A stretch of DNA of 64,000 nt from Armatimonadota bacterium (GTDB lineage Bacteria > Sysuimicrobiota > Sysuimicrobiia > Sysuimicrobiales > Humicultoraceae). The translations under genes and the position numbers were made by a program. The notes beneath the pieces are model-generated. The model was given only the letters and a program-made list of their open reading frames with translations. It was not told the origin of the DNA and did no database searches. This document shows, piece by piece, positions 1 through 64,000 of this stretch (its first letter is position 1; each line of letters begins with the position of its first letter). The stretch is from assembly GCA_031459855.1 (NCBI GenBank), contig JAVKHP010000001.1, forward strand, positions 974,059 to 1,038,058. The letters run 5' to 3'.

Positions 1-2
1 TC

Positions 3-536
3 CGGAGGCGCGGCAACCCCATGCTGCCCGACTGGATAGACCGCCGTCTGGGCAGCCGGGCGTTCTACCATCACCACCTCAACACTCCACCGGGGCGCCT
101 GTGGTCGGAAGCGCAGCTGGTGGCGTTCACCGAACCGAGCATCGGCATGGAATCGCTGGAAATCTGCGGGGCGTTCCACGGCGTCCGGACGCGCCAGCCG
201 CTGGCGGACGTGGACCTTTGGGAGTTCTTCCTCTCCCTCCCCGCGGAAGTGAAGTACCCCGAGAGGCTCTCCAAAGCCCTGGTGCGGTCACTGCTGCGGG
301 GTAGACTCCCCGACGCCGTGCTGGCCCGCAGGGACAAGACCGTCTTCGACGAGTTCGCCGTCGCCAAGACAGACTACACGGCGCTGCGACGGTGGCTGCT
401 GAACGGCTCGTATCGCATGCCGGGAGTGGACTACGCCCGGCTGCAGGCACAACTGGACCGTCAGGACTTCGCGCTGCGGGACGTCGTGTGGGCCAACGAC
501 CTGGCGGCAATCCACGCGTTCGTGAGCCTCTGGTGA
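3..536 (+). CDS. Asparagine-synthase-like lasso peptide cyclase, C-terminal part (5' truncated by window)
   Basis: The frame is open from the window edge, so only the last ~178 residues are seen. They look like the C-terminal synthetase domain of the asparagine synthase family: a segment equivalent to SLEICGAFHGVRTRQPLADV, then KALVRSLLRGRLPDAVLARRD, the usual R-PLAD and 'K-LR-A-G-LP--VL-R-K' pattern. Lasso peptide C proteins are ATP-dependent enzymes of this family that adenylate an Asp/Glu side chain and close the macrolactam ring. The assignment to the lasso group rather than to AsnB rests on the next two genes, an HprK-like kinase (4 bp downstream) and a B2 protease. The ATP-binding P-loop would lie outside the window. 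Family confident, lasso role inferred. Confidence 0.7.
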   Translation, partial: RRRGNPMLPDWIDRRLGSRAFYHHHLNTPPGRLWSEAQLVAFTEPSIGMESLEICGAFHGVRTRQPLADVDLWEFFLSLPAEVKYPERLSKALVRSLLRGRLPDAVLARRDKTVFDEFAVAKTDYTALRRWLLNGSYRMPGVDYARLQAQLDRQDFALRDVVWANDLAAIHAFVSLW

Positions 537-540
537 ACGC

Positions 541-1473
541 ATGCCCGACGTATCACCGCACGGGTGGAAGGAAACGACCGGCACCTGCTACGGGCTGCAG
601 GTCGCGTCGTCGTTACCGTTCGCCTACCTGCGCGCCGGGGCCGGAATCCCGCTGGACGTGGCAGTCGGCCCGTCGCCGCCCATACCCCCGGGCGCCCGCC
701 TCCTCCGGGAGTGGCCGGCGCGGCCGGGGCGCACGCTGTTAGCCCGCCTGTACCAGGATGGCACGCGCTACCTGTTCTGGAACGAACTCGCGGAGGTCTT
801 CGTGGTGGAACCCGCCACGCTCCGGGTGACGGTGCCCGACATGGACCCGGTCCGCCGCGAGGACATCCTCTGGGGCATCCCCGCGAGCCTGTGCCTGCTA
901 CACCTGGGGCACCTACCGCTCCACGCCGCAGCGGTGGAGGTCGACGGTGGAGCGGTCCTCTTTGCCGCGCCGGGCGGATTTGGGAAGACCACGCTGGCCG
1001 CAGCGTTCCACGCGGCCGGGCATCGTGTGCTCTCGGAGGACATTGCCTGCGTGACGACGCAGGCATCGCCGGCCGTGATCCCAGGTCCCGCCAGCCTGCG
1101 TCTTCGGCCGGACGTGGCCGACCACCTGGCTCTCCCGGGCGTCCAGGTCGTCAGGCGCACCGACGTCCGGATCAGCCTGGCGCTCGACCGAGCCTGCCGC
1201 GGGCGGTGCGACCCCGTGCCCATCAGGGCGGTCGTCTTCCTGCGGGTCGCACGCGACATCGCCGTGACCCGCGTACGGGTCACCGACGCCATCCCGGACC
1301 TGTGGACGCTGAGCCAGTCCTACGTCGACGATGCCGAGCACGCCCGGTGCTTCAGACATGTCGTTGACCTGGCCCGCAGCGTCCCCCTGTGGAACGTGTA
1401 CCGGCCCCTGCGGTTCGATGCACTCCACGGCACGATCGAGCGGATCCTGTCGGTCTGCCTGGCCAATGTCTGA
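541..1473 (+). CDS. HPr kinase-like protein, probable lasso peptide kinase
   Basis: A 310-residue protein with a Walker A motif AAPGGFGKTTLAAAF near residue 140 preceded by HAAAVEVDGGAVLF. This is the C-terminal kinase fold of HprK/P without the usual N-terminal domain. Such HprK homologues in lasso clusters (ThcoK/PadeK type) phosphorylate the C-terminal residue side chain of the precursor. It starts 4 bp after the cyclase stop and overlaps the B2 gene, so it is translated as part of the same operon. No HPr or PTS gene is nearby, which argues against carbon catabolite control. Similar HprK-like proteins also occur in exopolysaccharide clusters with unknown substrate, so the peptide substrate is inferred. 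Confidence 0.75.
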   Translation: MPDVSPHGWKETTGTCYGLQVASSLPFAYLRAGAGIPLDVAVGPSPPIPPGARLLREWPARPGRTLLARLYQDGTRYLFWNELAEVFVVEPATLRVTVPDMDPVRREDILWGIPASLCLLHLGHLPLHAAAVEVDGGAVLFAAPGGFGKTTLAAAFHAAGHRVLSEDIACVTTQASPAVIPGPASLRLRPDVADHLALPGVQVVRRTDVRISLALDRACRGRCDPVPIRAVVFLRVARDIAVTRVRVTDAIPDLWTLSQSYVDDAEHARCFRHVVDLARSVPLWNVYRPLRFDALHGTIERILSVCLANV

Positions 1474-1921
1474 CCGTCGCGCGCGGCTCTCGCTCGCCGA
1501 CAAGACCCGCCTGGCCGCGCGCGTCTGGGGCGCGTACGTCCTCGTCCGACTGCAGGTGCACCGGTGCCCCTTGCCCGACCTGGTCGCACGTCTCGGCACC
1601 CGGTCAGGCCCGGTGCGCCATCGGTACGCGCCGGCATCACTGTCTCGAGCGGTGCATCGTGTCTTGGGCATGCGCCTCACCGAGCAGACCTGTCTCGTAC
1701 GCGCACTGGTCCTGTACCGGCTCCTGCGGGCCCAAGGGGACGATGCCGAGCTGGTGATCGGACTTCCGCCGCGTCCGGTCGACCACAAGGCCCACGCGTG
1801 GGTGGAGCTAAACGGCGTCGACCTGGGCCCGCCCCCGGGGCGGGGCGCATATGAGCCCCTGGCGCGATACCCCGCGCGCCCGGTCACGACGGTGTCCGAC
1901 CAACTCAAAAGAGCGCCTTGA
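1466..1921 (+). CDS. Lasso peptide B2-type transglutaminase-like protease
   Basis: The 151-residue protein matches the stand-alone B2 leader peptidase family (Transglut_core3). It has the catalytic Cys in EQTCLVRALVLYRLL, the His in KAHAWVELNG and the following Asp in NGVDLG. B2 proteins cut the leader from lasso precursors with the help of a B1 (PqqD-like) recognition protein. I chose the ATG at 1466, which overlaps the kinase stop by 8 bp, because the conserved fold begins just after it. No B1 gene or precursor gene is visible downstream, so both should lie left of the window if the cluster is complete. The 3' end overlaps by 17 bp the end of the convergent gene. Confidence 0.8.
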   Translation: MSDRRARLSLADKTRLAARVWGAYVLVRLQVHRCPLPDLVARLGTRSGPVRHRYAPASLSRAVHRVLGMRLTEQTCLVRALVLYRLLRAQGDDAELVIGLPPRPVDHKAHAWVELNGVDLGPPPGRGAYEPLARYPARPVTTVSDQLKRAP

Positions 1922-3125
1922 CAGCGTCCTCGAACCTCGCCGGCCGATCCCGCACCAAGTGCAGTGCCTGGACGGCGAACATGGTCGCCCACGACGTCAC
2001 GCGCGGACTCGTGCGGAACCTCAACCCCCCTGCGAACAATCGCTCCTCGTAGAACCCTCCGTCCGCGCCGGGATCCTGACTGCGGGCTTGCATCTGCAGC
2101 AGGAACTGTGCGCCTGCCGCGGCCGCATCGCGCAGGCGCGCGGCAGGCCTCACCAAGTCGAGCAGGAGAAAGACCCGCACCGCCTGCGCGACGGCGTACG
2201 TGGCCGTCGGTGTCCACCAGCCCCCGGTCCACAACGGAATACTGCCATCCGGCCGCTGGCGCACGAGCACCCAGGCCACGGCCCGTTCAGCCGCGGTCAG
2301 GAACTCCTTCCACCCCTCCAGCGCGTACGCGACCAGCAGCGCCTCCACCGTGTAGAGGTGCGCATGCAGGTTGACGCGCGCGGTAGTCCTGTTGGCGGGG
2401 AAGCTGCCGTCTGACCGTTGTTGCGCCGTCGCCCACTGACAGAGCCGGGCTGCTGCCCGCCGCAGGTAGTCCTCTCCCCCGCTGGTCGCCAACTGCAAGA
2501 GCGGGATGGCGATCTTCGCCTGGAAGCTGCCGCTCACCATGAACCACGCACGTCGGTTCTCGAGGAACCGGCCGCTGGGCAGGTCGAGCACGGGCTTGAC
2601 GGATCCGTCGTCGTTCAGAGCCTCACGCACCAGCCAGTCTGCGAGGCGCGTGGCGTGCTCCCTGTATGCAGGGACGCCCGTCATCTCGTACAGGTCCAGC
2701 AGGCCCTTGCAGCAGACGCCGTTGTCGAACGCGTACACCTGGTCGATGCGCGCTCCGTCCTGTACGCCCATGATCAACGCAGGGCGAGGCCGAGCCGCCA
2801 GCGACAGCAGCCACGCACCGCCCGCCCGGCCGAGCGCAGCCCAATCCCCGGCCCGGCCCAGATGCCGCAAGTACTTGCACAGGCTCAACAGGTAGCCCAC
2901 GGCCTCGGCGTACAGCAGCACGTGGGCACGCGCCCGGGTGTCGTAGTAGGAGTACACCGCGCCCGCGTGCGCGCTCGCATGGCCGGGGACGCAGATGCCC
3001 GAGTGCAGCAACCACCGCTCAGCCAGCTCCACGGCCACCGCCACTCTGTCGTCCCACCCGAGGGCACGGCTGCGCCCGTAGCCCGCACCGGAGGTGAGGT
3101 CTCCCGGTGGCGTGGACGTGGCCAT
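1905..3125 (-). CDS. Alpha/alpha-barrel (six-hairpin type) protein of unknown specificity
   Basis: A 406-residue soluble protein without a signal peptide. It shows repeated paired helices with the conserved style of (alpha/alpha)6 barrel enzymes: YAEAVGYLLSLCKYLRH, AFDNGVCCKGLLDLYEMTG, QRSDGSFPANRTTARVNLHA and VRQRPDGSIPLWTGGWW. The 'Q--DGS-P' repeats resemble glycosidase/epimerase or prenyltransferase-type barrels (GH88/GH105, AGE, C5-epimerase C-terminal domain). It is the last gene of the polysaccharide cluster, 3 bp after the glycosyltransferase stop, so polymer trimming or modification is plausible. I cannot assign a family; fold confident, function open. Confidence 0.55.
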   Translation of the reverse strand: MATSTPPGDLTSGAGYGRSRALGWDDRVAVAVELAERWLLHSGICVPGHASAHAGAVYSYYDTRARAHVLLYAEAVGYLLSLCKYLRHLGRAGDWAALGRAGGAWLLSLAARPRPALIMGVQDGARIDQVYAFDNGVCCKGLLDLYEMTGVPAYREHATRLADWLVREALNDDGSVKPVLDLPSGRFLENRRAWFMVSGSFQAKIAIPLLQLATSGGEDYLRRAAARLCQWATAQQRSDGSFPANRTTARVNLHAHLYTVEALLVAYALEGWKEFLTAAERAVAWVLVRQRPDGSIPLWTGGWWTPTATYAVAQAVRVFLLLDLVRPAARLRDAAAAGAQFLLQMQARSQDPGADGGFYEERLFAGGLRFRTSPRVTSWATMFAVQALHLVRDRPARFEDAVKALF

Positions 3126-3128
3126 CGA

Positions 3129-4505
3129 CTACGCCTCCAGCAGCCGCACGAACTCCCTGGTGATCTCCCGCCAGGTAAATCGGTCGATCCCCCGCGGGGC
3201 CACGGACCGAACACCATCCCGCCATCGCGCATAGCACCGCACCAGCGCGTCGCAGATCCCCGCAGTGTCATCGGGGTGTACGACGATGCCGGCGCCCGTC
3301 TCCTCGATCAGGTCGGCTGTCGGCCCTGCGGGCGCCAGTGCCAGGATCGGACGGCCGGCGGCCAGGTACTCGTAGAGCTTCGTCGGGACCAGGGTCCGTC
3401 CGCCCCAGCCGTCGTCCGTCACGAGCAGGAGCACCGCCGACTCCACGAGGCGCCGCAGACCCTCGCCATAGGCCACCACTCCTTCGGTGTGCACGACTCC
3501 CTCCAGGGCATACGCCCGCACGAGCTTTGCCGTCAGCGCCTCGGCGTCAGCGTCGAAGCCGCCCAGCAGTCGTACGGTAACGAGATCCCGGGGCAACAGC
3601 CCGTCCCGCACGCACCGCCCGAGGGCTTCCAGGAACGGCCCAGGCGACCGCGGGCCGTAGAAGAACCCGAGGTGCGTGATCGTGAACGTCGGTGCCACGG
3701 CGACTCCGCGCAGGTCTCCAAACGCCTCTGGGTCGAACCCCATGGGCAGCACCGCGAACTTGCTCGCCGGGATCGCGGGATACGTCCGCTGCAGCATCGC
3801 GGCGATCGGCCCCGTGGTCACCGTGACGCGGTCGGCGTCTCGAAGAATCAGGTGCTCCAGGCGCGCGGCCAGGACGGCGTGCGGCCACGACGGCAACCCC
3901 AGGATCTCATTGTGCGCCCAGGGGTCCTGGAAATCGGCGACCCAAAAGGCCCCCGACGCACGTTTCAACACTCGGGCCACGAGATGACTGTTCACGCTCG
4001 TGGACGTGGAGTAGATGGCGTCGAACTGCTGCCGCTTCGCCAGCGAGAGCCCACGGGCCAGGGCGAAGGGCAGCCAGCCCACGTGTCGGTCGGGAAAGAA
4101 CATCCACTGGAGGACTCTGCTGATCGCCCGCGCACCGCGCCCACGGCGCTGCCTGCCACGGCTGCTGCGGGTTCCACTGCTGCCCTCACCGCCCTGTCGT
4201 GAAAGGACCCGCTTGACGAACCTGACGGGTTCCAGCGACGGTGTGCGCTCTACCCGTAGGGTGGCGGGCACGCGTCGGAGCAAGGAGACGTCGTGGTGTA
4301 CGTGCTCGGGCGCCCGAGAGGTCAGCACTAAGGGCTCCCAACCGAAGTCGGGGAGGGAGGACGCAAGCCCAAGGGTGCGGTGTACGGCGGCGCCGCCGGC
4401 GGGCGGGAAGAAGTAGTCGACCATCAGCAGCACCCTGGTCCGCGCACCGACCGTGGCCGTCGGGCTTCCGCGGCCATCGTCCTTTCGCAGCATCGCCGTA
4501 CGCAT
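3129..4505 (-). CDS. Family GT4-like glycosyltransferase
   Basis: 458 residues, with an N-terminal Rossmann-type start (VLLMVDYFFPPAGGAAVHR) and a C-terminal nucleotide-sugar half (VLLLVTDDGWGGRTLVPTKLYEYLAAGRPILA) typical of GT-B retaining transferases. It is a clear paralogue of the gene at 6540-7946: both share FFPDRH-GWLPFALGRGLS, VADFQDPWA and VHSTST-like blocks. It lies between a phosphoglycosyl transferase and the barrel protein, with a 3-bp gap downstream. It probably adds one sugar to the lipid-linked repeat unit in the cytoplasm. Donor and acceptor are not predictable. Confidence 0.8.
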   Translation of the reverse strand: MRTAMLRKDDGRGSPTATVGARTRVLLMVDYFFPPAGGAAVHRTLGLASSLPDFGWEPLVLTSRAPEHVHHDVSLLRRVPATLRVERTPSLEPVRFVKRVLSRQGGEGSSGTRSSRGRQRRGRGARAISRVLQWMFFPDRHVGWLPFALARGLSLAKRQQFDAIYSTSTSVNSHLVARVLKRASGAFWVADFQDPWAHNEILGLPSWPHAVLAARLEHLILRDADRVTVTTGPIAAMLQRTYPAIPASKFAVLPMGFDPEAFGDLRGVAVAPTFTITHLGFFYGPRSPGPFLEALGRCVRDGLLPRDLVTVRLLGGFDADAEALTAKLVRAYALEGVVHTEGVVAYGEGLRRLVESAVLLLVTDDGWGGRTLVPTKLYEYLAAGRPILALAPAGPTADLIEETGAGIVVHPDDTAGICDALVRCYARWRDGVRSVAPRGIDRFTWREITREFVRLLEA

Positions 4506-4533
4506 CGGGGTCCCGTCCCGGGGGAGCAGCCTG

Positions 4534-5271
4534 CTAGTAGTTCCGGCCCGCCAGGATGTAGAACGGCGCAGCGGCCAGCACCTTCAGGTCCATCCACAGC
4601 GACCAGTTGTCGATGTACTCCAAGTCCAAGGCGACCCACCGGTCGAAGTCTCGTGGCTGCCCCCGGATGTGCCACAGGCAGATGATCCCGGGCTTGACGC
4701 TGAGCTTGCGCCGTTGCCAGGGCTCGAACTGCTCCCACTCGTACGTCAGCACCGGACGCGGCCCCACCAGGCTCATATCGCCTTTGAGGACGCTCCACAG
4801 TTGAGGAATCTCGTCCAGTCCGAACTTTCGCAGCACTCGCCCCACCGGCGTCACGCGCGGATCGTTCTTCGCCTTGAATACAGGGCCGCTGGCCTCGTTG
4901 AGGTGTGTCAGGCGAGGCTTGAGGTCATCCGCGCCGACCACCATGGTGCGAAACTTGTAGGCCTTGAGCGGCCGCCCGTCGTACCCGACCACCGGCCAGC
5001 GGTAGAACACGGGGCCGGGCGAACTCGCCTTGATCGCCGCGGCGATGACCGGTACCAGCGGCGCAACCAGCGCCAAGCCCAGGCTCGCCACCACGACGTC
5101 GAGCACGCGCTTGGCGGTACGCTGCCAGCCCGGACGCGCGCGTGACGTCACCAGCCCCTCCGCACGGCACTCATTGCAGGACCGCCCGAAGCCCACCTGG
5201 CGCCTCCACGCCCCTCCTCGGCCAGGACCATGCACAGGGCCCCCAGGCCCAGACCGAGGAACGACCGTCAT
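4534..5271 (-). CDS. Undecaprenyl-phosphate sugar-1-phosphate transferase (Bac_transf family)
   Basis: About 245 residues, starting at an ATG that overlaps the preceding stop (ATGA). The catalytic domain has KRVLDVVVASLGL followed by the membrane re-entrant segment, KAYKFRTMVVGAD, LRKFGLDEIPQLWSVLKGDMSLVGPRPV and KPGIICLWHIRG, all hallmarks of monotopic phosphoglycosyl transferases. It lacks the N-terminal four-helix WbaP module that the second such enzyme here (21993-23363) has. It would start or re-prime a repeat unit on undecaprenyl phosphate. A GTG around residue 40 is an alternative start, since the first ~35 residues are low-complexity Gly/Arg. Confidence 0.88.
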   Translation of the reverse strand: MTVVPRSGPGGPVHGPGRGGAWRRQVGFGRSCNECRAEGLVTSRARPGWQRTAKRVLDVVVASLGLALVAPLVPVIAAAIKASSPGPVFYRWPVVGYDGRPLKAYKFRTMVVGADDLKPRLTHLNEASGPVFKAKNDPRVTPVGRVLRKFGLDEIPQLWSVLKGDMSLVGPRPVLTYEWEQFEPWQRRKLSVKPGIICLWHIRGQPRDFDRWVALDLEYIDNWSLWMDLKVLAAAPFYILAGRNY

Positions 5272-6521
5272 GCCACGCCGCGAACCTCGTCGTAGACGGC
5301 GCCGATCGCCTGCAGATGGGTATCCGGACCATAGAGACGCTCGACTTTCGCACGCCCGTTCCGTCCCATGGCCTCGATCGTCTGCGGCCGCGCCATCAGC
5401 CAAGCGATGGCGTCTCGCAACGCTGCGGGGTCACCCGCAGCCACGAGCATACCGTCATCCCCGTCCGCGATCAGCTCGGGAATGCCACCCAGTCGTGAGC
5501 CGATTACCGGCTTGCCCATGGCGAATGCCTCGAGCACCACGAGCGGACAGTTGTCATACAGCAGGGAGGGCAGCACCACGACCGCTGCGCCACCCACGAG
5601 TGCGGGGAGCTCCCGATGGGGACGCGGGCCCAGAAAGCGCACATTGCGGATCCCTTTCCTGGCGCACTGCTCCTGCAGCGGTCCTCGGGCGTCGCCATCA
5701 CCGACCACGTACGCCATCAGCTGCGGCAGGTCGGCCATGGCCTGCACCAGCACACCCACGCCCTTGTCGAACGTCACGCGCCCCACGTAGACCACGTACC
5801 CATCGCTCGGGCCGTACCGGGGCGAGAACGCGTCCACGTCGACGAAGTTCGGAATGTGTCGCACCCGACGCACGTCCATGCCAAACTCCGCGAGCTTGTC
5901 CCGCAGGAAGCGGCTGGGACTCACGAAGGCATCAACGGTACGGGCATAGGTCTTGAGCGCCCCGTGGAGATACATCTCGACCGCCCCCACTAGGCTGGCG
6001 CCCAGCCCACCTTTGCAACAGCGCTGCACCACTGCGTGGAAGTGTCGGTTACCCTTACACCGCTCGCAGATGGCACCGCGCGTGAAGAGACTGTAGTTGG
6101 CGCAGATCAGCTTGAGGTCGTGCATCGTGTGGACCACTGGGACGCCGAGATCCTTGAGCGCGACCAACACGGAGGGCGACAGGTGATGGTAGATGTTGTG
6201 GACGTGGGCCACCTCAGGTCGTACATGCCGGACGAGCCTCGCCACCGCCTTGGCTGCGTCGGCCGAATACACAACGCGCACCGCGGTCCAGAACCGCTCC
6301 CGCAGGGGGAGCGGTCCCCGTACCCGTACGTGTGGGCTGAACCACCGCGCATAGGGCGTGGGCATGTTGCGGGTGTCCTGCATGGCGAACGGAATGACCT
6401 CGTGCCCTGCGCGTTCCAACAGCGCCGACAGCGACAGCATGTATCGTTCCGCGCCGCCGGCTTCGTGGTAGAACTTGTTGACCATCAAGATGCGCACCGC
6501 AGGGCTCTCCCACTCAGACAA
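5268..6521 (-). CDS. Family GT4 glycosyltransferase
   Basis: 417 residues with GT4 signatures: ILMVNKFYHEAGGAERYM at the N-terminus, YVVYVGRVTFDKGVGVLVQA in the donor half and VVVLPSLLYDNCPLVVLEAFAMGKPVIGS near residue 320 (the E-x7-E region). A cysteine-rich insert (CERC and QRCCKGG, residues ~145-165) is seen in a subset of GT4 enzymes. Stop and start overlap (ATGA) with the downstream sugar transferase. Cytoplasmic sugar transfer to the repeat unit is the likely role; specificity unknown. Confidence 0.85.
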   Translation of the reverse strand: MSEWESPAVRILMVNKFYHEAGGAERYMLSLSALLERAGHEVIPFAMQDTRNMPTPYARWFSPHVRVRGPLPLRERFWTAVRVVYSADAAKAVARLVRHVRPEVAHVHNIYHHLSPSVLVALKDLGVPVVHTMHDLKLICANYSLFTRGAICERCKGNRHFHAVVQRCCKGGLGASLVGAVEMYLHGALKTYARTVDAFVSPSRFLRDKLAEFGMDVRRVRHIPNFVDVDAFSPRYGPSDGYVVYVGRVTFDKGVGVLVQAMADLPQLMAYVVGDGDARGPLQEQCARKGIRNVRFLGPRPHRELPALVGGAAVVVLPSLLYDNCPLVVLEAFAMGKPVIGSRLGGIPELIADGDDGMLVAAGDPAALRDAIAWLMARPQTIEAMGRNGRAKVERLYGPDTHLQAIGAVYDEVRGVA

Positions 6522-6539
6522 GACCGATCGCTGCCCGCA

Positions 6540-7946
6540 CTACGTCGCGTGACGCTCTCCCCGCCACGCCAGCGCGCACACCTCATCAAGGACACCGGCA
6601 AAGCGTTCCGCGCTCCTCCTCCATGAACGCGCACGGGCCACGTCGCGTACCGCGGGGCCCGCGAGGCGTCCTTCCCTCCACAGGGCGTGCAGATCCAGGA
6701 TCGCGTCCCGAACCGCCCTCACGTCGTCAGGGTCGACGACGGGTCCCGCCCCCACAACGTTGAGGAACCTGGCTGTCTCCCCTGGCGGGGTCAGCGCAAG
6801 GATCGGCCGTCCAGCGCCGAGGTACTCGAAGACCTTGCTGGTGATCATCTTCTCGCCCCAGAGCCCCCGCGCGTGCACAAGCAACAGGACGTCGGCGCTG
6901 GCCATCGCCCGGATGGCCTCGCGGTACGGAACCACGCCGAAAGCCCGCACGACCTCTTTCAACCCGTAGCGGCCGATCGCTCGCTCTGCAGCCTCCAACG
7001 ACAACGCGTCGAAGGTGCCGAAAAACCAGACCTCTGCCTCGCGCGCCAGCTCCGGGCGCGCGCGAATGCTCTCCCCCAGCGCCTCGAGGAACGTGCGCGG
7101 CGACCGCGGCCCGTAGAACGCGCCGAAATGGCCAATCGTGAACTTCCCCTGTCTGGTCGGCTGTACGCCATCGAAGACCCGCTCGTCGAACCCGATCGGA
7201 ATGGCCACGAACTTCCTCGCATCAAGGAAGGGGAACATCTTGCACACGAACTCGCGGTGCGCTTCCGTCGTGACTGTCACACGGTCCGCCCTGCGGATGA
7301 TGGCTGCCTCCAGAGCGCGGGCCAAGCGCGCATGCGCCCGGGACGGAAAGAGCGGCAGGGGATTGTCCGCCCACGGGTCCTGAAAGTCCGCTACCCAGGG
7401 AATCCTCAGGATCCCGGTGAGCAGGTACGCCACCAGGTGACTGGTAATCGCCGTCGACGTCGAGTGCACCACATCGATGGATTGCCGTCGACAGATCGAC
7501 AGCCCGCGGCCGAGCGCGAACGGCAACCATCCCAGATGCCGATCCGGGAAGAAGAGCCATCGCTCCCACGCCACCCACCGGGGACTTCGCACCAGAGGAC
7601 GTCCCGAGCGGGCCCCGTAGTCCCACGCCCCGCGGATCGTCCCAAACAAGAGGCGCTTGACCAGCCGTACGGGTTCGATGGAAGGTGTCCTATGGATCTC
7701 GAGACCGTCCGGCACCCGCTCGAGCATGGAGACATCGTAGAACCCATGCTCGCCCTCCTGCACCGTCAAGACCACCGGCGTCCACCCGAACGCGCCCAGG
7801 TGCGTGGCATAGCTCAGGGTCCTCTGCACCCCTGAACCGGCTACCGGCGGAAACTGGTAGTCCACCAGCAAGACGGACCTGCGCGTCCCCCGACGCACTC
7901 CCGCGGCGTCCCTCACCACCGTGGGCATGGTCCGCTCAACGGGCAT
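6540..7946 (-). CDS. Family GT4-like glycosyltransferase, paralogue of the 3129-4505 gene
   Basis: About 468 residues from the ATG at 7946 (a second ATG lies at 7928; the core starts at SVLLVDYQFPPVAGSGVQRT). It shares long blocks with the gene at 3129-4505, including RWLFFPDRHLGWLPFALGR, VADFQDPWADN and KVFEYLGAGRPILALTPPG, so the two arose by duplication. The start is chosen near the end of the upstream DUF1972 glycosyltransferase (stop at 7936). The Shine-Dalgarno is weak. Two related enzymes in one cluster suggest successive transfers of similar sugars. Confidence 0.8.
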   Translation of the reverse strand: MPVERTMPTVVRDAAGVRRGTRRSVLLVDYQFPPVAGSGVQRTLSYATHLGAFGWTPVVLTVQEGEHGFYDVSMLERVPDGLEIHRTPSIEPVRLVKRLLFGTIRGAWDYGARSGRPLVRSPRWVAWERWLFFPDRHLGWLPFALGRGLSICRRQSIDVVHSTSTAITSHLVAYLLTGILRIPWVADFQDPWADNPLPLFPSRAHARLARALEAAIIRRADRVTVTTEAHREFVCKMFPFLDARKFVAIPIGFDERVFDGVQPTRQGKFTIGHFGAFYGPRSPRTFLEALGESIRARPELAREAEVWFFGTFDALSLEAAERAIGRYGLKEVVRAFGVVPYREAIRAMASADVLLLVHARGLWGEKMITSKVFEYLGAGRPILALTPPGETARFLNVVGAGPVVDPDDVRAVRDAILDLHALWREGRLAGPAVRDVARARSWRRSAERFAGVLDEVCALAWRGERHAT

Positions 7947-9141
7947 CGCCGCTCGCACTGCCGCTCCGCCCATCGTGCACTGCACGCGCAGGCCCCCCAC
8001 GGGTACGGGCGCGCTGCTGCCACGCCAGCAACGACGGTGCTTCTCCACGTACGAGGTCGAGGAAAAACCGCTCGTGGGCGTCCGCGGCCATCTCCCACGT
8101 GTAGTGTTGCCGCACGCGCTCTACCGCCAGGGCACCGTACCGCGCCGCAAGCTCCGGATTCGCCAACAAGCGGCGCATCTTGTCCCGTAGGTCCTCCTCC
8201 GACTTCTTCCAGAGCAGTCCCGCGTCGCCTACCACCTCCGCGTTGAACGGACGGTCGAATACGAGGACGCAGGCGCCACATCCCATGGCCCTGAGGAGTC
8301 CAGGACTCGTGCCGCCGACCTCGTGTCCGTCGATGTACGCGAACGCGTACCGCAGCAGGGTATCTACGTGCCCGGGGCGATACACGGGCCCTGTAAAGAC
8401 CACCCGCGGATCCTTGGTGCGCCGCAGCCGACGAACGTAGCGACTCCGATAGTTCACCCCGCCGACCACGACCAGACGCTTCGAGGTCTCCACTCCTTCG
8501 AATGCGCGCACGATCAGGTCGACGTTGTTCTCGGGCTCAATACGGCACACCACGAGGAAATAGCCGCCCGGAGTCAACCCGTACTCTTCGAGAATGCTCG
8601 CGGCGACCGGCGGGAGCACGTACGCGCCCCAGCTCAGGTAGTGCGCCTCGACGCCGAACTCCCGCCGGATGTACTCACAGATCGCCCGCGAGTCGGACGT
8701 CACGCGTGTAGCCAGCCGTAGCGCCGCCCAGAAAGAGAACCGCAGGTACGTCCTAACCACAGCGCCCCACTTTCGCCTGAGCCAGTCTAGACCGTTGGTG
8801 TTGAACACGACCCGCTTGCCGGCGAGTCGATGCAGCACGTAGCACCAGCTCGTGCGACAGCACAGGACGTAGTACACGTCGAACGGCTGCACCAGCGAAT
8901 GCAACGCGGACACGACCTCGTGCGACGGGCTCTCCAGGTACTTGCCGGGCAGGTACGGTGTATAGACGAGCCTGACGGACCGGTACTCTCGCGGACGCGA
9001 GGGATCGGAGTAGCGCGCCCGGCAATAGACAGTCACCTCGTGGCCCCTGGCTGCAAGCCGTGTCGCGAGTTCTTCGCTCACCACCTCCGCGCCGCCCCAG
9101 CGGGCAGGGATGCCACGTGACCCGAGGATCGCAATACGCAT
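7936..9141 (-). CDS. DUF1972/GT4 glycosyltransferase (rhamnosyltransferase-like)
   Basis: 401 residues. The N-terminus MRIAILGSRGIPARWGGAE is the DUF1972 signature found in WchF/RgpA-type rhamnosyltransferases, and the C-terminal half has GT4 features (VCRIEPENNVDLIVRAFE, VGGTSPGLLRAMGCGACVL). It fits transfer of a deoxyhexose onto the lipid-linked sugar. A 56-bp gap separates it from the nucleotidyltransferase upstream. The last ~30 residues are Arg/Gly-rich and overlap the next gene's start. Confidence 0.82.
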   Translation of the reverse strand: MRIAILGSRGIPARWGGAEVVSEELATRLAARGHEVTVYCRARYSDPSRPREYRSVRLVYTPYLPGKYLESPSHEVVSALHSLVQPFDVYYVLCCRTSWCYVLHRLAGKRVVFNTNGLDWLRRKWGAVVRTYLRFSFWAALRLATRVTSDSRAICEYIRREFGVEAHYLSWGAYVLPPVAASILEEYGLTPGGYFLVVCRIEPENNVDLIVRAFEGVETSKRLVVVGGVNYRSRYVRRLRRTKDPRVVFTGPVYRPGHVDTLLRYAFAYIDGHEVGGTSPGLLRAMGCGACVLVFDRPFNAEVVGDAGLLWKKSEEDLRDKMRRLLANPELAARYGALAVERVRQHYTWEMAADAHERFFLDLVRGEAPSLLAWQQRARTRGGPARAVHDGRSGSASGDAR

Positions 9142-9197
9142 CTATACCTCCCTTCGAACGCTCGTCGCCGCGGGCGGGACGGCGCAACGCCAGCGGC

Positions 9198-10397
9198 TCA
9201 TTCCGCCATCGGCGTCGTGCGCGGCGCGTGGTGGCCATCAAGGCTTCTCCACAGCACTCGCAACACCGCCGGCAGCACGGCGCCTACGAGCAACAACCGG
9301 CGACCACGGCTCAGAGCGCCAGGCCCTTCCGGGTCGAGTTTCTCCGGCCACAACGTGCGCTGCACCAGCAGTTTCGGAATACGGCCCGCATCATCGACCA
9401 CGACGTACGGAGCCAGCCAGGCTACTTCCCGTCCCCCGTCCTGGAACTGCTCCAGTGCCGCCATCATCGCTACCGACCATTGCACCCGACGGATGTAGCC
9501 CTCCGGTCTGACGTCAGCCGCCACGGGTGCCGGAAGGGCCACGCCGAAGAGGGCCGATACCACGTACAGGGCGGAGCGCGCCAGCGCTCCCATCCGCCAT
9601 GCATCCGCTCGACGGAACACGTCGCCCCAGTCGATGGCGTGACTCCACCGCGATGCGAGGAACGCCACGTCCACGAGCAGTCGAACCGCCCAGTGATGGT
9701 GCCCTAGCTGCATGGCCGTCAGCAGCAGTTGATCGTGCACCGCTGGCACCCGTATCACGCACCCGGCTACGTCCACCGCCACCGATCGCGCACGAATCCC
9801 CTCCACGTCAGGCGTGATGCGGCGCACCTGGTCCACCAGGTCGAAATGGACCTCTACCGCCGTGACCAGACCGCCCGCCGAGCCCACATACCGCAGGTGG
9901 TAGGGATGCGCGGCGCTCGCCGGCCCCTCGTACCCCATCTCTTGCAGCACTGCACTCACGTCGTCCACGTCACCGCGGCGAACCAGGATATCCACGTCGT
10001 CGAACAACCGCACGTTCACGCCTACCCCAAAGTGCGCCAACCCCGGGCCCTTCAAAACCAGCGGGACAACGCCCCTGCGCGCGAGCTGCGCGTTGATTTC
10101 GCGGAGCCGATGGAGGAGCGCCAGATTCCGCCCCACGGCAAAGTAGTACTGATGGCGCAACCACTCAACGACGTCCCCGGGCAGCACACCTGCGAACCGG
10201 CGCAGCCGGTCATAGACCAATGGCGCCAGCATCACGCGGTGGGCGTGTGCACAGAACGACACCCAGTCCACGCGCCGGGCCAACCGCTCGACGTGATCAG
10301 GGGCGAGCTGCGCCGATGGCCGGAGGACCTCCATCAACAAATTGCCTGGACCCCCTGCCATGGGCGTCGGCAGGACCTCCCCGACCCGAGCTACCAC
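9198..10397 (-). CDS. Nucleotidyltransferase family protein (NTP_transf_5-like)
   Basis: 399 residues. The central block VPLVLKGPGLAHFGVGVNVRLFDDVDILVRR contains the G-x-D-x-D type acidic pair (DDVDILV) of nucleotidyltransferases, and an upstream QYYFAVGRNLALLHRLREI segment is typical of the PF14907-type family. Members occur beside lasso peptide kinases (PadeN-like) and in exopolysaccharide clusters. Here it sits within the polysaccharide operon, about 7 kb from the lasso genes at the window start, so either link is possible. Substrate unknown. Confidence 0.7.
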   Translation of the reverse strand: MVARVGEVLPTPMAGGPGNLLMEVLRPSAQLAPDHVERLARRVDWVSFCAHAHRVMLAPLVYDRLRRFAGVLPGDVVEWLRHQYYFAVGRNLALLHRLREINAQLARRGVVPLVLKGPGLAHFGVGVNVRLFDDVDILVRRGDVDDVSAVLQEMGYEGPASAAHPYHLRYVGSAGGLVTAVEVHFDLVDQVRRITPDVEGIRARSVAVDVAGCVIRVPAVHDQLLLTAMQLGHHHWAVRLLVDVAFLASRWSHAIDWGDVFRRADAWRMGALARSALYVVSALFGVALPAPVAADVRPEGYIRRVQWSVAMMAALEQFQDGGREVAWLAPYVVVDDAGRIPKLLVQRTLWPEKLDPEGPGALSRGRRLLLVGAVLPAVLRVLWRSLDGHHAPRTTPMAE

Positions 10398-10437
10398 CCT
10401 GGGCCTCGCATCAGATGGCCCATCGCCGCACAGGCCA

Positions 10438-11859
10438 TCACCCAGGGCTCTCGCGCCCCGGCGCCCCGTGCGTGACGTCTCCCTCTCCGACCGGTACCAT
10501 CTGCGTCACGCGCCGCACGAGACCCACCAGCGTCCAAAAGTAGAGCTGGTTGGCGGTCTGGCCGATCACGTGGTCGGTCAGACCGATCACAGGATACGCC
10601 AGGGCGACACCCAGCAAACCCAGGGCCACCGCCTTCAGTGCCGGTTCGCGTGACATCCGCCAGCCGGTGTAGGCCAGACGCACCACCACACCGATCAGGA
10701 CAAGGTAGAGCGCGAGACCGAAGATCCCGTACTCCACCAGTAGTGCCAGGTAGTCGTTGTGCGCTCCGAACGGAATGCCGCGCACCGGTGCGGTAATGGT
10801 CCCCACGGCTCCTGGGCCGAGCCCCACGAGCCGATTCAGCGCCACCGACACGCTGTTTTGCTCCGCAGCGGTGATCTCTACCCAACGCTCCATGGTCGCC
10901 TGCCACAGGAGCACGCGATCGGCAAAACTGCCGCCAAACGGATCGGCCAGCCTTGCAGCAATCTCCGGGACGCGTACTGCGACCACGGCCGCCACCGGCA
11001 GCGCGGCAAGCAGCAGCGGGCGCCGCAGCAACCCGATCACGCCCACCACGATGAGCGCTCCCACCCATGCTATGCGCGTGAACGTCATGCCCAGCAACGT
11101 GCTGCAGATCATCACGACGCCCCACGCCATCCACCGACTCCACCCCGTCAGGCTCACAGCCCGGGCCAGGAAGACACTCAGGATCAGCACCAGGTAGATC
11201 GCGAACGCGTTGGGATGTGCAAACGTTCCGGACACTCGGAAGAGCCCCAGTTCCGGGACGGCGAAGTACGCACCACCGGTCCACTGCAGGAAGGCGACCG
11301 CCGCAGGCGCGACGAGCGACGCCGCGAAGATCCCCACGACCCTTGTGATCTCTCGTCGCGTCTGGAACTGGGACGCCGCCAGGCCGTACGCCACGAACGC
11401 CGCGACGATCGGCAGCCATTCGGCCAGCCCGGAGAGCATCCTCCCCGAACGCAACACGCCGACGAAGCCGGTCACCGCCAGGAACGTGAGCAGGATGCCC
11501 CCGGGAAGGCGTACGAGAGGGAGATGTCGTCGAAGGAGAAACCCACCCCCGGCCAGTACCAGCACGGACACGAGCGCCGCGTTGGGCAGTGCCGCCAGGC
11601 GCACAGGCTCCGCTGCCGGGTTGTCGGGAAGCAGAACATAGCCGATGTCCGTAGCCGTGCGAACGACCAGCGTGAACAGCAGCCCCAGATCCGGTCGCTG
11701 CAGAAAGCCTGCCAGGAAGAGCACGGCCAGTGCCCCGCCCAGCGTCACGGTCAGAGGGGCGCGCATGATCAGGGCTGCCAGCCCGAGTCCCAGCAGCACC
11801 AGCAGGAGCGTCTGTACACCCAGCGCCGCGGCAGTGCTTCGAGAACTCACCGTGGCCAT
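10438..11859 (-). CDS. Wzy-type O-antigen/exopolysaccharide polymerase (O-antigen ligase-like)
   Basis: 473 residues from the ATG at 11859, which follows a GGAGGGG Shine-Dalgarno. About twelve hydrophobic segments are visible, with a large outer loop containing TMERWVEITAAEQNSVSVAL and the Wzy_C family signature GPGAVGTITAPVRGIPFGAHNDYLALLVE, where H-N-D-Y is characteristic. It should link repeat units on the outer face of the membrane after Wzx flips them. It lies between the nucleotidyltransferase and a GT2 gene in the same direction. Confidence 0.83.
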   Translation of the reverse strand: MATVSSRSTAAALGVQTLLLVLLGLGLAALIMRAPLTVTLGGALAVLFLAGFLQRPDLGLLFTLVVRTATDIGYVLLPDNPAAEPVRLAALPNAALVSVLVLAGGGFLLRRHLPLVRLPGGILLTFLAVTGFVGVLRSGRMLSGLAEWLPIVAAFVAYGLAASQFQTRREITRVVGIFAASLVAPAAVAFLQWTGGAYFAVPELGLFRVSGTFAHPNAFAIYLVLILSVFLARAVSLTGWSRWMAWGVVMICSTLLGMTFTRIAWVGALIVVGVIGLLRRPLLLAALPVAAVVAVRVPEIAARLADPFGGSFADRVLLWQATMERWVEITAAEQNSVSVALNRLVGLGPGAVGTITAPVRGIPFGAHNDYLALLVEYGIFGLALYLVLIGVVVRLAYTGWRMSREPALKAVALGLLGVALAYPVIGLTDHVIGQTANQLYFWTLVGLVRRVTQMVPVGEGDVTHGAPGRESPG

Positions 11860-11924
11860 CCCGACACCCCTCCGCCCGCGCAATCACCCGCCGGTCACAC
11901 ACCGCGCCGCCCCGGGAAGCGGCC

Positions 11925-12905
11925 TCACCGCACGGGCTGCAGGCCCCTGCGGAACTCACGGACGGGGTGCAACACGACCTGCACCGCCTCCCGGATCAGG
12001 CCCGCCACCACCCGTGACGCCGTCAGTGGAAGACCCAGATCGTCCAATCGCTCCTTGTGGTAGGTCCAGAACTCCCGGGACCGCCGTCGCAGCACGTTCT
12101 GGCCCAGAAACCCATAGTACGCGCGCACGCGCGCACGCCAGAGGCGCTCGTACTCGTCGTGCGTAAGGTACACGGGCCCATACGCCCGGAGCATGTCCAG
12201 CCACGACCAGTGGTACGTATTCAGCCGATTGGCCACCGTAGCCGTCACCGAATCGCCATGAGGTCGGACGAAGGTCAACACCTGGTGGACGAAGCCGAAA
12301 TCGCAATACCGCAACGCCTCTAGGCACGCCTCGACATCGGCGTGGATGTGGGACTCGTGGTAGCGGAACCGTCCACTCCGTAGCAGGTCGGAGCGTACCA
12401 TGATCGCGCTCGGTGAGACGAACGCGTAGAACTCCCTGAACAGCGTCTTGCGCCCCATGTCCCGTCCGGAAAGCACCGTCACCGTCACCGGCAGGCCGTC
12501 GCACCGCACCTCGTCTCCGTACAGGCAGTACGAGCCCACCAGCCCGACGGAGAGATTGCGTTCCGCCACCTCCACCATGCGCGTCAGGCACTCCGGAAAG
12601 AGCCAGTCGTCGGCGTGCAGGATCTTGCAATACCGGCTCGCCGTCGATACGGCACGAAACGCAACGTTGTGATTCTCCATCAACGTCAGCGGCGTCTCGT
12701 TACGGAGAACGCGAATGCGGCGGTCACGTTCCGCGTACGTGCGTGCGATCTCCAACGTGCGATCGCTGCTGCAGTTGTCGACGACGACCAGCTCCCAGTT
12801 CTCGTACGTCTGGCCGAGGACGCTCTCGATGCCCTCGACCAGAAACACCTCGCCATTGCGCACGGGCATCACCACGCTAACCAGAGGCTCGCCTGGCATG
12901 CACAT
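11925..12905 (-). CDS. Family GT2 glycosyltransferase
   Basis: 326 residues from the ATG at 12905, directly behind a GGGGGAGGGG ribosome-binding site (an earlier in-frame start at 12956 lacks one). The GT-A fold is clear: VSVVMPVRNGEVFLVEGIESV, ELVVVDNCSSDRT and the DxD-like KILHADDWLFPE. It is an inverting cytoplasmic transferase adding a sugar to the growing repeat unit; specificity unknown. Confidence 0.87.
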   Translation of the reverse strand: MCMPGEPLVSVVMPVRNGEVFLVEGIESVLGQTYENWELVVVDNCSSDRTLEIARTYAERDRRIRVLRNETPLTLMENHNVAFRAVSTASRYCKILHADDWLFPECLTRMVEVAERNLSVGLVGSYCLYGDEVRCDGLPVTVTVLSGRDMGRKTLFREFYAFVSPSAIMVRSDLLRSGRFRYHESHIHADVEACLEALRYCDFGFVHQVLTFVRPHGDSVTATVANRLNTYHWSWLDMLRAYGPVYLTHDEYERLWRARVRAYYGFLGQNVLRRRSREFWTYHKERLDDLGLPLTASRVVAGLIREAVQVVLHPVREFRRGLQPVR

Positions 12906-12986
12906 CCCCTCCCCCTTGCCCCGGGCGCCACGGCATCCGTAACCACTCCCACACACCTGGGCGCGACGCGTCAGCGTCGCCCGGCC

Positions 12987-14585
12987 TCAGGCTACAGGCT
13001 CGGGCCTCCTGCGTATCGCACCCCGAAGGGACTCCACCGGCAACCCTCCCAACGCGGAGAGCAGGGCCACGTAGACGAGCGCCCCGAGCGGCACGCCGAC
13101 GCCGACCGCCGCCCACAGCGGGAGCGCTTGCACCGGCCATACAACCGCCCCCATGGTCGCCGCGGCGACGCCCGGCTTCCAGACATCCACCACCGCCAAC
13201 CGCATCTCCGCCGATCTCGTAAGCATCCACCACCCGGTGGCGACCATGAGCACCTCTGTCAGCACCGTTACCACCGAGACCCCAGCGTACGAGTACCGCG
13301 GAATCAGCACGTAGCTGGCCGCAACGCTGCCCAACGTCACGATCGCGACGACGCGCAAGTACCGTGCCTGCAGGCCCCGCAAGATAACCAGCGAAAGCCC
13401 CAGGTGCGCAAACCCGCCGGCGAGCACCGCCCACACCAGTACCCGCAACGCATGCACGGCGGTCACCGGGGTGCCGAATACACTCACGGCAGACGCTGCC
13501 AGGTACGTCTCGCCGCCAGTCAGGCGAACCAGGGGCGCTGCCAACACGAACGCGCCAACGACGACGGGAAACGCGCACGCCGCCAGCGCACCCACGGTCC
13601 GCCGCACCACCGCGTCGGCGCGATCGCGACGGTCGAGAGCCCGCGCGAGGACTGGAAACAGGTTGCCGACGAGCACCGCAGGGAACGCCACGAGCACGTC
13701 TGTGAGCTTGAACGCCACTCCGTAGACTCCCACGTCGAAGCTCCCCCGCATGGCCGCCAGCAGTATCACGCTCGCCTTACCGTATGCCAGGGACAGGACA
13801 GCGATTAGCCCCACGGGCACGGCCTGCGCCACCAGCGCGTGCCAGTACGTGCGGTCCACGCACCACCCCAACGGCTCGAAGCGACGCAAGAACCCCACGC
13901 ACACCCCAGCCATGACCAGGGAGCCCAGCAGCGAACACGCGATCACGACGAGCAGCGGCGCACCCGCCAGCGCGGCAACCGTCATGCCCAGCAGCGCCAC
14001 GAGGCGTCCCAGCGCTTCCGCGGCCACCGGGTAGACCATCAGGTGTCGGGACTGGAAATACGCCATGGCGGTATTGAAGACCGCGCCCCAACACGTCGAG
14101 ACGGCCAGCAGCGCCACGCCGATCGTGACCACGGGTTCGAAGCGGAGGACGAGTGCCAGTCCCGTGCCGGCGACGGCAACGACCCCAGCGAGCAACAGCC
14201 GCAACGGCAACGCTCTCGCGAGAATCTCGGTAGCCTGGTCTTCTCGCTCCGAGAACTCCTTCACCAACGTCGCGAAGAAGCCAAAGCGCGCGAACGTCTC
14301 GAAGACCACGGCGAACGTCATGATGGTCGTGTACCGACCCATCTCCCGCACGCCATCTACCGGACCGAGATGGTGGACGAAGGCGCGCGCCAGGACCATG
14401 ACGAGCAGGGCCTGGGTCAACGTCGTGACGATCCGCCCAATGAACTGGATCCCGGTGTTCCACGCCACCGCGCGAGCAGAGACGCCCAGAGCAGAAACCG
14501 GCACAGCGCGCCCTGCCGCGCCACCCACGGACAGCACCCCACCCTCCCTACGCGGTGTGCACGCGTTCTCCATCGCCGACCCCAT
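12987..14585 (-). CDS. Wzx-type polysaccharide flippase (MATE/MOP superfamily)
   Basis: Up to 532 residues with 12-14 hydrophobic segments, beginning after a soluble ~40-residue N-terminus (ARAVAWNTGIQFIGRIVTTL). Typical Wzx features include KASVILLAAMRGSFDVGVYGVAFKL in the middle. It would flip undecaprenyl-linked repeat units across the membrane. The start at 14585 overlaps the acyltransferase end; ATG at 14573 is an alternative. Confidence 0.85.
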   Translation of the reverse strand: MGSAMENACTPRREGGVLSVGGAAGRAVPVSALGVSARAVAWNTGIQFIGRIVTTLTQALLVMVLARAFVHHLGPVDGVREMGRYTTIMTFAVVFETFARFGFFATLVKEFSEREDQATEILARALPLRLLLAGVVAVAGTGLALVLRFEPVVTIGVALLAVSTCWGAVFNTAMAYFQSRHLMVYPVAAEALGRLVALLGMTVAALAGAPLLVVIACSLLGSLVMAGVCVGFLRRFEPLGWCVDRTYWHALVAQAVPVGLIAVLSLAYGKASVILLAAMRGSFDVGVYGVAFKLTDVLVAFPAVLVGNLFPVLARALDRRDRADAVVRRTVGALAACAFPVVVGAFVLAAPLVRLTGGETYLAASAVSVFGTPVTAVHALRVLVWAVLAGGFAHLGLSLVILRGLQARYLRVVAIVTLGSVAASYVLIPRYSYAGVSVVTVLTEVLMVATGWWMLTRSAEMRLAVVDVWKPGVAAATMGAVVWPVQALPLWAAVGVGVPLGALVYVALLSALGGLPVESLRGAIRRRPEPVA

Positions 14586-15279
14586 GGCGCATCCGAAGGA
14601 CCCGGGCGGGTACTCCCGCGGCGATCGCGCCGGCGGGGACGTCTCGCGTCACCACGGCGCCCGCACCGATCACCGCCCCCTTCCCAATGCGCACGCCGTC
14701 CAGCACGATCACGCCCACGCCGAGCCACGCGTGGTCTTCGATCACGATCGGCCCCTTGCTGTCCGCGGGCTGCCGTGAAATGGGCGCGTCCGGTGCCATA
14801 CCGTGGTTGTACGGGTAGAACGCACAGTTCTGCGCAATCCCCACGTCACGACCGATCTCGATCGCGGTCTTGTACGCGACCAGCTGACACCCTCGGTGGA
14901 TGCGCGAGTCCGGTCCGATGCGTATGGACCCCCCCAACCCGACCTCCAGAACCGCGTCGCCGAATATCTTCACCCGGTCGCCGATCTCGACGGGACCGCC
15001 GCCCACCTCCTGGAAGATGATGACGCGGTCACCAATGAACACGTGTCGCCCGAGCCGCAGCGCCTTGTGATGAATCTCCGCACTGGGTGCCACGAACCCC
15101 TTGCTCGTCATGCGGGCCAAGTACAGCCTGGCCTTGTAGGGAGGTGCGAACCACGTCGCCACGCGAGTCGCCAGACGCCCAGGCCAGCTCAGGCCAGCGA
15201 ACTGCATCCAGAACCCGCCCCAGAGGTGGAAAAACCTCACTTTCCGCATGTCTCGCCAAGGGAGGTCTCGCCAGTTCAT
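14548..15279 (-). CDS. Left-handed beta-helix (hexapeptide) O-acetyltransferase
   Basis: 243 residues. After an ~60-residue N-terminal extension come isoleucine-rich hexapeptide repeats (FIGDRVIIFQEVGGG, IEIGDRVKIF, IGPDSRIHRGCQLVAY), the catalytic-type His loop FYPYNHGM and the end WLGVGVIVLDGVRIGKGAVI. This is the WbbJ/maltose acetyltransferase style. It likely acetylates a sugar of the repeat unit. It lies between the GT4 gene (18-bp gap) and the flippase. Confidence 0.85.
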   Translation of the reverse strand: MNWRDLPWRDMRKVRFFHLWGGFWMQFAGLSWPGRLATRVATWFAPPYKARLYLARMTSKGFVAPSAEIHHKALRLGRHVFIGDRVIIFQEVGGGPVEIGDRVKIFGDAVLEVGLGGSIRIGPDSRIHRGCQLVAYKTAIEIGRDVGIAQNCAFYPYNHGMAPDAPISRQPADSKGPIVIEDHAWLGVGVIVLDGVRIGKGAVIGAGAVVTRDVPAGAIAAGVPARVLRMRHGVGDGERVHTA

Positions 15280-15296
15280 GCTCGGCAGCCCGCCTC

Positions 15297-16631
15297 CTAC
15301 GACACCACACCCGCCGCCGGCTTGGCGCCGACTTCTGCAGGACCTCCCACACCGGCTCCTACCTCGCGCCGCCCGGCGAGCGCGGCCCGGTAAAGCTCCA
15401 CGTACCGCCGCGCCTGTACCTCGAGTGTGTACTCGTCCAGTACCACCTGCCGCGCCCGTTTGGCCATCGCCACCCGCAGGTCATCGGCCTGCAGCAAATG
15501 ACGAATCGCGTCCGCCAGCGCCGAGATGTCGCCCGCGGGCACCACCAGACCGGTGACCCCGTCACGCACAACCTCCGGGATACCTCCGGCTGCGAACGCA
15601 ACCACGGGCGTCCCACAGGCTTGCGCTTCTAACACCACCTGCGAAAACGTCTCCGCGATCGAGGGAGCCACCAGCAGATCGGCTGCGCTGTAGACAGCAG
15701 ACAATAGGCGCTCGCTCTGGACGCGGCCCAATCGCAGGTGCGGCACGGGTACTGCCGCTGGCAGCGGACCACCTCCTGCGGACACCAACATGAGGTCGCG
15801 AACATCACCCAGCCGGTGCAAAGCGTCGGCGAGCAACGCGAACCCCTTCTCATGGCGCGCCAGCGGGTGAGCGACGAACAGCACGATCCGCGCGTCGCCA
15901 GGGAGCCCGAGCAACTGCCGGCAGAACCTGCGGTCTCGGGGCGCGAACATGTCGGCATCCAGCCCGTGCGGGATCACGGTGATCTCGAAGTTGCTCACCA
16001 CGCCGGCCTGCCGTGCAGCCGTGGCCAGCCACCGGCTGGGTGCGACCAACCGCAACCGTGCCCGCGGTAAACGCGCAAAGAGCGCCTGTTTGCGCAACCA
16101 CACCTGCCGCGACAAATCGTTCTCGCGGGAGGACCCCAGTTGCGGGCAGGCGCCGCAGCCCGTTACGAACCTCCCACACCCATGGTCGTAGTGGCAGCCT
16201 CCCGTAAAGAAGTTCATGTCGTGCAGGGTCCGCACCACCGGCGCGCGCGCGGCAGCGGCCAGCAGACACCGGTAGTCGAGGAACCCGATCATGGCATGTA
16301 CGTGGATCACATCCGCCTGCGGGAGCTGCGCCAGGACTTGACCAGCGTGTACGCTACGGTCGTCACTGAAGATGCTGACCCACGCTGGCCTGGACCTTCG
16401 ATAGGGCAGGCGACTCGCAGCGAACACCGCACGCCGTACCTGCCGCGCGATCCGCGCCACCGCGTCCTGCGGCGGACGGTACCGCCGAACACGCGCCCCG
16501 GCGAGGTCGCCTGGGTCGCCCGCGACGAAGACGATGGAATCGACGCCACAGCCCAAAAGCCCACGATGGAGCCGCATGACAGCGGCCCCGACACCATCGG
16601 TCGTCATGGTGGTCACCTGGACGACTCTCAT
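15297..16631 (-). CDS. Family GT4 glycosyltransferase with cysteine-rich insert
   Basis: 444 residues from the ATG at 16631. GT4 motifs: VVQVTTMTTDGVGAAVMRL, IVLFVAHPLARHEKGFALLADAL and LVAPSIAETFSQVVLEAQACGTPVVAF. A segment with GGCHYDHGCGRFVTGCGACP (four Cys and two His, residues ~140-160) follows TLHDMNFFTGG. This H-D-M and Cys cluster is known in a GT4 subgroup from capsule and colanic acid clusters and may bind metal. A further upstream start (TTG at 16649) directly abuts a GGAGG and is less likely. Confidence 0.86.
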   Translation of the reverse strand: MRVVQVTTMTTDGVGAAVMRLHRGLLGCGVDSIVFVAGDPGDLAGARVRRYRPPQDAVARIARQVRRAVFAASRLPYRRSRPAWVSIFSDDRSVHAGQVLAQLPQADVIHVHAMIGFLDYRCLLAAAARAPVVRTLHDMNFFTGGCHYDHGCGRFVTGCGACPQLGSSRENDLSRQVWLRKQALFARLPRARLRLVAPSRWLATAARQAGVVSNFEITVIPHGLDADMFAPRDRRFCRQLLGLPGDARIVLFVAHPLARHEKGFALLADALHRLGDVRDLMLVSAGGGPLPAAVPVPHLRLGRVQSERLLSAVYSAADLLVAPSIAETFSQVVLEAQACGTPVVAFAAGGIPEVVRDGVTGLVVPAGDISALADAIRHLLQADDLRVAMAKRARQVVLDEYTLEVQARRYVELYRAALAGRREVGAGVGGPAEVGAKPAAGVVS

Positions 16632-16685
16632 GACGGTGGGCTGCCCCAACCTCCAGTCATGGGTGGCGCCCAGGCCACTGAACGA

Positions 16686-17993
16686 TCACCGCGCACCACC
16701 GTCGACCGGGAACATCGCGTCCTGCTCGGCCCTCAGACGGTCACACAGACGACCCGGGGGCACCTCCACATCGTCGTAGCTGAGGACCTGGTCGCGCGCG
16801 ACCGCGCGTCTCAGGCGGCATCCCTCCGCGAGCCCCATCGGCAGCAACCGCTGGGCCCTCACGATCGGGGCGTTCTCGCACTGCCCGTACACCGTGAACC
16901 CCCCGATGCCGTCCAGCTCCTGGCCCGCAGCCAGGTCGGTTTTCGCGGTCGCCACCACGTCGACACAAGGCGCACCACGAGGCGCGACGGCCGCGTCGCC
17001 AAAGATCACCGCTCGCGCCACGGTATTGGGGACCTCGAAATGGCACAGGTGATATGGCGTGTAGAAGCAGTACACCGGGCCGGGCCCAAGCTTGTAGAGC
17101 TCCAGGTACCGCCGCTGTACCGGATGCTCGTGCGTCCCCAGAACGAACACGCCCGGACTCGGCACTGCCCCAACGACGTAGTCGACGATCCCATCTCCGT
17201 GCAACAGCTCCGCAAGGGGGAACACCCGAACCGCCTCCTGAATGAACGTCCCTGCCGGCACCGTAAACCCGTACATCCCGCGGCGTGCCACCCGCATGCC
17301 CGTCGCGTTAGCCACGACCGCCTGCTCGAATGCGATCTTGGTGCCGTCCGCGAACGAGGTCACCATCTCGGGCTTCTGTCCCCACTTCCGAGCGAATTCC
17401 CGCTGCGTCACCGGTGTCCGGTATGGATCGTGCAACCCCTTGATGTTGCCGCACAGGATCGGGCGGACGCCGATGCCCCTCACGAACCGATAGAGGTTCA
17501 TGAGGACGCCTGGCTGATCGCCGTCGGCGTTGGTGATGACCACGTTTCGCCTGCTGGCGTACGTACGCAGCAAGGGGCCAATCGTTCCGTCGAGTTCGGC
17601 ATTCATCAAGATCACGTGCTTCCGGTTCTCGATGGCGGCCATGACCACACCGGCGGCAAACTCGACCGTCCCTGTGACCTCGATGATCGCCTCGACGGTC
17701 TCCGCTCGACAGAGGAGGAACGGGTCCTCGGTCACGGCGCACTGCCCGCGCGCGATGAGCGCTTCCAGCTCCGCCTCGGTCTCCACGACCCGGGGCGTGA
17801 CACCGGCGGCCTCGTAGGCTCGTCGCGCTTCGTCGACGCGCCGGTTGGCGATGGCCACGAGCCGCATGCCCGGCACAGCAGTCAGAAGCTGCAGGGCGAT
17901 CCCCTTCCCCATGAAACCCGCCCCCACCATGGCCACGCGAATAGGGCACCCTTTGGCCTCGCGACGCGCCAACGCTTCGTCAACGAGGATCAT
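16686..17993 (-). CDS. NAD(P)-dependent oxidoreductase with SAF domain
   Basis: 435 residues. It has an N-terminal Rossmann fold (VAMVGAGFMGKGIALQLL), a homoserine-dehydrogenase-like middle (VIIEVTGTVEFAAGVVMAAI, VVITNADGDQPGVLMNLYRF) and a C-terminal SAF region (ATAKTDLAAGQELDGIGGFT). This family is regularly found in deoxysugar and O-antigen clusters next to an RfbC-like epimerase, as here. The redox reaction on the NDP-sugar or a derived intermediate is not established. ATG at 17993 starts the recognisable fold; longer upstream frames lack support. Confidence 0.8.
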   Translation of the reverse strand: MILVDEALARREAKGCPIRVAMVGAGFMGKGIALQLLTAVPGMRLVAIANRRVDEARRAYEAAGVTPRVVETEAELEALIARGQCAVTEDPFLLCRAETVEAIIEVTGTVEFAAGVVMAAIENRKHVILMNAELDGTIGPLLRTYASRRNVVITNADGDQPGVLMNLYRFVRGIGVRPILCGNIKGLHDPYRTPVTQREFARKWGQKPEMVTSFADGTKIAFEQAVVANATGMRVARRGMYGFTVPAGTFIQEAVRVFPLAELLHGDGIVDYVVGAVPSPGVFVLGTHEHPVQRRYLELYKLGPGPVYCFYTPYHLCHFEVPNTVARAVIFGDAAVAPRGAPCVDVVATAKTDLAAGQELDGIGGFTVYGQCENAPIVRAQRLLPMGLAEGCRLRRAVARDQVLSYDDVEVPPGRLCDRLRAEQDAMFPVDGGAR

Positions 17994-18060
17994 GCGCCTC
18001 TCCGACCGCCCGTCGGCGGGGTGCACTCCATCCCAGGGCAGGGTACCGCATCCGACAACG

Positions 18061-18597
18061 TCACCCGCCCGCTCGATAGTTGGGCCAGCTCCGGTCCTTC
18101 GCCGACACCACCGTGACCTCCAGCGGCCACACGATGCCGAAACAGGGATCGTCGTAGCGCACGCCCCGCTCCGCGTCCGGTGTGTAGAACTGTGACACCT
18201 GGTACACGACCTCTGAATCGTCCTCCAGCGTCTGGAACCCGTGAGCGCACCCCTCGGGCACGTACAGCATGCGACACCCGTCGGCCGTGAGCTCAACGGC
18301 CATCCACCGCATGTAGGTCGGCGACTCGGCTCGCAGGTCGACCACCACGTCGTAGATAGCTCCTCTGGCACAGCGCACGAGCTTCGCTTCCTCAAACGGC
18401 GCGACCTGATAGTGCAGCCCCCGTATCGTTCCCCGCCGCCGGGTACGTGATATGTTGATCTGCACAAACCGCACGTCGAGGCCCGCAGCTGCGAATTCGC
18501 GCTCGCACCACGTTCGCGCGAAGAACCCGCGTTCGTCGCTCCGCTTCTCGAACTCGATGAGAAATGCTCCCTGCACGTCGGCTTCCAAAAAGATCAC
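18061..18597 (-). CDS. dTDP-4-dehydrorhamnose 3,5-epimerase family protein
   Basis: 178 residues, full length for RfbC-type cupins. It contains DERGFFARTWCEREF, the active-site His in GTIRGLHYQ, the second conserved region YDVVVDLRAESPTYMRW and VPEGCAHGFQTLEDDSEVVYQ. It epimerises C3/C5 of a 4-keto-6-deoxy NDP-sugar. With a cytidylyltransferase rather than RmlA nearby, the substrate may be a CDP-sugar. Downstream 67 bp lies the SAF oxidoreductase. Confidence 0.87.
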   Translation of the reverse strand: MIFLEADVQGAFLIEFEKRSDERGFFARTWCEREFAAAGLDVRFVQINISRTRRRGTIRGLHYQVAPFEEAKLVRCARGAIYDVVVDLRAESPTYMRWMAVELTADGCRMLYVPEGCAHGFQTLEDDSEVVYQVSQFYTPDAERGVRYDDPCFGIVWPLEVTVVSAKDRSWPNYRAGG

Positions 18598-18624
18598 GAC
18601 CCTCTCACCGTCCGCCGCTCGTCG

Positions 18625-19482
18625 TCACGCCAGGGGCAGCTCCGGCGATCGCACCAAGCCGTCGTGCTCGGCATACCGGCTGTGGTCGAAGATGTGCGCC
18701 ATCCAAAACTGCTCCACCCACATCGTGTCGGCGAAGGGCGAGGGGACGAAGTACCTCAACCCAAAGATCGGCGAGAGCTTCCGGACTTCGTGCGTGTGGT
18801 TGAACTCCGCGATCGCCAGCCGTTCGCCGTTGAATTCACTGTAGGTAAACCCCATGACGTCATCGAAGTAGCAAACGACGCGAGGGAGCAGCACCTCCTC
18901 GGACGCCTCCAAGAGCCGCAGCGCAGCCCGGGTGGAGCTGTAGTAGTCCAGGTCGAAAGACGCGAAAGCCACGGGGGCAAGGCCAGTCTGCAGCACGTTG
19001 TCCAGCGTATCCTCCACCAGCCCCAGGACCAACCGCGCTCTGCGCAGGCGCCGCACGAGTTTCTCCACGTCCATCGGGAAGTACGCTGCCGCCCACAAAT
19101 TCGGGCAGTCTCTGACGTCCTGCGGTCTCGGCATCCCCGTCCCTGTATCAAACCCATAGACGTCCACGGCCACACCTAGCTGCGTCTCTACCCGTTCGGC
19201 GATGCGCTCCAACGCCACGAGCCCGTTGCCCCCCGCAACGCCAAACTCGACCACCGACACACGGTCCATGCGCAGCACTCGGGCCAAACTCACGCCCTGC
19301 ACGACGCCCCACGCGTACTGCGGTCGGGAACCGCACACCGGATCCGTCACGATCCGCCGAAACACCGATGCAAGGTCTCTGTACAGATACCCGGGATCCC
19401 GCACGGGCGCCTCACGAAACCAGTCCTGGCCCCGGCCGATAAGCCACCGAACGCGCGTTCCCAACAGGTGTCTCAAGCCCAC
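18625..19482 (-). CDS. Class I SAM-dependent methyltransferase-like protein
   Basis: 285 residues. The SAM-binding glycine loop is VVEFGVAGGNGLVALE, followed by an acidic strand end VYGFDTGTGMP and a late FASFDLDYYSSTRAAL motif as in TylF-like sugar methyltransferases. I chose GTG at 19482 because a GGAGGAG lies 7 nt upstream; it overlaps the epimerase end by 71 bp. It could methylate the sugar made by the neighbouring epimerase genes. Function inferred from context. Confidence 0.65.
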   Translation of the reverse strand: MGLRHLLGTRVRWLIGRGQDWFREAPVRDPGYLYRDLASVFRRIVTDPVCGSRPQYAWGVVQGVSLARVLRMDRVSVVEFGVAGGNGLVALERIAERVETQLGVAVDVYGFDTGTGMPRPQDVRDCPNLWAAAYFPMDVEKLVRRLRRARLVLGLVEDTLDNVLQTGLAPVAFASFDLDYYSSTRAALRLLEASEEVLLPRVVCYFDDVMGFTYSEFNGERLAIAEFNHTHEVRKLSPIFGLRYFVPSPFADTMWVEQFWMAHIFDHSRYAEHDGLVRSPELPLA

Positions 19483-20533
19483 ACCCTGACTCCTCCAGTG
19501 CCCGGCGACGATGTCGCCAAAAGAGCGCCTCGTCGACCTGGCCACCGGTGATCAACCTCTGCAGGCACTTCACGCGTGTGAACGTCGGCATCTCGAACAC
19601 TGCCCGCGTCAACTGCACGCGCTCGAACAGCGCCCGCAGCTCGTGCGCACCCGCTCGGACATCATGCTGGCATCGAAACCCGGGCAACACGGCGTGAATC
19701 TTCTCGAATGACACCCGATAACTCCGCTCATCGCTATCGGTCTGCCCCAGCGACACCCGGCATCCGGGAAACACCTGGGCGACGATCTCGGCGATCTCAG
19801 CCACACGGTAGTTCTCCTGCGTCTGTCCCACGTTGAAGATCTGGCGGTGGACGACGGCGCGCGGCGCGTCCAGCACGCAGGCGACGGCCTCGGCGATGTC
19901 CCGTACGTGGACTACCGGACGCCACGGGCTCCCGTTACTGGTCATGCGGATCTCGCCAGTGGTCCACGCCCACCCGGCGAGGTTGTTCAACACCAGGTCG
20001 AATCGCATCGCGGGTGATGCGCCGTAGGCCGTCGCGTTGCGCAGAACTGTGGGGGAAAACTCGTCGTCGGCCATGCGCAGCAGTTCTTGCTCGACGAGCA
20101 CCTTGCACACCGCGTACGGCGTCCGGGGATCGAGAGCCGATTCCTCGACGCGGTAGTCCTCCGAACCTCTGCCGTACACGCTGCACGAGGAGCTGTAGAC
20201 GAACCGCGGCACTCCCGCCTGCTTGCACAACCGGGCCAACCGGACCGAGCCACGGTAGTTGATCTCGTAGGTGACGGCCGGGTTCAAGTACCCCACCGGA
20301 TCGTTCGATAGCTCGGCCAGATGCACCACCGCGTCGTAGCCGACGAGGTCTTGGGGCTCCAGCTCTCGAACGTCACATGCCAGGTATGGCGCGACCCCGG
20401 CACCGTCATCGTAGAGCAGTCGCTCGCGGTAGAAGCCGGTATCAGCTCCCGCGACGACGTGCCCCCGGCTCCGCAGGGTCGCTCCGAGCACGGTACCGAT
20501 GTAGCCCTGCAACCCCGTCACAAACACCCGCAT
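19412..20533 (-). CDS. NAD-dependent sugar epimerase/dehydratase (extended SDR)
   Basis: 373 residues. It has the Rossmann motif GLQGYIGT at the N-terminus, YSSSCSVYG with the catalytic Ser/Thr region, and the YxxxK pair in TPYAVCKVLVE. The fold is that of GalE/RfbB-like SDRs. It lies just downstream of the cytidylyltransferase (124-bp gap), so its substrate may be a CDP-hexose. No separate CDP-glucose 4,6-dehydratase (RfbG) is seen, and this gene might fill that role, though its C-terminus is divergent. Confidence 0.82.
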   Translation of the reverse strand: MRVFVTGLQGYIGTVLGATLRSRGHVVAGADTGFYRERLLYDDGAGVAPYLACDVRELEPQDLVGYDAVVHLAELSNDPVGYLNPAVTYEINYRGSVRLARLCKQAGVPRFVYSSSCSVYGRGSEDYRVEESALDPRTPYAVCKVLVEQELLRMADDEFSPTVLRNATAYGASPAMRFDLVLNNLAGWAWTTGEIRMTSNGSPWRPVVHVRDIAEAVACVLDAPRAVVHRQIFNVGQTQENYRVAEIAEIVAQVFPGCRVSLGQTDSDERSYRVSFEKIHAVLPGFRCQHDVRAGAHELRALFERVQLTRAVFEMPTFTRVKCLQRLITGGQVDEALFWRHRRRALEESGCGLETPVGNARSVAYRPGPGLVS

Positions 20534-20657
20534 ACAGGCAACCCCACCTTCGCACCACTCACAGGACCCGGGCTCCTGGCACTACCGCAGACGAGGGGGG
20601 CCCACCGTATCTCTGTGAGGCTGTCGGCTGCTCGGAGACTCCCAGGTAAGGGGAACC

Positions 20658-21434
20658 TCAAGGCCAGATCTTCCACGGCGCCTTGCCGCTTGCCCACAAC
20701 TCCTCCAACATGTTCTTTTCCTTTAGCGTGTCCATACACGACCAAAACCCATGATGCCGATAGCCCATCAACTGCCCGTCGCGCGCGAGACGCGGCACCG
20801 CGTCCCGTTCCCACACGGTCTCGTCACCGTCCACGTAGTCGATGGCGGCCGGCTCCAGGACGAAGTATCCTCCGTTGATCCACCCTTCGCTCCGCTCGGG
20901 CTTCTCGTAGAACTCCACGACCCGGTCGCCCTCAAAAGCGATCCTCCCGAACCGCTCCGGCGAACGTACGGTCGTCACCGTCGCCAGTTTCCCGTGCGAG
21001 CGGTGAAACGCGAGCAGCGCGCTGATGTCGATATCGGCCACCCCATCGCCATAGGTAAACATGAAGGTCTGGCCGTCATCGAGCCAGGGCCGCAGCCGCT
21101 TCAACCGACCACCCGTCTGGGTGTACAAGCCGGTGTCCACCAGATGCACTTTCCACTTCGGCTGCGTGTACCCGTTGTGGACAACGACGCTGCCGGTCTC
21201 CAGGTCTACGGAGATATCGTTGTTGAGGGCGTAGAAACTCAAAAAATACTGTTTGATGATCTCCGCCTTGTAGCCCAACGCGATGACGAACTCGTTCACG
21301 CCGTGCGCGGAGTAGATGTTCATAATGTGCCAGAGGATCGGCTTGCCGCCGATCTCCACCGCGGGCTTCGGGCGAGACGCCGTCTCCTCCGAGAGCCGCG
21401 AACCGAACCCTCCAGCCAGGATGACCGCCTTCAC
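20658..21434 (-). CDS. rfbF: Glucose-1-phosphate cytidylyltransferase
   Basis: 258 residues from a GTG that overlaps the SIS gene stop (GTGA). The whole length follows RfbF: VKAVILAGGFGSRLSEET, SRPKPAVEIGGKPILWHIM, FTYGDGVADIDI, INGGYFVLEP and the terminal GKAPWKIW. It makes CDP-glucose from CTP and glucose-1-phosphate, the first step to CDP-3,6-dideoxy or branched sugars. Genes for an epimerase, methyltransferase, RfbC-like epimerase and oxidoreductase follow. The absence of an obvious RfbG/RfbH points to an unusual CDP-sugar. Confidence 0.9.
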   Translation of the reverse strand: MKAVILAGGFGSRLSEETASRPKPAVEIGGKPILWHIMNIYSAHGVNEFVIALGYKAEIIKQYFLSFYALNNDISVDLETGSVVVHNGYTQPKWKVHLVDTGLYTQTGGRLKRLRPWLDDGQTFMFTYGDGVADIDISALLAFHRSHGKLATVTTVRSPERFGRIAFEGDRVVEFYEKPERSEGWINGGYFVLEPAAIDYVDGDETVWERDAVPRLARDGQLMGYRHHGFWSCMDTLKEKNMLEELWASGKAPWKIWP

Positions 21435-22009
21435 CGTTCCAGGGTCGCAACCGGTGTCATGGCGGCGATCCGCGCGCGCAGGGCGACGCACAGTGCATGT
21501 GCGACGACCAGATGAACATCCTCGATCTGCTCCATCCGGTGGGTCGGGGCGAGCACACAGTGGTCCACCAGACCACGTAGTTGGCCACCGGTCCCACCCG
21601 TCAGTCCGACAACCGTCGCCCCATGCTCACGGGCCCACCGCGCCGCCGCCACGATGTTGGGCGAGTTCCCGCTGCCGCTGATCACGACGAGGAGATCCCC
21701 TGGACGACAGAGATTGGCCAGCTGTTCCACGAAGATGCTGTCGTACGCCACATCGTTAGCCCACGCCGTCATGAGGGGCACGCTGTCGGTCAGGGCGACC
21801 GCTCGAAACCTCGGTTGCCCCGGCACCGCGGTGCCCTTGTTGAGATCGTTGGCCCAGTGCGATGCAGTGGCGGCGCTCCCACCGTTGCCTGCGATGAAAA
21901 CCAGCCGCTGCTCCCGCCAGGCACGCAGCAAGACCTCCTCGACGCGCATCAGCGCCTCCGCCGACACCGCGGCCAGGGCGCTTCGCAGGTCGCTAATGTA
22001 CTGCGACAC
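21431..22009 (-). CDS. SIS-domain phosphoheptose isomerase-like protein
   Basis: 192 residues. The GmhA pattern is present: FIAGNGGSAATASHWANDLNK and VVISGSGNSPNIVAAARWA, ending with EQIEDVHLVVAHALC, where His/Glu residues bind zinc. GmhA converts sedoheptulose-7-phosphate to D,D-heptose-7-phosphate. The HddA-like kinase two genes upstream supports a heptose pathway. The GTG at 22009 overlaps the preceding stop by 17 bp. Confidence 0.85.
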   Translation of the reverse strand: MSQYISDLRSALAAVSAEALMRVEEVLLRAWREQRLVFIAGNGGSAATASHWANDLNKGTAVPGQPRFRAVALTDSVPLMTAWANDVAYDSIFVEQLANLCRPGDLLVVISGSGNSPNIVAAARWAREHGATVVGLTGGTGGQLRGLVDHCVLAPTHRMEQIEDVHLVVAHALCVALRARIAAMTPVATLER

Positions 22010-23363
22010 GCCCACGTGCCGCACCCCCCTCCATCGCCGGGTGCGCCCAGCGACCACCCACGAGACGCAACACAGAGCGCACCAGCAGTTCAAGATCCAG
22101 CCAAATCGTGTAGTTGCGGACGTAGAACAAAGTTGCGCGCATCTCGTCGTCGATCGAAACAGGCTCGTCCCACAACGCCCACATGCCGGTAAGTCCGGGC
22201 TTTACCAGCAGCAGGTCCGGCATCCACGACTCGTAGACTGCCCGCCGCGCGACGGGAATTGGGCGGGGCCCCACGACGCTCATCTGGCCACGAAGGACGT
22301 GCAGCACCAGCGGAAGCCTGTCCAGCCCCAGACGGTACAGCAACCGCTGCACGGCGTTCTGCACACCGCCAGGCCAGCCTGTGTCCAGGAAGACAGCCCG
22401 GAACGTCGTGCCCCCTCGGCCGACCATGCGAACGACCCGAAACGGTCGGACGCCGGTCACCAACAGCGCTGTTGCCGCAAGGCCTACGACTGGCAGCACC
22501 ACGGGCAGCGCGCCAAGGGCCAGGGCATAGTCCATCGCGCCCTTCAACACGGCATCCACGCCGGAAATCCGAAAGCGCTCCAACGTCAGGAAGGGCAGAA
22601 ACCCGCGCTCATGCACCTTGACGTTGGCCGCCACCACATCGCGCACGGCCGGTAGCACACGAATCGCCGTGCCGTTGAGGTTCAAGCCGCTGTGAGACAA
22701 CTCCCGAAAGCTTTCCCATGCCATCGCGGCAGGGACCACAATCACCTCATGAGCACCGGTCTCCTCCACCACCCGCGCCAACGAGCTGGGCGGGCCAAGG
22801 ACCTTCAATCCGTCCACCACAGGGGTGCCCACGGGCAAGAAATCATCGACGAACCCCACGATCCTCACACCGGCGTGTTTGAGGTCGGCAAAGTGTCGTG
22901 CCAGGGAGAGCCCCGCGGCACCAGCGCCTACAACGATCGCGCGCGACGTCAGGCCGCCGCGCCGGCGGATCGTTCGCACGACCCGCCGCAGCAGAAAACG
23001 CGCAACCCCCACCGCCAGAATCAACAGTACCCACGCCAGCGCCGCAAGCTCGCGTGAGGACACCACGCTGGCCGGCTGGGTCCAGAACCCCAAGACGATG
23101 AGCCCGAGGGTACTGACCGTACACCCGTAGATGACACGTCCGTATTCCGTTGGGCCCTCAAACAACTCGTCGAGCACGTAGAGCCTGTGCAGGCCAAACA
23201 CCGCAACGGCAACGGGGACGCCCACCAGCAACGGCAGCACCCCAGCCCAGCTACCATCCTGATCCGACGCAAGCCACTGCGCGGCCGCCAACGCCACGGC
23301 CACCGCTACGCTGTCCAGCAACAACAGCCCCAGCACTAGTACACGCCGCGTTCGTCTACGCAT
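21993..23363 (-). CDS. Polyprenyl-phosphate glycosyl-1-phosphate transferase (WbaP-like)
   Basis: 456 residues. It has four to five N-terminal membrane segments, a CoA-binding-like Rossmann region (AIVVGAGAAGLSLARHF) and a C-terminal Bac_transf domain. The catalytic part has RLGLDRLPLVLHVLRGQMSVVGPRPI and KPGLTGMWAL, and the final helix resembles YDNYTIWLDLELL-type ends. It loads the first sugar onto undecaprenyl phosphate. It is the fuller of two such enzymes in the cluster. Confidence 0.9.
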   Translation of the reverse strand: MRRRTRRVLVLGLLLLDSVAVAVALAAAQWLASDQDGSWAGVLPLLVGVPVAVAVFGLHRLYVLDELFEGPTEYGRVIYGCTVSTLGLIVLGFWTQPASVVSSRELAALAWVLLILAVGVARFLLRRVVRTIRRRGGLTSRAIVVGAGAAGLSLARHFADLKHAGVRIVGFVDDFLPVGTPVVDGLKVLGPPSSLARVVEETGAHEVIVVPAAMAWESFRELSHSGLNLNGTAIRVLPAVRDVVAANVKVHERGFLPFLTLERFRISGVDAVLKGAMDYALALGALPVVLPVVGLAATALLVTGVRPFRVVRMVGRGGTTFRAVFLDTGWPGGVQNAVQRLLYRLGLDRLPLVLHVLRGQMSVVGPRPIPVARRAVYESWMPDLLLVKPGLTGMWALWDEPVSIDDEMRATLFYVRNYTIWLDLELLVRSVLRLVGGRWAHPAMEGGAARGRVAVH

Positions 23364-24390
23364 ACCGCGCCGCTGCCAACGGAAGCGTATTGTTCACCAG
23401 AATTCGCGCGCCGTCCCGATCCATGGCGAAGTCCATACGGCGCAGCCCTAACCTCTCGAGGGCGTCCGTCACCCTGCCCACGCGACGCAGCGGGCAATAG
23501 AGCATCAGAAACCCGCCGCCGCCTGCTCCCGCGATCTTCCCTCCGATGGCGCCGTGCGCCCGCGCCGTTTCGTAGTATTCGTCGATGCGCGCGTTCGAGA
23601 TCCCCGGCGCCAGTCGCTTCTTCTGTTCCCACGAAGCATGCAGCAACTCGCCCACGCCGCCCAAATCGCCTGCAAGAAGGTAGCGTCGCATCTCCACCGC
23701 TGCGGCCTTGATGGCGTGCAACGACGTCAGCACCGCCGCGTCGTCCGCCGCGATCGCGCGTCGCTGCGCGTCGAGCACTCTCGCGGCTTCGCGCGCAACC
23801 CCGGTATAGAAGAGGAGAATCTCCCGCTCCAACGCCTCCAACGTGTCGGAACGCAAGGCCAGTGGCTCCACGGTGACGCCGTCGCGTTCGAACGTAATAG
23901 CGTTGACACCGCCATAGGCTGCCGCAAACTGGTCCTGCTTGCCGATCGGCATTCCGAGCTTCTCGATTTCGATAAAACACGCTAGCTCCGCAACCTGCCG
24001 CTTGGACAGCTGCAGCCCCAGCGCACCACTGACCCCCTTCAGGACCGCCACGGTGACTGCGCTCGACGACCCGAGTCCGGTCCCGGGCGGCACCTGAGAT
24101 GCAAGGAACATCGAGAACCCTTCGCGGATATTGAAATGGTTCAGCACAGCGCGCGGGAGCGCCAGGTCGCCGTCCCAGAGCATGTTCTCTTCGGCTCTCT
24201 GCCGGTGGAACGTTCGGTAGTCCGACGACATGATTTGGATACTCTCGCCCCTGTTCACGGTAAGGAACACGTAGATATACTTGTCGATGGTCGCGCTCAC
24301 GACGAGACCACCGAAACGCGCATAATAGTCCTCGAAGTCAGTACCGCCCCCGGCGAAGCTGATCCGCACGGGGGCGCGAGCGATCAGCAT
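23356..24390 (-). CDS. hddA: GHMP kinase, D-glycero-D-manno-heptose 7-phosphate kinase-like
   Basis: 344 residues. GHMP motifs: APVRISFAGGGTDFEDYY (motif 1), VPPGTGLGSSSAVTVAVL (motif 2) and GGKIAGAGGGGFLMLY (motif 3). The N-terminal GGGTD is characteristic of the HddA/fucokinase subgroup. It phosphorylates the anomeric position of heptose-7-phosphate. The GmhA-like gene nearby fits this, while HddB and HddC equivalents are not evident. It overlaps the sugar transferase start by 8 bp. Confidence 0.85.
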   Translation of the reverse strand: MLIARAPVRISFAGGGTDFEDYYARFGGLVVSATIDKYIYVFLTVNRGESIQIMSSDYRTFHRQRAEENMLWDGDLALPRAVLNHFNIREGFSMFLASQVPPGTGLGSSSAVTVAVLKGVSGALGLQLSKRQVAELACFIEIEKLGMPIGKQDQFAAAYGGVNAITFERDGVTVEPLALRSDTLEALEREILLFYTGVAREAARVLDAQRRAIAADDAAVLTSLHAIKAAAVEMRRYLLAGDLGGVGELLHASWEQKKRLAPGISNARIDEYYETARAHGAIGGKIAGAGGGGFLMLYCPLRRVGRVTDALERLGLRRMDFAMDRDGARILVNNTLPLAAARYA

Positions 24391-24479
24391 CGGTGCTCCT
24401 CACTCACGAGCATGTTATCCCCTTCAAAGCCACCCCACACCGATCCGCCCTGACGTGCCCGTACTGACATGGCAACAGC

Positions 24480-25157
24480 TCAACGCTTCAAGCGCCCATA
24501 GTAGCTGTAGGATGCTAGCTCGCTGCCGGTCACTGGAACGTTGTTCAGTACCACCCCGATGACATTGACACCGTGGAGCCGCCGCCTGATCATTGAGTTG
24601 ACGTCCACTGGGGCCGCGCCAGCCTTGACCACCAGCAGCAGCCCGTCGAGAGCGGACGCGATCAACGACGTGTACGCCACAGCCGCGACGGACGGCAGAT
24701 CGAAGATCACGAAATCCGCTTCAGAACGCAGCTGGATTAGCAGTTGCCTGACGCCCTCGGGTTGTAGTATCGACATCGGGGTCTTCGGCTTCGGTCCCGC
24801 AGGCAGCACCCGCAGCCCGCGGATCCCGCTTACGGGCCGCAGGGCCGGTTGCAAGTTCGCGTGCCGCTGCAACACCGTAGACAATCCGACGTCGTTCGGG
24901 ACGTCGAACACCCGGTGGAGCGACGGCTTATACAGGTCGGCATCCACCAGGACCACCCGCTGCGCAGTTTCCACCATGACCAAGCCTAGGTTCGCCGCGG
25001 TGGTGGAGCTGCCGTGCTTCGGCTGCACTCCGGTCACGCCCAGAGACCACAGGTCCTTGTTGGTTTGCAGCATGTTGACTCGCAAAATACGATAGGCCTC
25101 CGCGAACGGCGAATCTTCGCCGTAGGTCGTGAACAGCTCGGCAGGTTTAGTCACCAT
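24480..25157 (-). CDS. CpsD/BY-kinase-like ATPase with degenerate P-loop
   Basis: 225 residues from the ATG at 25157. It aligns with CpsD/CapB tyrosine autokinases: SPFAEAYRILRVNML at the N-terminus, Walker A' VVLVDADLYKPSLHRVF, and a short tyrosine tail SYSYYGRLKR. The Walker A segment reads VTGVQPKHGSSTTAAN where the family has P-G-E-G-K-S-T-T, so the P-loop lysine is replaced by Ser. The Walker B block is also changed (VIFDLPSVAAVAYTS instead of D-x-P-P...SDA). It is probably a catalytically dead partner of the Wzz protein encoded 13 bp upstream, or works by another mechanism. Confidence 0.8.
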   Translation of the reverse strand: MVTKPAELFTTYGEDSPFAEAYRILRVNMLQTNKDLWSLGVTGVQPKHGSSTTAANLGLVMVETAQRVVLVDADLYKPSLHRVFDVPNDVGLSTVLQRHANLQPALRPVSGIRGLRVLPAGPKPKTPMSILQPEGVRQLLIQLRSEADFVIFDLPSVAAVAYTSLIASALDGLLLVVKAGAAPVDVNSMIRRRLHGVNVIGVVLNNVPVTGSELASYSYYGRLKR

Positions 25158-25170
25158 GGCACAAACCGCC

Positions 25171-26760
25171 TCAAAGAACGGTGGACAACGAGTGCAAGAT
25201 CCCCTGTCCCAGCCGCACGACATGATCTCCCGCGGCCGTCACCGAGCCATAGACCAGCTGCCATCCGAAGCTCAATGCACCGGCCTGAACCCGCGCAACG
25301 AACGCTGCGCCAACCGCGACCAGCGCAAGGACTACCAGTACCGGCAGGATGAAACTGCTGAGGCTGGGCGCCACCGTCAGGTATCGATACGTGCTGTTGC
25401 TCATGACGGGCACGGCAGTCAGCACCGGCACGCCGAAGGCGCCTTCGGCCTCATGGGTAGTACGAATCTTGTTGTCCACACTCTCCGCCAAGACCGCGAG
25501 GGCGGCACCCAGGAGCAGCCCCACGAAGCCTGCCAATCCAACCTTGACTGGCAGCTGCGCCGACTCGGGCTCGGTCGGAACAGTGGCTCCATCGACGATG
25601 GCAATGACCGCCTGCGCAGACGACTGTGCTCGGCTCTCACGGATCACTGCCTCCTGATGCAGACCGGCCAAGCGGATGTAGGTGGTCTCCGCGACGCGCA
25701 CGTCGCGCTGCAGGCGCCCGAGCGTCATCTCGTTCTGCGGGACACCAACCAGCGCCGCCTCCGTCTCGCGCAGCAGCCGTGCCGTTGCTGTTGCGCGCGC
25801 TCGCGCCACCACGGCATCGATGTCAGCGCCAAGCATCTCCCGCAGAAACTGCTCGCGTAGCGGGCTAATACCCAACGACTGATCGCGTACTGCCCGCTCC
25901 GCCTCCAACCGAAGGCGCCGCTGTGCATCGGCTATGCGCGCGACCACCGCCTGCACCCGCGGGTGCTCATCGGTGTACACGTTTCGCAACCCTGCCAACT
26001 CCAGCTCCAGGTTCGTCAGGTGATCGCGCACCTGCACCACCACTGGGTTCGTCGCGATGGACACCGCCGCCAGTCGCCCGTCGTTGCGCGCGTTGAGTTG
26101 GGCCCGAATCGCATCGGCGCGTGTCCTGGCTAACCTCTCGTCCAGCAGCGCCCCATCGTGCGCAGCCTGCAGGTCAAAGACCCGCTGGACTCTCCGGGAG
26201 ATCTCCTCAGAAGACCCCACGAACCGCGTCCTCGACTTGAACCCCAAGAGGGCTCGCTCCGCCGCGGCCAACCGCTTGCGCGACTGCTCGAGCTGCTCTT
26301 CGATGAACCGTCGGGTGCGTGCGGCATCGGCGCGGTTGACCTCGCCGTAGAACCGCTCGAACTCTCGCGCCACTGCGTTGGCAGTTCGCGCCGCTCGCTC
26401 GGGTTGCTCGTCCACCGCGCTAATGATCAAGAAATCACTGCCGCGCACCTGCGTCACGCGGATGCGGGGTGTCGTGCCCACCTGCTCGGCCACCCGTCGC
26501 AGCACCGTCCTACTTGTGATCATCAGGCTCACGTTCCGAAGCACCGTCTCACGGAAGACCCCAGACAGGGGCGCAAGGTTGGGATCTTCGTATGCCGTGG
26601 GGGCGACGATGCGTGGGGTGACGAGAAGGCTAGCCTCGGCCCGGTACAGTGGGCGCAACCCACGTGTCTGCACCACGACCGCAGCCACGGTCACAGCCAC
26701 CAGGACGGCAATCATCCATGCCCGCTTCCTCATGATTTCGTAGTACTGCCGTAGCTCCAT
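25171..26760 (-). CDS. Wzz/GumC-type polysaccharide co-polymerase
   Basis: 529 residues. It has an N-terminal membrane helix after MELRQYYEIMRKRAW, a long periplasmic/extracellular part rich in heptad patterns (RRFIEEQLEQSRKRLAAAER, coiled coil ~160-380), and a second membrane segment near residue 400. A third hydrophobic stretch follows near residue 460. It controls chain length or export. No kinase domain is fused; the separate degenerate CpsD-like gene follows. It lies 34 bp downstream of the SLBB export protein. Confidence 0.85.
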   Translation of the reverse strand: MELRQYYEIMRKRAWMIAVLVAVTVAAVVVQTRGLRPLYRAEASLLVTPRIVAPTAYEDPNLAPLSGVFRETVLRNVSLMITSRTVLRRVAEQVGTTPRIRVTQVRGSDFLIISAVDEQPERAARTANAVAREFERFYGEVNRADAARTRRFIEEQLEQSRKRLAAAERALLGFKSRTRFVGSSEEISRRVQRVFDLQAAHDGALLDERLARTRADAIRAQLNARNDGRLAAVSIATNPVVVQVRDHLTNLELELAGLRNVYTDEHPRVQAVVARIADAQRRLRLEAERAVRDQSLGISPLREQFLREMLGADIDAVVARARATATARLLRETEAALVGVPQNEMTLGRLQRDVRVAETTYIRLAGLHQEAVIRESRAQSSAQAVIAIVDGATVPTEPESAQLPVKVGLAGFVGLLLGAALAVLAESVDNKIRTTHEAEGAFGVPVLTAVPVMSNSTYRYLTVAPSLSSFILPVLVVLALVAVGAAFVARVQAGALSFGWQLVYGSVTAAGDHVVRLGQGILHSLSTVL

Positions 26761-26794
26761 TGAGCGTCACCCCTTTCGGGTCATGCAGCAGCCG

Positions 26795-27922
26795 CTAATA
26801 GCCACCGAAAATGAGCCGCAACAGGCTGGCTGCGTTCAGGTACTGGAGTACCTGGCGGAGGTCGAGTCCCGCCTCCGGGACGTACACAACGTCACCGTGC
26901 TGCAACGGCACGTTCTGTGCAGCGTCCTGCCTTGCGAGGATCTGATTCACGTTGACGGTCACCGACCGTGTCCGCCCTGCTTCTAGACGGATGACGACCA
27001 CCCGTGACAGGTCCCCCCGCTCGCCACGTCCACCGGCCATGGCGATCGCATCGACCAACTTCATCCCGTCGGCCAGGTCATAGGTACCCGGCCTGACCAC
27101 CGCGCCCAGCACAGCAACGCGGCTCTGGTTCTCGGGAACCACCAGCATATCGCCCGGCCTGACCTGCAAGTTGGCCTCAGTGGCTCCGGCGAGTATCTTT
27201 TGCAGATCGACAGAGATCTGCTCCGTCCCCCGCACGATGAACGCGCGGGACAGTGCGGCCTTGCTGGTGACTCCTCCCGCGGCCGCGAGCAGGTCGGCGA
27301 CCCGCTGGCCCTCCATGAGGTCGTAGGCTCCAGGGCGATTGACTTGCCCGAGGACAACGATGCGCCTGTCGGTCTCCGGAACAAACAAAACGTCACCAGG
27401 CTGAAGGTCGACGCCAGGGTTCGCGCTCTTGGCGATGGCTTCGAGCAGATTCAGGGGGATAGTTTGGGTGCTGCCACGGATGAGAACCGCCTTGGCCAGG
27501 TCGGCACGGGTCGTCGGACCTCCGGCGCTCGCCAAGACTTCCAGCACGCCCACACCCGGACGCACCTGATACTCCCCGGGGCGTTGCACCTGCCCCAACA
27601 CGTAGACCCGATTCGTCCGAAACTCCCTGACGGTGACGGACACCCGTGGCGTTCTCACATACCGTGCGTAGAGCCTGGTGAGCTCCCCCACCAGTTGCTC
27701 CGTCGTCTTGCCAGCGGCCTTGACCTCGCCGATCAACGGCAATGCGACGGTGCCGTCTGGTTTGATCGTCACGGTTCGCGAGAGATCTGCTTCACCGAAC
27801 ACGGCGACCTCGATGACGTCCCCCGGACCGAGCACGTAGGCGGCCTGAGCCCACGCTGCAGGCGTAACCGCTATGCTCAAGAACAGCACGGACAGGATGC
27901 TCAACAGAGCGCCAGTCTTCAT
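26795..27922 (-). CDS. Polysaccharide export protein with SLBB repeats (Wza-like)
   Basis: 375 residues from the ATG at 27922 behind a GGGGG ribosome-binding site. It has a signal peptide (ALLSILSVLFLSIAV then AWAQA) without a lipobox Cys. A Poly_export domain follows (YVLGPGDVIEVAVFGEADLS), then three SLBB repeats with V-LG-V-RPG-Y patterns (YVLGQVQRPGEY, VVLGQVNRPGAY, AVLGAVVRPGTY). It forms or supports the export channel. Such proteins are typical of cells with an outer barrier, which is informative about the envelope here. Confidence 0.87.
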   Translation of the reverse strand: MKTGALLSILSVLFLSIAVTPAAWAQAAYVLGPGDVIEVAVFGEADLSRTVTIKPDGTVALPLIGEVKAAGKTTEQLVGELTRLYARYVRTPRVSVTVREFRTNRVYVLGQVQRPGEYQVRPGVGVLEVLASAGGPTTRADLAKAVLIRGSTQTIPLNLLEAIAKSANPGVDLQPGDVLFVPETDRRIVVLGQVNRPGAYDLMEGQRVADLLAAAGGVTSKAALSRAFIVRGTEQISVDLQKILAGATEANLQVRPGDMLVVPENQSRVAVLGAVVRPGTYDLADGMKLVDAIAMAGGRGERGDLSRVVVIRLEAGRTRSVTVNVNQILARQDAAQNVPLQHGDVVYVPEAGLDLRQVLQYLNAASLLRLIFGGY

Positions 27923-28077
27923 GACCGACCCCCAGTTACTTGCCCGACGACCAGTTACCCGTGAACCCGTCACCGGGGCGTGCAAGGGTATGCAAGACAC
28001 AGCTCCGCCGCTCGCGCACTTAGCCGCTGACGCAGTGCGCTGGCCACCGGTATAGTCCATCCGTGCGTTCCCTCGTG

Positions 28078-28638
28078 TCAGGCCGACTCGAGCTCTCGTT
28101 GGTCAACCTCGACACCACGCTGCTGCCCAAGTAACTCCAGCAACACCCGCACGCGACCGACACGGGACATCGGACGGTCGAACACCGCTTCGAGCCCTTG
28201 TAGCGGTCCCGACCGAATCGTCACTCGAGCCCCCCGCTGAAAGCGGGGCCGCTGACGCACGAACCCGTGCTCTCGCACCCGCTCCTGGATAGCCGCGATC
28301 ACTGCGGCCGGCACAGGAACGGGATCCTCCGCCACCCCAAGCACCCGTCGTACCCCTGGGGTCCACCGCACCGCGTCCCACATGCGGGGTATCAACGGAT
28401 TGTCCAGGCCCACGAACAGGTAACCGGGGAACAACGGCTCCAGCCGTGGGCTCCGGCCGTTGCCACCGCCCCGGGACACTTCGAGAAACGGCAGAAACGT
28501 TGGAATTGCCTTGTGCGCCAGCAATCGGACCACCCGGGCCTCGGCATGACGCTTCACCTGGACGGCGTACCACACGAGCGTCCCGGTGCCGGCTCCGTCA
28601 ACTGCCCACCGTCCTGCGGAGACAGCTTGGTCCTTCAT
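28078..28638 (-). CDS. NusG/RfaH-like specialised antitermination factor
   Basis: 186 residues from the ATG at 28638, behind an AGGGGGGG site. The NGN domain begins WYAVQVKRHAEARVVRLL and continues with LFPGYLFVGLD; a KOW-type C-terminus has RGARVTIRSGPLQGLEAVFDR. Position at the head of a ~27-kb polysaccharide operon matches RfaH/UpxY/LoaP-type paralogues that let polymerase read through long operons. The general NusG is not in this window. Start overlaps the small upstream gene (ATGA). Confidence 0.85.
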   Translation of the reverse strand: MKDQAVSAGRWAVDGAGTGTLVWYAVQVKRHAEARVVRLLAHKAIPTFLPFLEVSRGGGNGRSPRLEPLFPGYLFVGLDNPLIPRMWDAVRWTPGVRRVLGVAEDPVPVPAAVIAAIQERVREHGFVRQRPRFQRGARVTIRSGPLQGLEAVFDRPMSRVGRVRVLLELLGQQRGVEVDQRELESA

Positions 28639-28892
28639 GAGGCCCCCCCTATGGTGCCCGTTGTGGCCGACCACCCCCTCTCCCCATGGCCGTTGCGCAG
28701 CCGGAGGATGTAGAACAACTCCCGGTGTCCGTTCAAGTCACCTGCAAAGTAGAACCCCACCAGGACGAACTCATCGCCCCGGTAACTGACGATCCGCTTT
28801 CCGTGTTCGAGCCCCGAAGAAGTACACTGCTCTGCCCGAGCGTGTAGGTGGTGCTCGTCGGTAAGGAGAACATCGGTAGCAGCTGGGACCAT
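28635..28892 (-). CDS. Small hypothetical protein coupled to the NusG-like gene
   Basis: 85 residues from the ATG at 28892, preceded by a GGGGGGTGG site. Its stop overlaps the NusG-like start as ATGA, which supports a real coupled gene. The middle (KRIVSYRGDEFVLVGFYFAG) looks like beta strands of a small folded domain, and there is no membrane segment or known motif. It could be a regulator of the antiterminator or of the cluster. I do not recognise a family. Confidence 0.5.
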   Translation of the reverse strand: MVPAATDVLLTDEHHLHARAEQCTSSGLEHGKRIVSYRGDEFVLVGFYFAGDLNGHRELFYILRLRNGHGERGWSATTGTIGGAS

Positions 28893-29248
28893 CAGCCACC
28901 CCCCCGGGCTGCGGTTGTCCGTCCCCAGCCCCAGGTGACGCCGCAAGCCTCCGGTCCACCACCTGCGGTGCCCCGGCGGCCATGATCCGCCGCGGCCTCA
29001 GAGGGCAGCCTGAGGAGCCCGCGCACCTGATGATGTACCCTGGAGAACGCCGCGATTAATGTAAGAAGAATCTGCCGCGAGGGTCGATCTATCCGAAGAG
29101 GGAAGGGCCTCTCGAAAGAGGTAGATTCTCGGCCATCGAGCGGAGCGCGGCCGGACCGTACCTAGCCACAGCCCAAGCCCGCTACACCCCCAGGGCAGGC
29201 AACGTCAGCGTACAGGGACTCCGGCGGGAGAGGGGAAAAGAACCGCCG
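28893..29248 (-). promoter_or_regulatory. Probable leader/promoter region of the exopolysaccharide operon
   Basis: A 356-bp gap without a convincing gene. On the minus strand a -10-like TACATT (revcomp at about 29057-29062) with a weak TCGACC 18 bp upstream is visible. A small hairpin CCTCT-TTCG-AGAGG lies at 29108-29121 and a second, CCTCAG...CTGAGG, at about 28997-29016. A UUCG-loop hairpin and a long leader in front of an antiterminator gene fit transcription-pausing control, but no recognised riboswitch or ops element is seen here. Confidence 0.35.
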
Positions 29249-29887
29249 CTACTGAATCAGCCCGCGGCGCAAGACATACGCGACGGCCTGAGTGCGGTTT
29301 CGAACCCCCAGCTTGCGGAGGATATGCCGGATGTGGGTCTTGACCGTTCCCTCGGCGAGGAAGAACTTCGCCGCGATCTCCCGATCGGTACTCCCCCGAG
29401 CCAGTTCAATGAGGATCTCCATCTCGCGCTGCGTAAGACCCTCCGACTCCAGTCGTAGCTTTGAGCGTTGCTCGCGCGTGATGTGCAGCAGGCGCTCCAT
29501 CATCCTCCGCGTAACCTCGGGGTGGAAGAATGCGCGCCCATTGCACACCGCCCGCAGGGCAGCAGCGAGATTTGCCACCGGGATGTCCTTCAAGATATAC
29601 CCTGTTGCACCCGCCTCGATGAATTGAAGTGCCTTTACGTCGTCGAGACGATCGGTCATGATCACGACTTCGATCTGTGGAAATGCTTCCTTAATCACCC
29701 TGGTGGTCTGCAGCGTATTGCTTGGCATGTCCTGATCCATCAGCACCACGTTGGGTACCTTCTCGCGAACCAATTGAATGACGTCTTCAGTCGACGCCGC
29801 TTCGGCAACAATCTCGACATCCTCCACGGCACTCAAGAGAACGCGAATACCCTGCCGGACCAGCGCAAGATCGTCCGCCAACAGCAC
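29249..29887 (-). CDS. NarL/FixJ-type response regulator (REC-LuxR)
   Basis: About 212 residues. The receiver domain has the acidic pair in LLADDLALVRQG, the phosphorylation Asp in VVLMDQDMPS, the switch Thr/Ser region and Lys in GYILKDIPVANL. The LuxR helix-turn-helix follows (LTQREMEILIELARG, AAKFFLAEGTVKTHIRHIL). The GTG at 29887 encodes a protein that begins inside the first strand, and an in-frame TGA lies 33 bp further up, so the true start may use a non-standard codon or be this GTG. No sensor kinase is adjacent. It may regulate the polysaccharide genes downstream. Confidence 0.85.
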   Translation of the reverse strand: MLLADDLALVRQGIRVLLSAVEDVEIVAEAASTEDVIQLVREKVPNVVLMDQDMPSNTLQTTRVIKEAFPQIEVVIMTDRLDDVKALQFIEAGATGYILKDIPVANLAAALRAVCNGRAFFHPEVTRRMMERLLHITREQRSKLRLESEGLTQREMEILIELARGSTDREIAAKFFLAEGTVKTHIRHILRKLGVRNRTQAVAYVLRRGLIQ

Positions 29888-30282
29888 GCGAGTGGGCGCA
29901 GAATCGCCGATCGTCCTTCACCTCTGAGGTCATCTTAGCTCATCTACCCAATCTATACCCATCGACATACGTCCTTAGACACACACGTCTGCCACGGCCT
30001 AACCACGCACCCGGCAGATCGTGAGGCGCGGTTGGGTACGCGAACTGGTGTTCCGATCCGACAGCGGCACCTCCATCATCCGTCGCAGTCTGGGTGAGCC
30101 GCGGTCTTGCCTTGCGAACAGGACGCCTGCGTGAGGCGCTCCTTCGCCCAACGACAGGAGAACTGTGCGGGGGCTATCGGCTTCAGAACCACGATGGCAT
30201 GGCACCCGGGCAAGAGGCATATGCCCTTGAACCCAGCGTCTCTCCCGCCAGCCCGCAAGGATGCTCGGCACGAGGGTCTACG
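29888..30282. other. Intergenic gap without recognised gene
   Basis: 395 bp between the response regulator and UDP-glucose dehydrogenase, both on the minus strand. Short open frames exist on both strands (for example a 60-residue one at 30076-30258, minus, with several Cys residues), but none has a ribosome-binding site or a recognisable family. The sequence 29930-29990 is relatively AT-rich and may hold the regulator's promoter. Confidence 0.3.
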
Positions 30283-31584
30283 TTATCGGCGGCCCATCCC
30301 GCGATAGACGAAGCCTGCCTCCCGCGCTTTGCCAGGATCGAGCACATTGACACCGTCGAGAATCCGCGGGCGCGCTACCACACGCCGCAATCGTACGAGG
30401 TCCAGTTGGCGAAACTCCTCCCACGCGGTGAGGATGACCACCAGATCGGCGCCCGCGGCAGCAGCGTACGCGTCGTCGTACAGCGCGACGGTAGGAAGGA
30501 TGCCGCGCACCTCCCCGTTGGCCACAGGATCATATGCCCGGATCCTCGCCCCCCGGCGCTCCAGCCGGTCGATGATCCGGACTGCCAGGGAGTTACGTAC
30601 ATCACTGGTGCCGGGCTTGAACGCCAGTCCGAGCACCGCCACAGGGCGCGCGTAGGCATCGCCATCGAGCAGGTCGAGCGCCTTGCGCACTGTCTGTCGC
30701 ACCTGGTGATGGTTCTTCTCCATTATCGCCCGAAAGAACGCCGGTTCGTACCCGGTGCCCTCTGCGATTCGAATGAGTGACACAATATCCTTTTCGAGAC
30801 AAGGCCCACCGAAACCTATCCCGGGCGATAGGTAAGTACTTCCGATCCGCGGGTCGTAGCTCATGCCCCGCAGGACCTCGAAGACGTCGGCACCGGCTGC
30901 ATCGCAGAGGTTGGCCAGTTCATTGACAAACGAAATCCGCATGGCCAGGAAAGCGTTAGAGGCGTACTTGATCAGCACAGCGTGCTCGAATGTCGTCTCG
31001 AGCACCGGGGCCTCCAGGCGTACGAACAGCTCCCGGACCTGCCGTCGCGCCTCAGGGTCACTTCCGCCGACGACGATCCGGGTGGGGTGGAAGAAGTCGT
31101 AGACCGCATTCCCCTCGCGCAGGAACTCGGGCAGCATCACCAGATCGTAGTCACGGCCTTCAACGAGCGCGTGCCGCTCGAGAATACGTCGCAGCACTTG
31201 GTGTGTCCCCAACGGTACCGTGCTCTTGATTACGATGGTCACTCGATGCTGCAACACGCCAGCCAGCTCTTCGGCTGCCGCAATCACCTGGGAAAGGTCG
31301 GCCTCCCCGTCGTAGCGAGGTGGCGTCGCCACCGCGATGAACACCATGCGCGCGCCGCGAACACCCTCAGCCACGCTATCCGCCAGGCGCAACCGACCGG
31401 ATGCCAGGTGCGCGTCCAGCAGCTCGCGCAACCCCGCCTCGTGAAACGGCAGGCATCCCTGCCGCACCAACGCCAGTCGCTCGCGGTCAGCGTCCACGAC
31501 GGCTACCTCGTGCCCTAACTCGGCAAGCCCCGCGCTGGTCACGAGCCCGACGTAGCCCAACCCGCCAATGACGCAGACACTCAC
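30283..31584 (-). CDS. ugd: UDP-glucose 6-dehydrogenase
   Basis: 433 residues from the GTG at 31584, 7 nt after a GAGGGG. It has an N-terminal NAD fold (VCVIGGLGYVGLVTSAGLAE), a middle KYASNAFLAMRISFVNELAN, the catalytic Cys in GFGGPCLEKDI and a C-terminal VAVLGLAFKPGTSDVRNS. It oxidises UDP-glucose to UDP-glucuronate. The UDP-xylose synthase gene is transcribed divergently from the other side of a 392-bp spacer, so together they give UDP-xylose. Confidence 0.93.
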   Translation of the reverse strand: MSVCVIGGLGYVGLVTSAGLAELGHEVAVVDADRERLALVRQGCLPFHEAGLRELLDAHLASGRLRLADSVAEGVRGARMVFIAVATPPRYDGEADLSQVIAAAEELAGVLQHRVTIVIKSTVPLGTHQVLRRILERHALVEGRDYDLVMLPEFLREGNAVYDFFHPTRIVVGGSDPEARRQVRELFVRLEAPVLETTFEHAVLIKYASNAFLAMRISFVNELANLCDAAGADVFEVLRGMSYDPRIGSTYLSPGIGFGGPCLEKDIVSLIRIAEGTGYEPAFFRAIMEKNHHQVRQTVRKALDLLDGDAYARPVAVLGLAFKPGTSDVRNSLAVRIIDRLERRGARIRAYDPVANGEVRGILPTVALYDDAYAAAAGADLVVILTAWEEFRQLDLVRLRRVVARPRILDGVNVLDPGKAREAGFVYRGMGRR

Positions 31585-31976
31585 GGCCGTCCCCTCACTC
31601 AGACGATTCCACCGCTCAGAAGTACGCTGCCATCCCTGCGGTCCCTTCTGCAACTTTTCGGACGGCACGCGCAGGCAGTCTCTGGCACTGTACTCTGTAC
31701 CCCGAAACGCTCGGTGGCGCCGTTTGAGCCCACTGCCACTACCGCTCCGTGCGCATTGTACCCGACGAGCAACTATACTAGTCTTGACACCCTACGGGTA
31801 ACGGTCGTCCATGTAGGTGACCGCGGCGCGTAAAATCCGGCGGCTTGGGCATACACCTGAAGGGGCGCGGGAGGCTACGCAGGGAGCAGCCGAGCTGACC
31901 CTTGCGGTCGGCGTCGAAGCGCACCGCTCACGTGGACCATCGGTAGGGATACACGTAGGGACAAGGAGCGACACGT
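31585..31976. promoter_or_regulatory. Divergent intergenic region between ugd and the UDP-xylose synthase gene
   Basis: 392 bp that must hold promoters for both directions. A TTGACA hexamer on the plus strand lies at 31784-31789, without a good -10 at normal spacing. AT-rich TATACTAG is at 31774-31781. On the minus strand GGAGCGGTAGTGG (31736-31748) resembles the core of an ops element (GCGGTAG) used by RfaH-type factors, but a single short match is weak. No gene is supported here. Confidence 0.3.
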
Positions 31977-32930
31977 GTGGTAGCCATCGTGGGACGGGCA
32001 CTCATTTCCGGCGGAGCCGGTTTCATCGGTTCCCACCTGTGCGAGGCGCTGGTGGCTGCGGGATGGCACGTCACCGCCCTGGACGACCTCAGCACCGGAC
32101 GTCGCGCCAACATCGCCTCGCTCCTGGCACACCCTCGCTTCACCTTTGTTGAAGGCGACGTTCGGATGCCGGTTGCCTGGACCGGCGACGTCATCTTCCA
32201 TTTGGCGAGTCCGGCCAGTCCCGCGGCCTACGCCCGGGCGCGCGTAGAAACCCTGACCACCAACGCCCAGGGGACCCTGCGAATGCTGGAACTCGCCAGG
32301 CGAACCGGCGCTCGCCTAGTCCTGGCGTCGACGTCGGAGGTTTATGGCGACCCGGAGGAACACCCGCAGCGTGAGACCTATCCGGGCCGCGTCGATCCGA
32401 CCGGTCCCCGGTCCTGCTACGACGAGGGCAAACGCTACGCCGAGGCGCTCGTCGCAGCCGCGGTACACGAGTGGGGTATCGACGCACGGATCGCCCGGAT
32501 CTTCAACACCTACGGTCCGCGGATGCGCCCGGACGATGGACGTGTGGTCGTCACGTTCGTCACCGCGCTCCTGGAGGGCCGGCCACTGCGCATCTTCGGG
32601 GACGGCCTCCAGACCCGGAGTTTGTGCTACATCGACGACATGGTCCGAGGGTTGGTCCGGCTAGCCGAGGTTCCCGGGCTGGCGGGTGAAGCGATCAACT
32701 TGGGGAACCCGGACGAGCGCACGGTACTGCAAATCGCCGAGGCGGTGCAGCGTGTGGCAGGGCGCACGGCGCGCCTGGTGCACCTCCCGCCGCAACCGGG
32801 CGATCCGCAACGCCGCTGTCCCGACATCACGAAAGCCCGGCGCCTGTTGGAGTGGTCGCCGGAAGTTCCGCTGGAAGACGGCCTCAGGCGTACTTGGCAG
32901 TGGTACGAAGCCCACGTCGCGGTCTCATGA
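31977..32930 (+). CDS. uxs: UDP-glucuronate decarboxylase (UDP-xylose synthase)
   Basis: 317 residues from the GTG at 31977 with AAGGAG 8 nt upstream. Extended SDR: ISGGAGFIGSHLCEAL, DDLSTGRRANI and the UXS-specific block SEVYGDPEEHPQ followed by GPRSCYDEGKRYAEAL, which holds the catalytic Tyr-x3-Lys. It converts UDP-glucuronate, made by the divergent ugd, to UDP-xylose. Its stop overlaps the next start (ATGA). Confidence 0.92.
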   Translation: MVAIVGRALISGGAGFIGSHLCEALVAAGWHVTALDDLSTGRRANIASLLAHPRFTFVEGDVRMPVAWTGDVIFHLASPASPAAYARARVETLTTNAQGTLRMLELARRTGARLVLASTSEVYGDPEEHPQRETYPGRVDPTGPRSCYDEGKRYAEALVAAAVHEWGIDARIARIFNTYGPRMRPDDGRVVVTFVTALLEGRPLRIFGDGLQTRSLCYIDDMVRGLVRLAEVPGLAGEAINLGNPDERTVLQIAEAVQRVAGRTARLVHLPPQPGDPQRRCPDITKARRLLEWSPEVPLEDGLRRTWQWYEAHVAVS

Positions 32931-34513
32931 CGTGCCTCGAACGGCTCGTCACCTGGCTGCTAGTGTCGATTGGCCTGCTAGCGCTGGTCCACTTCTTCGC
33001 GTGGTGGACCACGCCGGGGCACGTGGCCAGCCTGCCGCTGTTCATCCTCTTCACGGCCGCCGCGTGGTTCTCGGCGTTTCGCATGTTCGCCAACTGGTTC
33101 GCCCTCCTGCACGTCGAGCGTCCTGCCCATCGGCCCCCGCCGCCCGGATGGACGGTGGACGTCATGACCACCGCGGCGCCGGGAGAACCACTGGCGTTGT
33201 TCGAAACGACGCTGCCTGCGCTGGTCAACCTCCGCTACCCCCACAGGACGTATCTGCTGGACGACAGCGGCCGCGAGGAACTCCGGCGATTGTGCGAGGC
33301 GCTCGGGGTCCACTACCTTCGTCGCCCGCACCCCGGAACAGGAGGCAAGGCCAGCAACGTCAACTACGGCCTCGCCCACACCACCGGCGAGTTCGTCGCC
33401 ATCTTCGACCCCGACCACGTGCCGGTCCCCGAGTTCCTGGACAGGGTCCTCGGCTACTTCACCGACCCCCGCGTCGGCTACGTCCAAGCCCCGCAGGTCT
33501 ACCACAACGAACACGAGACGGCGGTGGCCCGGGGCGCCGCAGAGCAGACCTACGAACTCTACGGGCCCACCATGATGGGGCTCCACGGCCTGGAGGCCCC
33601 CCTGGTGTTCGGCTGCCATACCACCTTCCGGCGCACCGCCCTCGAGTCCATCGGGGGCTACGCCGTGCACAACGCCGAGGACCTGCGCACCGCCATGCGC
33701 CTAACGGCCGCCGGCTGGAAGGGCGTCTACGTACCGGAGGTGTTGGCCCGAGGACTGGCGCCAGCCGATCTTGCTACCTTTTTCCGTCAGCAGTTCCGGT
33801 GGGCCCACAGCGTGTGCGACCTCTTCTTCCGTGACTTCTGGCGGCTGCTGCCCCGCTGGAATGTGTTCCAGGCCGTCACCTTCTTCATGGTGGGCACCTA
33901 CTACTTCGTCGGACCGGCCATCCTGGTGAACCTCCTCCTGCCGCCCTTCCTGCTGTTCGCAGGCGTGCGCGGCGTCGCGGACACCGCCGCGTCCTTCCTG
34001 ACCCATCTGGGCCCCCTGGTGGCGTGCAACTTGGTCATCCGACGGTGGGGCCAGCGGTACCTGCTGCGGGCTGAGGAGCGCGGCTGGCATCCGCTCGGCA
34101 TGGTGCTGTTGTTCGCAAGCGCCTTCGTACACACCGCAGGCCTGGTGGCAGCCCTGATCGGCGTCCGGGTACCCTATCTGGTGACGTACAAGACGCGCCA
34201 GCCCAGCGGACTGCGTCACGTGCGCCTCCACCTACTGGTGGGTACGGTTTCCATAGCGGCGGTGCTGCACGCCTTCGTCACCGCGCAACCCGATGCCGCC
34301 ATGTTGGAACTCCTGGCTCTGTGGAACACCGCCATGATGGGAGCCGCGGTCTGGATCGCCCTGGAGGAGGAAACGTATTACCGGCGACAGCGCGCAAGCT
34401 CGCCGCGCGGAGAGGGGACTGGCGTGCATGCGGCGCCACTGGAAGACCGTTCGCCTGCTGCTGCTGGCCGGCTGGCTGCTGGTTCTGTGGTGGGGCGGGC
34501 GCTGGAGCGTTGA
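32927..34513 (+). CDS. Cellulose-synthase-like GT2 polysaccharide synthase
   Basis: 528 residues. There are two N-terminal membrane segments, then the GT2 domain with YLLDDSGRE, the DxD-type FDPDHVPVP, a TED-like HNAEDLRTA and the Q-x-x-R-W motif FFRQQFRWAHS. At least four C-terminal membrane segments follow. This is the BcsA/CslA processive layout without a PilZ domain. It polymerises a beta-linked chain and extrudes it. The start overlaps the UXS stop (ATGA). The tail overlaps the GH26-like gene by 86 bp. Confidence 0.88.
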   Translation: MTCLERLVTWLLVSIGLLALVHFFAWWTTPGHVASLPLFILFTAAAWFSAFRMFANWFALLHVERPAHRPPPPGWTVDVMTTAAPGEPLALFETTLPALVNLRYPHRTYLLDDSGREELRRLCEALGVHYLRRPHPGTGGKASNVNYGLAHTTGEFVAIFDPDHVPVPEFLDRVLGYFTDPRVGYVQAPQVYHNEHETAVARGAAEQTYELYGPTMMGLHGLEAPLVFGCHTTFRRTALESIGGYAVHNAEDLRTAMRLTAAGWKGVYVPEVLARGLAPADLATFFRQQFRWAHSVCDLFFRDFWRLLPRWNVFQAVTFFMVGTYYFVGPAILVNLLLPPFLLFAGVRGVADTAASFLTHLGPLVACNLVIRRWGQRYLLRAEERGWHPLGMVLLFASAFVHTAGLVAALIGVRVPYLVTYKTRQPSGLRHVRLHLLVGTVSIAAVLHAFVTAQPDAAMLELLALWNTAMMGAAVWIALEEETYYRRQRASSPRGEGTGVHAAPLEDRSPAAAGRLAAGSVVGRALER

Positions 34514-35489
34514 GCGCCTCGCGGCCGCGGCCCTGCGATGGCGCCCCGCGCCACCAGCACCGTTCTCCCTGGACGACCTTCGCCGCCCGCCCCAGGGCTG
34601 CTACCTGGGCATCTACATGCCGTTCGTTCCGCAGGAGATGCAGCCGCTCAAGACGCTGGAACGCCGGGTGGGCCGGGGCTTCACGATGATCAGCCTGTAC
34701 CAGGCCTGGGGGAGCCGTAGGGAACAGCAGTTCGACCCGGCTCCGCTCAACCGCATCCTGGCGCACGGTGCCGTACCGGTCCTCACATGGGAACCCTGGG
34801 TAACGGACTTCGAGGGATACGGGCTCCCGCCGATGCCAGATCGGCAGTTCCGTAACCTGCAAGCGATCGCCCGGGGCGACTACGACTTCTACCTGCGACG
34901 CTGGGCGCGCGATGCGCGCCGGTGGGGCCGTCCGCTGCTGATCCGCCTGGGGCACGAGATGAACGCCACCTGGTATCCGTGGGGGGAACGCGCGTACGGC
35001 AACACCGCACAGGACTACGTCGCCATGTGGCGTCACGTGGTCGAAGTCTTTCGGCAGGAAGGCGCCACCAACGTCCTCTGGGTCTGGTCGATCGCCCAGC
35101 GACCGTTCCAGGGTCTCTACCCTGGCGCTGGATGGGTCGACTGGGTAGGCGTCACGGTGCTGAACTTCGGGACCGTGCCCCCTGGCTGGCGATGGCGATC
35201 GTTCCCGGAGCTCTTCCGGCCGCTCTACCGGGAACTGGCACCGTTGGGCAAGCCGATCATGATCGCCGAGGTCGGGTCGGCTGAAGACGGCGGTGACAAG
35301 GCTGCGTGGGTATGGGAAGCCATGACGTCGCTCAAGACCGAGTTTGCGGCCGTGCGCGCGTTCATGTGGTTCAACAACGCGCAGGACATCTACTGGCCCA
35401 TCAACTGGTCACTGACGTCGTCGCCCGGCGTGGTCCAGGCGTTCCGCCGCGCCGCAGCGGATCCGTACTTCATCGCCCCGCCGCGGTGA
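34428..35489 (+). CDS. Membrane-anchored GH26-like glycoside hydrolase
   Basis: 353 residues. An N-terminal membrane anchor (LLLLAGWLLVLWWGG) is followed by a TIM-barrel domain. The acid/base Glu lies in LIRLGHEMNATWYPWG and the nucleophile Glu in IMIAEVGSAED, as in GH26 beta-mannanases and related enzymes. It is co-transcribed with the synthase, the arrangement of BcsZ-like hydrolases that trim a nascent chain. The start is taken at 34428 behind a GGAGAGGGG site. Confidence 0.8.
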   Translation: MRRHWKTVRLLLLAGWLLVLWWGGRWSVERLAAAALRWRPAPPAPFSLDDLRRPPQGCYLGIYMPFVPQEMQPLKTLERRVGRGFTMISLYQAWGSRREQQFDPAPLNRILAHGAVPVLTWEPWVTDFEGYGLPPMPDRQFRNLQAIARGDYDFYLRRWARDARRWGRPLLIRLGHEMNATWYPWGERAYGNTAQDYVAMWRHVVEVFRQEGATNVLWVWSIAQRPFQGLYPGAGWVDWVGVTVLNFGTVPPGWRWRSFPELFRPLYRELAPLGKPIMIAEVGSAEDGGDKAAWVWEAMTSLKTEFAAVRAFMWFNNAQDIYWPINWSLTSSPGVVQAFRRAAADPYFIAPPR

Positions 35490-35597
35490 CCCCGACGCGT
35501 CGGCCGGACCCGGGTGCGTCTCGCCCCATGACCGCAACCCCGCGGGAGACGCAGCTTGCCCTCAGTACGCGAACGCCCGTCCGCTACCTGCACGTCG

Positions 35598-36971
35598 CTA
35601 GGGCGTCCGGGGCGCGTCGTACACACCGAAGGTGACACTGCCGGTGCTGACCCACCGATCGTCCCGCGTGGTGACATACACGTACAACCGGTAGATCCCG
35701 GGGGTGCCCGGACTCTCCAGCGTGACCTGCGGCAGGTCGGACGTGAACTGCGCGGTCACGTGCGTCATGGTGACGGGGGCGATCAGGTACGTGTACCGGT
35801 ACCGGGCAGGATCCAGTGCCGGGAGTAACCGCGTTTGCACGATGAACGACTCCTCGGGCCGCATCCAACGCTTGTAGAGGACCACCGCAGCGACGACGGG
35901 CCGTCCGGACGGCGCCGGCTGACCCGTCCATGCCTCCCGCAGCGCCCAGTACGCCGGCTTGAGCCGATCGCGGGAGTCGGTCAGGCCGAACCACGTGAAC
36001 GATCCCTCGTGTTTGTCCTTCCACGTAAACGCGTTGCCTCCCAGGTTCCACCCTCGGTAGGCCACCACGTACTGCTGCCAGTTCGCGGCGTACGCCCTGG
36101 CCTTGACGACGTCGGAGGGTTCGACCGGCTGTCCCAGGTCGTCCACAACTCGATGCGGTAACCAGTACCCCGGCGGCCCGAACTCGGCCACGAGGTACGG
36201 TCGTCCGATCTGTGCGCGCATGACCGTGGCGTGCAGATTGCTGATGTCTTGCTCGAAGTAGCTGTTCACACCAAAGACGTCCGCGGCCGGGACGAGACGG
36301 CGAAACATCGCCAGCGAGGCCCCCAGACCCAGGTGCTCGGGCTCGTCGGGTGCGTGTTCGTCCACCACCATAACGGGATGGGCAGGATCCAACGCCTTCA
36401 CCAGCAGGGCAAGGTCGTTCACAAACCTGTAGAACGCCTCGCGCTGCGGAAACAGCTCGTGCGCCCGCGGGTACGTCTTCTTCAGCAAACCCCACGTTTC
36501 ATTCCCCAGCGCCCACATGAGCACCGCAGGATGTCGCCGGAACCGCAGCACCCACTCCTGGACGCGCCGCCGGTACATATCCAGACGCCGCTGATCCCGC
36601 AGGTAGTCGACGTCGTGGTCCAACCAGAACCCCAGGATGACCATCAGCCCGTGGTCACGCGCTGCGTCGAGAATGGCCGGGAGATCGTCCGTGTAGCCGT
36701 AACGCCGAATCGTGTTGGCCCCCAGGGCGCGGATGCGCCGGAGGTGCACAGCGAGCCGGGTGGGCGTCAGGGGCTCGCTGGGGTCGTCGGGGTCCTCGTT
36801 GAGCGAGAATGAAACACCCTGCACGTACCACGGACGTCCATCGACTTCAAGCCGGTAGGCTCCTGGCGTTCCCGTGACGCGCACCGTCCGCTCCACGAGC
36901 GGTCCGGCGGTCACAAGCACCGTGCTTGCGATGACCAGCCAGGCAGGAATCACCCGCAGCGACACACGCAC
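35598..36971 (-). CDS. GH2-like TIM-barrel glycoside hydrolase with C-terminal beta domain
   Basis: 457 residues from the GTG at 36971, 6 nt after AAGGA. A signal or anchor segment (VIPAWLVIASTVLVTAG) is followed by an alpha/beta barrel with acid/base Glu in LMWALGNETWG and nucleophile in YLVAEFGPPGYW, the arrangement of GH2 C-terminal barrels. A ~90-residue beta-rich C-terminus follows. The gene starts 66 bp after the GH39-like gene and is probably in the same transcript behind the cyclic-di-GMP riboswitch. Confidence 0.8.
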   Translation of the reverse strand: MRVSLRVIPAWLVIASTVLVTAGPLVERTVRVTGTPGAYRLEVDGRPWYVQGVSFSLNEDPDDPSEPLTPTRLAVHLRRIRALGANTIRRYGYTDDLPAILDAARDHGLMVILGFWLDHDVDYLRDQRRLDMYRRRVQEWVLRFRRHPAVLMWALGNETWGLLKKTYPRAHELFPQREAFYRFVNDLALLVKALDPAHPVMVVDEHAPDEPEHLGLGASLAMFRRLVPAADVFGVNSYFEQDISNLHATVMRAQIGRPYLVAEFGPPGYWLPHRVVDDLGQPVEPSDVVKARAYAANWQQYVVAYRGWNLGGNAFTWKDKHEGSFTWFGLTDSRDRLKPAYWALREAWTGQPAPSGRPVVAAVVLYKRWMRPEESFIVQTRLLPALDPARYRYTYLIAPVTMTHVTAQFTSDLPQVTLESPGTPGIYRLYVYVTTRDDRWVSTGSVTFGVYDAPRTP

Positions 36972-37037
36972 ACTGTGTCCTTCCACGCTAGGAGCGATCG
37001 GCCCTCCCGGGCCGCGCGCCGCCGTGCGCGATGGGAC

Positions 37038-38240
37038 CTACGGGTACACGACGTTGGAGGCTGTCAGGCGTCGCGCCAGCGCCTGGAACGCGTAGTACGC
37101 GGGTTTTCCGCGGAAATCGTGCCACACCAGGCCGTAGTTGTGCTCGACATTGGTAGGGTCAGTACCCTTGTCGCGCAGGTTGTACCACATGGCCACCTCG
37201 ACGAACGGGTACTCCCGCTGAATCTTCTCGTAGGCCCGCGTCAGGTACGTGGCTTGGGTCTCTACCGAGACCCCTTCCGCCCAGTCGCCCACCGCGGCGG
37301 GTGCGCGCCGGTGGGTCGGCCATGACATCTCGGTGATCCAGATCGGCTTGTGGCCGTCGCCATGGGCAACCATCACACGCCGCAGTTCGGCGATGCCGTG
37401 GAACGAATGGCGCACGTCGGGATGCACCTCGTCCGGCGCCCGGCGGAACACGTACGGATGCACTCCTAGCGCGTCGAAGTAGCGTCCGGCTCCCAGGGCA
37501 TACATCTGCCGGAGGTAGTCCACGTTGTTCCCCGCGAGCCCGCCGGAAATGAACACCGCCTGTGGATCCGCAGCTTTCCCCCGCACGTACGCCTCGGCCA
37601 GCATCTCCACGAACCGCCCAACGTTCGGCACGGGGCGCCAGAAGACATACCAGTCGGGTTCGTTCCAGATCTCCCAGTGCCGTACCCGACCGCGCAGCCG
37701 CCGGACCGCGTATTCCACGAACTCCCCCAGGTCGCGCATCCGCAGGGGCGGGGCATCCCACCCCAGCGGATTCGCCCACGGCGGCGTGGCCAGTACCAAC
37801 AGCATGACGCGCAGTCCCGCTTCCTGCAGACGCGCCAGCAAATCCTCCAAACTGCGGAAGTACGCTTCGTTGTACCGCCCCTTCTCCGGCTCCGCCACGT
37901 ACCAGTTGAGCACGATGCGCACCCACTCGACTCCCGCGTCGCGCATCAACGCGATCTCACGCTGCTGCACGGCAGTGGGCGCATCCGGCTGCAGGTCGCT
38001 CTGGACCCCGAACCCCACACGGCGCACTGGATGCGCCGCCCGGTCGGAAAGTGCGTCTCGATCTCGTGCGATAGCAGAGAACTTCACTGCAACCTCAAGC
38101 GACCCATCCGAGCTCCCGAATGCCTGTGCCGACGGGAGCCTCGCGTCACCCGCCCAGAAGGCGCCGCACAACGCTATCGCAACGGCTGCGATCAGGACGG
38201 CTGCTTTGCCCAGGAGCCTGACGCGAAGCGACCCGACCAC
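37038..38240 (-). CDS. GH39/GH5-like (clan A) glycoside hydrolase, riboswitch-controlled
   Basis: 400 residues. An N-terminal hydrophobic segment (AAVLIAAVAIALCGAFWAG) is a signal or anchor. The barrel has the acid/base in HWEIWNEPDWYVFW and the nucleophile in IWITEMSWPT, the clan A pattern of GH39. An earlier in-frame start at 38279 lies inside the riboswitch aptamer, so translation must start downstream. GTG at 38240 has AAGGGAG 8 nt upstream and that SD overlaps the aptamer end. It probably cleaves the polymer made by the nearby GT2 synthase. Confidence 0.82.
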   Translation of the reverse strand: MVGSLRVRLLGKAAVLIAAVAIALCGAFWAGDARLPSAQAFGSSDGSLEVAVKFSAIARDRDALSDRAAHPVRRVGFGVQSDLQPDAPTAVQQREIALMRDAGVEWVRIVLNWYVAEPEKGRYNEAYFRSLEDLLARLQEAGLRVMLLVLATPPWANPLGWDAPPLRMRDLGEFVEYAVRRLRGRVRHWEIWNEPDWYVFWRPVPNVGRFVEMLAEAYVRGKAADPQAVFISGGLAGNNVDYLRQMYALGAGRYFDALGVHPYVFRRAPDEVHPDVRHSFHGIAELRRVMVAHGDGHKPIWITEMSWPTHRRAPAAVGDWAEGVSVETQATYLTRAYEKIQREYPFVEVAMWYNLRDKGTDPTNVEHNYGLVWHDFRGKPAYYAFQALARRLTASNVVYP

Positions 38241-38245
38241 GTGCC

Positions 38246-38331
38246 CAACTCCCTTCGGCAGCCCGACCGACCGTGGCACGGTCTCGCGGCTTTGCGTCCC
38301 TGCCTCGCGGCAGGTTTGCCTTTGTCGGGGA
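38246..38331 (-). ncRNA. Cyclic-di-GMP-I (GEMM-I) riboswitch
   Basis: On the minus strand the conserved GEMM-I elements occur in order. GACAAAGGCAAACC is at 38313-38326. A P2 hairpin TGCC-GCGA-GGCA with a GNRA loop follows. GGGACGCAAAGCC is at 38288-38300. A P3 hairpin GACCG-TGCCA-CGGTC is next, then GGTCGGGCTGCCGA at 38256-38269. The 3' side continues AAGGGAG, the Shine-Dalgarno of the hydrolase gene at 38240. A CUCCC upstream (about 38328-38332) can pair with that GGGAG. This suggests ligand binding hides the ribosome site. Confidence 0.92.
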
Positions 38332-38334
38332 GCG

Positions 38335-38670
38335 GCGTGCCGGTCGCCCCAGCTGCCCGGAGCACAGCTCGCGCCGCACCCTGTCCACCGGGGTTATGCC
38401 CGTCGCCTGGGCGGACCAGACCTGCGAGATCTCGAAGTTTTGGAAGAACTTCACCGGAAGATCACTACCACGAGCCCGCCGGGTCGACGGTCGCCGAGGC
38501 CTGGGTCAACCGCCGATCAACGACCAGGATCGCGAAGGTCGACGTCAGCGACAAACAGAGCCGACACCGATCCCTCGGGCATGCGGACGCCGCGCCTGCC
38601 GGCTCTAGAGGCGCCTCTGCGCCACCCTGGCCGTCATCGGCGACGGATCACGGAATACGCGTTCGTGGCT
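38335..38670. other. Intergenic segment upstream of riboswitch and trxB
   Basis: About 335 bp that probably holds the promoter of the hydrolase transcript (minus) and sequences upstream of trxB (plus). An inverted repeat GAAGTT-TTGGAAG-AACTTC lies at about 38434-38452. An open frame (38273-38608, plus, 111 residues) is Arg-rich, overlaps the aptamer on the other strand and shows no family, so I do not call it. Confidence 0.3.
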
Positions 38671-38675
38671 GGCTG

Positions 38676-38702
38676 TTGTGACCCATATGGTATCGGCATA
38701 AT
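38676..38702 (+). promoter_or_regulatory. Possible trxB promoter
   Basis: TTGTGA at 38676-38681 and CATAAT at 38697-38702 (15-bp spacer; TAATAG at 17 bp is an alternative) lie just before the AGGAGG (38721-38726) of trxB. Spacing is slightly short for a housekeeping sigma factor. Confidence 0.35.
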
Positions 38703-38734
38703 AGTGCAGGACGGACGTGCAGGAGGACGATGCG

Positions 38735-39655
38735 ATGCGTGACGTGGTCATTCTCGGTGGCGGTCCGGCCGGCCTCACCGCGGCCATCTACGCCGCCCGA
38801 GCCAACCTGGCGCCGCTGGTGATCGAGGGGAGCCAGGCCGGAGGCCAGCTGATGCTGACCACCCTGGTCGAGAACTACCCGGGGTTCCCCGACGCCATCA
38901 TGGGGCCCGAACTCATGCAGGCGATGCGCAAGCAGGCCGAGCGGGTCGGGGCGGAGTTCCGCACCGAGGATGCCACCGCAGTGGACTTCACCCGCCGGCC
39001 CTTCGTCATTACCACACAGTCGGGCGAGCACATCGCGGCCCGAGCCGTGATCGTGGCCACCGGCGCGTCGGCGCGGATGCTCGGCGTCCCTGGCGAGGAA
39101 CGACTGCTGGGCCGCGGGGTGTCCACCTGCGCGACCTGCGACGGCTTCTTCTTCCGCAAGAAGGATGTCGTGGTCGTCGGCGGTGGCGACTCGGCCATGG
39201 AGGAGGCGCTGTACCTGGCCAACTTGGCCAGGTCGGTGACGGTGATCCACCGGCGCGATCGGCTCCGCGCCAGCAAGATCATGCAGGAGCGAGCCTTCAA
39301 GCACCCCGCCATCACGTTCGTCTGGAACACGGTCGTCGAAGAGATCGTTGGGGACGGCGTGGTACAGGCCGTCCGGTTGCGCGACGTGCAGTCGGGGGCC
39401 GTGACCGAACGCAAGACCGACGGTGTATTCGTCGCCATCGGCCACGTGCCCAACACGGCGCTGTTCCGCGGCCAGTTGGAGCTAGACGACGCGGGCTACA
39501 TCAAGCTGCGCGACCGCTCCATGACCAGTGTGGAAGGGGTGTTCGCCGCCGGCGACGTGCACGACCACACGTACCGCCAGGCCGTCACCGCCGCCGGCTA
39601 CGGCTGCATGGCCGCCATCGACGCGGAGCGCTGGCTCCAGCACCAGGACCGGTGA
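38735..39655 (+). CDS. trxB: Thioredoxin reductase
   Basis: 306 residues from the ATG at 38735, 8 nt after AGGAGG. It has FAD-binding VVILGGGPAGLTAAIYAA, the redox pair CATC in VSTCATCDGFFFRKK, NADPH-binding VVVVGGGDSAMEEALYL and the late FAD segment VFAAGDVHD. It reduces thioredoxin with NADPH. The thioredoxin gene lies 235 bp downstream, convergent. One normal feature varies: the active site is followed by DGFFF rather than the common DGFFYR. Confidence 0.94.
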   Translation: MRDVVILGGGPAGLTAAIYAARANLAPLVIEGSQAGGQLMLTTLVENYPGFPDAIMGPELMQAMRKQAERVGAEFRTEDATAVDFTRRPFVITTQSGEHIAARAVIVATGASARMLGVPGEERLLGRGVSTCATCDGFFFRKKDVVVVGGGDSAMEEALYLANLARSVTVIHRRDRLRASKIMQERAFKHPAITFVWNTVVEEIVGDGVVQAVRLRDVQSGAVTERKTDGVFVAIGHVPNTALFRGQLELDDAGYIKLRDRSMTSVEGVFAAGDVHDHTYRQAVTAAGYGCMAAIDAERWLQHQDR

Positions 39656-39890
39656 CGTGCTCGCCCTGGGCACTGCGTCCCTTGTCCGACGGTTCGAGCG
39701 GTTGACGAGGTCCCTGACGACGCGGGAGCCCGCTCCCTGTGGCACTGCGTCCGCCGGTCCGACGACCCGCTGTGGGCAATCGCCCGCTCCACCGGCGTGA
39801 CGGTTCCGACGCCGTACTCGAGCGCCGTAGACCGCCGCCATCGCCCTGGCCTGACGTCACCGGGCGGCGGCTTCACCACCCAACGTGCCG

Positions 39891-40229
39891 TTACCCGACC
39901 TTGGTCTGGAGCGCGCCCTCGATGCGGCGCTTCAACTCTGCCTTGGGCATGTAGCCGACGATCCGCTCGACCATCTGCCCGCCCTTGAACACTCCCAGGG
40001 TAGGAATGCTCATGATGCTGTAACGCATGGCCAGGTGCTGGTTGTCATCGACGTCCACCTTGACGACTTTCAGGCGGCCGGCGTACTCGCCGGCTAGCTC
40101 CTCCACGATGGGCGCGATCAACCGACATGGTCCACACCACTCCGCCCAGAAGTCCACCAGCACCGGCAGGTCGGCCTGCAGCACTTCCTGCTCGAACGTC
40201 TGCTCCGTCACCGCTACGGGCTTAGCCAT
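39891..40229 (-). CDS. trxA: Thioredoxin
   Basis: 112 residues with the canonical active site DFWAEWCGPCRLIAP, the cis-Pro loop MSIPTLGVFKGG and a GGAGG ribosome site 9 nt upstream. It is the electron acceptor of the convergent thioredoxin reductase and donates to ribonucleotide reductase, methionine sulfoxide reductases and others. Length and motifs are fully standard. Confidence 0.95.
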   Translation of the reverse strand: MAKPVAVTEQTFEQEVLQADLPVLVDFWAEWCGPCRLIAPIVEELAGEYAGRLKVVKVDVDDNQHLAMRYSIMSIPTLGVFKGGQMVERIVGYMPKAELKRRIEGALQTKVG

Positions 40230-40617
40230 CCGCAGTCATCCTCCTCGAGAACGCTTCGTCCCCCGTGGTGCATCCGGCGCACCATCGGACCAGGGCCCCG
40301 GACGGACGGCCATTGCGCTTTCTTTCGCGTCCATCCGCCCACCGGTACCACTGGTTTGAGACGCCGGTTGATCAAACCGGCGTACCGGTCAGGGTTATTC
40401 CCCAAAAAGTCGCCGGCGGCGGCCGTTGCGCCCTTAGGCCTGCAGTATTAGCGACGTCACCGCCAGCGCGTTCCAGCAGGTGGCGCGCAGCACGGCCTGC
40501 TTCTGCTCGCGTATCAGCGACGTCACCGTCAGCGTGTTCCAGCAGGGCCGGGGGCTCAGACCCCCGTGTGTACACAGACGCTGAACCAGCGGTCTCGACG
40601 GTTGACCCGGTCGGCCC
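40230..40617. other. Gap with an imperfect direct repeat and a hairpin
   Basis: 388 bp without a convincing gene. A 31-bp direct repeat (29 of 31 identical) occurs at 40450-40480 and 40516-40546, 66 bp apart. In one minus-strand frame it would encode a repeated LLE-x-A-x-GDVA-x-T. An 8-bp stem CGCCGGTT/AACCGGCG with a 5-nt loop lies at 40362-40382, downstream of the TPR gene on the minus strand. It could end that transcript, though no U-run follows. Confidence 0.4.
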
Positions 40618-41160
40618 TCAGAACCGCGCAGCCAGTAGTGTAGCGATCCCCACCGCCACGGCGAAGACCATCACTACCATACCCACGCAGCCCATGCGGC
40701 GCCCTTCACCTGCCCGGGGCGGCCGCACGCTGGCCCGCAGCGACAACTTAGTCGCTCTCCGCAACGACGCGATCGCCTCGGCGGTGCGACCCAGCTGCTT
40801 GTACAACCCCCCAAGGTTTTGGTGCGCAATCCAGTAGTCGGGATCTACGGCGATGGCGCGTTGATAGGCCTCCAGGGCTTGGTCCAGGCGGCCGGTCTCG
40901 CGGTAAACGTTCCCCAGGTTGCTCCAGGCAGGGGCGTACCGCGGGTTGAGGCTCACCGCCTTCGCGAACGCCTGCTCGGCTTCGTCCAACCGCCGCTGCC
41001 GGGCCAGCGCGACCCCTAGCTTGCTATAGGCGACGTGGGACGACCCATCGCTCTCGATGGCACGCCGAAAGGCAGCCTCTGCCGCTTCCCACTCGCCGGC
41101 CTCGAGGTGCCGCTCCCCCTCGTCGAGATGGTGTGCCGCGCGATCGGACCCCTCGGACAT
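40618..41160 (-). CDS. TPR-repeat protein with C-terminal membrane anchor
   Basis: 180 residues from the ATG at 41160. Three tetratricopeptide repeats are visible: AGEWEAAEAAFRRAIESDGS, RRLDEAEQAFAKAVSLNPRY and GRLDQALEAYQRAIAVDPDY. A basic linker follows, then one membrane helix at the end (VGMVVMVFAVAVGIATLLA), so it is tail-anchored with the TPRs in the cytoplasm. A protein-protein scaffold of unknown partner. Confidence 0.8.
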   Translation of the reverse strand: MSEGSDRAAHHLDEGERHLEAGEWEAAEAAFRRAIESDGSSHVAYSKLGVALARQRRLDEAEQAFAKAVSLNPRYAPAWSNLGNVYRETGRLDQALEAYQRAIAVDPDYWIAHQNLGGLYKQLGRTAEAIASLRRATKLSLRASVRPPRAGEGRRMGCVGMVVMVFAVAVGIATLLAARF

Positions 41161-41836
41161 CTTGGCAGCTGGGGACGTTCTGCACGCACGCCGATGACCC
41201 CTGCGCGTCCCCCCACCGGTAGTGCCCCGGCGCAGCGCTGCCAACCGCGCAGCCGTGAGGACGCCACCAACAGTCACACCAGGACCCTCCTCAGAACCGT
41301 TGCACTGTCACATCGCCCCAGCGCCCCAGCGGCCGTTTCGATGCAGCGCATACCGCCGGATCATCGTGCTCGCCGTCCCTGCCGCCGCCTATGGTGGAGG
41401 CGCGCCAGATTCTGTTCGACCAGCCGCCGCCCTAGTTGACGATGCCGTTGGAAACCGGCCACCCCTTGCCGGACAGCCTCCCATTTGATCTGCGGGGACG
41501 AACCGCATTTTGATCCGGCCAGCTTCGCGTTGCGATAGGTACCGGACAGGACCGTACTTCGCGGGAGAGAATGTGTGGTATCAGGCGGCCGCGGCTCCAG
41601 AGTCAGGGTAAACACCCGTACCACATCCGCGCCGGCTGGAAGGGACGATCCTGCGCAGACGGGTGTCCTACCGGCTTCCTGCAGCGCGCCGCGGCTGGCG
41701 CAGGTGCTCACGGCGGTCGTGGTGGACGCGTTGCACCAGGGGGAGGCAACGGAGTCGTGTCCGATGACGGAGGGCCGGTCCCCGCGGAGGACAGGCGTCC
41801 CGGGCGGGTTGCCGCATTCTAGGGTCGGGTGTATCG
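41161..41836. other. Long gap without recognised gene
   Basis: 676 bp between the TPR gene (minus) and the receiver-like gene (plus). Open frames of 80-134 residues exist on both strands, but they are Arg/Ala/Pro-rich, lack ribosome sites and match no family I know. Local base composition dips around 41470-41530. It may hold divergent promoters or a decayed gene. Confidence 0.35.
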
Positions 41837-42193
41837 ATGGCTGACGACGTGGACGTTCTCCTGGTGATTCCCGACCGCCGCCTGCGGGCGTTCGCTCTTG
41901 CGGAGTTGATGGAACAGGGATACGAGGTCATGGCCGTACCTCGAGCTCGTCACGCACGGGCCCTGCTGCGCGCGGGGGTGAGCCCGCGCCTGGTGATCGT
42001 GGACCTGGTCGGACTCGCCGAAAACGGCGATGCCCTCCGCGACCTCCTCGGCGACTCCCCGGAACGCCTGCTGGTCCTGGTCGGCGCCCTCGAGCGACAG
42101 GAAGTGGCTCAGCTGCCTCCCTGCCGCGTGCTCGGCCGTCCGTTCACCGTAGGCCAGCTGGTCGAGCGCGTTCAGCGCCTCCTGGGATCCTGA
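41837..42193 (+). CDS. Stand-alone receiver-like protein, partly degenerate
   Basis: 118 residues with the (beta/alpha)5 pattern of response regulator receivers: DVLLVIPDRRLRAFALAELM, the phosphorylation-type Asp in RLVIVDLVGL and the final VLGRPFTVGQLVERVQRLL. The acidic pair before strand 1 is reduced (VIPDRR) and the conserved Lys is Arg (LGRPF), so phosphorylation may be lost. No output domain. Partner unknown. Confidence 0.65.
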   Translation: MADDVDVLLVIPDRRLRAFALAELMEQGYEVMAVPRARHARALLRAGVSPRLVIVDLVGLAENGDALRDLLGDSPERLLVLVGALERQEVAQLPPCRVLGRPFTVGQLVERVQRLLGS

Positions 42194-42478
42194 CGACAGA
42201 GGGGCGGGCGAGCACGTCCTGGCGCGCGGATTCCTCACTCGGAATCGCGGGAAAGCGCCCAGGCCGCCCGGCGCGTTCGTGGGAAAGCGAGCAGCGTCTC
42301 GGGACAGTGTCACGCGAAAAGTGATACGGTGGCTGCAAACGGGGATGCGTCAGTGAAGGCGGTGCGGGCCGCCAAAACCGTCGATCGCGGGTGCGCGTCA
42401 ATTCGGCCAGCCGTGATGGTCCAGGCTTGGCGCAAAAGGTCATCGATCATCCGACGCGCGCGACAAAATCCCAAACGG
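42194..42478. other. Gap, nothing recognised
   Basis: 285 bp between convergently oriented genes. A short inverted repeat GTGTCAC...GTGATAC lies at about 42307-42325. No gene or clear terminator is seen. Confidence 0.3.
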
Positions 42479-42928
42479 TCAGAAGGTTGCCCACAACGGC
42501 AGGTCGCGGTAGATGGGCTCGCGCGCGCCCCTCACGGCTGCGGCCGCAAAGACGGCGTCATTCTCTTCGTCCGGGATGCACCGGAGTGTCGCCGTATCGA
42601 ACGCGTTGAGCAACGCACGGCTTTGGAGCACCGCCACCACAGCGGTCGGTGGTGCTTCCACCTGCCCGGTCACCTGCGCCACCACCTCGCCGTTATCGAC
42701 CTCAACGACCACCCGGCGCGCTCCGGCCCGCCGGGCTGCCCACAGCGCAGCCAGCACGGCCCGGTGCGCCGCTGGCGTGCGGTTGGGATGCACGGTATGA
42801 ACCAGCACGCGACGCGCGCCGCGGTCAGGGTCCCTGAGCACGACCGCAAGGGTCAGACGCCCATCAGGTGCCGGGCGCGCGGCGGCTGTGACATGCAGCG
42901 GGTCACCGACAGGTCGCGGTGCTACCAC
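42479..42928 (-). CDS. RNase H-like fold protein
   Basis: 149 residues. A first-strand region (LTLAVVLRDPDRGARRVLVHT), a helix with AAHRAVLAALWAARRAGARRVVVEVDNGEVVAQVTGQ and a final segment CIPDEENDAVFAAAA resemble the RVT_3/RNase HI-like family seen next to thermophile and Bacillota genes. The D-N-x-x-V and late D/E residues fit, but the first catalytic Asp is not obvious. It begins overlapping the small upstream gene. Confidence 0.55.
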   Translation of the reverse strand: MVAPRPVGDPLHVTAAARPAPDGRLTLAVVLRDPDRGARRVLVHTVHPNRTPAAHRAVLAALWAARRAGARRVVVEVDNGEVVAQVTGQVEAPPTAVVAVLQSRALLNAFDTATLRCIPDEENDAVFAAAAVRGAREPIYRDLPLWATF

Positions 42929-43074
42929 GGCGGTGGTCCCTCCAGTATCGCCGCCACCAGCACACAGAACGCCAGGAGCAAGACCTTGAGCCCCACGGCC
43001 CGCTGGTCGTCAACAAACCCCACCGCCACCTCCGCCAGCACGTGTCGCCATCGTCGGTTCGCGCGACCGTGCAC
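42922..43074 (-). CDS. Possible small membrane protein
   Basis: 50 residues from the GTG at 43074 to a TAG at 42922. A hydrophilic N-terminus (HGRANRRWRHVLAEVAVGF) is followed by one membrane segment AVGLKVLLLAFCVLVAAILE. The stop overlaps the start of the RNase H-like gene (GTGGTAG), which supports coupling, but no ribosome-binding site is clear. I do not know a family. Could be chance. Confidence 0.35.
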   Translation of the reverse strand: MHGRANRRWRHVLAEVAVGFVDDQRAVGLKVLLLAFCVLVAAILEGPPPW

Positions 43075-43247
43075 AACACTGCGCCCAGCATAGCTCCCTC
43101 CGGCGCCGGTGCTACCGGCTGCAGACCAGCCGCCTGGGGACCAGTCACGCAGCGCGCATCCCCCGCCTCGCGGGGTGTCCTCCGACTGCAACGCGCAGCG
43201 CACACCACTCGCGTTCCGCCCGCGGCCCCCCGGGACGGCCGACCGGT

Positions 43248-43874
43248 TCATATCGCCCCTCCGACGGGGTACCGGCGTAGCAACCCCACGACTTTCCCCA
43301 GGATCTCGAATGGGCCGAGGACCGGGGGGTACGCGGGGTTCTCCGCCTGCAAATAGGGCTGCCCGTCGCGGCACGCGAGCCGCTTGACCGTCGCCTCGTC
43401 GCCCAACAGGGCCACGACAATGTCGCCCGGTGATGCCGTATCCTGACATCGCACGATCACGAGGTCGCCGTCGTAGATCCCGGCCCCGACCATGCTGTCG
43501 CCGCGCACGGTGAGGAGGAAGCTCTGCTCCGTCCAGCCCACGAACCGTCTGGGGACAGGGATCATCTCCTCCACGTGCTCATCGGCCAGAACGGGCGCGC
43601 CGGCCGCCACGCGGCCCACCAGAGGCACCAGCGCCACCTCGTCGCTCGCGGGCCAACGGCGGTCGGTGATCTCCAGCACGCGCATGCGGTCGCTGCCACG
43701 GCGGAGGTACCCCTTGCGTTCCAGCGCCACCAGATGGTGGTGCACGGTAGACGGCGAGTGCGCCCCAAGCGCAGCTCCAATCTCACGGACCGACGGCACG
43801 ATGCCCCTCCGTTTGATGCTGTCCACCACGTATTCGAAGATCTCGCGCTGGCGGCGAGTCAGTTCTGTTCGCAC
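43248..43874 (-). CDS. lexA: LexA repressor
   Basis: 208 residues from the GTG at 43874. The N-terminal winged helix is LTRRQREIFEYVVDSIKRRG with the HTH SVREIGAALGAHSPSTVHHHL. The Ala-Gly cleavage site lies in LVGRVAAGAPVL, the catalytic Ser in VRGDSMVGAGI and the Lys in DEATVKRLA. It represses SOS genes and cleaves itself on RecA filaments. Two operator-like boxes lie 27-74 bp upstream, pointing to autoregulation. Confidence 0.93.
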   Translation of the reverse strand: MRTELTRRQREIFEYVVDSIKRRGIVPSVREIGAALGAHSPSTVHHHLVALERKGYLRRGSDRMRVLEITDRRWPASDEVALVPLVGRVAAGAPVLADEHVEEMIPVPRRFVGWTEQSFLLTVRGDSMVGAGIYDGDLVIVRCQDTASPGDIVVALLGDEATVKRLACRDGQPYLQAENPAYPPVLGPFEILGKVVGLLRRYPVGGAI

Positions 43875-43900
43875 CGGACCACCCCCGCCAGTCACTATAT

Positions 43901-43914
43901 CGAACACACGTACG
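43901..43914. promoter_or_regulatory. Candidate LexA operator 1 (CGAAC-N4-GTACG)
   Basis: CGAACACACGTACG, close to the Gram-positive SOS box CGAAC-N4-GTTCG with one change in the right half. It is 27 bp upstream of the lexA start. Confidence 0.6.
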
Positions 43915-43934
43915 TATGACAACTCAGCGAATAT

Positions 43935-43948
43935 CGAACGAATGTACG
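43935..43948. promoter_or_regulatory. Candidate LexA operator 2 (CGAAC-N4-GTACG)
   Basis: CGAACGAATGTACG, the same half-sites as operator 1 and 34 bp away centre to centre, about three helix turns. The pair suggests cooperative autoregulation of lexA. Confidence 0.6.
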
Positions 43949-44297
43949 CTATAGGGCGCCACGGACACAAACCTGCCTAAAATCCACGCATACCTCCAAT
44001 TCTTTCGCGGAATCGAGGTCAGACGATGTCGAACGACTGCCTGTGGCTACCGTTCTCGAGAGAACGTCATGTGCTGGCGCCCACCAAAAGAACCAGGGAG
44101 TGGAGTAGGGAAACAGTCCAGCCACACCTCACGCCATGCCAGGCAACCCGAGTATTGCTCCGCAGTGAGGAAATTAAAGCCCGAACTTTGCAGAAATTGA
44201 AAATGATGAGTATTACCGGAAATCTATGGTGAATAGTGAACCGGTCAGCTATTCTCCTCTTCGGTAGGGTGTTTCACGGAGATCGAAAAAAGAAAAC
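43949..44297. other. AT-rich spacer upstream of lexA
   Basis: About 350 bp with clearly lower GC than its surroundings, especially 44150-44297. It contains TGTTTCACG (44270-44278, a parS half-site), an A-rich run at 44285-44297 that would be a U-run after the dehydratase gene, and one small open frame at 44026-44232. The composition suggests horizontally acquired or regulatory DNA. Confidence 0.4.
44026..44232 (+). CDS. Possible small ORF divergent from lexA
   Basis: 68 residues starting ATG at 44026 with GAGG 9 nt upstream. It is basic (RSEEIKARTLQKLKMMSI) with no membrane segment or family. It lies within reach of the two LexA boxes, so it could be SOS-controlled. Weak coding evidence. Confidence 0.25.
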   Translation: MSNDCLWLPFSRERHVLAPTKRTREWSRETVQPHLTPCQATRVLLRSEEIKARTLQKLKMMSITGNLW

Positions 44298-44316
44298 TTA
44301 TGGAACCAGCATTTCC
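44285..44316 (-). terminator. Weak intrinsic terminator-like sequence after the dehydratase gene
   Basis: On the minus strand a short stem GGAA/TTCC (44302-44316, spanning the stop region) is followed by GTTTTCTTTTTTC (44285-44297). The U-run is good but the stem has only 4 bp. Confidence 0.3.
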
Positions 44317-45245
44317 TCCGACTTCGAGCGCACTACCAGCGCGGGATCGAGGTTCCCCCCACTGACGACGGCCACCGCCGGTCGCTCGACCACCCGCCCC
44401 TCGAGAAGCGCGGCCACAGCGATGGCCCCCGAAGGCTCAACGACAAGTCGCGCCTCCCGCCACAGTCGCCCGACCGCCCTCAACACGGCTGCGTCGTCCA
44501 CCGCGACGAACTCGTCGACATAATGCGCCACCAGTTCCCACGGCAACGCCCCGGGCTGCTGCACACGCAGGCCGTCGCAGACCGTCTCGGTCGACGGCAC
44601 CGTCACCCGCGCCCCGGCAGCGCGAGAGGCAGCGAACCGTGCGACGTTCTGCGGTTCGACCCCTACGACCCGTACCTCCGGACGCAGGGTCTTGACAGCC
44701 AGCGCAACCCCCGAGAGCAGGCCGCCCCCGCTCACCGGTACGACCACAACTGAGACGTCCACCGCCTGCTCGGCGATCTCCAGCCCGCAGGTGCCCTGAC
44801 CCGCGATGACCAGCGGATCGTCGAACGGAGGGACCACGTGCAGCCCCCGCTCGCGAGCCAGGGCGTTCGCGAGCTCGAGCCGCTCGGCTGCCGTGGTGCC
44901 GCAGCGGATCACCTCGGCGCCCCAGCGCGCGATACCGGCCGCCTTGGGCGCCGTGACCGTCTCCGGGACCACGACAACCGCCGGCAGCCCCATACGAGAG
45001 GCCACGTAGGCCACGGCCTGCCCATGGTTCCCCGACGACGCCGTCACGACACCGCGCAGCCTGGGTCCCAGCGCGCGCATGTGGTTGGCCGCGCCGCGCA
45101 CCTTGAACGACCCCGTTGGCTGCAGGCTCTCCAGCTTGAGCAGAATGCCGTCGGCACCGTCGAACGGATGGAGGGGAGTCCGCCGCGCGTCTCGGGCGAT
45201 GCGCGCCGCCGCGGCCCGGACGTCGTCGATAGTCGGCAAGCTCAC
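44298..45245 (-). CDS. Threonine/serine dehydratase-like PLP enzyme
   Basis: 315 residues of fold-type II. The PLP Lys lies in [16 protein letters not shown], the substrate loop in [16 protein letters not shown] and the phosphate-binding [16 protein letters not shown]. It lacks a C-terminal ACT regulatory domain, like catabolic dehydratases and serine racemases. It deaminates Thr or Ser to keto acids. Its ATG overlaps the gcvPB stop, so serine/glycine handling in one operon is likely. Confidence 0.87.
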
Positions 45246-46720
45246 CGCGTACTGGCGGCGCGCACCGGGCCGCGCCAGCGCAGGTTGGGGTGACGGGCTG
45301 CGGCAACCTCGTCGAGTCGCGCCACGACCGTCCGGTGAGGCGCCGTGCGGACGGTCTCAGGATCGCGGGCGCACTCCTCGGCAACCTGAATCAACGCGTC
45401 GGCAAAAGCATCGAGCGTCTGGCGACTCTCGGTTTCCGCAGGTTCGATCATGATCGCCTCGTCGACGATCAACGGGAAGTAGATCGTCGGCGCGTGGTAA
45501 CCGTAGTCCAGCAGCCGCTTGGCGATGTCGAGCGTCCGCACCCCATGCTGCGCCTTCTGCCGGCGACCCGAGAGCACGAACTCGTGCATACACGGTCGGT
45601 CGTAGGGCACGTCGAAGTACTCCCGCAGCCGGGTCAGCAGGTAGTTGGCGTTCACGACCGCCGCTTCGGAGACCTGGCGCAGCAGGGGGCCGTAGGCCCG
45701 CAGGTAGGCGTAGGCCCGCACCAACACCCCGAAGTTCCCGTGAAACGCCCGCACCCGTCCGATCGCCTTGGGCCTGGCGTAGTCGAGGCGGAACCGATCC
45801 CCGTCGCGTTCCACGGTCGGCACCGGCAGGTACGGCGCCAGGAACGCTTTCACCGCCACCGGTCCTGCCCCCGGCCCGCCGCCGCCGTGGGGGGTCGAGA
45901 ACGTCTTGTGGACGTTCATGTGCATCACGTCGAAGCCCTGGTCGCCCGGTCGGGTCACGCCCAGCACCGCGTTGAAGTTGGCTCCGTCCAGGTAGAGCAG
46001 CGCACCGCACCCGTGGACGATCTCGGCCACCTCGACGATACGTTCCTCGAAGAGCCCCAGCGTGTTCGGGTTGGTCAGCATGAGGGCCGCCACCGAGGCG
46101 TCCGCCACCTGCCGCAGAGCATCGACGTCGATGTTGCCCCGGCGGTCGCTGGGGACCGTCACCACGGTGTAGCCGCACATCGCGGCCGACGCGGGATTGG
46201 TCCCGTGGGCGGAATCCGGGACGATCACCCGTGTGCGCCGGTCCCCGCGGTCCTCGTGGTAGGCGCGGATCATCATCAGGGCGGTCAGCTCCCCGTGGGC
46301 ACCGGCCGCAGGCTGGAAGGTCACCCGATCCATGCCGCTGATCTCGCACAGCATCTGCTCCAGCTCCCACAACAGCTGGAGCGCACCCTGCGCGAGGTCG
46401 TCGGGCACGTTGGGGTGCAGGCGCGCGAAGCCCGGCAGGCGCGCCGCGTCCTCGTTGACCTTCGGGTTGTACTTCATGGTGCAGGACCCCAGAGGGTAGA
46501 AGCCGACGTCGATCGCATAGTTCCGCTGCGAGAGCCTCGTGTAGTGCCGCACGAGATCCGGCTCGCTGACCTCGGGCAGGTCGGCGGGATCACGCCGCAC
46601 CAGCGAAGGTTCGACGATCTGCTCGAGCGGGACGTCGGGGACGTCGGCCTCCGGTGCAGCGACCGCCACCCGGCCGGGGCGGCTGAGCTCGAAGATCAGG
46701 GGGAAGTCCCGCTGCGTCAT
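45242..46720 (-). CDS. gcvPB: Glycine dehydrogenase (decarboxylating) subunit 2
   Basis: 492 residues from an ATG overlapping the gcvPA stop (ATGA). It has [35 protein letters not shown] and the PLP Lys in [17 protein letters not shown]. With GcvPA it forms the P-protein that decarboxylates glycine and loads the methylamine onto lipoyl-GcvH. Split P-protein is typical of Bacillota and many thermophiles. Confidence 0.94.
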
Positions 46721-48087
46721 CGCGTCACGACCTCGGCGACGGCGTCGACCAGGGCATCGATCTGCGCCCGTGTACGCGCTTCGGTCACGCAGACCAGCCA
46801 GGCGTCGGCCAACTCCGGGTACCAGAGGCCCAGGGGCAGGCCGCCCAGGATCCCGCGGTCGAGCAGGCGAGCGTTCACCTCCGCGGGCGGCACGGGCAGG
46901 CGCAGGACGAACTCGTTGAATACGGGCGCGTCGAACCCGGCCCGCACCCCGGGGATGGCACACAGGCGGCTGCGGGCATAGTGGGCTCGCCGGGCGTTCA
47001 CCTCGGCGATCTGCCGCAGCCCGGACTTGCCCACCGCCGCCATGTAGATCGCGGCCGCCAGGGCGTTCAGCGCTTCGTTGGTGCAGATGTTGCTCGTGGC
47101 CTTCTCCCGCCGGATGTGCTGCTCCCGTGTCTGCAGCGTCAGGACGAACCCCCTCCGGCCGTGCCGGTCGACGGTGGCACCCACGAGACGTCCGGGCATC
47201 CGTCGCACGAACGCGTCCCGTGTCGCGAGCATTCCCAAGTAGGGCCCTCCGAAGTTGAGGAAGTTGCCCAGCGGCTGCCCTTCGCCCGCCACGATGTCGG
47301 CGCCCCAGTGGCCAGGGGGAGCCAGCAACCCCAGACTGAGCGGCTCGGCGACCGCAGTGATCAACAAGGCGCCGGCGTCGTGCGCCACCCGGGCGAGGGC
47401 CGGACCGTCTTCGATGCAGCCAAAGACGTTGGGGAACTGGATGACGAGGGCCGCCGTCCGCGCCCCGAGAGCCTCCCGGGCCCGGGCGACCGATGTCACG
47501 CCATCCTCGTAGGGCACCTCTCGGACGTGCATGCCCAGGTGCCGGGTGTACGTCCGCAGGACCTCCCGGTAGTGGGGGTGCACGGCCGTCGAAACCACGA
47601 TCTCGTTCCGACGGGTGAGGTCGCGCGCCATCACCGCAGCCTCCCCTGTGGCGCTGGCGCCGTCGTACATCGACGCATTGGCCACGTCCATGCCGGTGAG
47701 CTCACAGAGCATCGTCTGGTACTCGTAGGTGGCCTGCAGTTCCCCCTGCATGATCTCGGCCTGGTAGGGGGTGTAGGCGGTGTAGAACTCCGCCCGCCCG
47801 GCCAGGTGCCACACTACGCTGGGGATCCAGTGGTCGTAGGCGCCACCCCCCAGGAAACACACCAGACGATCGGCATGACCGTTGCGCTCTGCCAGCCCGC
47901 GCAGGTGCGCCAGCAGGTCGACATCGGCCATCGGCGGCGGAAGGTGCAGGGGCCGGCTCAGCCGCACGCCGGCCGGGATGTCGGCGAGCAACTCGTCCAC
48001 CGACGCCACGCCGATCGCGCGGAGCATCTCGTCCCGCTCCTGCGCGGTCATCGGCAGATAACGATGAGAATGCCAGGCGGCGTTCAT
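46717..48087 (-). CDS. gcvPA: Glycine dehydrogenase (decarboxylating) subunit 1
   Basis: 456 residues from the ATG at 48087, overlapping the gcvH stop (ATGA). Typical features: [19 protein letters not shown] at the start, [58 protein letters not shown] and [18 protein letters not shown]. It pairs with GcvPB encoded next. Confidence 0.94.
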
Positions 48088-48470
48088 GCGCCCTCCGCGG
48101 CTACCAGCGCAGCGTACGCTTCCGCGGTCAGCAGCTGGTCCCACTCTGTGTCGTTGGCGGGTTCCACCACGATCAACCATGCGTCACCATGGGGATCCTG
48201 GTTGATTCGCTCCGGGTGCTCCAGGAGGTCTGCGTTCACCTCAACCACGCGCCCTGAGACCGGCGCGTACAGGTCGCTGGCGGCCTTCACCGACTCCACC
48301 ACCCCAAAGGGCTGCATCGCTCGTACTTCCGTGCCTACTGTCGGCAGCTCGATGTACACCACATCCGAGAGACGCTCCGCAGCAAACCGTGTGATGCCCA
48401 CGCGCACGCGTCCGTCCTCGCGTTTTGCCCACTCGTGCTCGCGGGTGTACCGTCGGTCGTCAGGATACAT
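48084..48470 (-). CDS. gcvH: Glycine cleavage system H protein
   Basis: 128 residues. The lipoyl Lys lies in GVVESVKAASDLYAPVSG; the N-terminal YTREHEWAKREDGRVRVGIT is standard. It shuttles the aminomethyl group between P, T and L proteins. The L protein (lipoamide dehydrogenase) is not in this window. It starts 18 bp after gcvT. Confidence 0.95.
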   Translation of the reverse strand: MYPDDRRYTREHEWAKREDGRVRVGITRFAAERLSDVVYIELPTVGTEVRAMQPFGVVESVKAASDLYAPVSGRVVEVNADLLEHPERINQDPHGDAWLIVVEPANDTEWDQLLTAEAYAALVAAEGA

Positions 48471-48488
48471 GCTTCACCCCACACCGGA

Positions 48489-49592
48489 TCAGTGTGTCGG
48501 CCGTCGGTAGAAGGGCAGGGACACGACCCGTGCCGGCACGTACGTGCCGCGGGCCTCGATCTCCAGCCTGGTCCCGACCGCAGCGTACGCCACCGGCACG
48601 TACCCCAGGCCGATAGGTCGCTGGAGGGTGGGCGCGAACGTGCCGCTGGTGACCCTGCCGATGCGGACGCCCTCGGCCCAGATCCCCTGGTGCGCGCGGG
48701 CGATCGCCCGATCCACCACTTCGAAACCAACCAGCCGCCGCGTGACGCCCTCAGTATGCTGACGGATCAGCGCCTCGCGCCCGACGAACTCGCCCTTGTC
48801 GAACTTCACGGTCCAGGCCAGCGGCGCTTCCAGTGGCGTCGTGGTCTCGTCGATGTCGTTGCCGTAGAGCATGTACCCCGCTTCGAGGCGCAGCGTGTCA
48901 CGGGCTCCGAGGCCGGCGGGCACGAGGCCTTCGGGCTGCCCCGCCTCCAGCAGCGCGTACCAGACCCGCGGCGCCTCGTCCCAGGGGACAGCCAGCTCGA
49001 ACCCATCCTCGCCGGTGTACCCGGTCCGGGACACCCAGGCCGGGACGCCAGCGATGCGCACGTCGTCAAGCGCGTGGAACCGGGGAAGGACTGTGACCTC
49101 ACCGTCCGCCACGCGCGCCAGGATCGCCGCCGCCCGCGGTCCCTGCAATGCCAGCAACGCTGTCGCATCCGACACGTCGTGCACAGTAGCGGTCGCCCCC
49201 GCCGCGTGTTCGGTGATCCACGCCACGTCGCGCTCCCGACGGGCCGCGTTCACCACGAACAGATAGACGTCCTCCGCCACCCGGAACACCGTCACGTCGT
49301 CAACGATGCCGCCCGACGGGAGACACATGGGCGTGTACAACCCGCGGCCAACGGACAGGCGGCTGGCGTCGTTGGTGATCACCCGCTGGACCACCTCCAG
49401 TGCCTCCCGCCCCTCCACCCGGATCTGCCCCATGTGCGAGACGTCGAACAGGCCTGCCCGCGTGCGCACCGCCACGTGTTCTGCGACGATCCCCACGTAC
49501 TGGAGCGGCATCTCCCACCCCGCGAACGGCACCAGGCGCGCGCCCGCCGCACGGTGCGCCGCGTGCAAGGACGTCTGCCGCAACGCGCTCAC
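48489..49592 (-). CDS. gcvT: Aminomethyltransferase (glycine cleavage T protein)
   Basis: 367 residues from the GTG that overlaps the phosphoribosyltransferase stop (GTGA). Features: ARLVPFAGWEMPLQYVGIVAEH, LFDVSHMGQIRVEG, SRTGYTGEDGFELAVPWDE and LRLEAGYMLYGNDID. It transfers the one-carbon unit to tetrahydrofolate, releasing ammonia. An upstream in-frame extension is out-of-frame coding of the previous gene and is excluded. Confidence 0.94.
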   Translation of the reverse strand: MSALRQTSLHAAHRAAGARLVPFAGWEMPLQYVGIVAEHVAVRTRAGLFDVSHMGQIRVEGREALEVVQRVITNDASRLSVGRGLYTPMCLPSGGIVDDVTVFRVAEDVYLFVVNAARRERDVAWITEHAAGATATVHDVSDATALLALQGPRAAAILARVADGEVTVLPRFHALDDVRIAGVPAWVSRTGYTGEDGFELAVPWDEAPRVWYALLEAGQPEGLVPAGLGARDTLRLEAGYMLYGNDIDETTTPLEAPLAWTVKFDKGEFVGREALIRQHTEGVTRRLVGFEVVDRAIARAHQGIWAEGVRIGRVTSGTFAPTLQRPIGLGYVPVAYAAVGTRLEIEARGTYVPARVVSLPFYRRPTH

Positions 49593-50242
49593 GACGGCGC
49601 GTCGGACGCATCGGGCCCTGTGGCGACCTGGAGCAACGCCACCACCTCGTCGTCGTCCACCTGCGTGAAGTCCTCGTAGAACTGCCCCACTGCCTGGAAG
49701 AGCGCCGGCGTGCTCAGGCAGACCACCTCGTCGGCGTCTTTCGCCAGGGCCGCCAGGCTTTCCGGAGGCGCCACCGGCACGGCAGCGACCAGCCACCCGG
49801 GCCCACGGGCGCGGACGGCCCGTAGCGCGGCGATCATGGTGGCACCGGTGGCGATGCCGTCGTCAACGACGATGCCGGTGCGTCCATCCAACGGCGGCAG
49901 CGGCGCCCCACCCCGGTACACCTGAATCCGGCGCGCGATCTCCGCCCGCTGCACGGCGATCTCCTGTTCCACGTACTCCCGCGCCACCCCCCGGCTTAGC
50001 TCCTCGTCGAGGAAGACCGCACCGTCCTCGGCCACGGCACCGATGGCCAGCTCGGGGTTATAGGGCGATCGCAGCTTGCGGGGAACCACCACCGCCAGGG
50101 GCGCGCCCAGCACTGCGGCCACCTCACGTCCGACCACGACGCCGCCGCGCGGAATCGCCAGCACCACCGGATCGCGGTCGCGTAGGTGGACCAGGGCCCG
50201 GCCCAGGCGACGTCCTGCATCCCGGCGGTCGCGAAAGACCAT
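49589..50242 (-). CDS. Phosphoribosyltransferase family protein
   Basis: 217 residues. The PRPP loop is TGIVVDDGIATGATMIAALRAV and the N-terminus has LAIPRGGVVVGREVAAVLG. This is the 'Pribosyltran' family often annotated as predicted phosphoribosyltransferase near dienelactone hydrolases, with unknown base. It sits 15 bp after DUF4446 and overlaps gcvT. Confidence 0.85.
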   Translation of the reverse strand: MVFRDRRDAGRRLGRALVHLRDRDPVVLAIPRGGVVVGREVAAVLGAPLAVVVPRKLRSPYNPELAIGAVAEDGAVFLDEELSRGVAREYVEQEIAVQRAEIARRIQVYRGGAPLPPLDGRTGIVVDDGIATGATMIAALRAVRARGPGWLVAAVPVAPPESLAALAKDADEVVCLSTPALFQAVGQFYEDFTQVDDDEVVALLQVATGPDASDAPS

Positions 50243-50257
50243 GGTCGCCGCATGCTC

Positions 50258-50716
50258 CTACGCCTGCACGATGGCGCGCCGCTCCTCGTCGGAGAGCATC
50301 GCCGACGACGCACCTGCCCGCACCGGTTTCGCGTACGCCCGTGCGCCCTCGCGCCCGTTCAGCACGCTCAACACGAACCCGTTTCGGTCCGCGTCGAGCA
50401 ACGCAATACTGAAACTCAGCTGACCTCCGAGGTCTTGAAAGGCATCGTAGCGCACCAGTCCCACCCGCTGCAGGCTCCGCTGCGCCTGTGCTCCGATGTG
50501 CTCCATCCGTTGGGCCACGTGGTCCACCCGGCGGCCCAACGCGTCCACCGCGCTATTCAGGCGATCGACCTGCTCCAGCAGCGGCGGCGCACCGGTTACC
50601 GCCGCCAGCTGGCGGGTCAGTACACGGAGACGTACCACCAGCCATGCGGTCACCAGTGCCAGCATGGCGCTCCCCACCAGGGCCGCGAACGCCCACGACT
50701 CCGCCCGTCCCGTCAT
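50258..50716 (-). CDS. DUF4446-like membrane-anchored protein
   Basis: 152 residues from the ATG at 50716. One N-terminal membrane helix (AFAALVGSAMLALVTAWLVV), a coiled-coil stretch (LEQVDRLNSAVDALGRRVDHV) and the DUF4446 core QRVGLVRYDAFQDLGGQLSFSIALLD. This family commonly lies near parA/parB in Bacillota. Function unknown. Confidence 0.8.
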   Translation of the reverse strand: MTGRAESWAFAALVGSAMLALVTAWLVVRLRVLTRQLAAVTGAPPLLEQVDRLNSAVDALGRRVDHVAQRMEHIGAQAQRSLQRVGLVRYDAFQDLGGQLSFSIALLDADRNGFVLSVLNGREGARAYAKPVRAGASSAMLSDEERRAIVQA

Positions 50717-50793
50717 GCTCTGGTTGCCCCCCGGAATCGTTGCGTCTTTCCACGGTCGGCGGATGTTCTCCTGTCCCGTCCCACCACCGTCTC

Positions 50794-51537
50794 TCACCGC
50801 CTCCACACCGCTCTTACTACGCCCCACCACGGTTCGAGCGCGACAACGATCCCCATCACCACCAGCGCAGGCAGCAGGTTGCCCACGCGGACGCGACGGA
50901 CTTCGAGGATCCCCAACCCCAGGCCGAAGATGAGGACGCCACCCACGGCGGTGACTTCACGGACGACCTCGGGCGTCATCCCTTGCTGGACGACGCCCGC
51001 CAGCAGTGTCACCCCGCCCTGGTAGACCAGCACGGTCGCCGCGGATACCACGACGCCGGCGCCCAGCGCGCCAGCCAGCGCCACCGCCGAGATGCCGTCG
51101 AGCACCGATTTCGTGTACAGCAACACCGGCGGCTGTCCCAACCCATCCTGGATGGCACCCAGCAACGTCATGGGGCCCACGCAGAACAGCAGGCTGCTGG
51201 TCACGAACCCCTGGACGAAGCCCCCGGACGTCCCACTCGGCCCCAGACGCCGTTGGACCAGAGCACCCAGACGTTCCAGCCGGTCCTCGATGCGGAGGAG
51301 TTCGCCCAGAACACCCCCCGCCGCCAGACTGACGATGAGCCCAACCACGTTGCGCACCTGCAGCGCCATCTGGACGCCGATGAGCACTGTCGCCAGCCCC
51401 ACGCCCTGCATGACGATGCCCCGCACGCGTTCGGGCACCCGCCGGCCGATCGCCAACCCGGCTCCGCCCCCGAGCACGACCGCCGCCGCATTGACCAGTG
51501 TGCCTTCCACGGTCTCCCCGCTCGTATCGTCGCTCAC
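50794..51537 (-). CDS. DUF554 family membrane protein
   Basis: 247 residues with about seven hydrophobic segments. Signatures: GTLVNAAAVVLGGGAGLAIG, the middle LLFCVGPMTLLGAIQDG and AIQDGLG-x-LYTKSVLDGISAVAL. Members (YdfK/YqgA) may be transporters. Start GTG overlaps the HD gene stop (GTGA). Confidence 0.87.
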   Translation of the reverse strand: MSDDTSGETVEGTLVNAAAVVLGGGAGLAIGRRVPERVRGIVMQGVGLATVLIGVQMALQVRNVVGLIVSLAAGGVLGELLRIEDRLERLGALVQRRLGPSGTSGGFVQGFVTSSLLFCVGPMTLLGAIQDGLGQPPVLLYTKSVLDGISAVALAGALGAGVVVSAATVLVYQGGVTLLAGVVQQGMTPEVVREVTAVGGVLIFGLGLGILEVRRVRVGNLLPALVVMGIVVALEPWWGVVRAVWRR

Positions 51538-52112
51538 GCACTCAACCCGAGATCGGCGGCAATCCCCCGCAGTGCGTCCACGACGATCGCGACGTGTTCG
51601 TCGAACGGTACGCCCAACGCTTCCGCAGCACGCAACAGTTCGTCGCGTGACACCGCACGGGCGAAGGCCTTGTCCTTCATCTTCCGGCGCACGGCCGCCC
51701 CGTCGACGCCCGCCAGGCTGCGGTGGGGCCGCACCAGTGCTACTGCGATCACGAACCCGGTGAGGTCGTCGCAGGCGTGCAGCGCGTGCTCCATGCGCGA
51801 GACCCGCGGGACACCGGAGTAGTCGGCGTGGGACAGGATCGCCCGACAGATCACCTCAGGGTAGCCCAACGTACGTAGATGCTCGACACCGCGGAACGGG
51901 TGACCCGCTTCCTGTGACGGGTAGCGCTCGTAGTCGAGGTCGTGGAGCAATCCCACGAGCCCCCAGAGCTGCTCGTCCTCGCCGAAACGCCGGGCGTAGG
52001 CCCGCATGGCGGCCTCTACAGCCAGCATGTGCTTGCGGAGGTTCGGGTTTTGGGTCCACTCGCACACGAGCGCCCAGGCGTCGTCTCGAGATGGCCACGC
52101 GGCGTCGATCAC
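51534..52112 (-). CDS. HD-domain hydrolase
   Basis: 192 residues from the GTG at 52112, overlapping the parB stop (GTGA). The metal motif is LRKHMLAVEAAMRAYARRFG then LLHDLDYERYPSQEAGHPFRG and ICRAILSHADYSG. This is the HDIG/HDIG-like family of phosphohydrolases with unknown nucleotide substrate. It often lies near parB in Bacillota. Confidence 0.84.
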   Translation of the reverse strand: MIDAAWPSRDDAWALVCEWTQNPNLRKHMLAVEAAMRAYARRFGEDEQLWGLVGLLHDLDYERYPSQEAGHPFRGVEHLRTLGYPEVICRAILSHADYSGVPRVSRMEHALHACDDLTGFVIAVALVRPHRSLAGVDGAAVRRKMKDKAFARAVSRDELLRAAEALGVPFDEHVAIVVDALRGIAADLGLSA

Positions 52113-52999
52113 GCGATTGCACCACCCTTCAGCTGGTCCACCAACCTGTTCAAGGCATCCACTGAGTATAATTTTATAGATATAACCCAAGATCCATCTC
52201 TATTCCTGGAAATCCTCACCGGGCTTCCCAGTACGGACGAGATCTCTGTCTCTAGATTCTCTATATCTCGTGGCTTCTTAACTTTCTTTATTTCACGTGG
52301 AATAAGTACGCTCCGAGCTAACGTCTCGGTCTCTCTCACGGACAGCCCACGTGATTCCACACGTTTCCAGAGTTCCAGCATGCGACTGGTATCCTGAACG
52401 GACAGGAGGGCTCGTGCATGCCCCTCTGAGATCCGGCCGGACTCTAACGAAGCCAGCACTTCGTTCGGCAACGAGAGAAGCCTCAACGAGTTGGCAACTG
52501 CCGGCTGGCTCTTGCCTACCCGTCTTGCCACTTCCTCCTGAGTCAAATGGAACTCCTCGAGCAGCTTGAGGTATGCTCGTGCCCTGTCGACAGGATTGAG
52601 GTCCTCGCGCTGCAGGTTTTCGACCAGAGCTGCCTCTGCCGCGGCGCGATCATCCATCTCTCGCACCACAGCAGGAACGACACGAAGTCCAGCAGCCACA
52701 GCCGCACGCCACCTTCTCTCTCCAGCGACGAGTTCGTAGCCTCCCGGTACCGGGCGCACGATCACGGGCTGCAAGACGCCATGCTCCCGTATAGAGGCCA
52801 CGAGCTCTTCGAAAGCCTCCCCTCCAATGGACGCTCGTGGCTGCCTTGGACTCGGACGAATCTGATCGACCTGAATCTCGGTGATCTGGGACGTCGTGGG
52901 TTCGGTAGCGCCAGGTATCAGTGCGCCCAATCCTCTACCCAGCCCCCGATACCGTCCGGTTCTCTGTTGGTCAGGAGAATGCCGCTCGTCGCTGGCCAC
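52109..52999 (-). CDS. parB: Chromosome partitioning protein ParB/Spo0J
   Basis: 296 residues from the GTG at 52999, which follows GGGAGG by 8 nt and overlaps parA by 29 bp. N-terminal RYRGLGRGLGALIPG, the CTP-binding box VAGERRWRAAVAAGLRVVPA and the parS-binding HTH LTQEEVARRVGKSQPAVANSL are present. The C-terminal dimer region is AT-rich in codon use compared with neighbours. A parS-like site lies inside its own coding sequence. Confidence 0.94.
   Translation of the reverse strand: MASDERHSPDQQRTGRYRGLGRGLGALIPGATEPTTSQITEIQVDQIRPSPRQPRASIGGEAFEELVASIREHGVLQPVIVRPVPGGYELVAGERRWRAAVAAGLRVVPAVVREMDDRAAAEAALVENLQREDLNPVDRARAYLKLLEEFHLTQEEVARRVGKSQPAVANSLRLLSLPNEVLASLESGRISEGHARALLSVQDTSRMLELWKRVESRGLSVRETETLARSVLIPREIKKVKKPRDIENLETEISSVLGSPVRISRNRDGSWVISIKLYSVDALNRLVDQLKGGAIA
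52289..52304. promoter_or_regulatory. parS-like site within parB
   Basis: TATTTCACGTGGAATA matches the parS consensus TGTTTCACGTGAAACA at 13 of 16 positions, including the central TTTCACGTG. One B. subtilis parS also lies inside spo0J, so the placement is plausible. Confidence 0.55.
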
Positions 53000-53747
53000 G
53001 TTCGACAACCTCCCTGGCGAGTTCTCGATATGCCATGGCGCCACGGGATCCTGGATCGTAAATGGCAACGGGCTTCCCATGGCTTGGAGCCTCCGCAAGC
53101 CTGACACTTCTTGGGATTACGGTACGGTAGACTCGATCGCCGAAGTGTTGCCGTACTTCCTTCTCAACCTGCGCCGAGAGATTCGTACGGGGGTCGTGCA
53201 TGGTGAGGAGCATCCCGGCGAGCTCAAGGTCCGGGTTGAGGTGTTGCCGCACGAGGTCGATCGAACGGAGCAAGTGCATCAGGCCCTCGAGGGCGTAGTA
53301 CTCGCACTGAATGGGGATGATGGCCTCCGTCGCAGCCACCAGCGCGTTGATGGTGAGAAGCCCAAGCGATGGGGGGCAGTCGATTAGGGCCATGGAACAC
53401 TGCAGGCCTTGTATCGAGCGTTTGAGCCTGTGCTCGCGATCCGGCATTCCTGCCAGCTCTACCTCTGCGCCAGCCAGGTGTATCGTGCTGGGGATTAGGT
53501 ACAGACCCATGACCGCCGTTGGAACCACGGCATCCGCAGCACCAACGTCCCCCAGTAGCAGGTCATATGTGGAGAGCCTCACGGCTCGTCTGGGAATGCC
53601 AAGCCCGCTCGTGGTGTTGGCCTGAGGGTCCAAATCGATCAGAACAACCGTGTGCCCATCCGCGGCAAGGGATGCTCCGAGGTTGATGGCGGTCGTCGTC
53701 TTCCCGACGCCGCCCTTTTGATTCACGATCGCGATAACCCTGACCAC
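52971..53747 (-). CDS. parA: Chromosome partitioning ATPase ParA/Soj
   Basis: 258 residues from the GTG at 53747. Deviant Walker A IVNQKGGVGKTTTAINLGAS, VVLIDLDPQANTTSGLGI and LIDCPPSLGLLTINAL are standard. An in-frame ATG at 53819 exists but its extra 24 residues match nothing. No clear Shine-Dalgarno precedes GTG, so the start is less sure. It drives segregation of origins with ParB-parS. Confidence 0.94.
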   Translation of the reverse strand: MVRVIAIVNQKGGVGKTTTAINLGASLAADGHTVVLIDLDPQANTTSGLGIPRRAVRLSTYDLLLGDVGAADAVVPTAVMGLYLIPSTIHLAGAEVELAGMPDREHRLKRSIQGLQCSMALIDCPPSLGLLTINALVAATEAIIPIQCEYYALEGLMHLLRSIDLVRQHLNPDLELAGMLLTMHDPRTNLSAQVEKEVRQHFGDRVYRTVIPRSVRLAEAPSHGKPVAIYDPGSRGAMAYRELAREVVERGQRRAAFS

Positions 53748-54093
53748 CTGAGACGAACATTCGGCGCCGTCTCGGAGGGTTCCCCCCGGGCTCCGGGGTG
53801 TTCCGCACCAAGCGGCCACCGTGGTGATCCTGGTCGCTCTCGTCAGCGGCGGGCTGCCTCCCGACGCAGATAGCGATGGCGTCGCCCAGCTTCTGGTGGC
53901 TGCGCAGCCTGAAGCGACCGCCCGTGGCCAATCCGGGGCGGCCAGAGACGGCGCACGTCCAGGATACTGGATGTTCCGTCACGGGAGGTGGTCAAGGACA
54001 CTGCAGGGGGACTCCTGCGGCAGACAGTACTCGGGTCACCACGGGGCGCCTCGGATGGAGCGCGACCGAGCAGCGTCGACCCGCAGCCCCTCG
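53748..54093. other. Gap between rsmG and parA
   Basis: 346 bp, both flanks on the minus strand. A hairpin GCAGG-GGGACT-CCTGC lies at about 54003-54018 without a U-run. This stretch probably holds the parA promoter. No gene seen. Confidence 0.3.
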
Positions 54094-54876
54094 TCACGCG
54101 TCTGTTCGATGCCGCCGACGAGCGTGTCGTCCCCAGGGTCTACGCCGGGGAAACTCATCCGGTGTTGGAGCGTGTTTGCGAACTAGCACTATGACCGTGC
54201 GCCGCGTACCCCCCGGTGCGAAGCAGGTGCGCGTGGACTCCACTCTTCCCCCCAGCCTTTCGATATGGTCCCCTGCGGCCGACAGTTCCGCATCCACTGC
54301 GGGTCCTTTGACGTAGACCGTTACGCCTCCCAGGCGGCACAACGGGAGACAGAGCTCGACGGCCACGAGCAGTGGTGCCGCCGCGCGTGACACCACGATG
54401 TCGAACGCCGAACGGAACGCGGGCTGGTGCGCCAGGCGTTCGGCCCGCTCGCAACGCACCACCACGTTCCCCAGTTCAAGAATATTGCACATGTGTTCGA
54501 GGAACGCGGCCTTCTTACGGGTTGCCTCGATGAGCGTCATCGCGAGATCACGGCGAACGATTGCCATCGGTACTCCCGGAAAGCCGGCTCCGCTTCCGAC
54601 ATCAGCGACCGCCGCGCCGTGTGGTAGGTCACAGGTTGCCAGGACACACAGCGAATCAGCGAGGTGGCGGTCGATGAGCGTCTCGAAATCGGCGGGGCCG
54701 GTGAGGTTGAGCCGCGTGTTCCACCGCAGCACGTGGTGGACATATTGGCACAGCGCAACGACAACCGCGGGCTGCAGCGCGAGCCCAAAACGCGCCGCGA
54801 CCCCTGCTACCCTGTCTTCACACGTCCCCGCTGTCGTCCTCGTCGATGTCCTCTGGGGCACCAGGCGGTCGTGCAC
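54094..54876 (-). CDS. rsmG: 16S rRNA (guanine527-N7)-methyltransferase RsmG, downstream copy
   Basis: Up to 260 residues from a GTG at 54876. Core features: LRWNTRLNLTGPADFETLID, HLADSLCVL, the SAM loop VADVGSGAGFPGVPMAIVRR and NVVVRCERAERLAHQP. It methylates G527 of 16S rRNA. This copy keeps the native 3' end (RRRPWGRHARRRHRTDA) and is the likely original downstream gene. It is identical over 853 bp to the second copy. Start uncertain: only GTG or an ATG at 54927 are in frame, inside the duplicated jag tail. Confidence 0.85.
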   Translation of the reverse strand: MHDRLVPQRTSTRTTAGTCEDRVAGVAARFGLALQPAVVVALCQYVHHVLRWNTRLNLTGPADFETLIDRHLADSLCVLATCDLPHGAAVADVGSGAGFPGVPMAIVRRDLAMTLIEATRKKAAFLEHMCNILELGNVVVRCERAERLAHQPAFRSAFDIVVSRAAAPLLVAVELCLPLCRLGGVTVYVKGPAVDAELSAAGDHIERLGGRVESTRTCFAPGGTRRTVIVLVRKHAPTPDEFPRRRPWGRHARRRHRTDA

Positions 54877-55852
54877 CCCGCCGCCACTCTGAAGGGTGAA
54901 CCACGACCCGGCGGTCGTCGTTCTCACCGACGCTGGACGTGGTCACGCGCCGATCGTCCCGCAACGCCAGGTGCACGACACGCCGTTCCCTGGCGCTCAG
55001 GGGAAACTCATCCGGTGTTGGAGCGTGTTTGCGAACTAGCACTATGACCGTGCGCCGCGTACCCCCCGGTGCGAAGCAGGTGCGCGTGGACTCCACTCTT
55101 CCCCCCAGCCTTTCGATATGGTCCCCTGCGGCCGACAGTTCCGCATCCACTGCGGGTCCTTTGACGTAGACCGTTACGCCTCCCAGGCGGCACAACGGGA
55201 GACAGAGCTCGACGGCCACGAGCAGTGGTGCCGCCGCGCGTGACACCACGATGTCGAACGCCGAACGGAACGCGGGCTGGTGCGCCAGGCGTTCGGCCCG
55301 CTCGCAACGCACCACCACGTTCCCCAGTTCAAGAATATTGCACATGTGTTCGAGGAACGCGGCCTTCTTACGGGTTGCCTCGATGAGCGTCATCGCGAGA
55401 TCACGGCGAACGATTGCCATCGGTACTCCCGGAAAGCCGGCTCCGCTTCCGACATCAGCGACCGCCGCGCCGTGTGGTAGGTCACAGGTTGCCAGGACAC
55501 ACAGCGAATCAGCGAGGTGGCGGTCGATGAGCGTCTCGAAATCGGCGGGGCCGGTGAGGTTGAGCCGCGTGTTCCACCGCAGCACGTGGTGGACATATTG
55601 GCACAGCGCAACGACAACCGCGGGCTGCAGCGCGAGCCCAAAACGCGCCGCGACCCCTGCTACCCTGTCTTCACACGTCCCCGCTGTCGTCCTCGTCGAT
55701 GTCCTCTGGGGCACCAGGCGGTCGTGCACCCCGCCGCCACTCTGAAGGGTGAACCACGACCCGGCGGTCGTCGTTCTCACCGACGCTGGACGTGGTCACG
55801 CGCCGATCGTCCCGCAACGCCAGGTGCACGACACGCCGTTCCCTGGCGCTCA
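54147..55852. repeat. Exact 853-bp tandem duplication covering rsmG and the jag 3' end
   Basis: Unit 1 is 54147-54999 and unit 2 is 55000-55852, offset exactly 853 bp. I compared them block by block and saw no difference. Left flank continues into the native rsmG end, right flank into jag. The junction at 54999/55000 fuses GGCGCTCA to GGGGAAACTC with no evident homology between breakpoints. Recent duplication or assembly artefact. Confidence 0.9.
54818..55729 (-). CDS. RsmG-Jag tail chimera, upstream copy
   Basis: About 303 residues from the GTG at 55729. It is identical to the downstream RsmG through TPDEFP, then runs across the repeat junction in frame into the last ~60 residues of Jag (SARERRVVHLALRDDRRV to DEDDSGDV). 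All catalytic parts of RsmG are kept; only its last 17 residues are replaced. It may still be active. If the duplication is an artefact, this gene does not exist. Confidence 0.75.
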   Translation of the reverse strand: MHDRLVPQRTSTRTTAGTCEDRVAGVAARFGLALQPAVVVALCQYVHHVLRWNTRLNLTGPADFETLIDRHLADSLCVLATCDLPHGAAVADVGSGAGFPGVPMAIVRRDLAMTLIEATRKKAAFLEHMCNILELGNVVVRCERAERLAHQPAFRSAFDIVVSRAAAPLLVAVELCLPLCRLGGVTVYVKGPAVDAELSAAGDHIERLGGRVESTRTCFAPGGTRRTVIVLVRKHAPTPDEFPLSARERRVVHLALRDDRRVTTSSVGENDDRRVVVHPSEWRRGARPPGAPEDIDEDDSGDV

Positions 55853-56414
55853 TAGGATCGAGAAACACCGGCTTGCGCTCACGCGCCGCTCGGTCGGCCG
55901 CTTTGCGCGCGATATCGCGCAGCACTCGCTCGCGTTTCTCGCGATACCCTTCGGCGTCGAGCGTAAGGAAGATCCGCCGACCAAAGCGATTACCGAGGGT
56001 AAGTGCGGTCAGGAGTTCGATGGCATCCAGCGTCTGGCCGTGGCGCCCGATCACTGCCGACACGTCCCGACCTGCAATATCGACAACAACATGCTCTCCC
56101 TCGCCACGCGCCCTCACGGTGACGTCGAGCCCCATGCGCGCGGTCATCCGCGCCACGACTTCCGCTGCTGCAGTTTCCAGATCCGCCGAAGGCAGCCCTG
56201 GCTCTTGCATCGAACCAACGTCAGCGCGGCCTTCCGGTTCTGCCTCTTTGACCGTCACTCTCACAATTGCATCCTTCCGGCCCAATCCCAGCAGCGCAGG
56301 GCGAGGAGACTGCAAAATCTCCACCACTGCCCCCTGACGCGTCACCCCTAGCTGGGCGAGCGCCTTCTCCACCGCCTCATCCACCGTACGCCCGGTCGCC
56401 TCGACAGACTTCAT
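55671..56414 (-). CDS. jag: KH/R3H-domain RNA-binding protein Jag (KhpB)
   Basis: 247 residues. N-terminal Jag_N (SVEATGRTVDEAVEKALAQL), KH domain (VVVDIAGRDVSAVIGRHGQT) and C-terminal R3H (PMSARERRVVHLALRDD). It binds small and structured RNAs with KhpA and affects cell envelope growth. Start overlaps yidC stop (ATGA). The acidic tail DIDEDDSGDV is unusual and is duplicated in the tandem repeat. Confidence 0.92.
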   Translation of the reverse strand: MKSVEATGRTVDEAVEKALAQLGVTRQGAVVEILQSPRPALLGLGRKDAIVRVTVKEAEPEGRADVGSMQEPGLPSADLETAAAEVVARMTARMGLDVTVRARGEGEHVVVDIAGRDVSAVIGRHGQTLDAIELLTALTLGNRFGRRIFLTLDAEGYREKRERVLRDIARKAADRAARERKPVFLDPMSARERRVVHLALRDDRRVTTSSVGENDDRRVVVHPSEWRRGARPPGAPEDIDEDDSGDV

Positions 56415-57118
56415 CGATTACCACCGCTGGCACGCGGCTGCGCACTGCCGGATCTCTTGCGTTTGGGAGGCGCAACGCCTACCGGTCTGGGTCGCCCCAC
56501 AACGAGAACGTACTCAACAATGTACAGCGACGTTGAAACAATCCAATATAACGAGAGCCCGATCGGGAACCACCCAGCAACCGTGGTCCAGGCGATGAAC
56601 AACGGCATAAAAATGAACATCTTCTGCTGCTGGGGATCCGTAATGGTCATCATCTGCTGCACATACGTTGTAGCGGCGGTCAGCACGGGAATCAGTGCGA
56701 GCGGAGGATGCGCCGCTACCAGGGCGATCGTGAGGTTGGCCTCGAGTGCGACACCGAACAGCTGCTCTCCGCCAAACACTCCTTCCCGGCGAAAGAGCGC
56801 GAACAGCGCCCAGAGCACGGGCATCTGCAACACGAGTGGCAAGCACCCGCTGAACGGGTTGACGCGGTGGGCCCGATAGAGGTTCATCACCTCGATGTTC
56901 AGCTGGCGGGGGTCTTCCCGGTACTTCCGGCGGAGCACTTCAAGTTGCGGCGCCAGCGCTTGCATCGCTTTCATCGACTTCAACTGCTTCCGTGTCAACG
57001 GGTGCAGGACGAGCTTGATGAGCACCGTCAGGATGACGATCGCAGCCAGCGAGCTGCCCGTGACGGCCCGCACGAAGACCAGAACCTGCGCCAGCAGCGA
57101 TACCAACGGGTCGATCAC
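56411..57118 (-). CDS. yidC: Membrane protein insertase YidC/OxaA
   Basis: 235 residues. Five-helix core without the large periplasmic domain of Gram-negative YidC. Signatures: VLIKLVLHPLTRKQLKSMKAM, NPFSGCLPLVLQMPVLWALF and PLFIAWTTVAGWFPIGLSLYW. It inserts membrane proteins with or without Sec. No lipobox Cys is seen in the short N-terminus. Basic C-terminal tail. Confidence 0.93.
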   Translation of the reverse strand: MIDPLVSLLAQVLVFVRAVTGSSLAAIVILTVLIKLVLHPLTRKQLKSMKAMQALAPQLEVLRRKYREDPRQLNIEVMNLYRAHRVNPFSGCLPLVLQMPVLWALFALFRREGVFGGEQLFGVALEANLTIALVAAHPPLALIPVLTAATTYVQQMMTITDPQQQKMFIFMPLFIAWTTVAGWFPIGLSLYWIVSTSLYIVEYVLVVGRPRPVGVAPPKRKRSGSAQPRASGGNR

Positions 57119-57139
57119 CGCACGATCCCCTACGCTACC

Positions 57140-57352
57140 CTATGGTACCGGGTCATAACCGCCCGGATGCAGTGGATGGCAGCGAACGATCCGTCGTACC
57201 GCAAGCACGACGCCGCGCCAGCTGCCGTGGCGCTCGATCGCCTCGAGAGCGTACGACGAACACGACGGATAGAAGCGGCACGACCGCGGAAGCAAGGGGG
57301 ACACGACCCGTTGATAGGTCCTGATGACACCGATCAGCACGCGCTTTCCCAT
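57140..57352 (-). CDS. yidD: Membrane protein insertion efficiency factor YidD
   Basis: 70 residues with the family signature [34 protein letters not shown] and [14 protein letters not shown]. Its ATG overlaps the rnpA stop by one base (TGATG). It is a small amphipathic protein assisting YidC. Confidence 0.94.
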
Positions 57353-57711
57353 CAGCGAAGATCACCGCGGGATTCCTGTGCCAGCACACCGAGAGCCGCC
57401 AACGTGTCGCCAAGATCTTGTTGCAACGCGGCGAACCCCATCGACAACGCAGCTGGCCGCGGCACGATCACCACATCGACACCGGCCGTCAGCCGTTCCG
57501 CGAGCCTACGGAGCGCCTCCCGAACCCTGCGCCGCGCACGATTGCGGCGGACGGCGGGACCGAGGCGACGGCTCACCTGCACACCCACGCGGGTCACCCC
57601 GCGCGGGCTCGGCATCACGTATGCGACTCCGGCACGGCCCACGGCCCGGTACCCCTGTCGACACACCCGGTGGTAGTCATCTGCCCGCCGCAGCCGCTCT
57701 AACCGCCGCAT
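57352..57711 (-). CDS. rnpA: Ribonuclease P protein component
   Basis: 119 residues from the ATG at 57711, 7 bp after rpmH. The RNase P fold is shown by [40 protein letters not shown] (the RNR motif) and [20 protein letters not shown]. It processes tRNA 5' ends with the RNA subunit. Confidence 0.93.
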
Positions 57712-57718
57712 GGGCCGC

Positions 57719-57856
57719 TCACACCGTACGCCGAGTCCGCCCCTTCTGCCGCCGCCGCTTGAGCACCCGGCGCCCGCCCGAGGTTCGCATGCGCTGCCGG
57801 AACCCGTGTACCCGGCGACGCCGCCGTTTCTTGGGTTGGTACGTCCGCTTGACCAT
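57719..57856 (-). CDS. rpmH: 50S ribosomal protein L34
   Basis: 45 residues: [19 protein letters not shown] at the start, [19 protein letters not shown] near the end. GGGAGG lies 5 nt upstream of the ATG at 57856. It is the first gene of the minus-strand rpmH-rnpA-yidD-yidC-jag operon. Confidence 0.96.
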
Positions 57857-57879
57857 ATTTCCTCCCGAAGGCAGAGCTT

Positions 57880-57888
57880 ACTATAGCA
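57880..57888 (-). promoter_or_regulatory. rpmH promoter, extended -10
   Basis: The minus strand reads TGCTATAGT, an extended -10 element (TGnTATAAT-like), 24 bp upstream of the rpmH ATG. No strong -35 is present, which the extended -10 can offset. Confidence 0.5.
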
Positions 57889-57975
57889 CAAAACCTCAGG
57901 CGGTTCACCCAACGCAGTGTTGGCGAGCGCTCCTGCTTTCACGCCACGCCCGTCGGGCATAGACGCCCTGGTAGT

Positions 57976-58245
57976 GCCGACGGTGGATCAACGGCTCTAT
58001 GGCGCCCTGACACCGGGCCGATCCGTACGTCTACCCCATACGTATGCGGACCCATGGTCCGACCCGGTCGGGACCGCGGCCGTGCCGACCGTCTACCCCC
58101 TACGTGCGTGGATCCACGGTCCACTACGAGGGAGCCAGGCACAAACATGGTCGTCTACCTTTTACGCGCGTGGATCCACGGCACGCCTCGGGGTTATCCA
58201 GGACACGCTACAAAGGTCCGCCCCCGTGCGTGGATCGACCCCCAG
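57976..58245. repeat. Iterated repeat array in oriC: five units at 60-63 bp
   Basis: Units begin at about 57976, 58039, 58101, 58163 and 58223. Each centres on a GTGGATCCAC-type palindrome (perfect CGTGGATCCACG in units 3 and 4), preceded in units 2-4 by GTCTACC 8-10 bp upstream. Each palindrome carries ATCCAC, the core of a DnaA box, on both strands. The array lies between rpmH and the DnaA-box cluster. Confidence 0.65.
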
Positions 58246-58369
58246 GGGTCCACCCCCATGATCGCGGCGAGTCCAACGGATTCCTGCCTGCTCAGGACGA
58301 GAGATCCCCTCCTACGACAGCCAACCCGCGCTCCCGGACGCGATCTAGAAACCCAAGCCCTCATCTGTA

Positions 58370-58625
58370 CACAACCTGTGGATTCCGAGGACAGCTGTCC
58401 ACATCTTTGCCGCTGGTTGGGACGTTGAAGGTGACGCCCGTCAGTCTGGGTCCGGGATGTCCTACGGGTATCAGGTGCACACCCCCAGTTGTCCACAGGG
58501 TTATCCACCCTGTGGACAACCCGCGAAACCCTTATACCCGAACCACTGCCGCCGCCATCGCTGCAGCAGGAATCCCCCTCCCGACGGCCGAAACTCCCGT
58601 GGCGACGACCCTGACTATCCACACT
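58370..58625. other. oriC candidate: DnaA-box cluster
   Basis: DnaA-box-like 9-mers: CTGTCCACA (58395-58403), TTGTCCACA (58489-58497), TTATCCACC (58501-58509), TTGTCCACA on the minus strand (58511-58519) and CTATCCACA (58615-58623). A weaker one is at 58376-58384. The middle three form a 31-bp palindrome (58489-58519) with 12-bp perfect arms. The region lies just upstream of the dnaA gene cluster. Confidence 0.8.
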
Positions 58626-58737
58626 TGTGCCATGCTGCTGGTGGGCGGACGGCGGGCGTGAACTCTCCGAACGAATCAACGCCCAAGTAGGAGTCCCGAC
58701 CACTGCGGCCAATCACTGTGTCTGCGCCCGAGGGCTC

Positions 58738-59526
58738 ATGTCGCTGCGCGCATTCCTTGCCCGGCTGATCGACGAGCGTCGGATCGAGGCGCCGCTGGCT
58801 TTGGAGGACGACGAACCTGAAGTCCGCCTGGCCATTTACGATTCGCCGCTCTCCGAACCGCAGGTCGTCTCCGTGCGCGGCGACGACTTCCACACCCTCG
58901 TCGGCGAGATCGCCGCACGCACGTACGCTGTCTCTCGTGAGCGCGGTGGACGCGTACCGTACGGGGTGATTCGCGAAATCGTGGAAAACTTGATTCATGC
59001 GTACTTCCGCAACGCCACGATCACCGTCTTGGACGACGGAAACACCATTCGCGTCTCCGATCAGGGCCCCGGCATCGCAGACAAAGAACGGGCTCTGCAG
59101 CCGGGCTTCTCCACGGCTACTGGATTGATGCGCCGCGTCATCCGGGGGGTCGGAAGCGGTCTCCCCCTGGCGAAGGAACAGCTGCAGTTCCTGGGTGGTA
59201 CACTTCATATCGAAGACAACCTCGAACGTGGTACGGTCGTCACGCTGTCGCTCCGCCGCGACCCAGCCACCGCTAGCACGAACACTGCGAAGGCGTCCGA
59301 GCGTCCTCACGTCACCATCCGGCAAAAGAAGATCCTCCTCCTCATTGCGGAGCTGGGCGCCGCCGGCCCTACGACCGTGGCCAAGGAACTCGACGTCAGC
59401 CACAGCACCGCCTACCGCGAACTCCACGCTCTTGAAACCCTGGGCTTGATCGCTCATCGCGGTCGTGGGCAACGTACTCTGACCGAGCAGGGCATCGCAC
59501 TCCTGGAAACAACGCTGCAGACGTAG
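58738..59526 (+). CDS. GHKL ATPase domain fused to winged helix, upstream of dnaA
   Basis: 262 residues from the ATG at 58738. It has a ~75-residue N-terminal domain without a phospho-acceptor His region. A GHKL ATP-binding domain follows: N-box EIVENLIHAYFRNATI, G1 SDQGPGIADKE and G2 GVGSGLPLAKEQLQFLGG. The C-terminal ~65 residues are a winged helix (TTVAKELDVSHSTAYREL, LIAHRGRGQRTLTEQGI). It is probably a DNA-binding ATPase that senses ATP, not a classical kinase. Position beside oriC and 36 bp before dnaA suggests a role in initiation or dnaA control. Confidence 0.75.
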   Translation: MSLRAFLARLIDERRIEAPLALEDDEPEVRLAIYDSPLSEPQVVSVRGDDFHTLVGEIAARTYAVSRERGGRVPYGVIREIVENLIHAYFRNATITVLDDGNTIRVSDQGPGIADKERALQPGFSTATGLMRRVIRGVGSGLPLAKEQLQFLGGTLHIEDNLERGTVVTLSLRRDPATASTNTAKASERPHVTIRQKKILLLIAELGAAGPTTVAKELDVSHSTAYRELHALETLGLIAHRGRGQRTLTEQGIALLETTLQT

Positions 59527-59562
59527 TCGTCAGCAGACTCGACGTTGAGAAAGGAGTCTACT

Positions 59563-60906
59563 GTGTCCGTCGACGCTTCTCCCACTACCCTCTGGCGCGA
59601 CGCCTTGCGACAGATCGAGGGCCAGCTCAACAAACCCACGCTGGAATCATTCTTGAAAATCATGCGGCCCCTCGACCTTCGCGACAACGTCTTCACCCTC
59701 GCCGTCCCCAACCGATTCGCGAAGGAATGGGTCGAGCAACGCCTTCTCACGATGATCCGTACCGCCCTCGTCGCATCCCTCGGTCGTGACATCGCAGTCC
59801 AGGTTGTGATCGCCGAACCTCCTGCCCTTCCTACCGTTCGACCAACCCTACCTACCACCGTACCGCGACCCGAAGGGCTTCACCTGTCCCCCAAGTACAC
59901 GTTCGAAACGTTCGTAGTAGGCGCCGGCAACCGCTTTGCACACGCCGCGGCACTCGCCGTTGCCGAAGCCCCTGCCCGCGCTTACAATCCCCTCTTCATC
60001 TACGGCGGCGTCGGTTTAGGCAAGACCCACCTCTTACAGGCGATCGGTCACCGCGTACTGCACAACGTCGGCGTCGCACGCGTTGCGTACGTCAGCAGCG
60101 AAAAGTTCACCAACGAACTCATCAACGCAATTCGCGACGACAAAACCGTCGATTTCCGCAATCGTTACCGCAATGTCGATGTCCTCCTCATTGACGACAT
60201 CCAGTTCCTCGCCGGCAAAGAGCGTACCCAGGAAGAGTTCTTTCACACCTTCAACACTCTTCACGATGCCAACCGACAGATCATCATTACGTCCGACCGT
60301 CCACCGAAAGAAATCCCCACGCTAGAAGATCGTCTGCGCAGTCGGTTTGAATGGGGTCTCATCGCCGACATTCAACCACCCGATCTCGAAACACGCATTG
60401 CCATCCTCAAAAAGAAAGCCGAAACCGACGGTATTACGGTACCCGACGACGTTGCGGAATTCATCGCCCAACGCATCAATACCAACATCCGCGAACTCGA
60501 AGGTGCACTCGTACGCGTTGTCGCCTACGCTTCGCTCACTCGCTCACCGATCACCGTAGAATTAGCAACCGACGTCCTGCGTGACCTTCTGCCACCTGTA
60601 CGAGTGCGTACCCTGACGATCGCAACGATCCAGCAGGCCGTGGCTGAATTCTTCGGCATCCGTCCGGAGGAGATGCGCGCCAAACGCCGTACCAAAGGCA
60701 TCGCCTTCCCGCGTCAGGTCGCTATGTACCTGGCGCGGGAACTTACTGACGCGTCGCTTCCCCACATCGGCCAGGAGTTCGGCGGACGGGACCACACCAC
60801 GGTCATGCACGCCTGCCAACGAGTCCGGGAAGTACTGCAGCGCGATGTGCACCTGGCCGCCAGCCTCAAACGTCTTGTGGAGACCCTGCAACGACGAGGC
60901 GCATAA
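59563..60906 (+). CDS. dnaA: Chromosomal replication initiator DnaA
   Basis: 447 residues from the GTG at 59563, 6 nt after AAAGGAG (an in-frame TTG at 59545 overlaps that site). Domain I begins [20 protein letters not shown]. Walker A is [15 protein letters not shown], Walker [21 protein letters not shown], and the domain IV signature [15 protein letters not shown]. The linker domain II is short (~30 residues). Codon use is less GC-rich than the surrounding genes. Confidence 0.97.
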
Positions 60907-61138
60907 GCTGTGAACAGTCCTGTCTCTCCTTTTCCCGTGAGCACCTCTGCTCGTTCTGTGCCGGTATCTTTCCACAGACGAACCCAATATTCGTCCACCG
61001 TGCTCTACAGCAGCGCGTCAAGACCTACGGGGTGTGTGCTCAACTGTCCACAGTGTCCTCAACCTGTACTACTATGACGGTTTTGATGTACGCTAGATAG
61101 TACAAGCACTCGCGGACTTCCACGGAGGATACGTACTA
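60907..61138. other. dnaA-dnaN spacer with DnaA boxes and DnaA-trio-like element
   Basis: 232 bp. DnaA-box-like TCTTTCCACA (60967-60976) and CTGTCCACA (61044-61052) are present. Fourteen bp after the second box comes TACTACTATGAC (61067-61078), which resembles the DnaA-trio array that loads DnaA on single strands in B. subtilis. GGAGG for dnaN is at 61124-61128. A second functional origin part is likely here. Confidence 0.6.
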
Positions 61139-62248
61139 ATGCTGTTTACTTGCGAGCACAAACATTTGAGTAGGGCCGTAGCGCTGGTAGGGCGAGCTGT
61201 CTCTGTGCGTACAGCGATGCCCATTTTGGCGAACATTCTTCTGGAGACCCAGAAAGGCGCAGTGAAACTTATCGCCACCGATTTGGACCACGGCATTCAG
61301 ACAACGATTCCAGCTACGGTGACGCACGGTGGAGCAGTTACATTGCCTGCTCGTTTATTGAGTGAGATCGTCACCAACCTTCCGGATGCACCAGTGCAAA
61401 TTCGCGCAAGCGACAGCAGTCGGGAGGTGGAGATTCAGTGTGAACGGGTAACTTATGCACTGGTGGGAATGCCGGCGAGTGATTTTCCGATCGTGCCCGA
61501 ACCGACCGTAGCGACAACGGTGTCGGTTGACGCAGGAACGTTACGCAGTATGATGCGACAGACGGCGTTCGCCGTATCGACCGATGAGACCCGGGTATTC
61601 CTAACGGGATTGTACCTGGTGCTGGAAGCTGCGGAGATGCGGCTGGTTGCCACTGATGGTGGCCGTCTCGCCCTACGAACGACACGGTTGGCAACACCGG
61701 TCGTACAGAACGTGGGGATCATCGTGCCAGCGCGAACAATGAACGAGCTCAACAGAGCGTTGGCGGGGTTCGAAGGGTTGGTGGAGATCGCTGTCGCTGA
61801 GAACCAAGTAGCGTTTGCGTTTGCCGATACGCGGGTGGTAAGCCGCTTAATTCCGGGACCGTTTCCGAACTACCAGCAAGTAATTCCACAAGGGCACAAA
61901 CAACGCATTGTGGTGGCAACTGATGCGTTGCTTGGTGCGGTACGGCGTGTAGCAGTCACAGCGAGGGATTCAGCGAACGTAGTGCGTGTGGTAGCGCAAG
62001 GTGACAGACTTACGTTGTCCTCTCATACGCCCGAGTATGGAAGGGCCGAGGAGATATTGGAAGTGCGAACCGAAGGGGAAACGGTGCCGACAGCGTTCAA
62101 TGCGCGGTATTTAATGGAGTGCTTGGCCGTGGTGGAAGCGGCGGAAGTAGCGTTAGAACTCACGGGGTCGTTGAGTCCGGGAGCAGTGCGCCCGGTAGGA
62201 CAGCCGGAGTACGTGTACGTGTTGGCACCGGTGCGTGTCGCGAGTTGA
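61139..62248 (+). CDS. dnaN: DNA polymerase III beta sliding clamp
   Basis: 369 residues from the ATG at 61139, 10 nt after GGAGG. Three clamp domains with HLSRAVALVGRAVSVRTAMP at the start and the end RPVGQPEYVYVLAPVRV. Full length. It is the processivity ring of the replicase. Confidence 0.96.
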   Translation: MLFTCEHKHLSRAVALVGRAVSVRTAMPILANILLETQKGAVKLIATDLDHGIQTTIPATVTHGGAVTLPARLLSEIVTNLPDAPVQIRASDSSREVEIQCERVTYALVGMPASDFPIVPEPTVATTVSVDAGTLRSMMRQTAFAVSTDETRVFLTGLYLVLEAAEMRLVATDGGRLALRTTRLATPVVQNVGIIVPARTMNELNRALAGFEGLVEIAVAENQVAFAFADTRVVSRLIPGPFPNYQQVIPQGHKQRIVVATDALLGAVRRVAVTARDSANVVRVVAQGDRLTLSSHTPEYGRAEEILEVRTEGETVPTAFNARYLMECLAVVEAAEVALELTGSLSPGAVRPVGQPEYVYVLAPVRVAS

Positions 62249-62255
62249 ACGGTTG

Positions 62256-62453
62256 GTGCAAGTTGCCGCAGACAGCATTGTACAGGGTGCGTTGTCAAAG
62301 TTGATGAGTGTCACGGCGACAGGAGGAAGCGAAGGCGCTGACATGTAGTGGTGCGGTGCGAGTCAAAAGGACGGTTTATGTCGTCGTGAATGGCGAATGT
62401 TTCTCGGCGGTGACGTGGTGGAACTCGTCGGGTACAAACGTGTGATGCGGTGA
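62256..62453 (+). pseudogene. Broken S4-domain gene (RlbA/YaaA-like) between dnaN and recF
   Basis: This is the slot of yaaA/rlbA in B. subtilis. One frame gives a start like SIVQGALSKLMSVTATGG (matching the I-LGQFLKLA-SGG opening). A +1 frame then gives EAKALTCSGAVRVKRTVY (G-EAK---G-VRVNG). The first frame resumes with RREWRMFLGGDVVELVGYKR (RRGRKL-GDVVE). No single frame is open: one has TAG at 62346. The final TGA overlaps the recF ATG (TGATG). It is either a pseudogene with two frameshifts or an indel-prone read region. Read by eye only. Confidence 0.5.
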
Positions 62454-63595
62454 TGGCCGTGACATGCAACGTACGTCGGCTAGCGTTGCGGGATTTCCGC
62501 AACCATGCGCGAACGGACCTTGAGCTGCAGGACGGACTCACGATCTTCGTGGGTGGCAACGGACAGGGAAAGTCGAACCTTCTTGAGGCGTTGTACGTTG
62601 TCGCGACAGGGCGTTCCTATCGCACCACGCGGGATGCGGAGATGATCGCCCATGGCGCACATCTGGCACGAGTGCATGCGGTGGTGATCCGTCGCGGCGG
62701 TCGGGAAGAAGAGCAGGAAGCACTCATCAGTCGTCATGGTGAAACGGGATCCGTGCGCTTGCGCGTGAGTGGTGTTGAAACGCCCCGCAGCCGGGTCTTG
62801 GGACGGGTGCCGGTCGTCGTGGCGGCGCCGTGGGATCTCGACGTCGTACGGGGCGCGGCGGTATTGCGTAGGCGTCTGTTGGACGCGGCGCTGGCGCAAA
62901 CGAGTCCGGCGTACTTTTTCGCACTGCATCGGTATTATCGGGTACTTGCGCAGCGGAACGCCGTGTTACGGCAGCGGAGTGGTGCGCACTTCGAACCGTG
63001 GGAAGCACAGATGGTCACCCTCGGTGCGCGTATCACGGCGCGACGCCGCACTTATGTGGAACGACTCAACGCACGGGCGGCCGAGTGGTTCCGGCATCTC
63101 GGTGGCGTAGGACGTCTCGAAGTGCGGTATCGGCCGTCATGGACGGGTGCGTCGGAAGAGGAAGTTGCGGTTGTGGCCAGGGAAGAACTCCGCCGGCGTC
63201 GTGCCGATGAAATACGACGGGGAAGCACGTTGTCGGGGCCCCAGCGCGACGAAGTGGAGTTCGTGCTGGACGGCGTGCCGTTGCGCAGCACAGGGTCGCT
63301 GGGGCAATGGCGCCTGGCGATGCTAGCCGTACGGTGCGCCGAACGTGAGGTCGTGGAAGCGGAGCTGGGGACGCGGCCGCTGTTGCTGCTCGATGACGTG
63401 CTGGCGGAGCTGGATGACGCGCGTCAACAGCGGGTCTTGCAGTTGACCGGGACGGGTCAGGTGCTGGTGACCATGACGGTGCTTCCGTCGGAACCACGGG
63501 GGGTCGAGTTGGTCAGGGCAGGAATGCGCGTGTTGAACGTCTCGGGCGGAACTGTCGGGGAGGGGGTATGGTCGCACCGATCCGCGACGTCCTAG
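62453..63595 (+). CDS. recF: DNA replication and repair protein RecF
   Basis: 380 residues; ATG at 62453 (a GTG one codon earlier is equal). Walker A GGNGQGKSNLLEAL, signature LSGPQRDEVEFVLDG and Walker B LLLLDDVLAELDDARQQ. It loads RecA at single-strand gaps. It overlaps the next gene by 28 bp. Confidence 0.94.
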   Translation: MAVTCNVRRLALRDFRNHARTDLELQDGLTIFVGGNGQGKSNLLEALYVVATGRSYRTTRDAEMIAHGAHLARVHAVVIRRGGREEEQEALISRHGETGSVRLRVSGVETPRSRVLGRVPVVVAAPWDLDVVRGAAVLRRRLLDAALAQTSPAYFFALHRYYRVLAQRNAVLRQRSGAHFEPWEAQMVTLGARITARRRTYVERLNARAAEWFRHLGGVGRLEVRYRPSWTGASEEEVAVVAREELRRRRADEIRRGSTLSGPQRDEVEFVLDGVPLRSTGSLGQWRLAMLAVRCAEREVVEAELGTRPLLLLDDVLAELDDARQQRVLQLTGTGQVLVTMTVLPSEPRGVELVRAGMRVLNVSGGTVGEGVWSHRSATS

Positions 63596-63945
63596 GGGCG
63601 ACAGCGAAGCGGTGGGGGCTGGCCAGGCTTGCGTGGCTTGTCGACCTGCAACGCCGGTGGCCTACGATCGTGGGGCCAACGTTGGCCAGGCTGTCGTGGC
63701 CCGAGCGTGTGCGGGGCGATGCGTTGGTCGTGGCGGCGAGGCAGCCGGCGGTCGCGCAGGAACTCCGATGGCGAGAGCGTGCGATTTTGCAGGCGGCGGG
63801 AACCGGGCAAGAAGGGTGGCCTGCCCGTCTCCGGGTGGTCGTGCGGACGCGGTTGCCAGGTGGGGTCCGGCGGGCTGCGTCCAGCGGAGTGCGCGGCGGA
63901 CACGGTCGCTCGGTGGGTGGTACCACCCACCGTCGTCAGGGGTGA
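63568..63945 (+). CDS. dciA: DciA-like DUF721 protein
   Basis: 125 residues. The DUF721 pattern is ARLAWLVDLQRRWPTIVGPTLARLSWPERVRGDALVVAA then QELRWRERAIL. DciA-type proteins assist loading of the DnaB helicase, and this position after recF is common in Actinobacteria and related groups. It overlaps recF by 28 bp. Confidence 0.82.
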   Translation: MVAPIRDVLGATAKRWGLARLAWLVDLQRRWPTIVGPTLARLSWPERVRGDALVVAARQPAVAQELRWRERAILQAAGTGQEGWPARLRVVVRTRLPGGVRRAASSGVRGGHGRSVGGTTHRRQG

Positions 63946-63949
63946 GAGG

Positions 63950-64000
63950 GTGCTGGTCTACCTGGGGGCCGATCTGGTCGTGGACGCCAGGGAAGTCGTG
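63950..64000 (+). CDS. remB: RemB/YaaB-like DUF370 protein, 5' part (truncated by window)
   Basis: Seventeen residues are visible from a GTG at 63950: VLVYLGADLVVDAREVV, close to the start of B. subtilis RemB (Y-HLG-DFVVS-RDIV). It starts 4 bp after the DciA stop, and gyrB would be expected downstream. RemA/RemB family proteins regulate biofilm matrix genes. Confidence 0.7.
   Translation, partial: MLVYLGADLVVDAREVV

Follow-up and report, generated by a model that had tools for sequence, protein, structure and literature searches.

A cyclic di-GMP class I riboswitch that probably represses translation of a PslG-like hydrolase gene in an Armatimonadota bacterium

Introduction

Vc2, a GEMM-I riboswitch of Vibrio cholerae, is a translational OFF switch in which the stability of helix P1 decides the state of the RNA (PMC9262584). 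The class I cyclic di-GMP (c-di-GMP) switches of C. difficile turn expression off by termination, and others turn it on (PMC6366702). Class I thus includes switches of either sign, the direction is not transferable between species, and each case calls for its own testing (PMC6366702). Chitinase genes of Aeromonas have been named as class I targets, and hydrolase targets are therefore not new in kind (PMC6366702). In Pseudomonas, PslG is co-transcribed with synthesis genes (PMC10218432), so dispersal need not be the role of a PslG-type enzyme. The RNA class considered here is well known; what seems to be new is a recurrent link between the riboswitch and PslG.

We analysed a 64 kb stretch of DNA (hereafter the window), together with related genomes, following an earlier note made from the letters alone, which had proposed a c-di-GMP riboswitch overlapping the ribosome site of a hydrolase gene.

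Results and Discussion

Aptamer and expected ligand

The locus carries a canonical, well conserved c-di-GMP class I aptamer. Rfam cmscan, with E-values covering both strands against all 4227 families, matched RF03167 (c-di-GMP-I-GGC) at 38253-38329 on the minus strand with 69.0 bits (E 3e-14) over the full length of the model (1-80 of 80), and RF01051 (c-di-GMP-I) at the same position with 66.1 bits. The aptamer was above both gathering cut-offs (59 and 35 bits, respectively), far above chance level, and was the single Rfam match in the whole window to reach a gathering score. A custom covariance model, R1, built from aptamers of the order to which the source genome belongs, gave 90.1 bits at 38250-38331 on the minus strand, and the riboswitch search returned zero matches in 14 control genomes. 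The earlier note had placed a GEMM-I aptamer on this strand and had named the Rfam cyclic-di-GMP-I model as the check; the RF01051 match bore out both coordinates and strand.

Pocket positions are given as 20, 47 and 92 in Vc2 numbering, as assigned by us. By alignment columns, the window RNA has the canonical G20/A47/C92 pocket, and among 80 aligned aptamers of the order, A47 and C92 were each present in 80/80 and G20 in 79/80. The higher score of RF03167 over RF01051 (69 vs 66 bits) could mean that the aptamer is a c-di-GMP-I-GGC variant, or that it senses 3'3'-cGAMP instead of c-di-GMP. By score the RNA belongs to RF03167 (69.0 vs 59 bits), but position 47, a conserved G in the family consensus (GGGACGCGAAG), is A in the window (GGGACGCAAAG), and position 20 is G, the change of which to A (G20A) turns GEMM-I towards cGAMP (PMC6274999). 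With A47 and C92 in every aligned member of the order as well, we regard a GGC variant or a cGAMP sensor as extremely improbable, and both readings were rejected on A47 and G20. Given A47, G20 and C92 in the window RNA, the '-GGC' label reflects the score, and the ligand to expect is c-di-GMP, in what the sequence indicates to be an ordinary c-di-GMP-type pocket. RF03167 also outscored RF01051 on members of the order without G47, making score-based GGC annotation unreliable here; scoring can give this label to RNAs whose pocket is of the ordinary c-di-GMP type, and this would mislead annotation across the whole order.

The source genome contains 7 GGDEF, 8 HD-GYP and 1 PilZ matches and no EAL match. 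As GGDEF and HD-GYP genes are present, it can make c-di-GMP and probably also degrade it.

Sister aptamers in the genome

Seven aptamers were found in the genome, the window copy included, all on the minus strand of the contig (G000:C1), with which a both-strand pattern search concurred. The sisters precede a SigB/F-like sigma factor, a kinase-receiver-GGDEF protein, two pseudopilin clusters and an unknown protein, and one lies about 1 kb before znuA. At L015, of two riboswitches 2 kb apart (8804-8878 and 10871-10957), one lies before the sigma factor, with a terminator, and the other before a protein without a Pfam match. The copy at L016 (10020-10094), with a strong terminator before the kinase-receiver-GGDEF gene (7973-9415), likely provides feedback on c-di-GMP synthesis. 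The copy at L017 (8951-9033) has terminator-like and antiterminator-like segments, with no clear gene between it and znuA. The copies at 1933678 and 1941223 (L018, 6679-6759 and 14224-14301) stand directly before the two pseudopilin (GspH / N-methylation) clusters, and the one at 1933678 has the same layout as the window copy, with the Shine-Dalgarno (SD) sequence in P1.

Closing helix, ribosome site and start codon

The 5' strand of P1 is CUCCC (38328-38332, minus strand), an anti-SD sequence, and its complementary 3' strand, GGGAG (38249-38253, minus strand), is itself the SD, 8 nt before a GTG start at 38238-38240. Read along the minus strand, the end of the aptamer runs GCCGAA-GGGAG-UUGGGCAC-GUG, so that the closing stem described in the earlier note does contain the ribosome site, an imperfect SD of 4-5 matching nt. 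An open reading frame from a GTG at 38279 (37038-38279) exists, but that start lies inside the aptamer and was rejected; the longer frame arises by mechanical extension, which carries it into the aptamer. With the start at 38240 the protein has 400 residues and an intact signal peptide, and in L087, G002, G008 and G009 the homologous protein begins 12-13 nt past the aptamer's CCGAA. Aptamer overlap, signal peptide and these four relatives agree with the correction from 38279 to 38240 proposed earlier.

The design is kept among relatives. In L087, a second species with a protein 82% identical, aptamer, P1, SD and start are all retained; in G002, G008 and G009 (62-64% identical) the layout is kept while P1 is changed to GCCCCU/AGGGGC, with an ATG 12 nt after CCGAA. 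All five PslG-like leaders have the SD within P1, the helix that the ligand would stabilise, and a GTG or ATG 12-13 nt past CCGAA; the letters of both P1 strands vary among them. Across the order, 20 of 79 distinct aptamers had an SD-like sequence in the 3' strand of P1, along with a start codon whose frame stays open, compared with a mean of 3.1% (maximum 9%) for the same test at shifted positions. Because of this excess, placing the SD in P1 is a lineage habit rather than a coincidence at this locus, and for reporters it offers a compact translational platform made of a single helix. Several relatives (L029, L039, L047, L051 and L170) have c-di-GMP-I aptamers in closely spaced groups of two or three.

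Hydrolase genes and their neighbourhood

The gene starting at GTG 38240 (37038-38240, minus strand) encodes a secreted PslG-like glycoside hydrolase, with a signal peptide and a phmmer match to PslG (5bx9, E 7e-17). Both catalytic glutamates align with those of PslG, Glu194 in WEIWNEP and Glu304 in IWITEM, and the NEP and TE motifs are kept in 8 riboswitch-linked homologues. The GH39-like identity proposed earlier was thereby sharpened to that of a PslG homologue with a conserved catalytic pair, for which exopolysaccharide cleavage is the putative activity; the enzyme would presumably cut the cell's own matrix polymer. After a 51 nt gap follows a GH158-like hydrolase gene (35598-36986, minus strand; phmmer 9oro GH158, E 8e-30), the second gene of a probable operon, and L087 has the same order of PslG-like and then GH158-like genes. 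Second PslG-like copies, each with one in-frame TAG, were observed after the riboswitch-controlled one at G002:C15:58239-59234 and G009:C27:2081-3118.

In the earlier note, the polymer cut here was also taken to be the product of the neighbouring GT2 synthase, a part of the reading that is less well supported. A GT2 gene does adjoin (32852-34513, plus strand), cellulose-synthase-like by a score below the NCBIfam cut-off, but it belongs to a separate, convergent operon on the opposite strand (31977-35489, plus strand), in which Pfam and NCBIfam indicated a sugar epimerase, the GT2 and a GH26-like gene of its own. The two hydrolase genes and this operon are neighbours of a large polysaccharide cluster, and they may act on one polymer. 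At 59545-63595, dnaA-like and recF-like genes, recognised from their protein starts only, indicate that the window's right end probably holds the replication origin.

Proposed switch

Our analysis makes it probable that a canonical c-di-GMP class I riboswitch represses translation of the PslG-like hydrolase and, probably, of the GH158-like hydrolase. Without c-di-GMP, the P1 5' strand could pair with the adjoining upstream leader, so that the SD GGGAG stays accessible; with c-di-GMP bound, the aptamer would lock P1 (CUCCC/GGGAG) and bury the SD, and the helix could extend outwards over the GTG. High c-di-GMP would then mean low hydrolase production, the GH158-like gene being co-repressed, probably via a shared transcript. 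In each of the five closely related leaders the 3' strand of P1 is the SD itself, so a ligand-stabilised P1 must bury it. An ON switch, in which the ligand opens the translation start and the hydrolase rises with c-di-GMP as if it took part in polymer synthesis like Pseudomonas PslG, would have parallels in the opposite-sign class I switches of V. cholerae (PMC6366702) and in the co-transcription of PslG with psl synthesis genes (PMC10218432), but the same position of the SD in these five leaders argues against it, and we consider it unlikely. The window switch is thus most likely a translational OFF switch; comparison of the leaders' anatomy supports the direction predicted earlier, with hydrolase translation shut at high c-di-GMP. 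The GGDEF and HD-GYP genes of the genome and the terminator-free minus-strand leader count for repression, while the 4-5 nt SD match counts against it, as do two of the folding results below: an anti-P1 barely above shuffles and a P1 formed without ligand in L087.

A candidate anti-P1 strand, GGGUGCGGCG (38372-38381, minus strand), could pair with CGCCGCUCCC (38328-38337) and free the SD without ligand; it is predicted from ensemble folding, was weak in a shuffle test (7-8%) and is invariant in L087. Ensemble folding of the five leaders put the P1 state and the ligand-free state a few kcal/mol apart at most, and the ligand-free fold favoured anti-P1 in 4/5 leaders (window, G002, G008 and G009) at most 3' ends beyond about 15 nt past the start, while in L087 P1 was predicted to form even without ligand. 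The strength of anti-P1 was only slightly unusual against GC-rich shuffles (5-17%). A short hairpin, GGGGCGAC/GCCGCUCC, was dropped as the anti-P1 because folding preferred the longer pairing; neither was strong against shuffles. An outer stem of six pairs may join CGACCG (38341-38346, minus strand) to UGGUCG (38234-38239, minus strand), the latter overlapping the GTG start, and thereby close across the start codon. In L087 the stem reads UGGCCG/UGGCCA, with two compensatory changes, whereas 1.4% of 20,000 randomised substitution sets gave two or more. These two sequences, window and L087, are suggestive of a stem covering the start codon. Further upstream, CATAAC (38393-38398, minus strand), a possible but weak promoter -10 element, is conserved in L087; a consensus promoter scan of this leader found no promoter there.

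Control could instead be mainly transcriptional, through a hidden terminator or Rho, with SD masking secondary. Clear terminators do occur at same-genome sister aptamers, at least those of the sigma factor and GGDEF genes, and a PslG-like leader outside the order has one with a T run (L089, below). On the minus strand of the window, however, no terminator was found between aptamer and start, where the gap is only 13 nt; a terminator was rejected for this copy, and mainly transcriptional control is very unlikely.

The riboswitch-PslG link beyond the order

About 110 loci encoding PslG homologues were scanned with the covariance model from the order's aptamers. Further riboswitches, confirmed with Rfam, were found directly upstream of PslG-like genes in two further actinobacterial groups, at L089, an actinomycete MAG, and at L106 and L129, MAGs of Actinomycetota and Acidimicrobiales. 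The PslG-like proteins of these loci share 31-37% identity with that of the window, are secreted and have both glutamates. By eye, the terminator of L089 stands before the gene, while in L106 and L129 the SD lies about 45 nt downstream, where a hairpin can sequester it. Because the platforms differ on the same target class, the comparison suggests more than one origin or rebuilding of the riboswitch-PslG link. On a broader reading, PslG-type matrix hydrolases of unrelated bacteria have repeatedly come under c-di-GMP-I riboswitches, with the SD in P1, a terminator or a distant SD hairpin as the platform, amounting to a direct RNA-level rule by which high c-di-GMP spares the matrix; we hold the chances of this to be evenly balanced. 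By titles and abstracts, the papers searched for pslG together with riboswitches gave no report of such control, and to that extent the pairing in several bacterial lineages seems undescribed. It offers a testable link, without a protein regulator, from a biofilm second messenger to enzymes of a known biofilm-dispersing type.

Comparison with known systems

The aptamer is indistinguishable from GEMM-I (RF01051) in its full covariance match, its G20/A47/C92 pocket and its P1, P2 and P3 architecture; what differs is that P1 itself would serve as the expression platform. RF03167 is the best-scoring Rfam model for this RNA, yet its consensus has G47 where the window has A47. The window switch resembles Vc2 in its predicted translational control and in the part given to P1, the stability of which governs Vc2 (PMC9262584). 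Vc2, to go by the title of Inuzuka 2018 as cited in PMC9262584, masks a ribosome site at some distance from its aptamer, whereas the window SD lies inside P1. The hydrolase shares with PslG (GH39) of Pseudomonas aeruginosa a homologous catalytic domain, both aligned catalytic glutamates and secretion; PslG stands in the psl operon, with no riboswitch described, whereas the window gene is led by a riboswitch.
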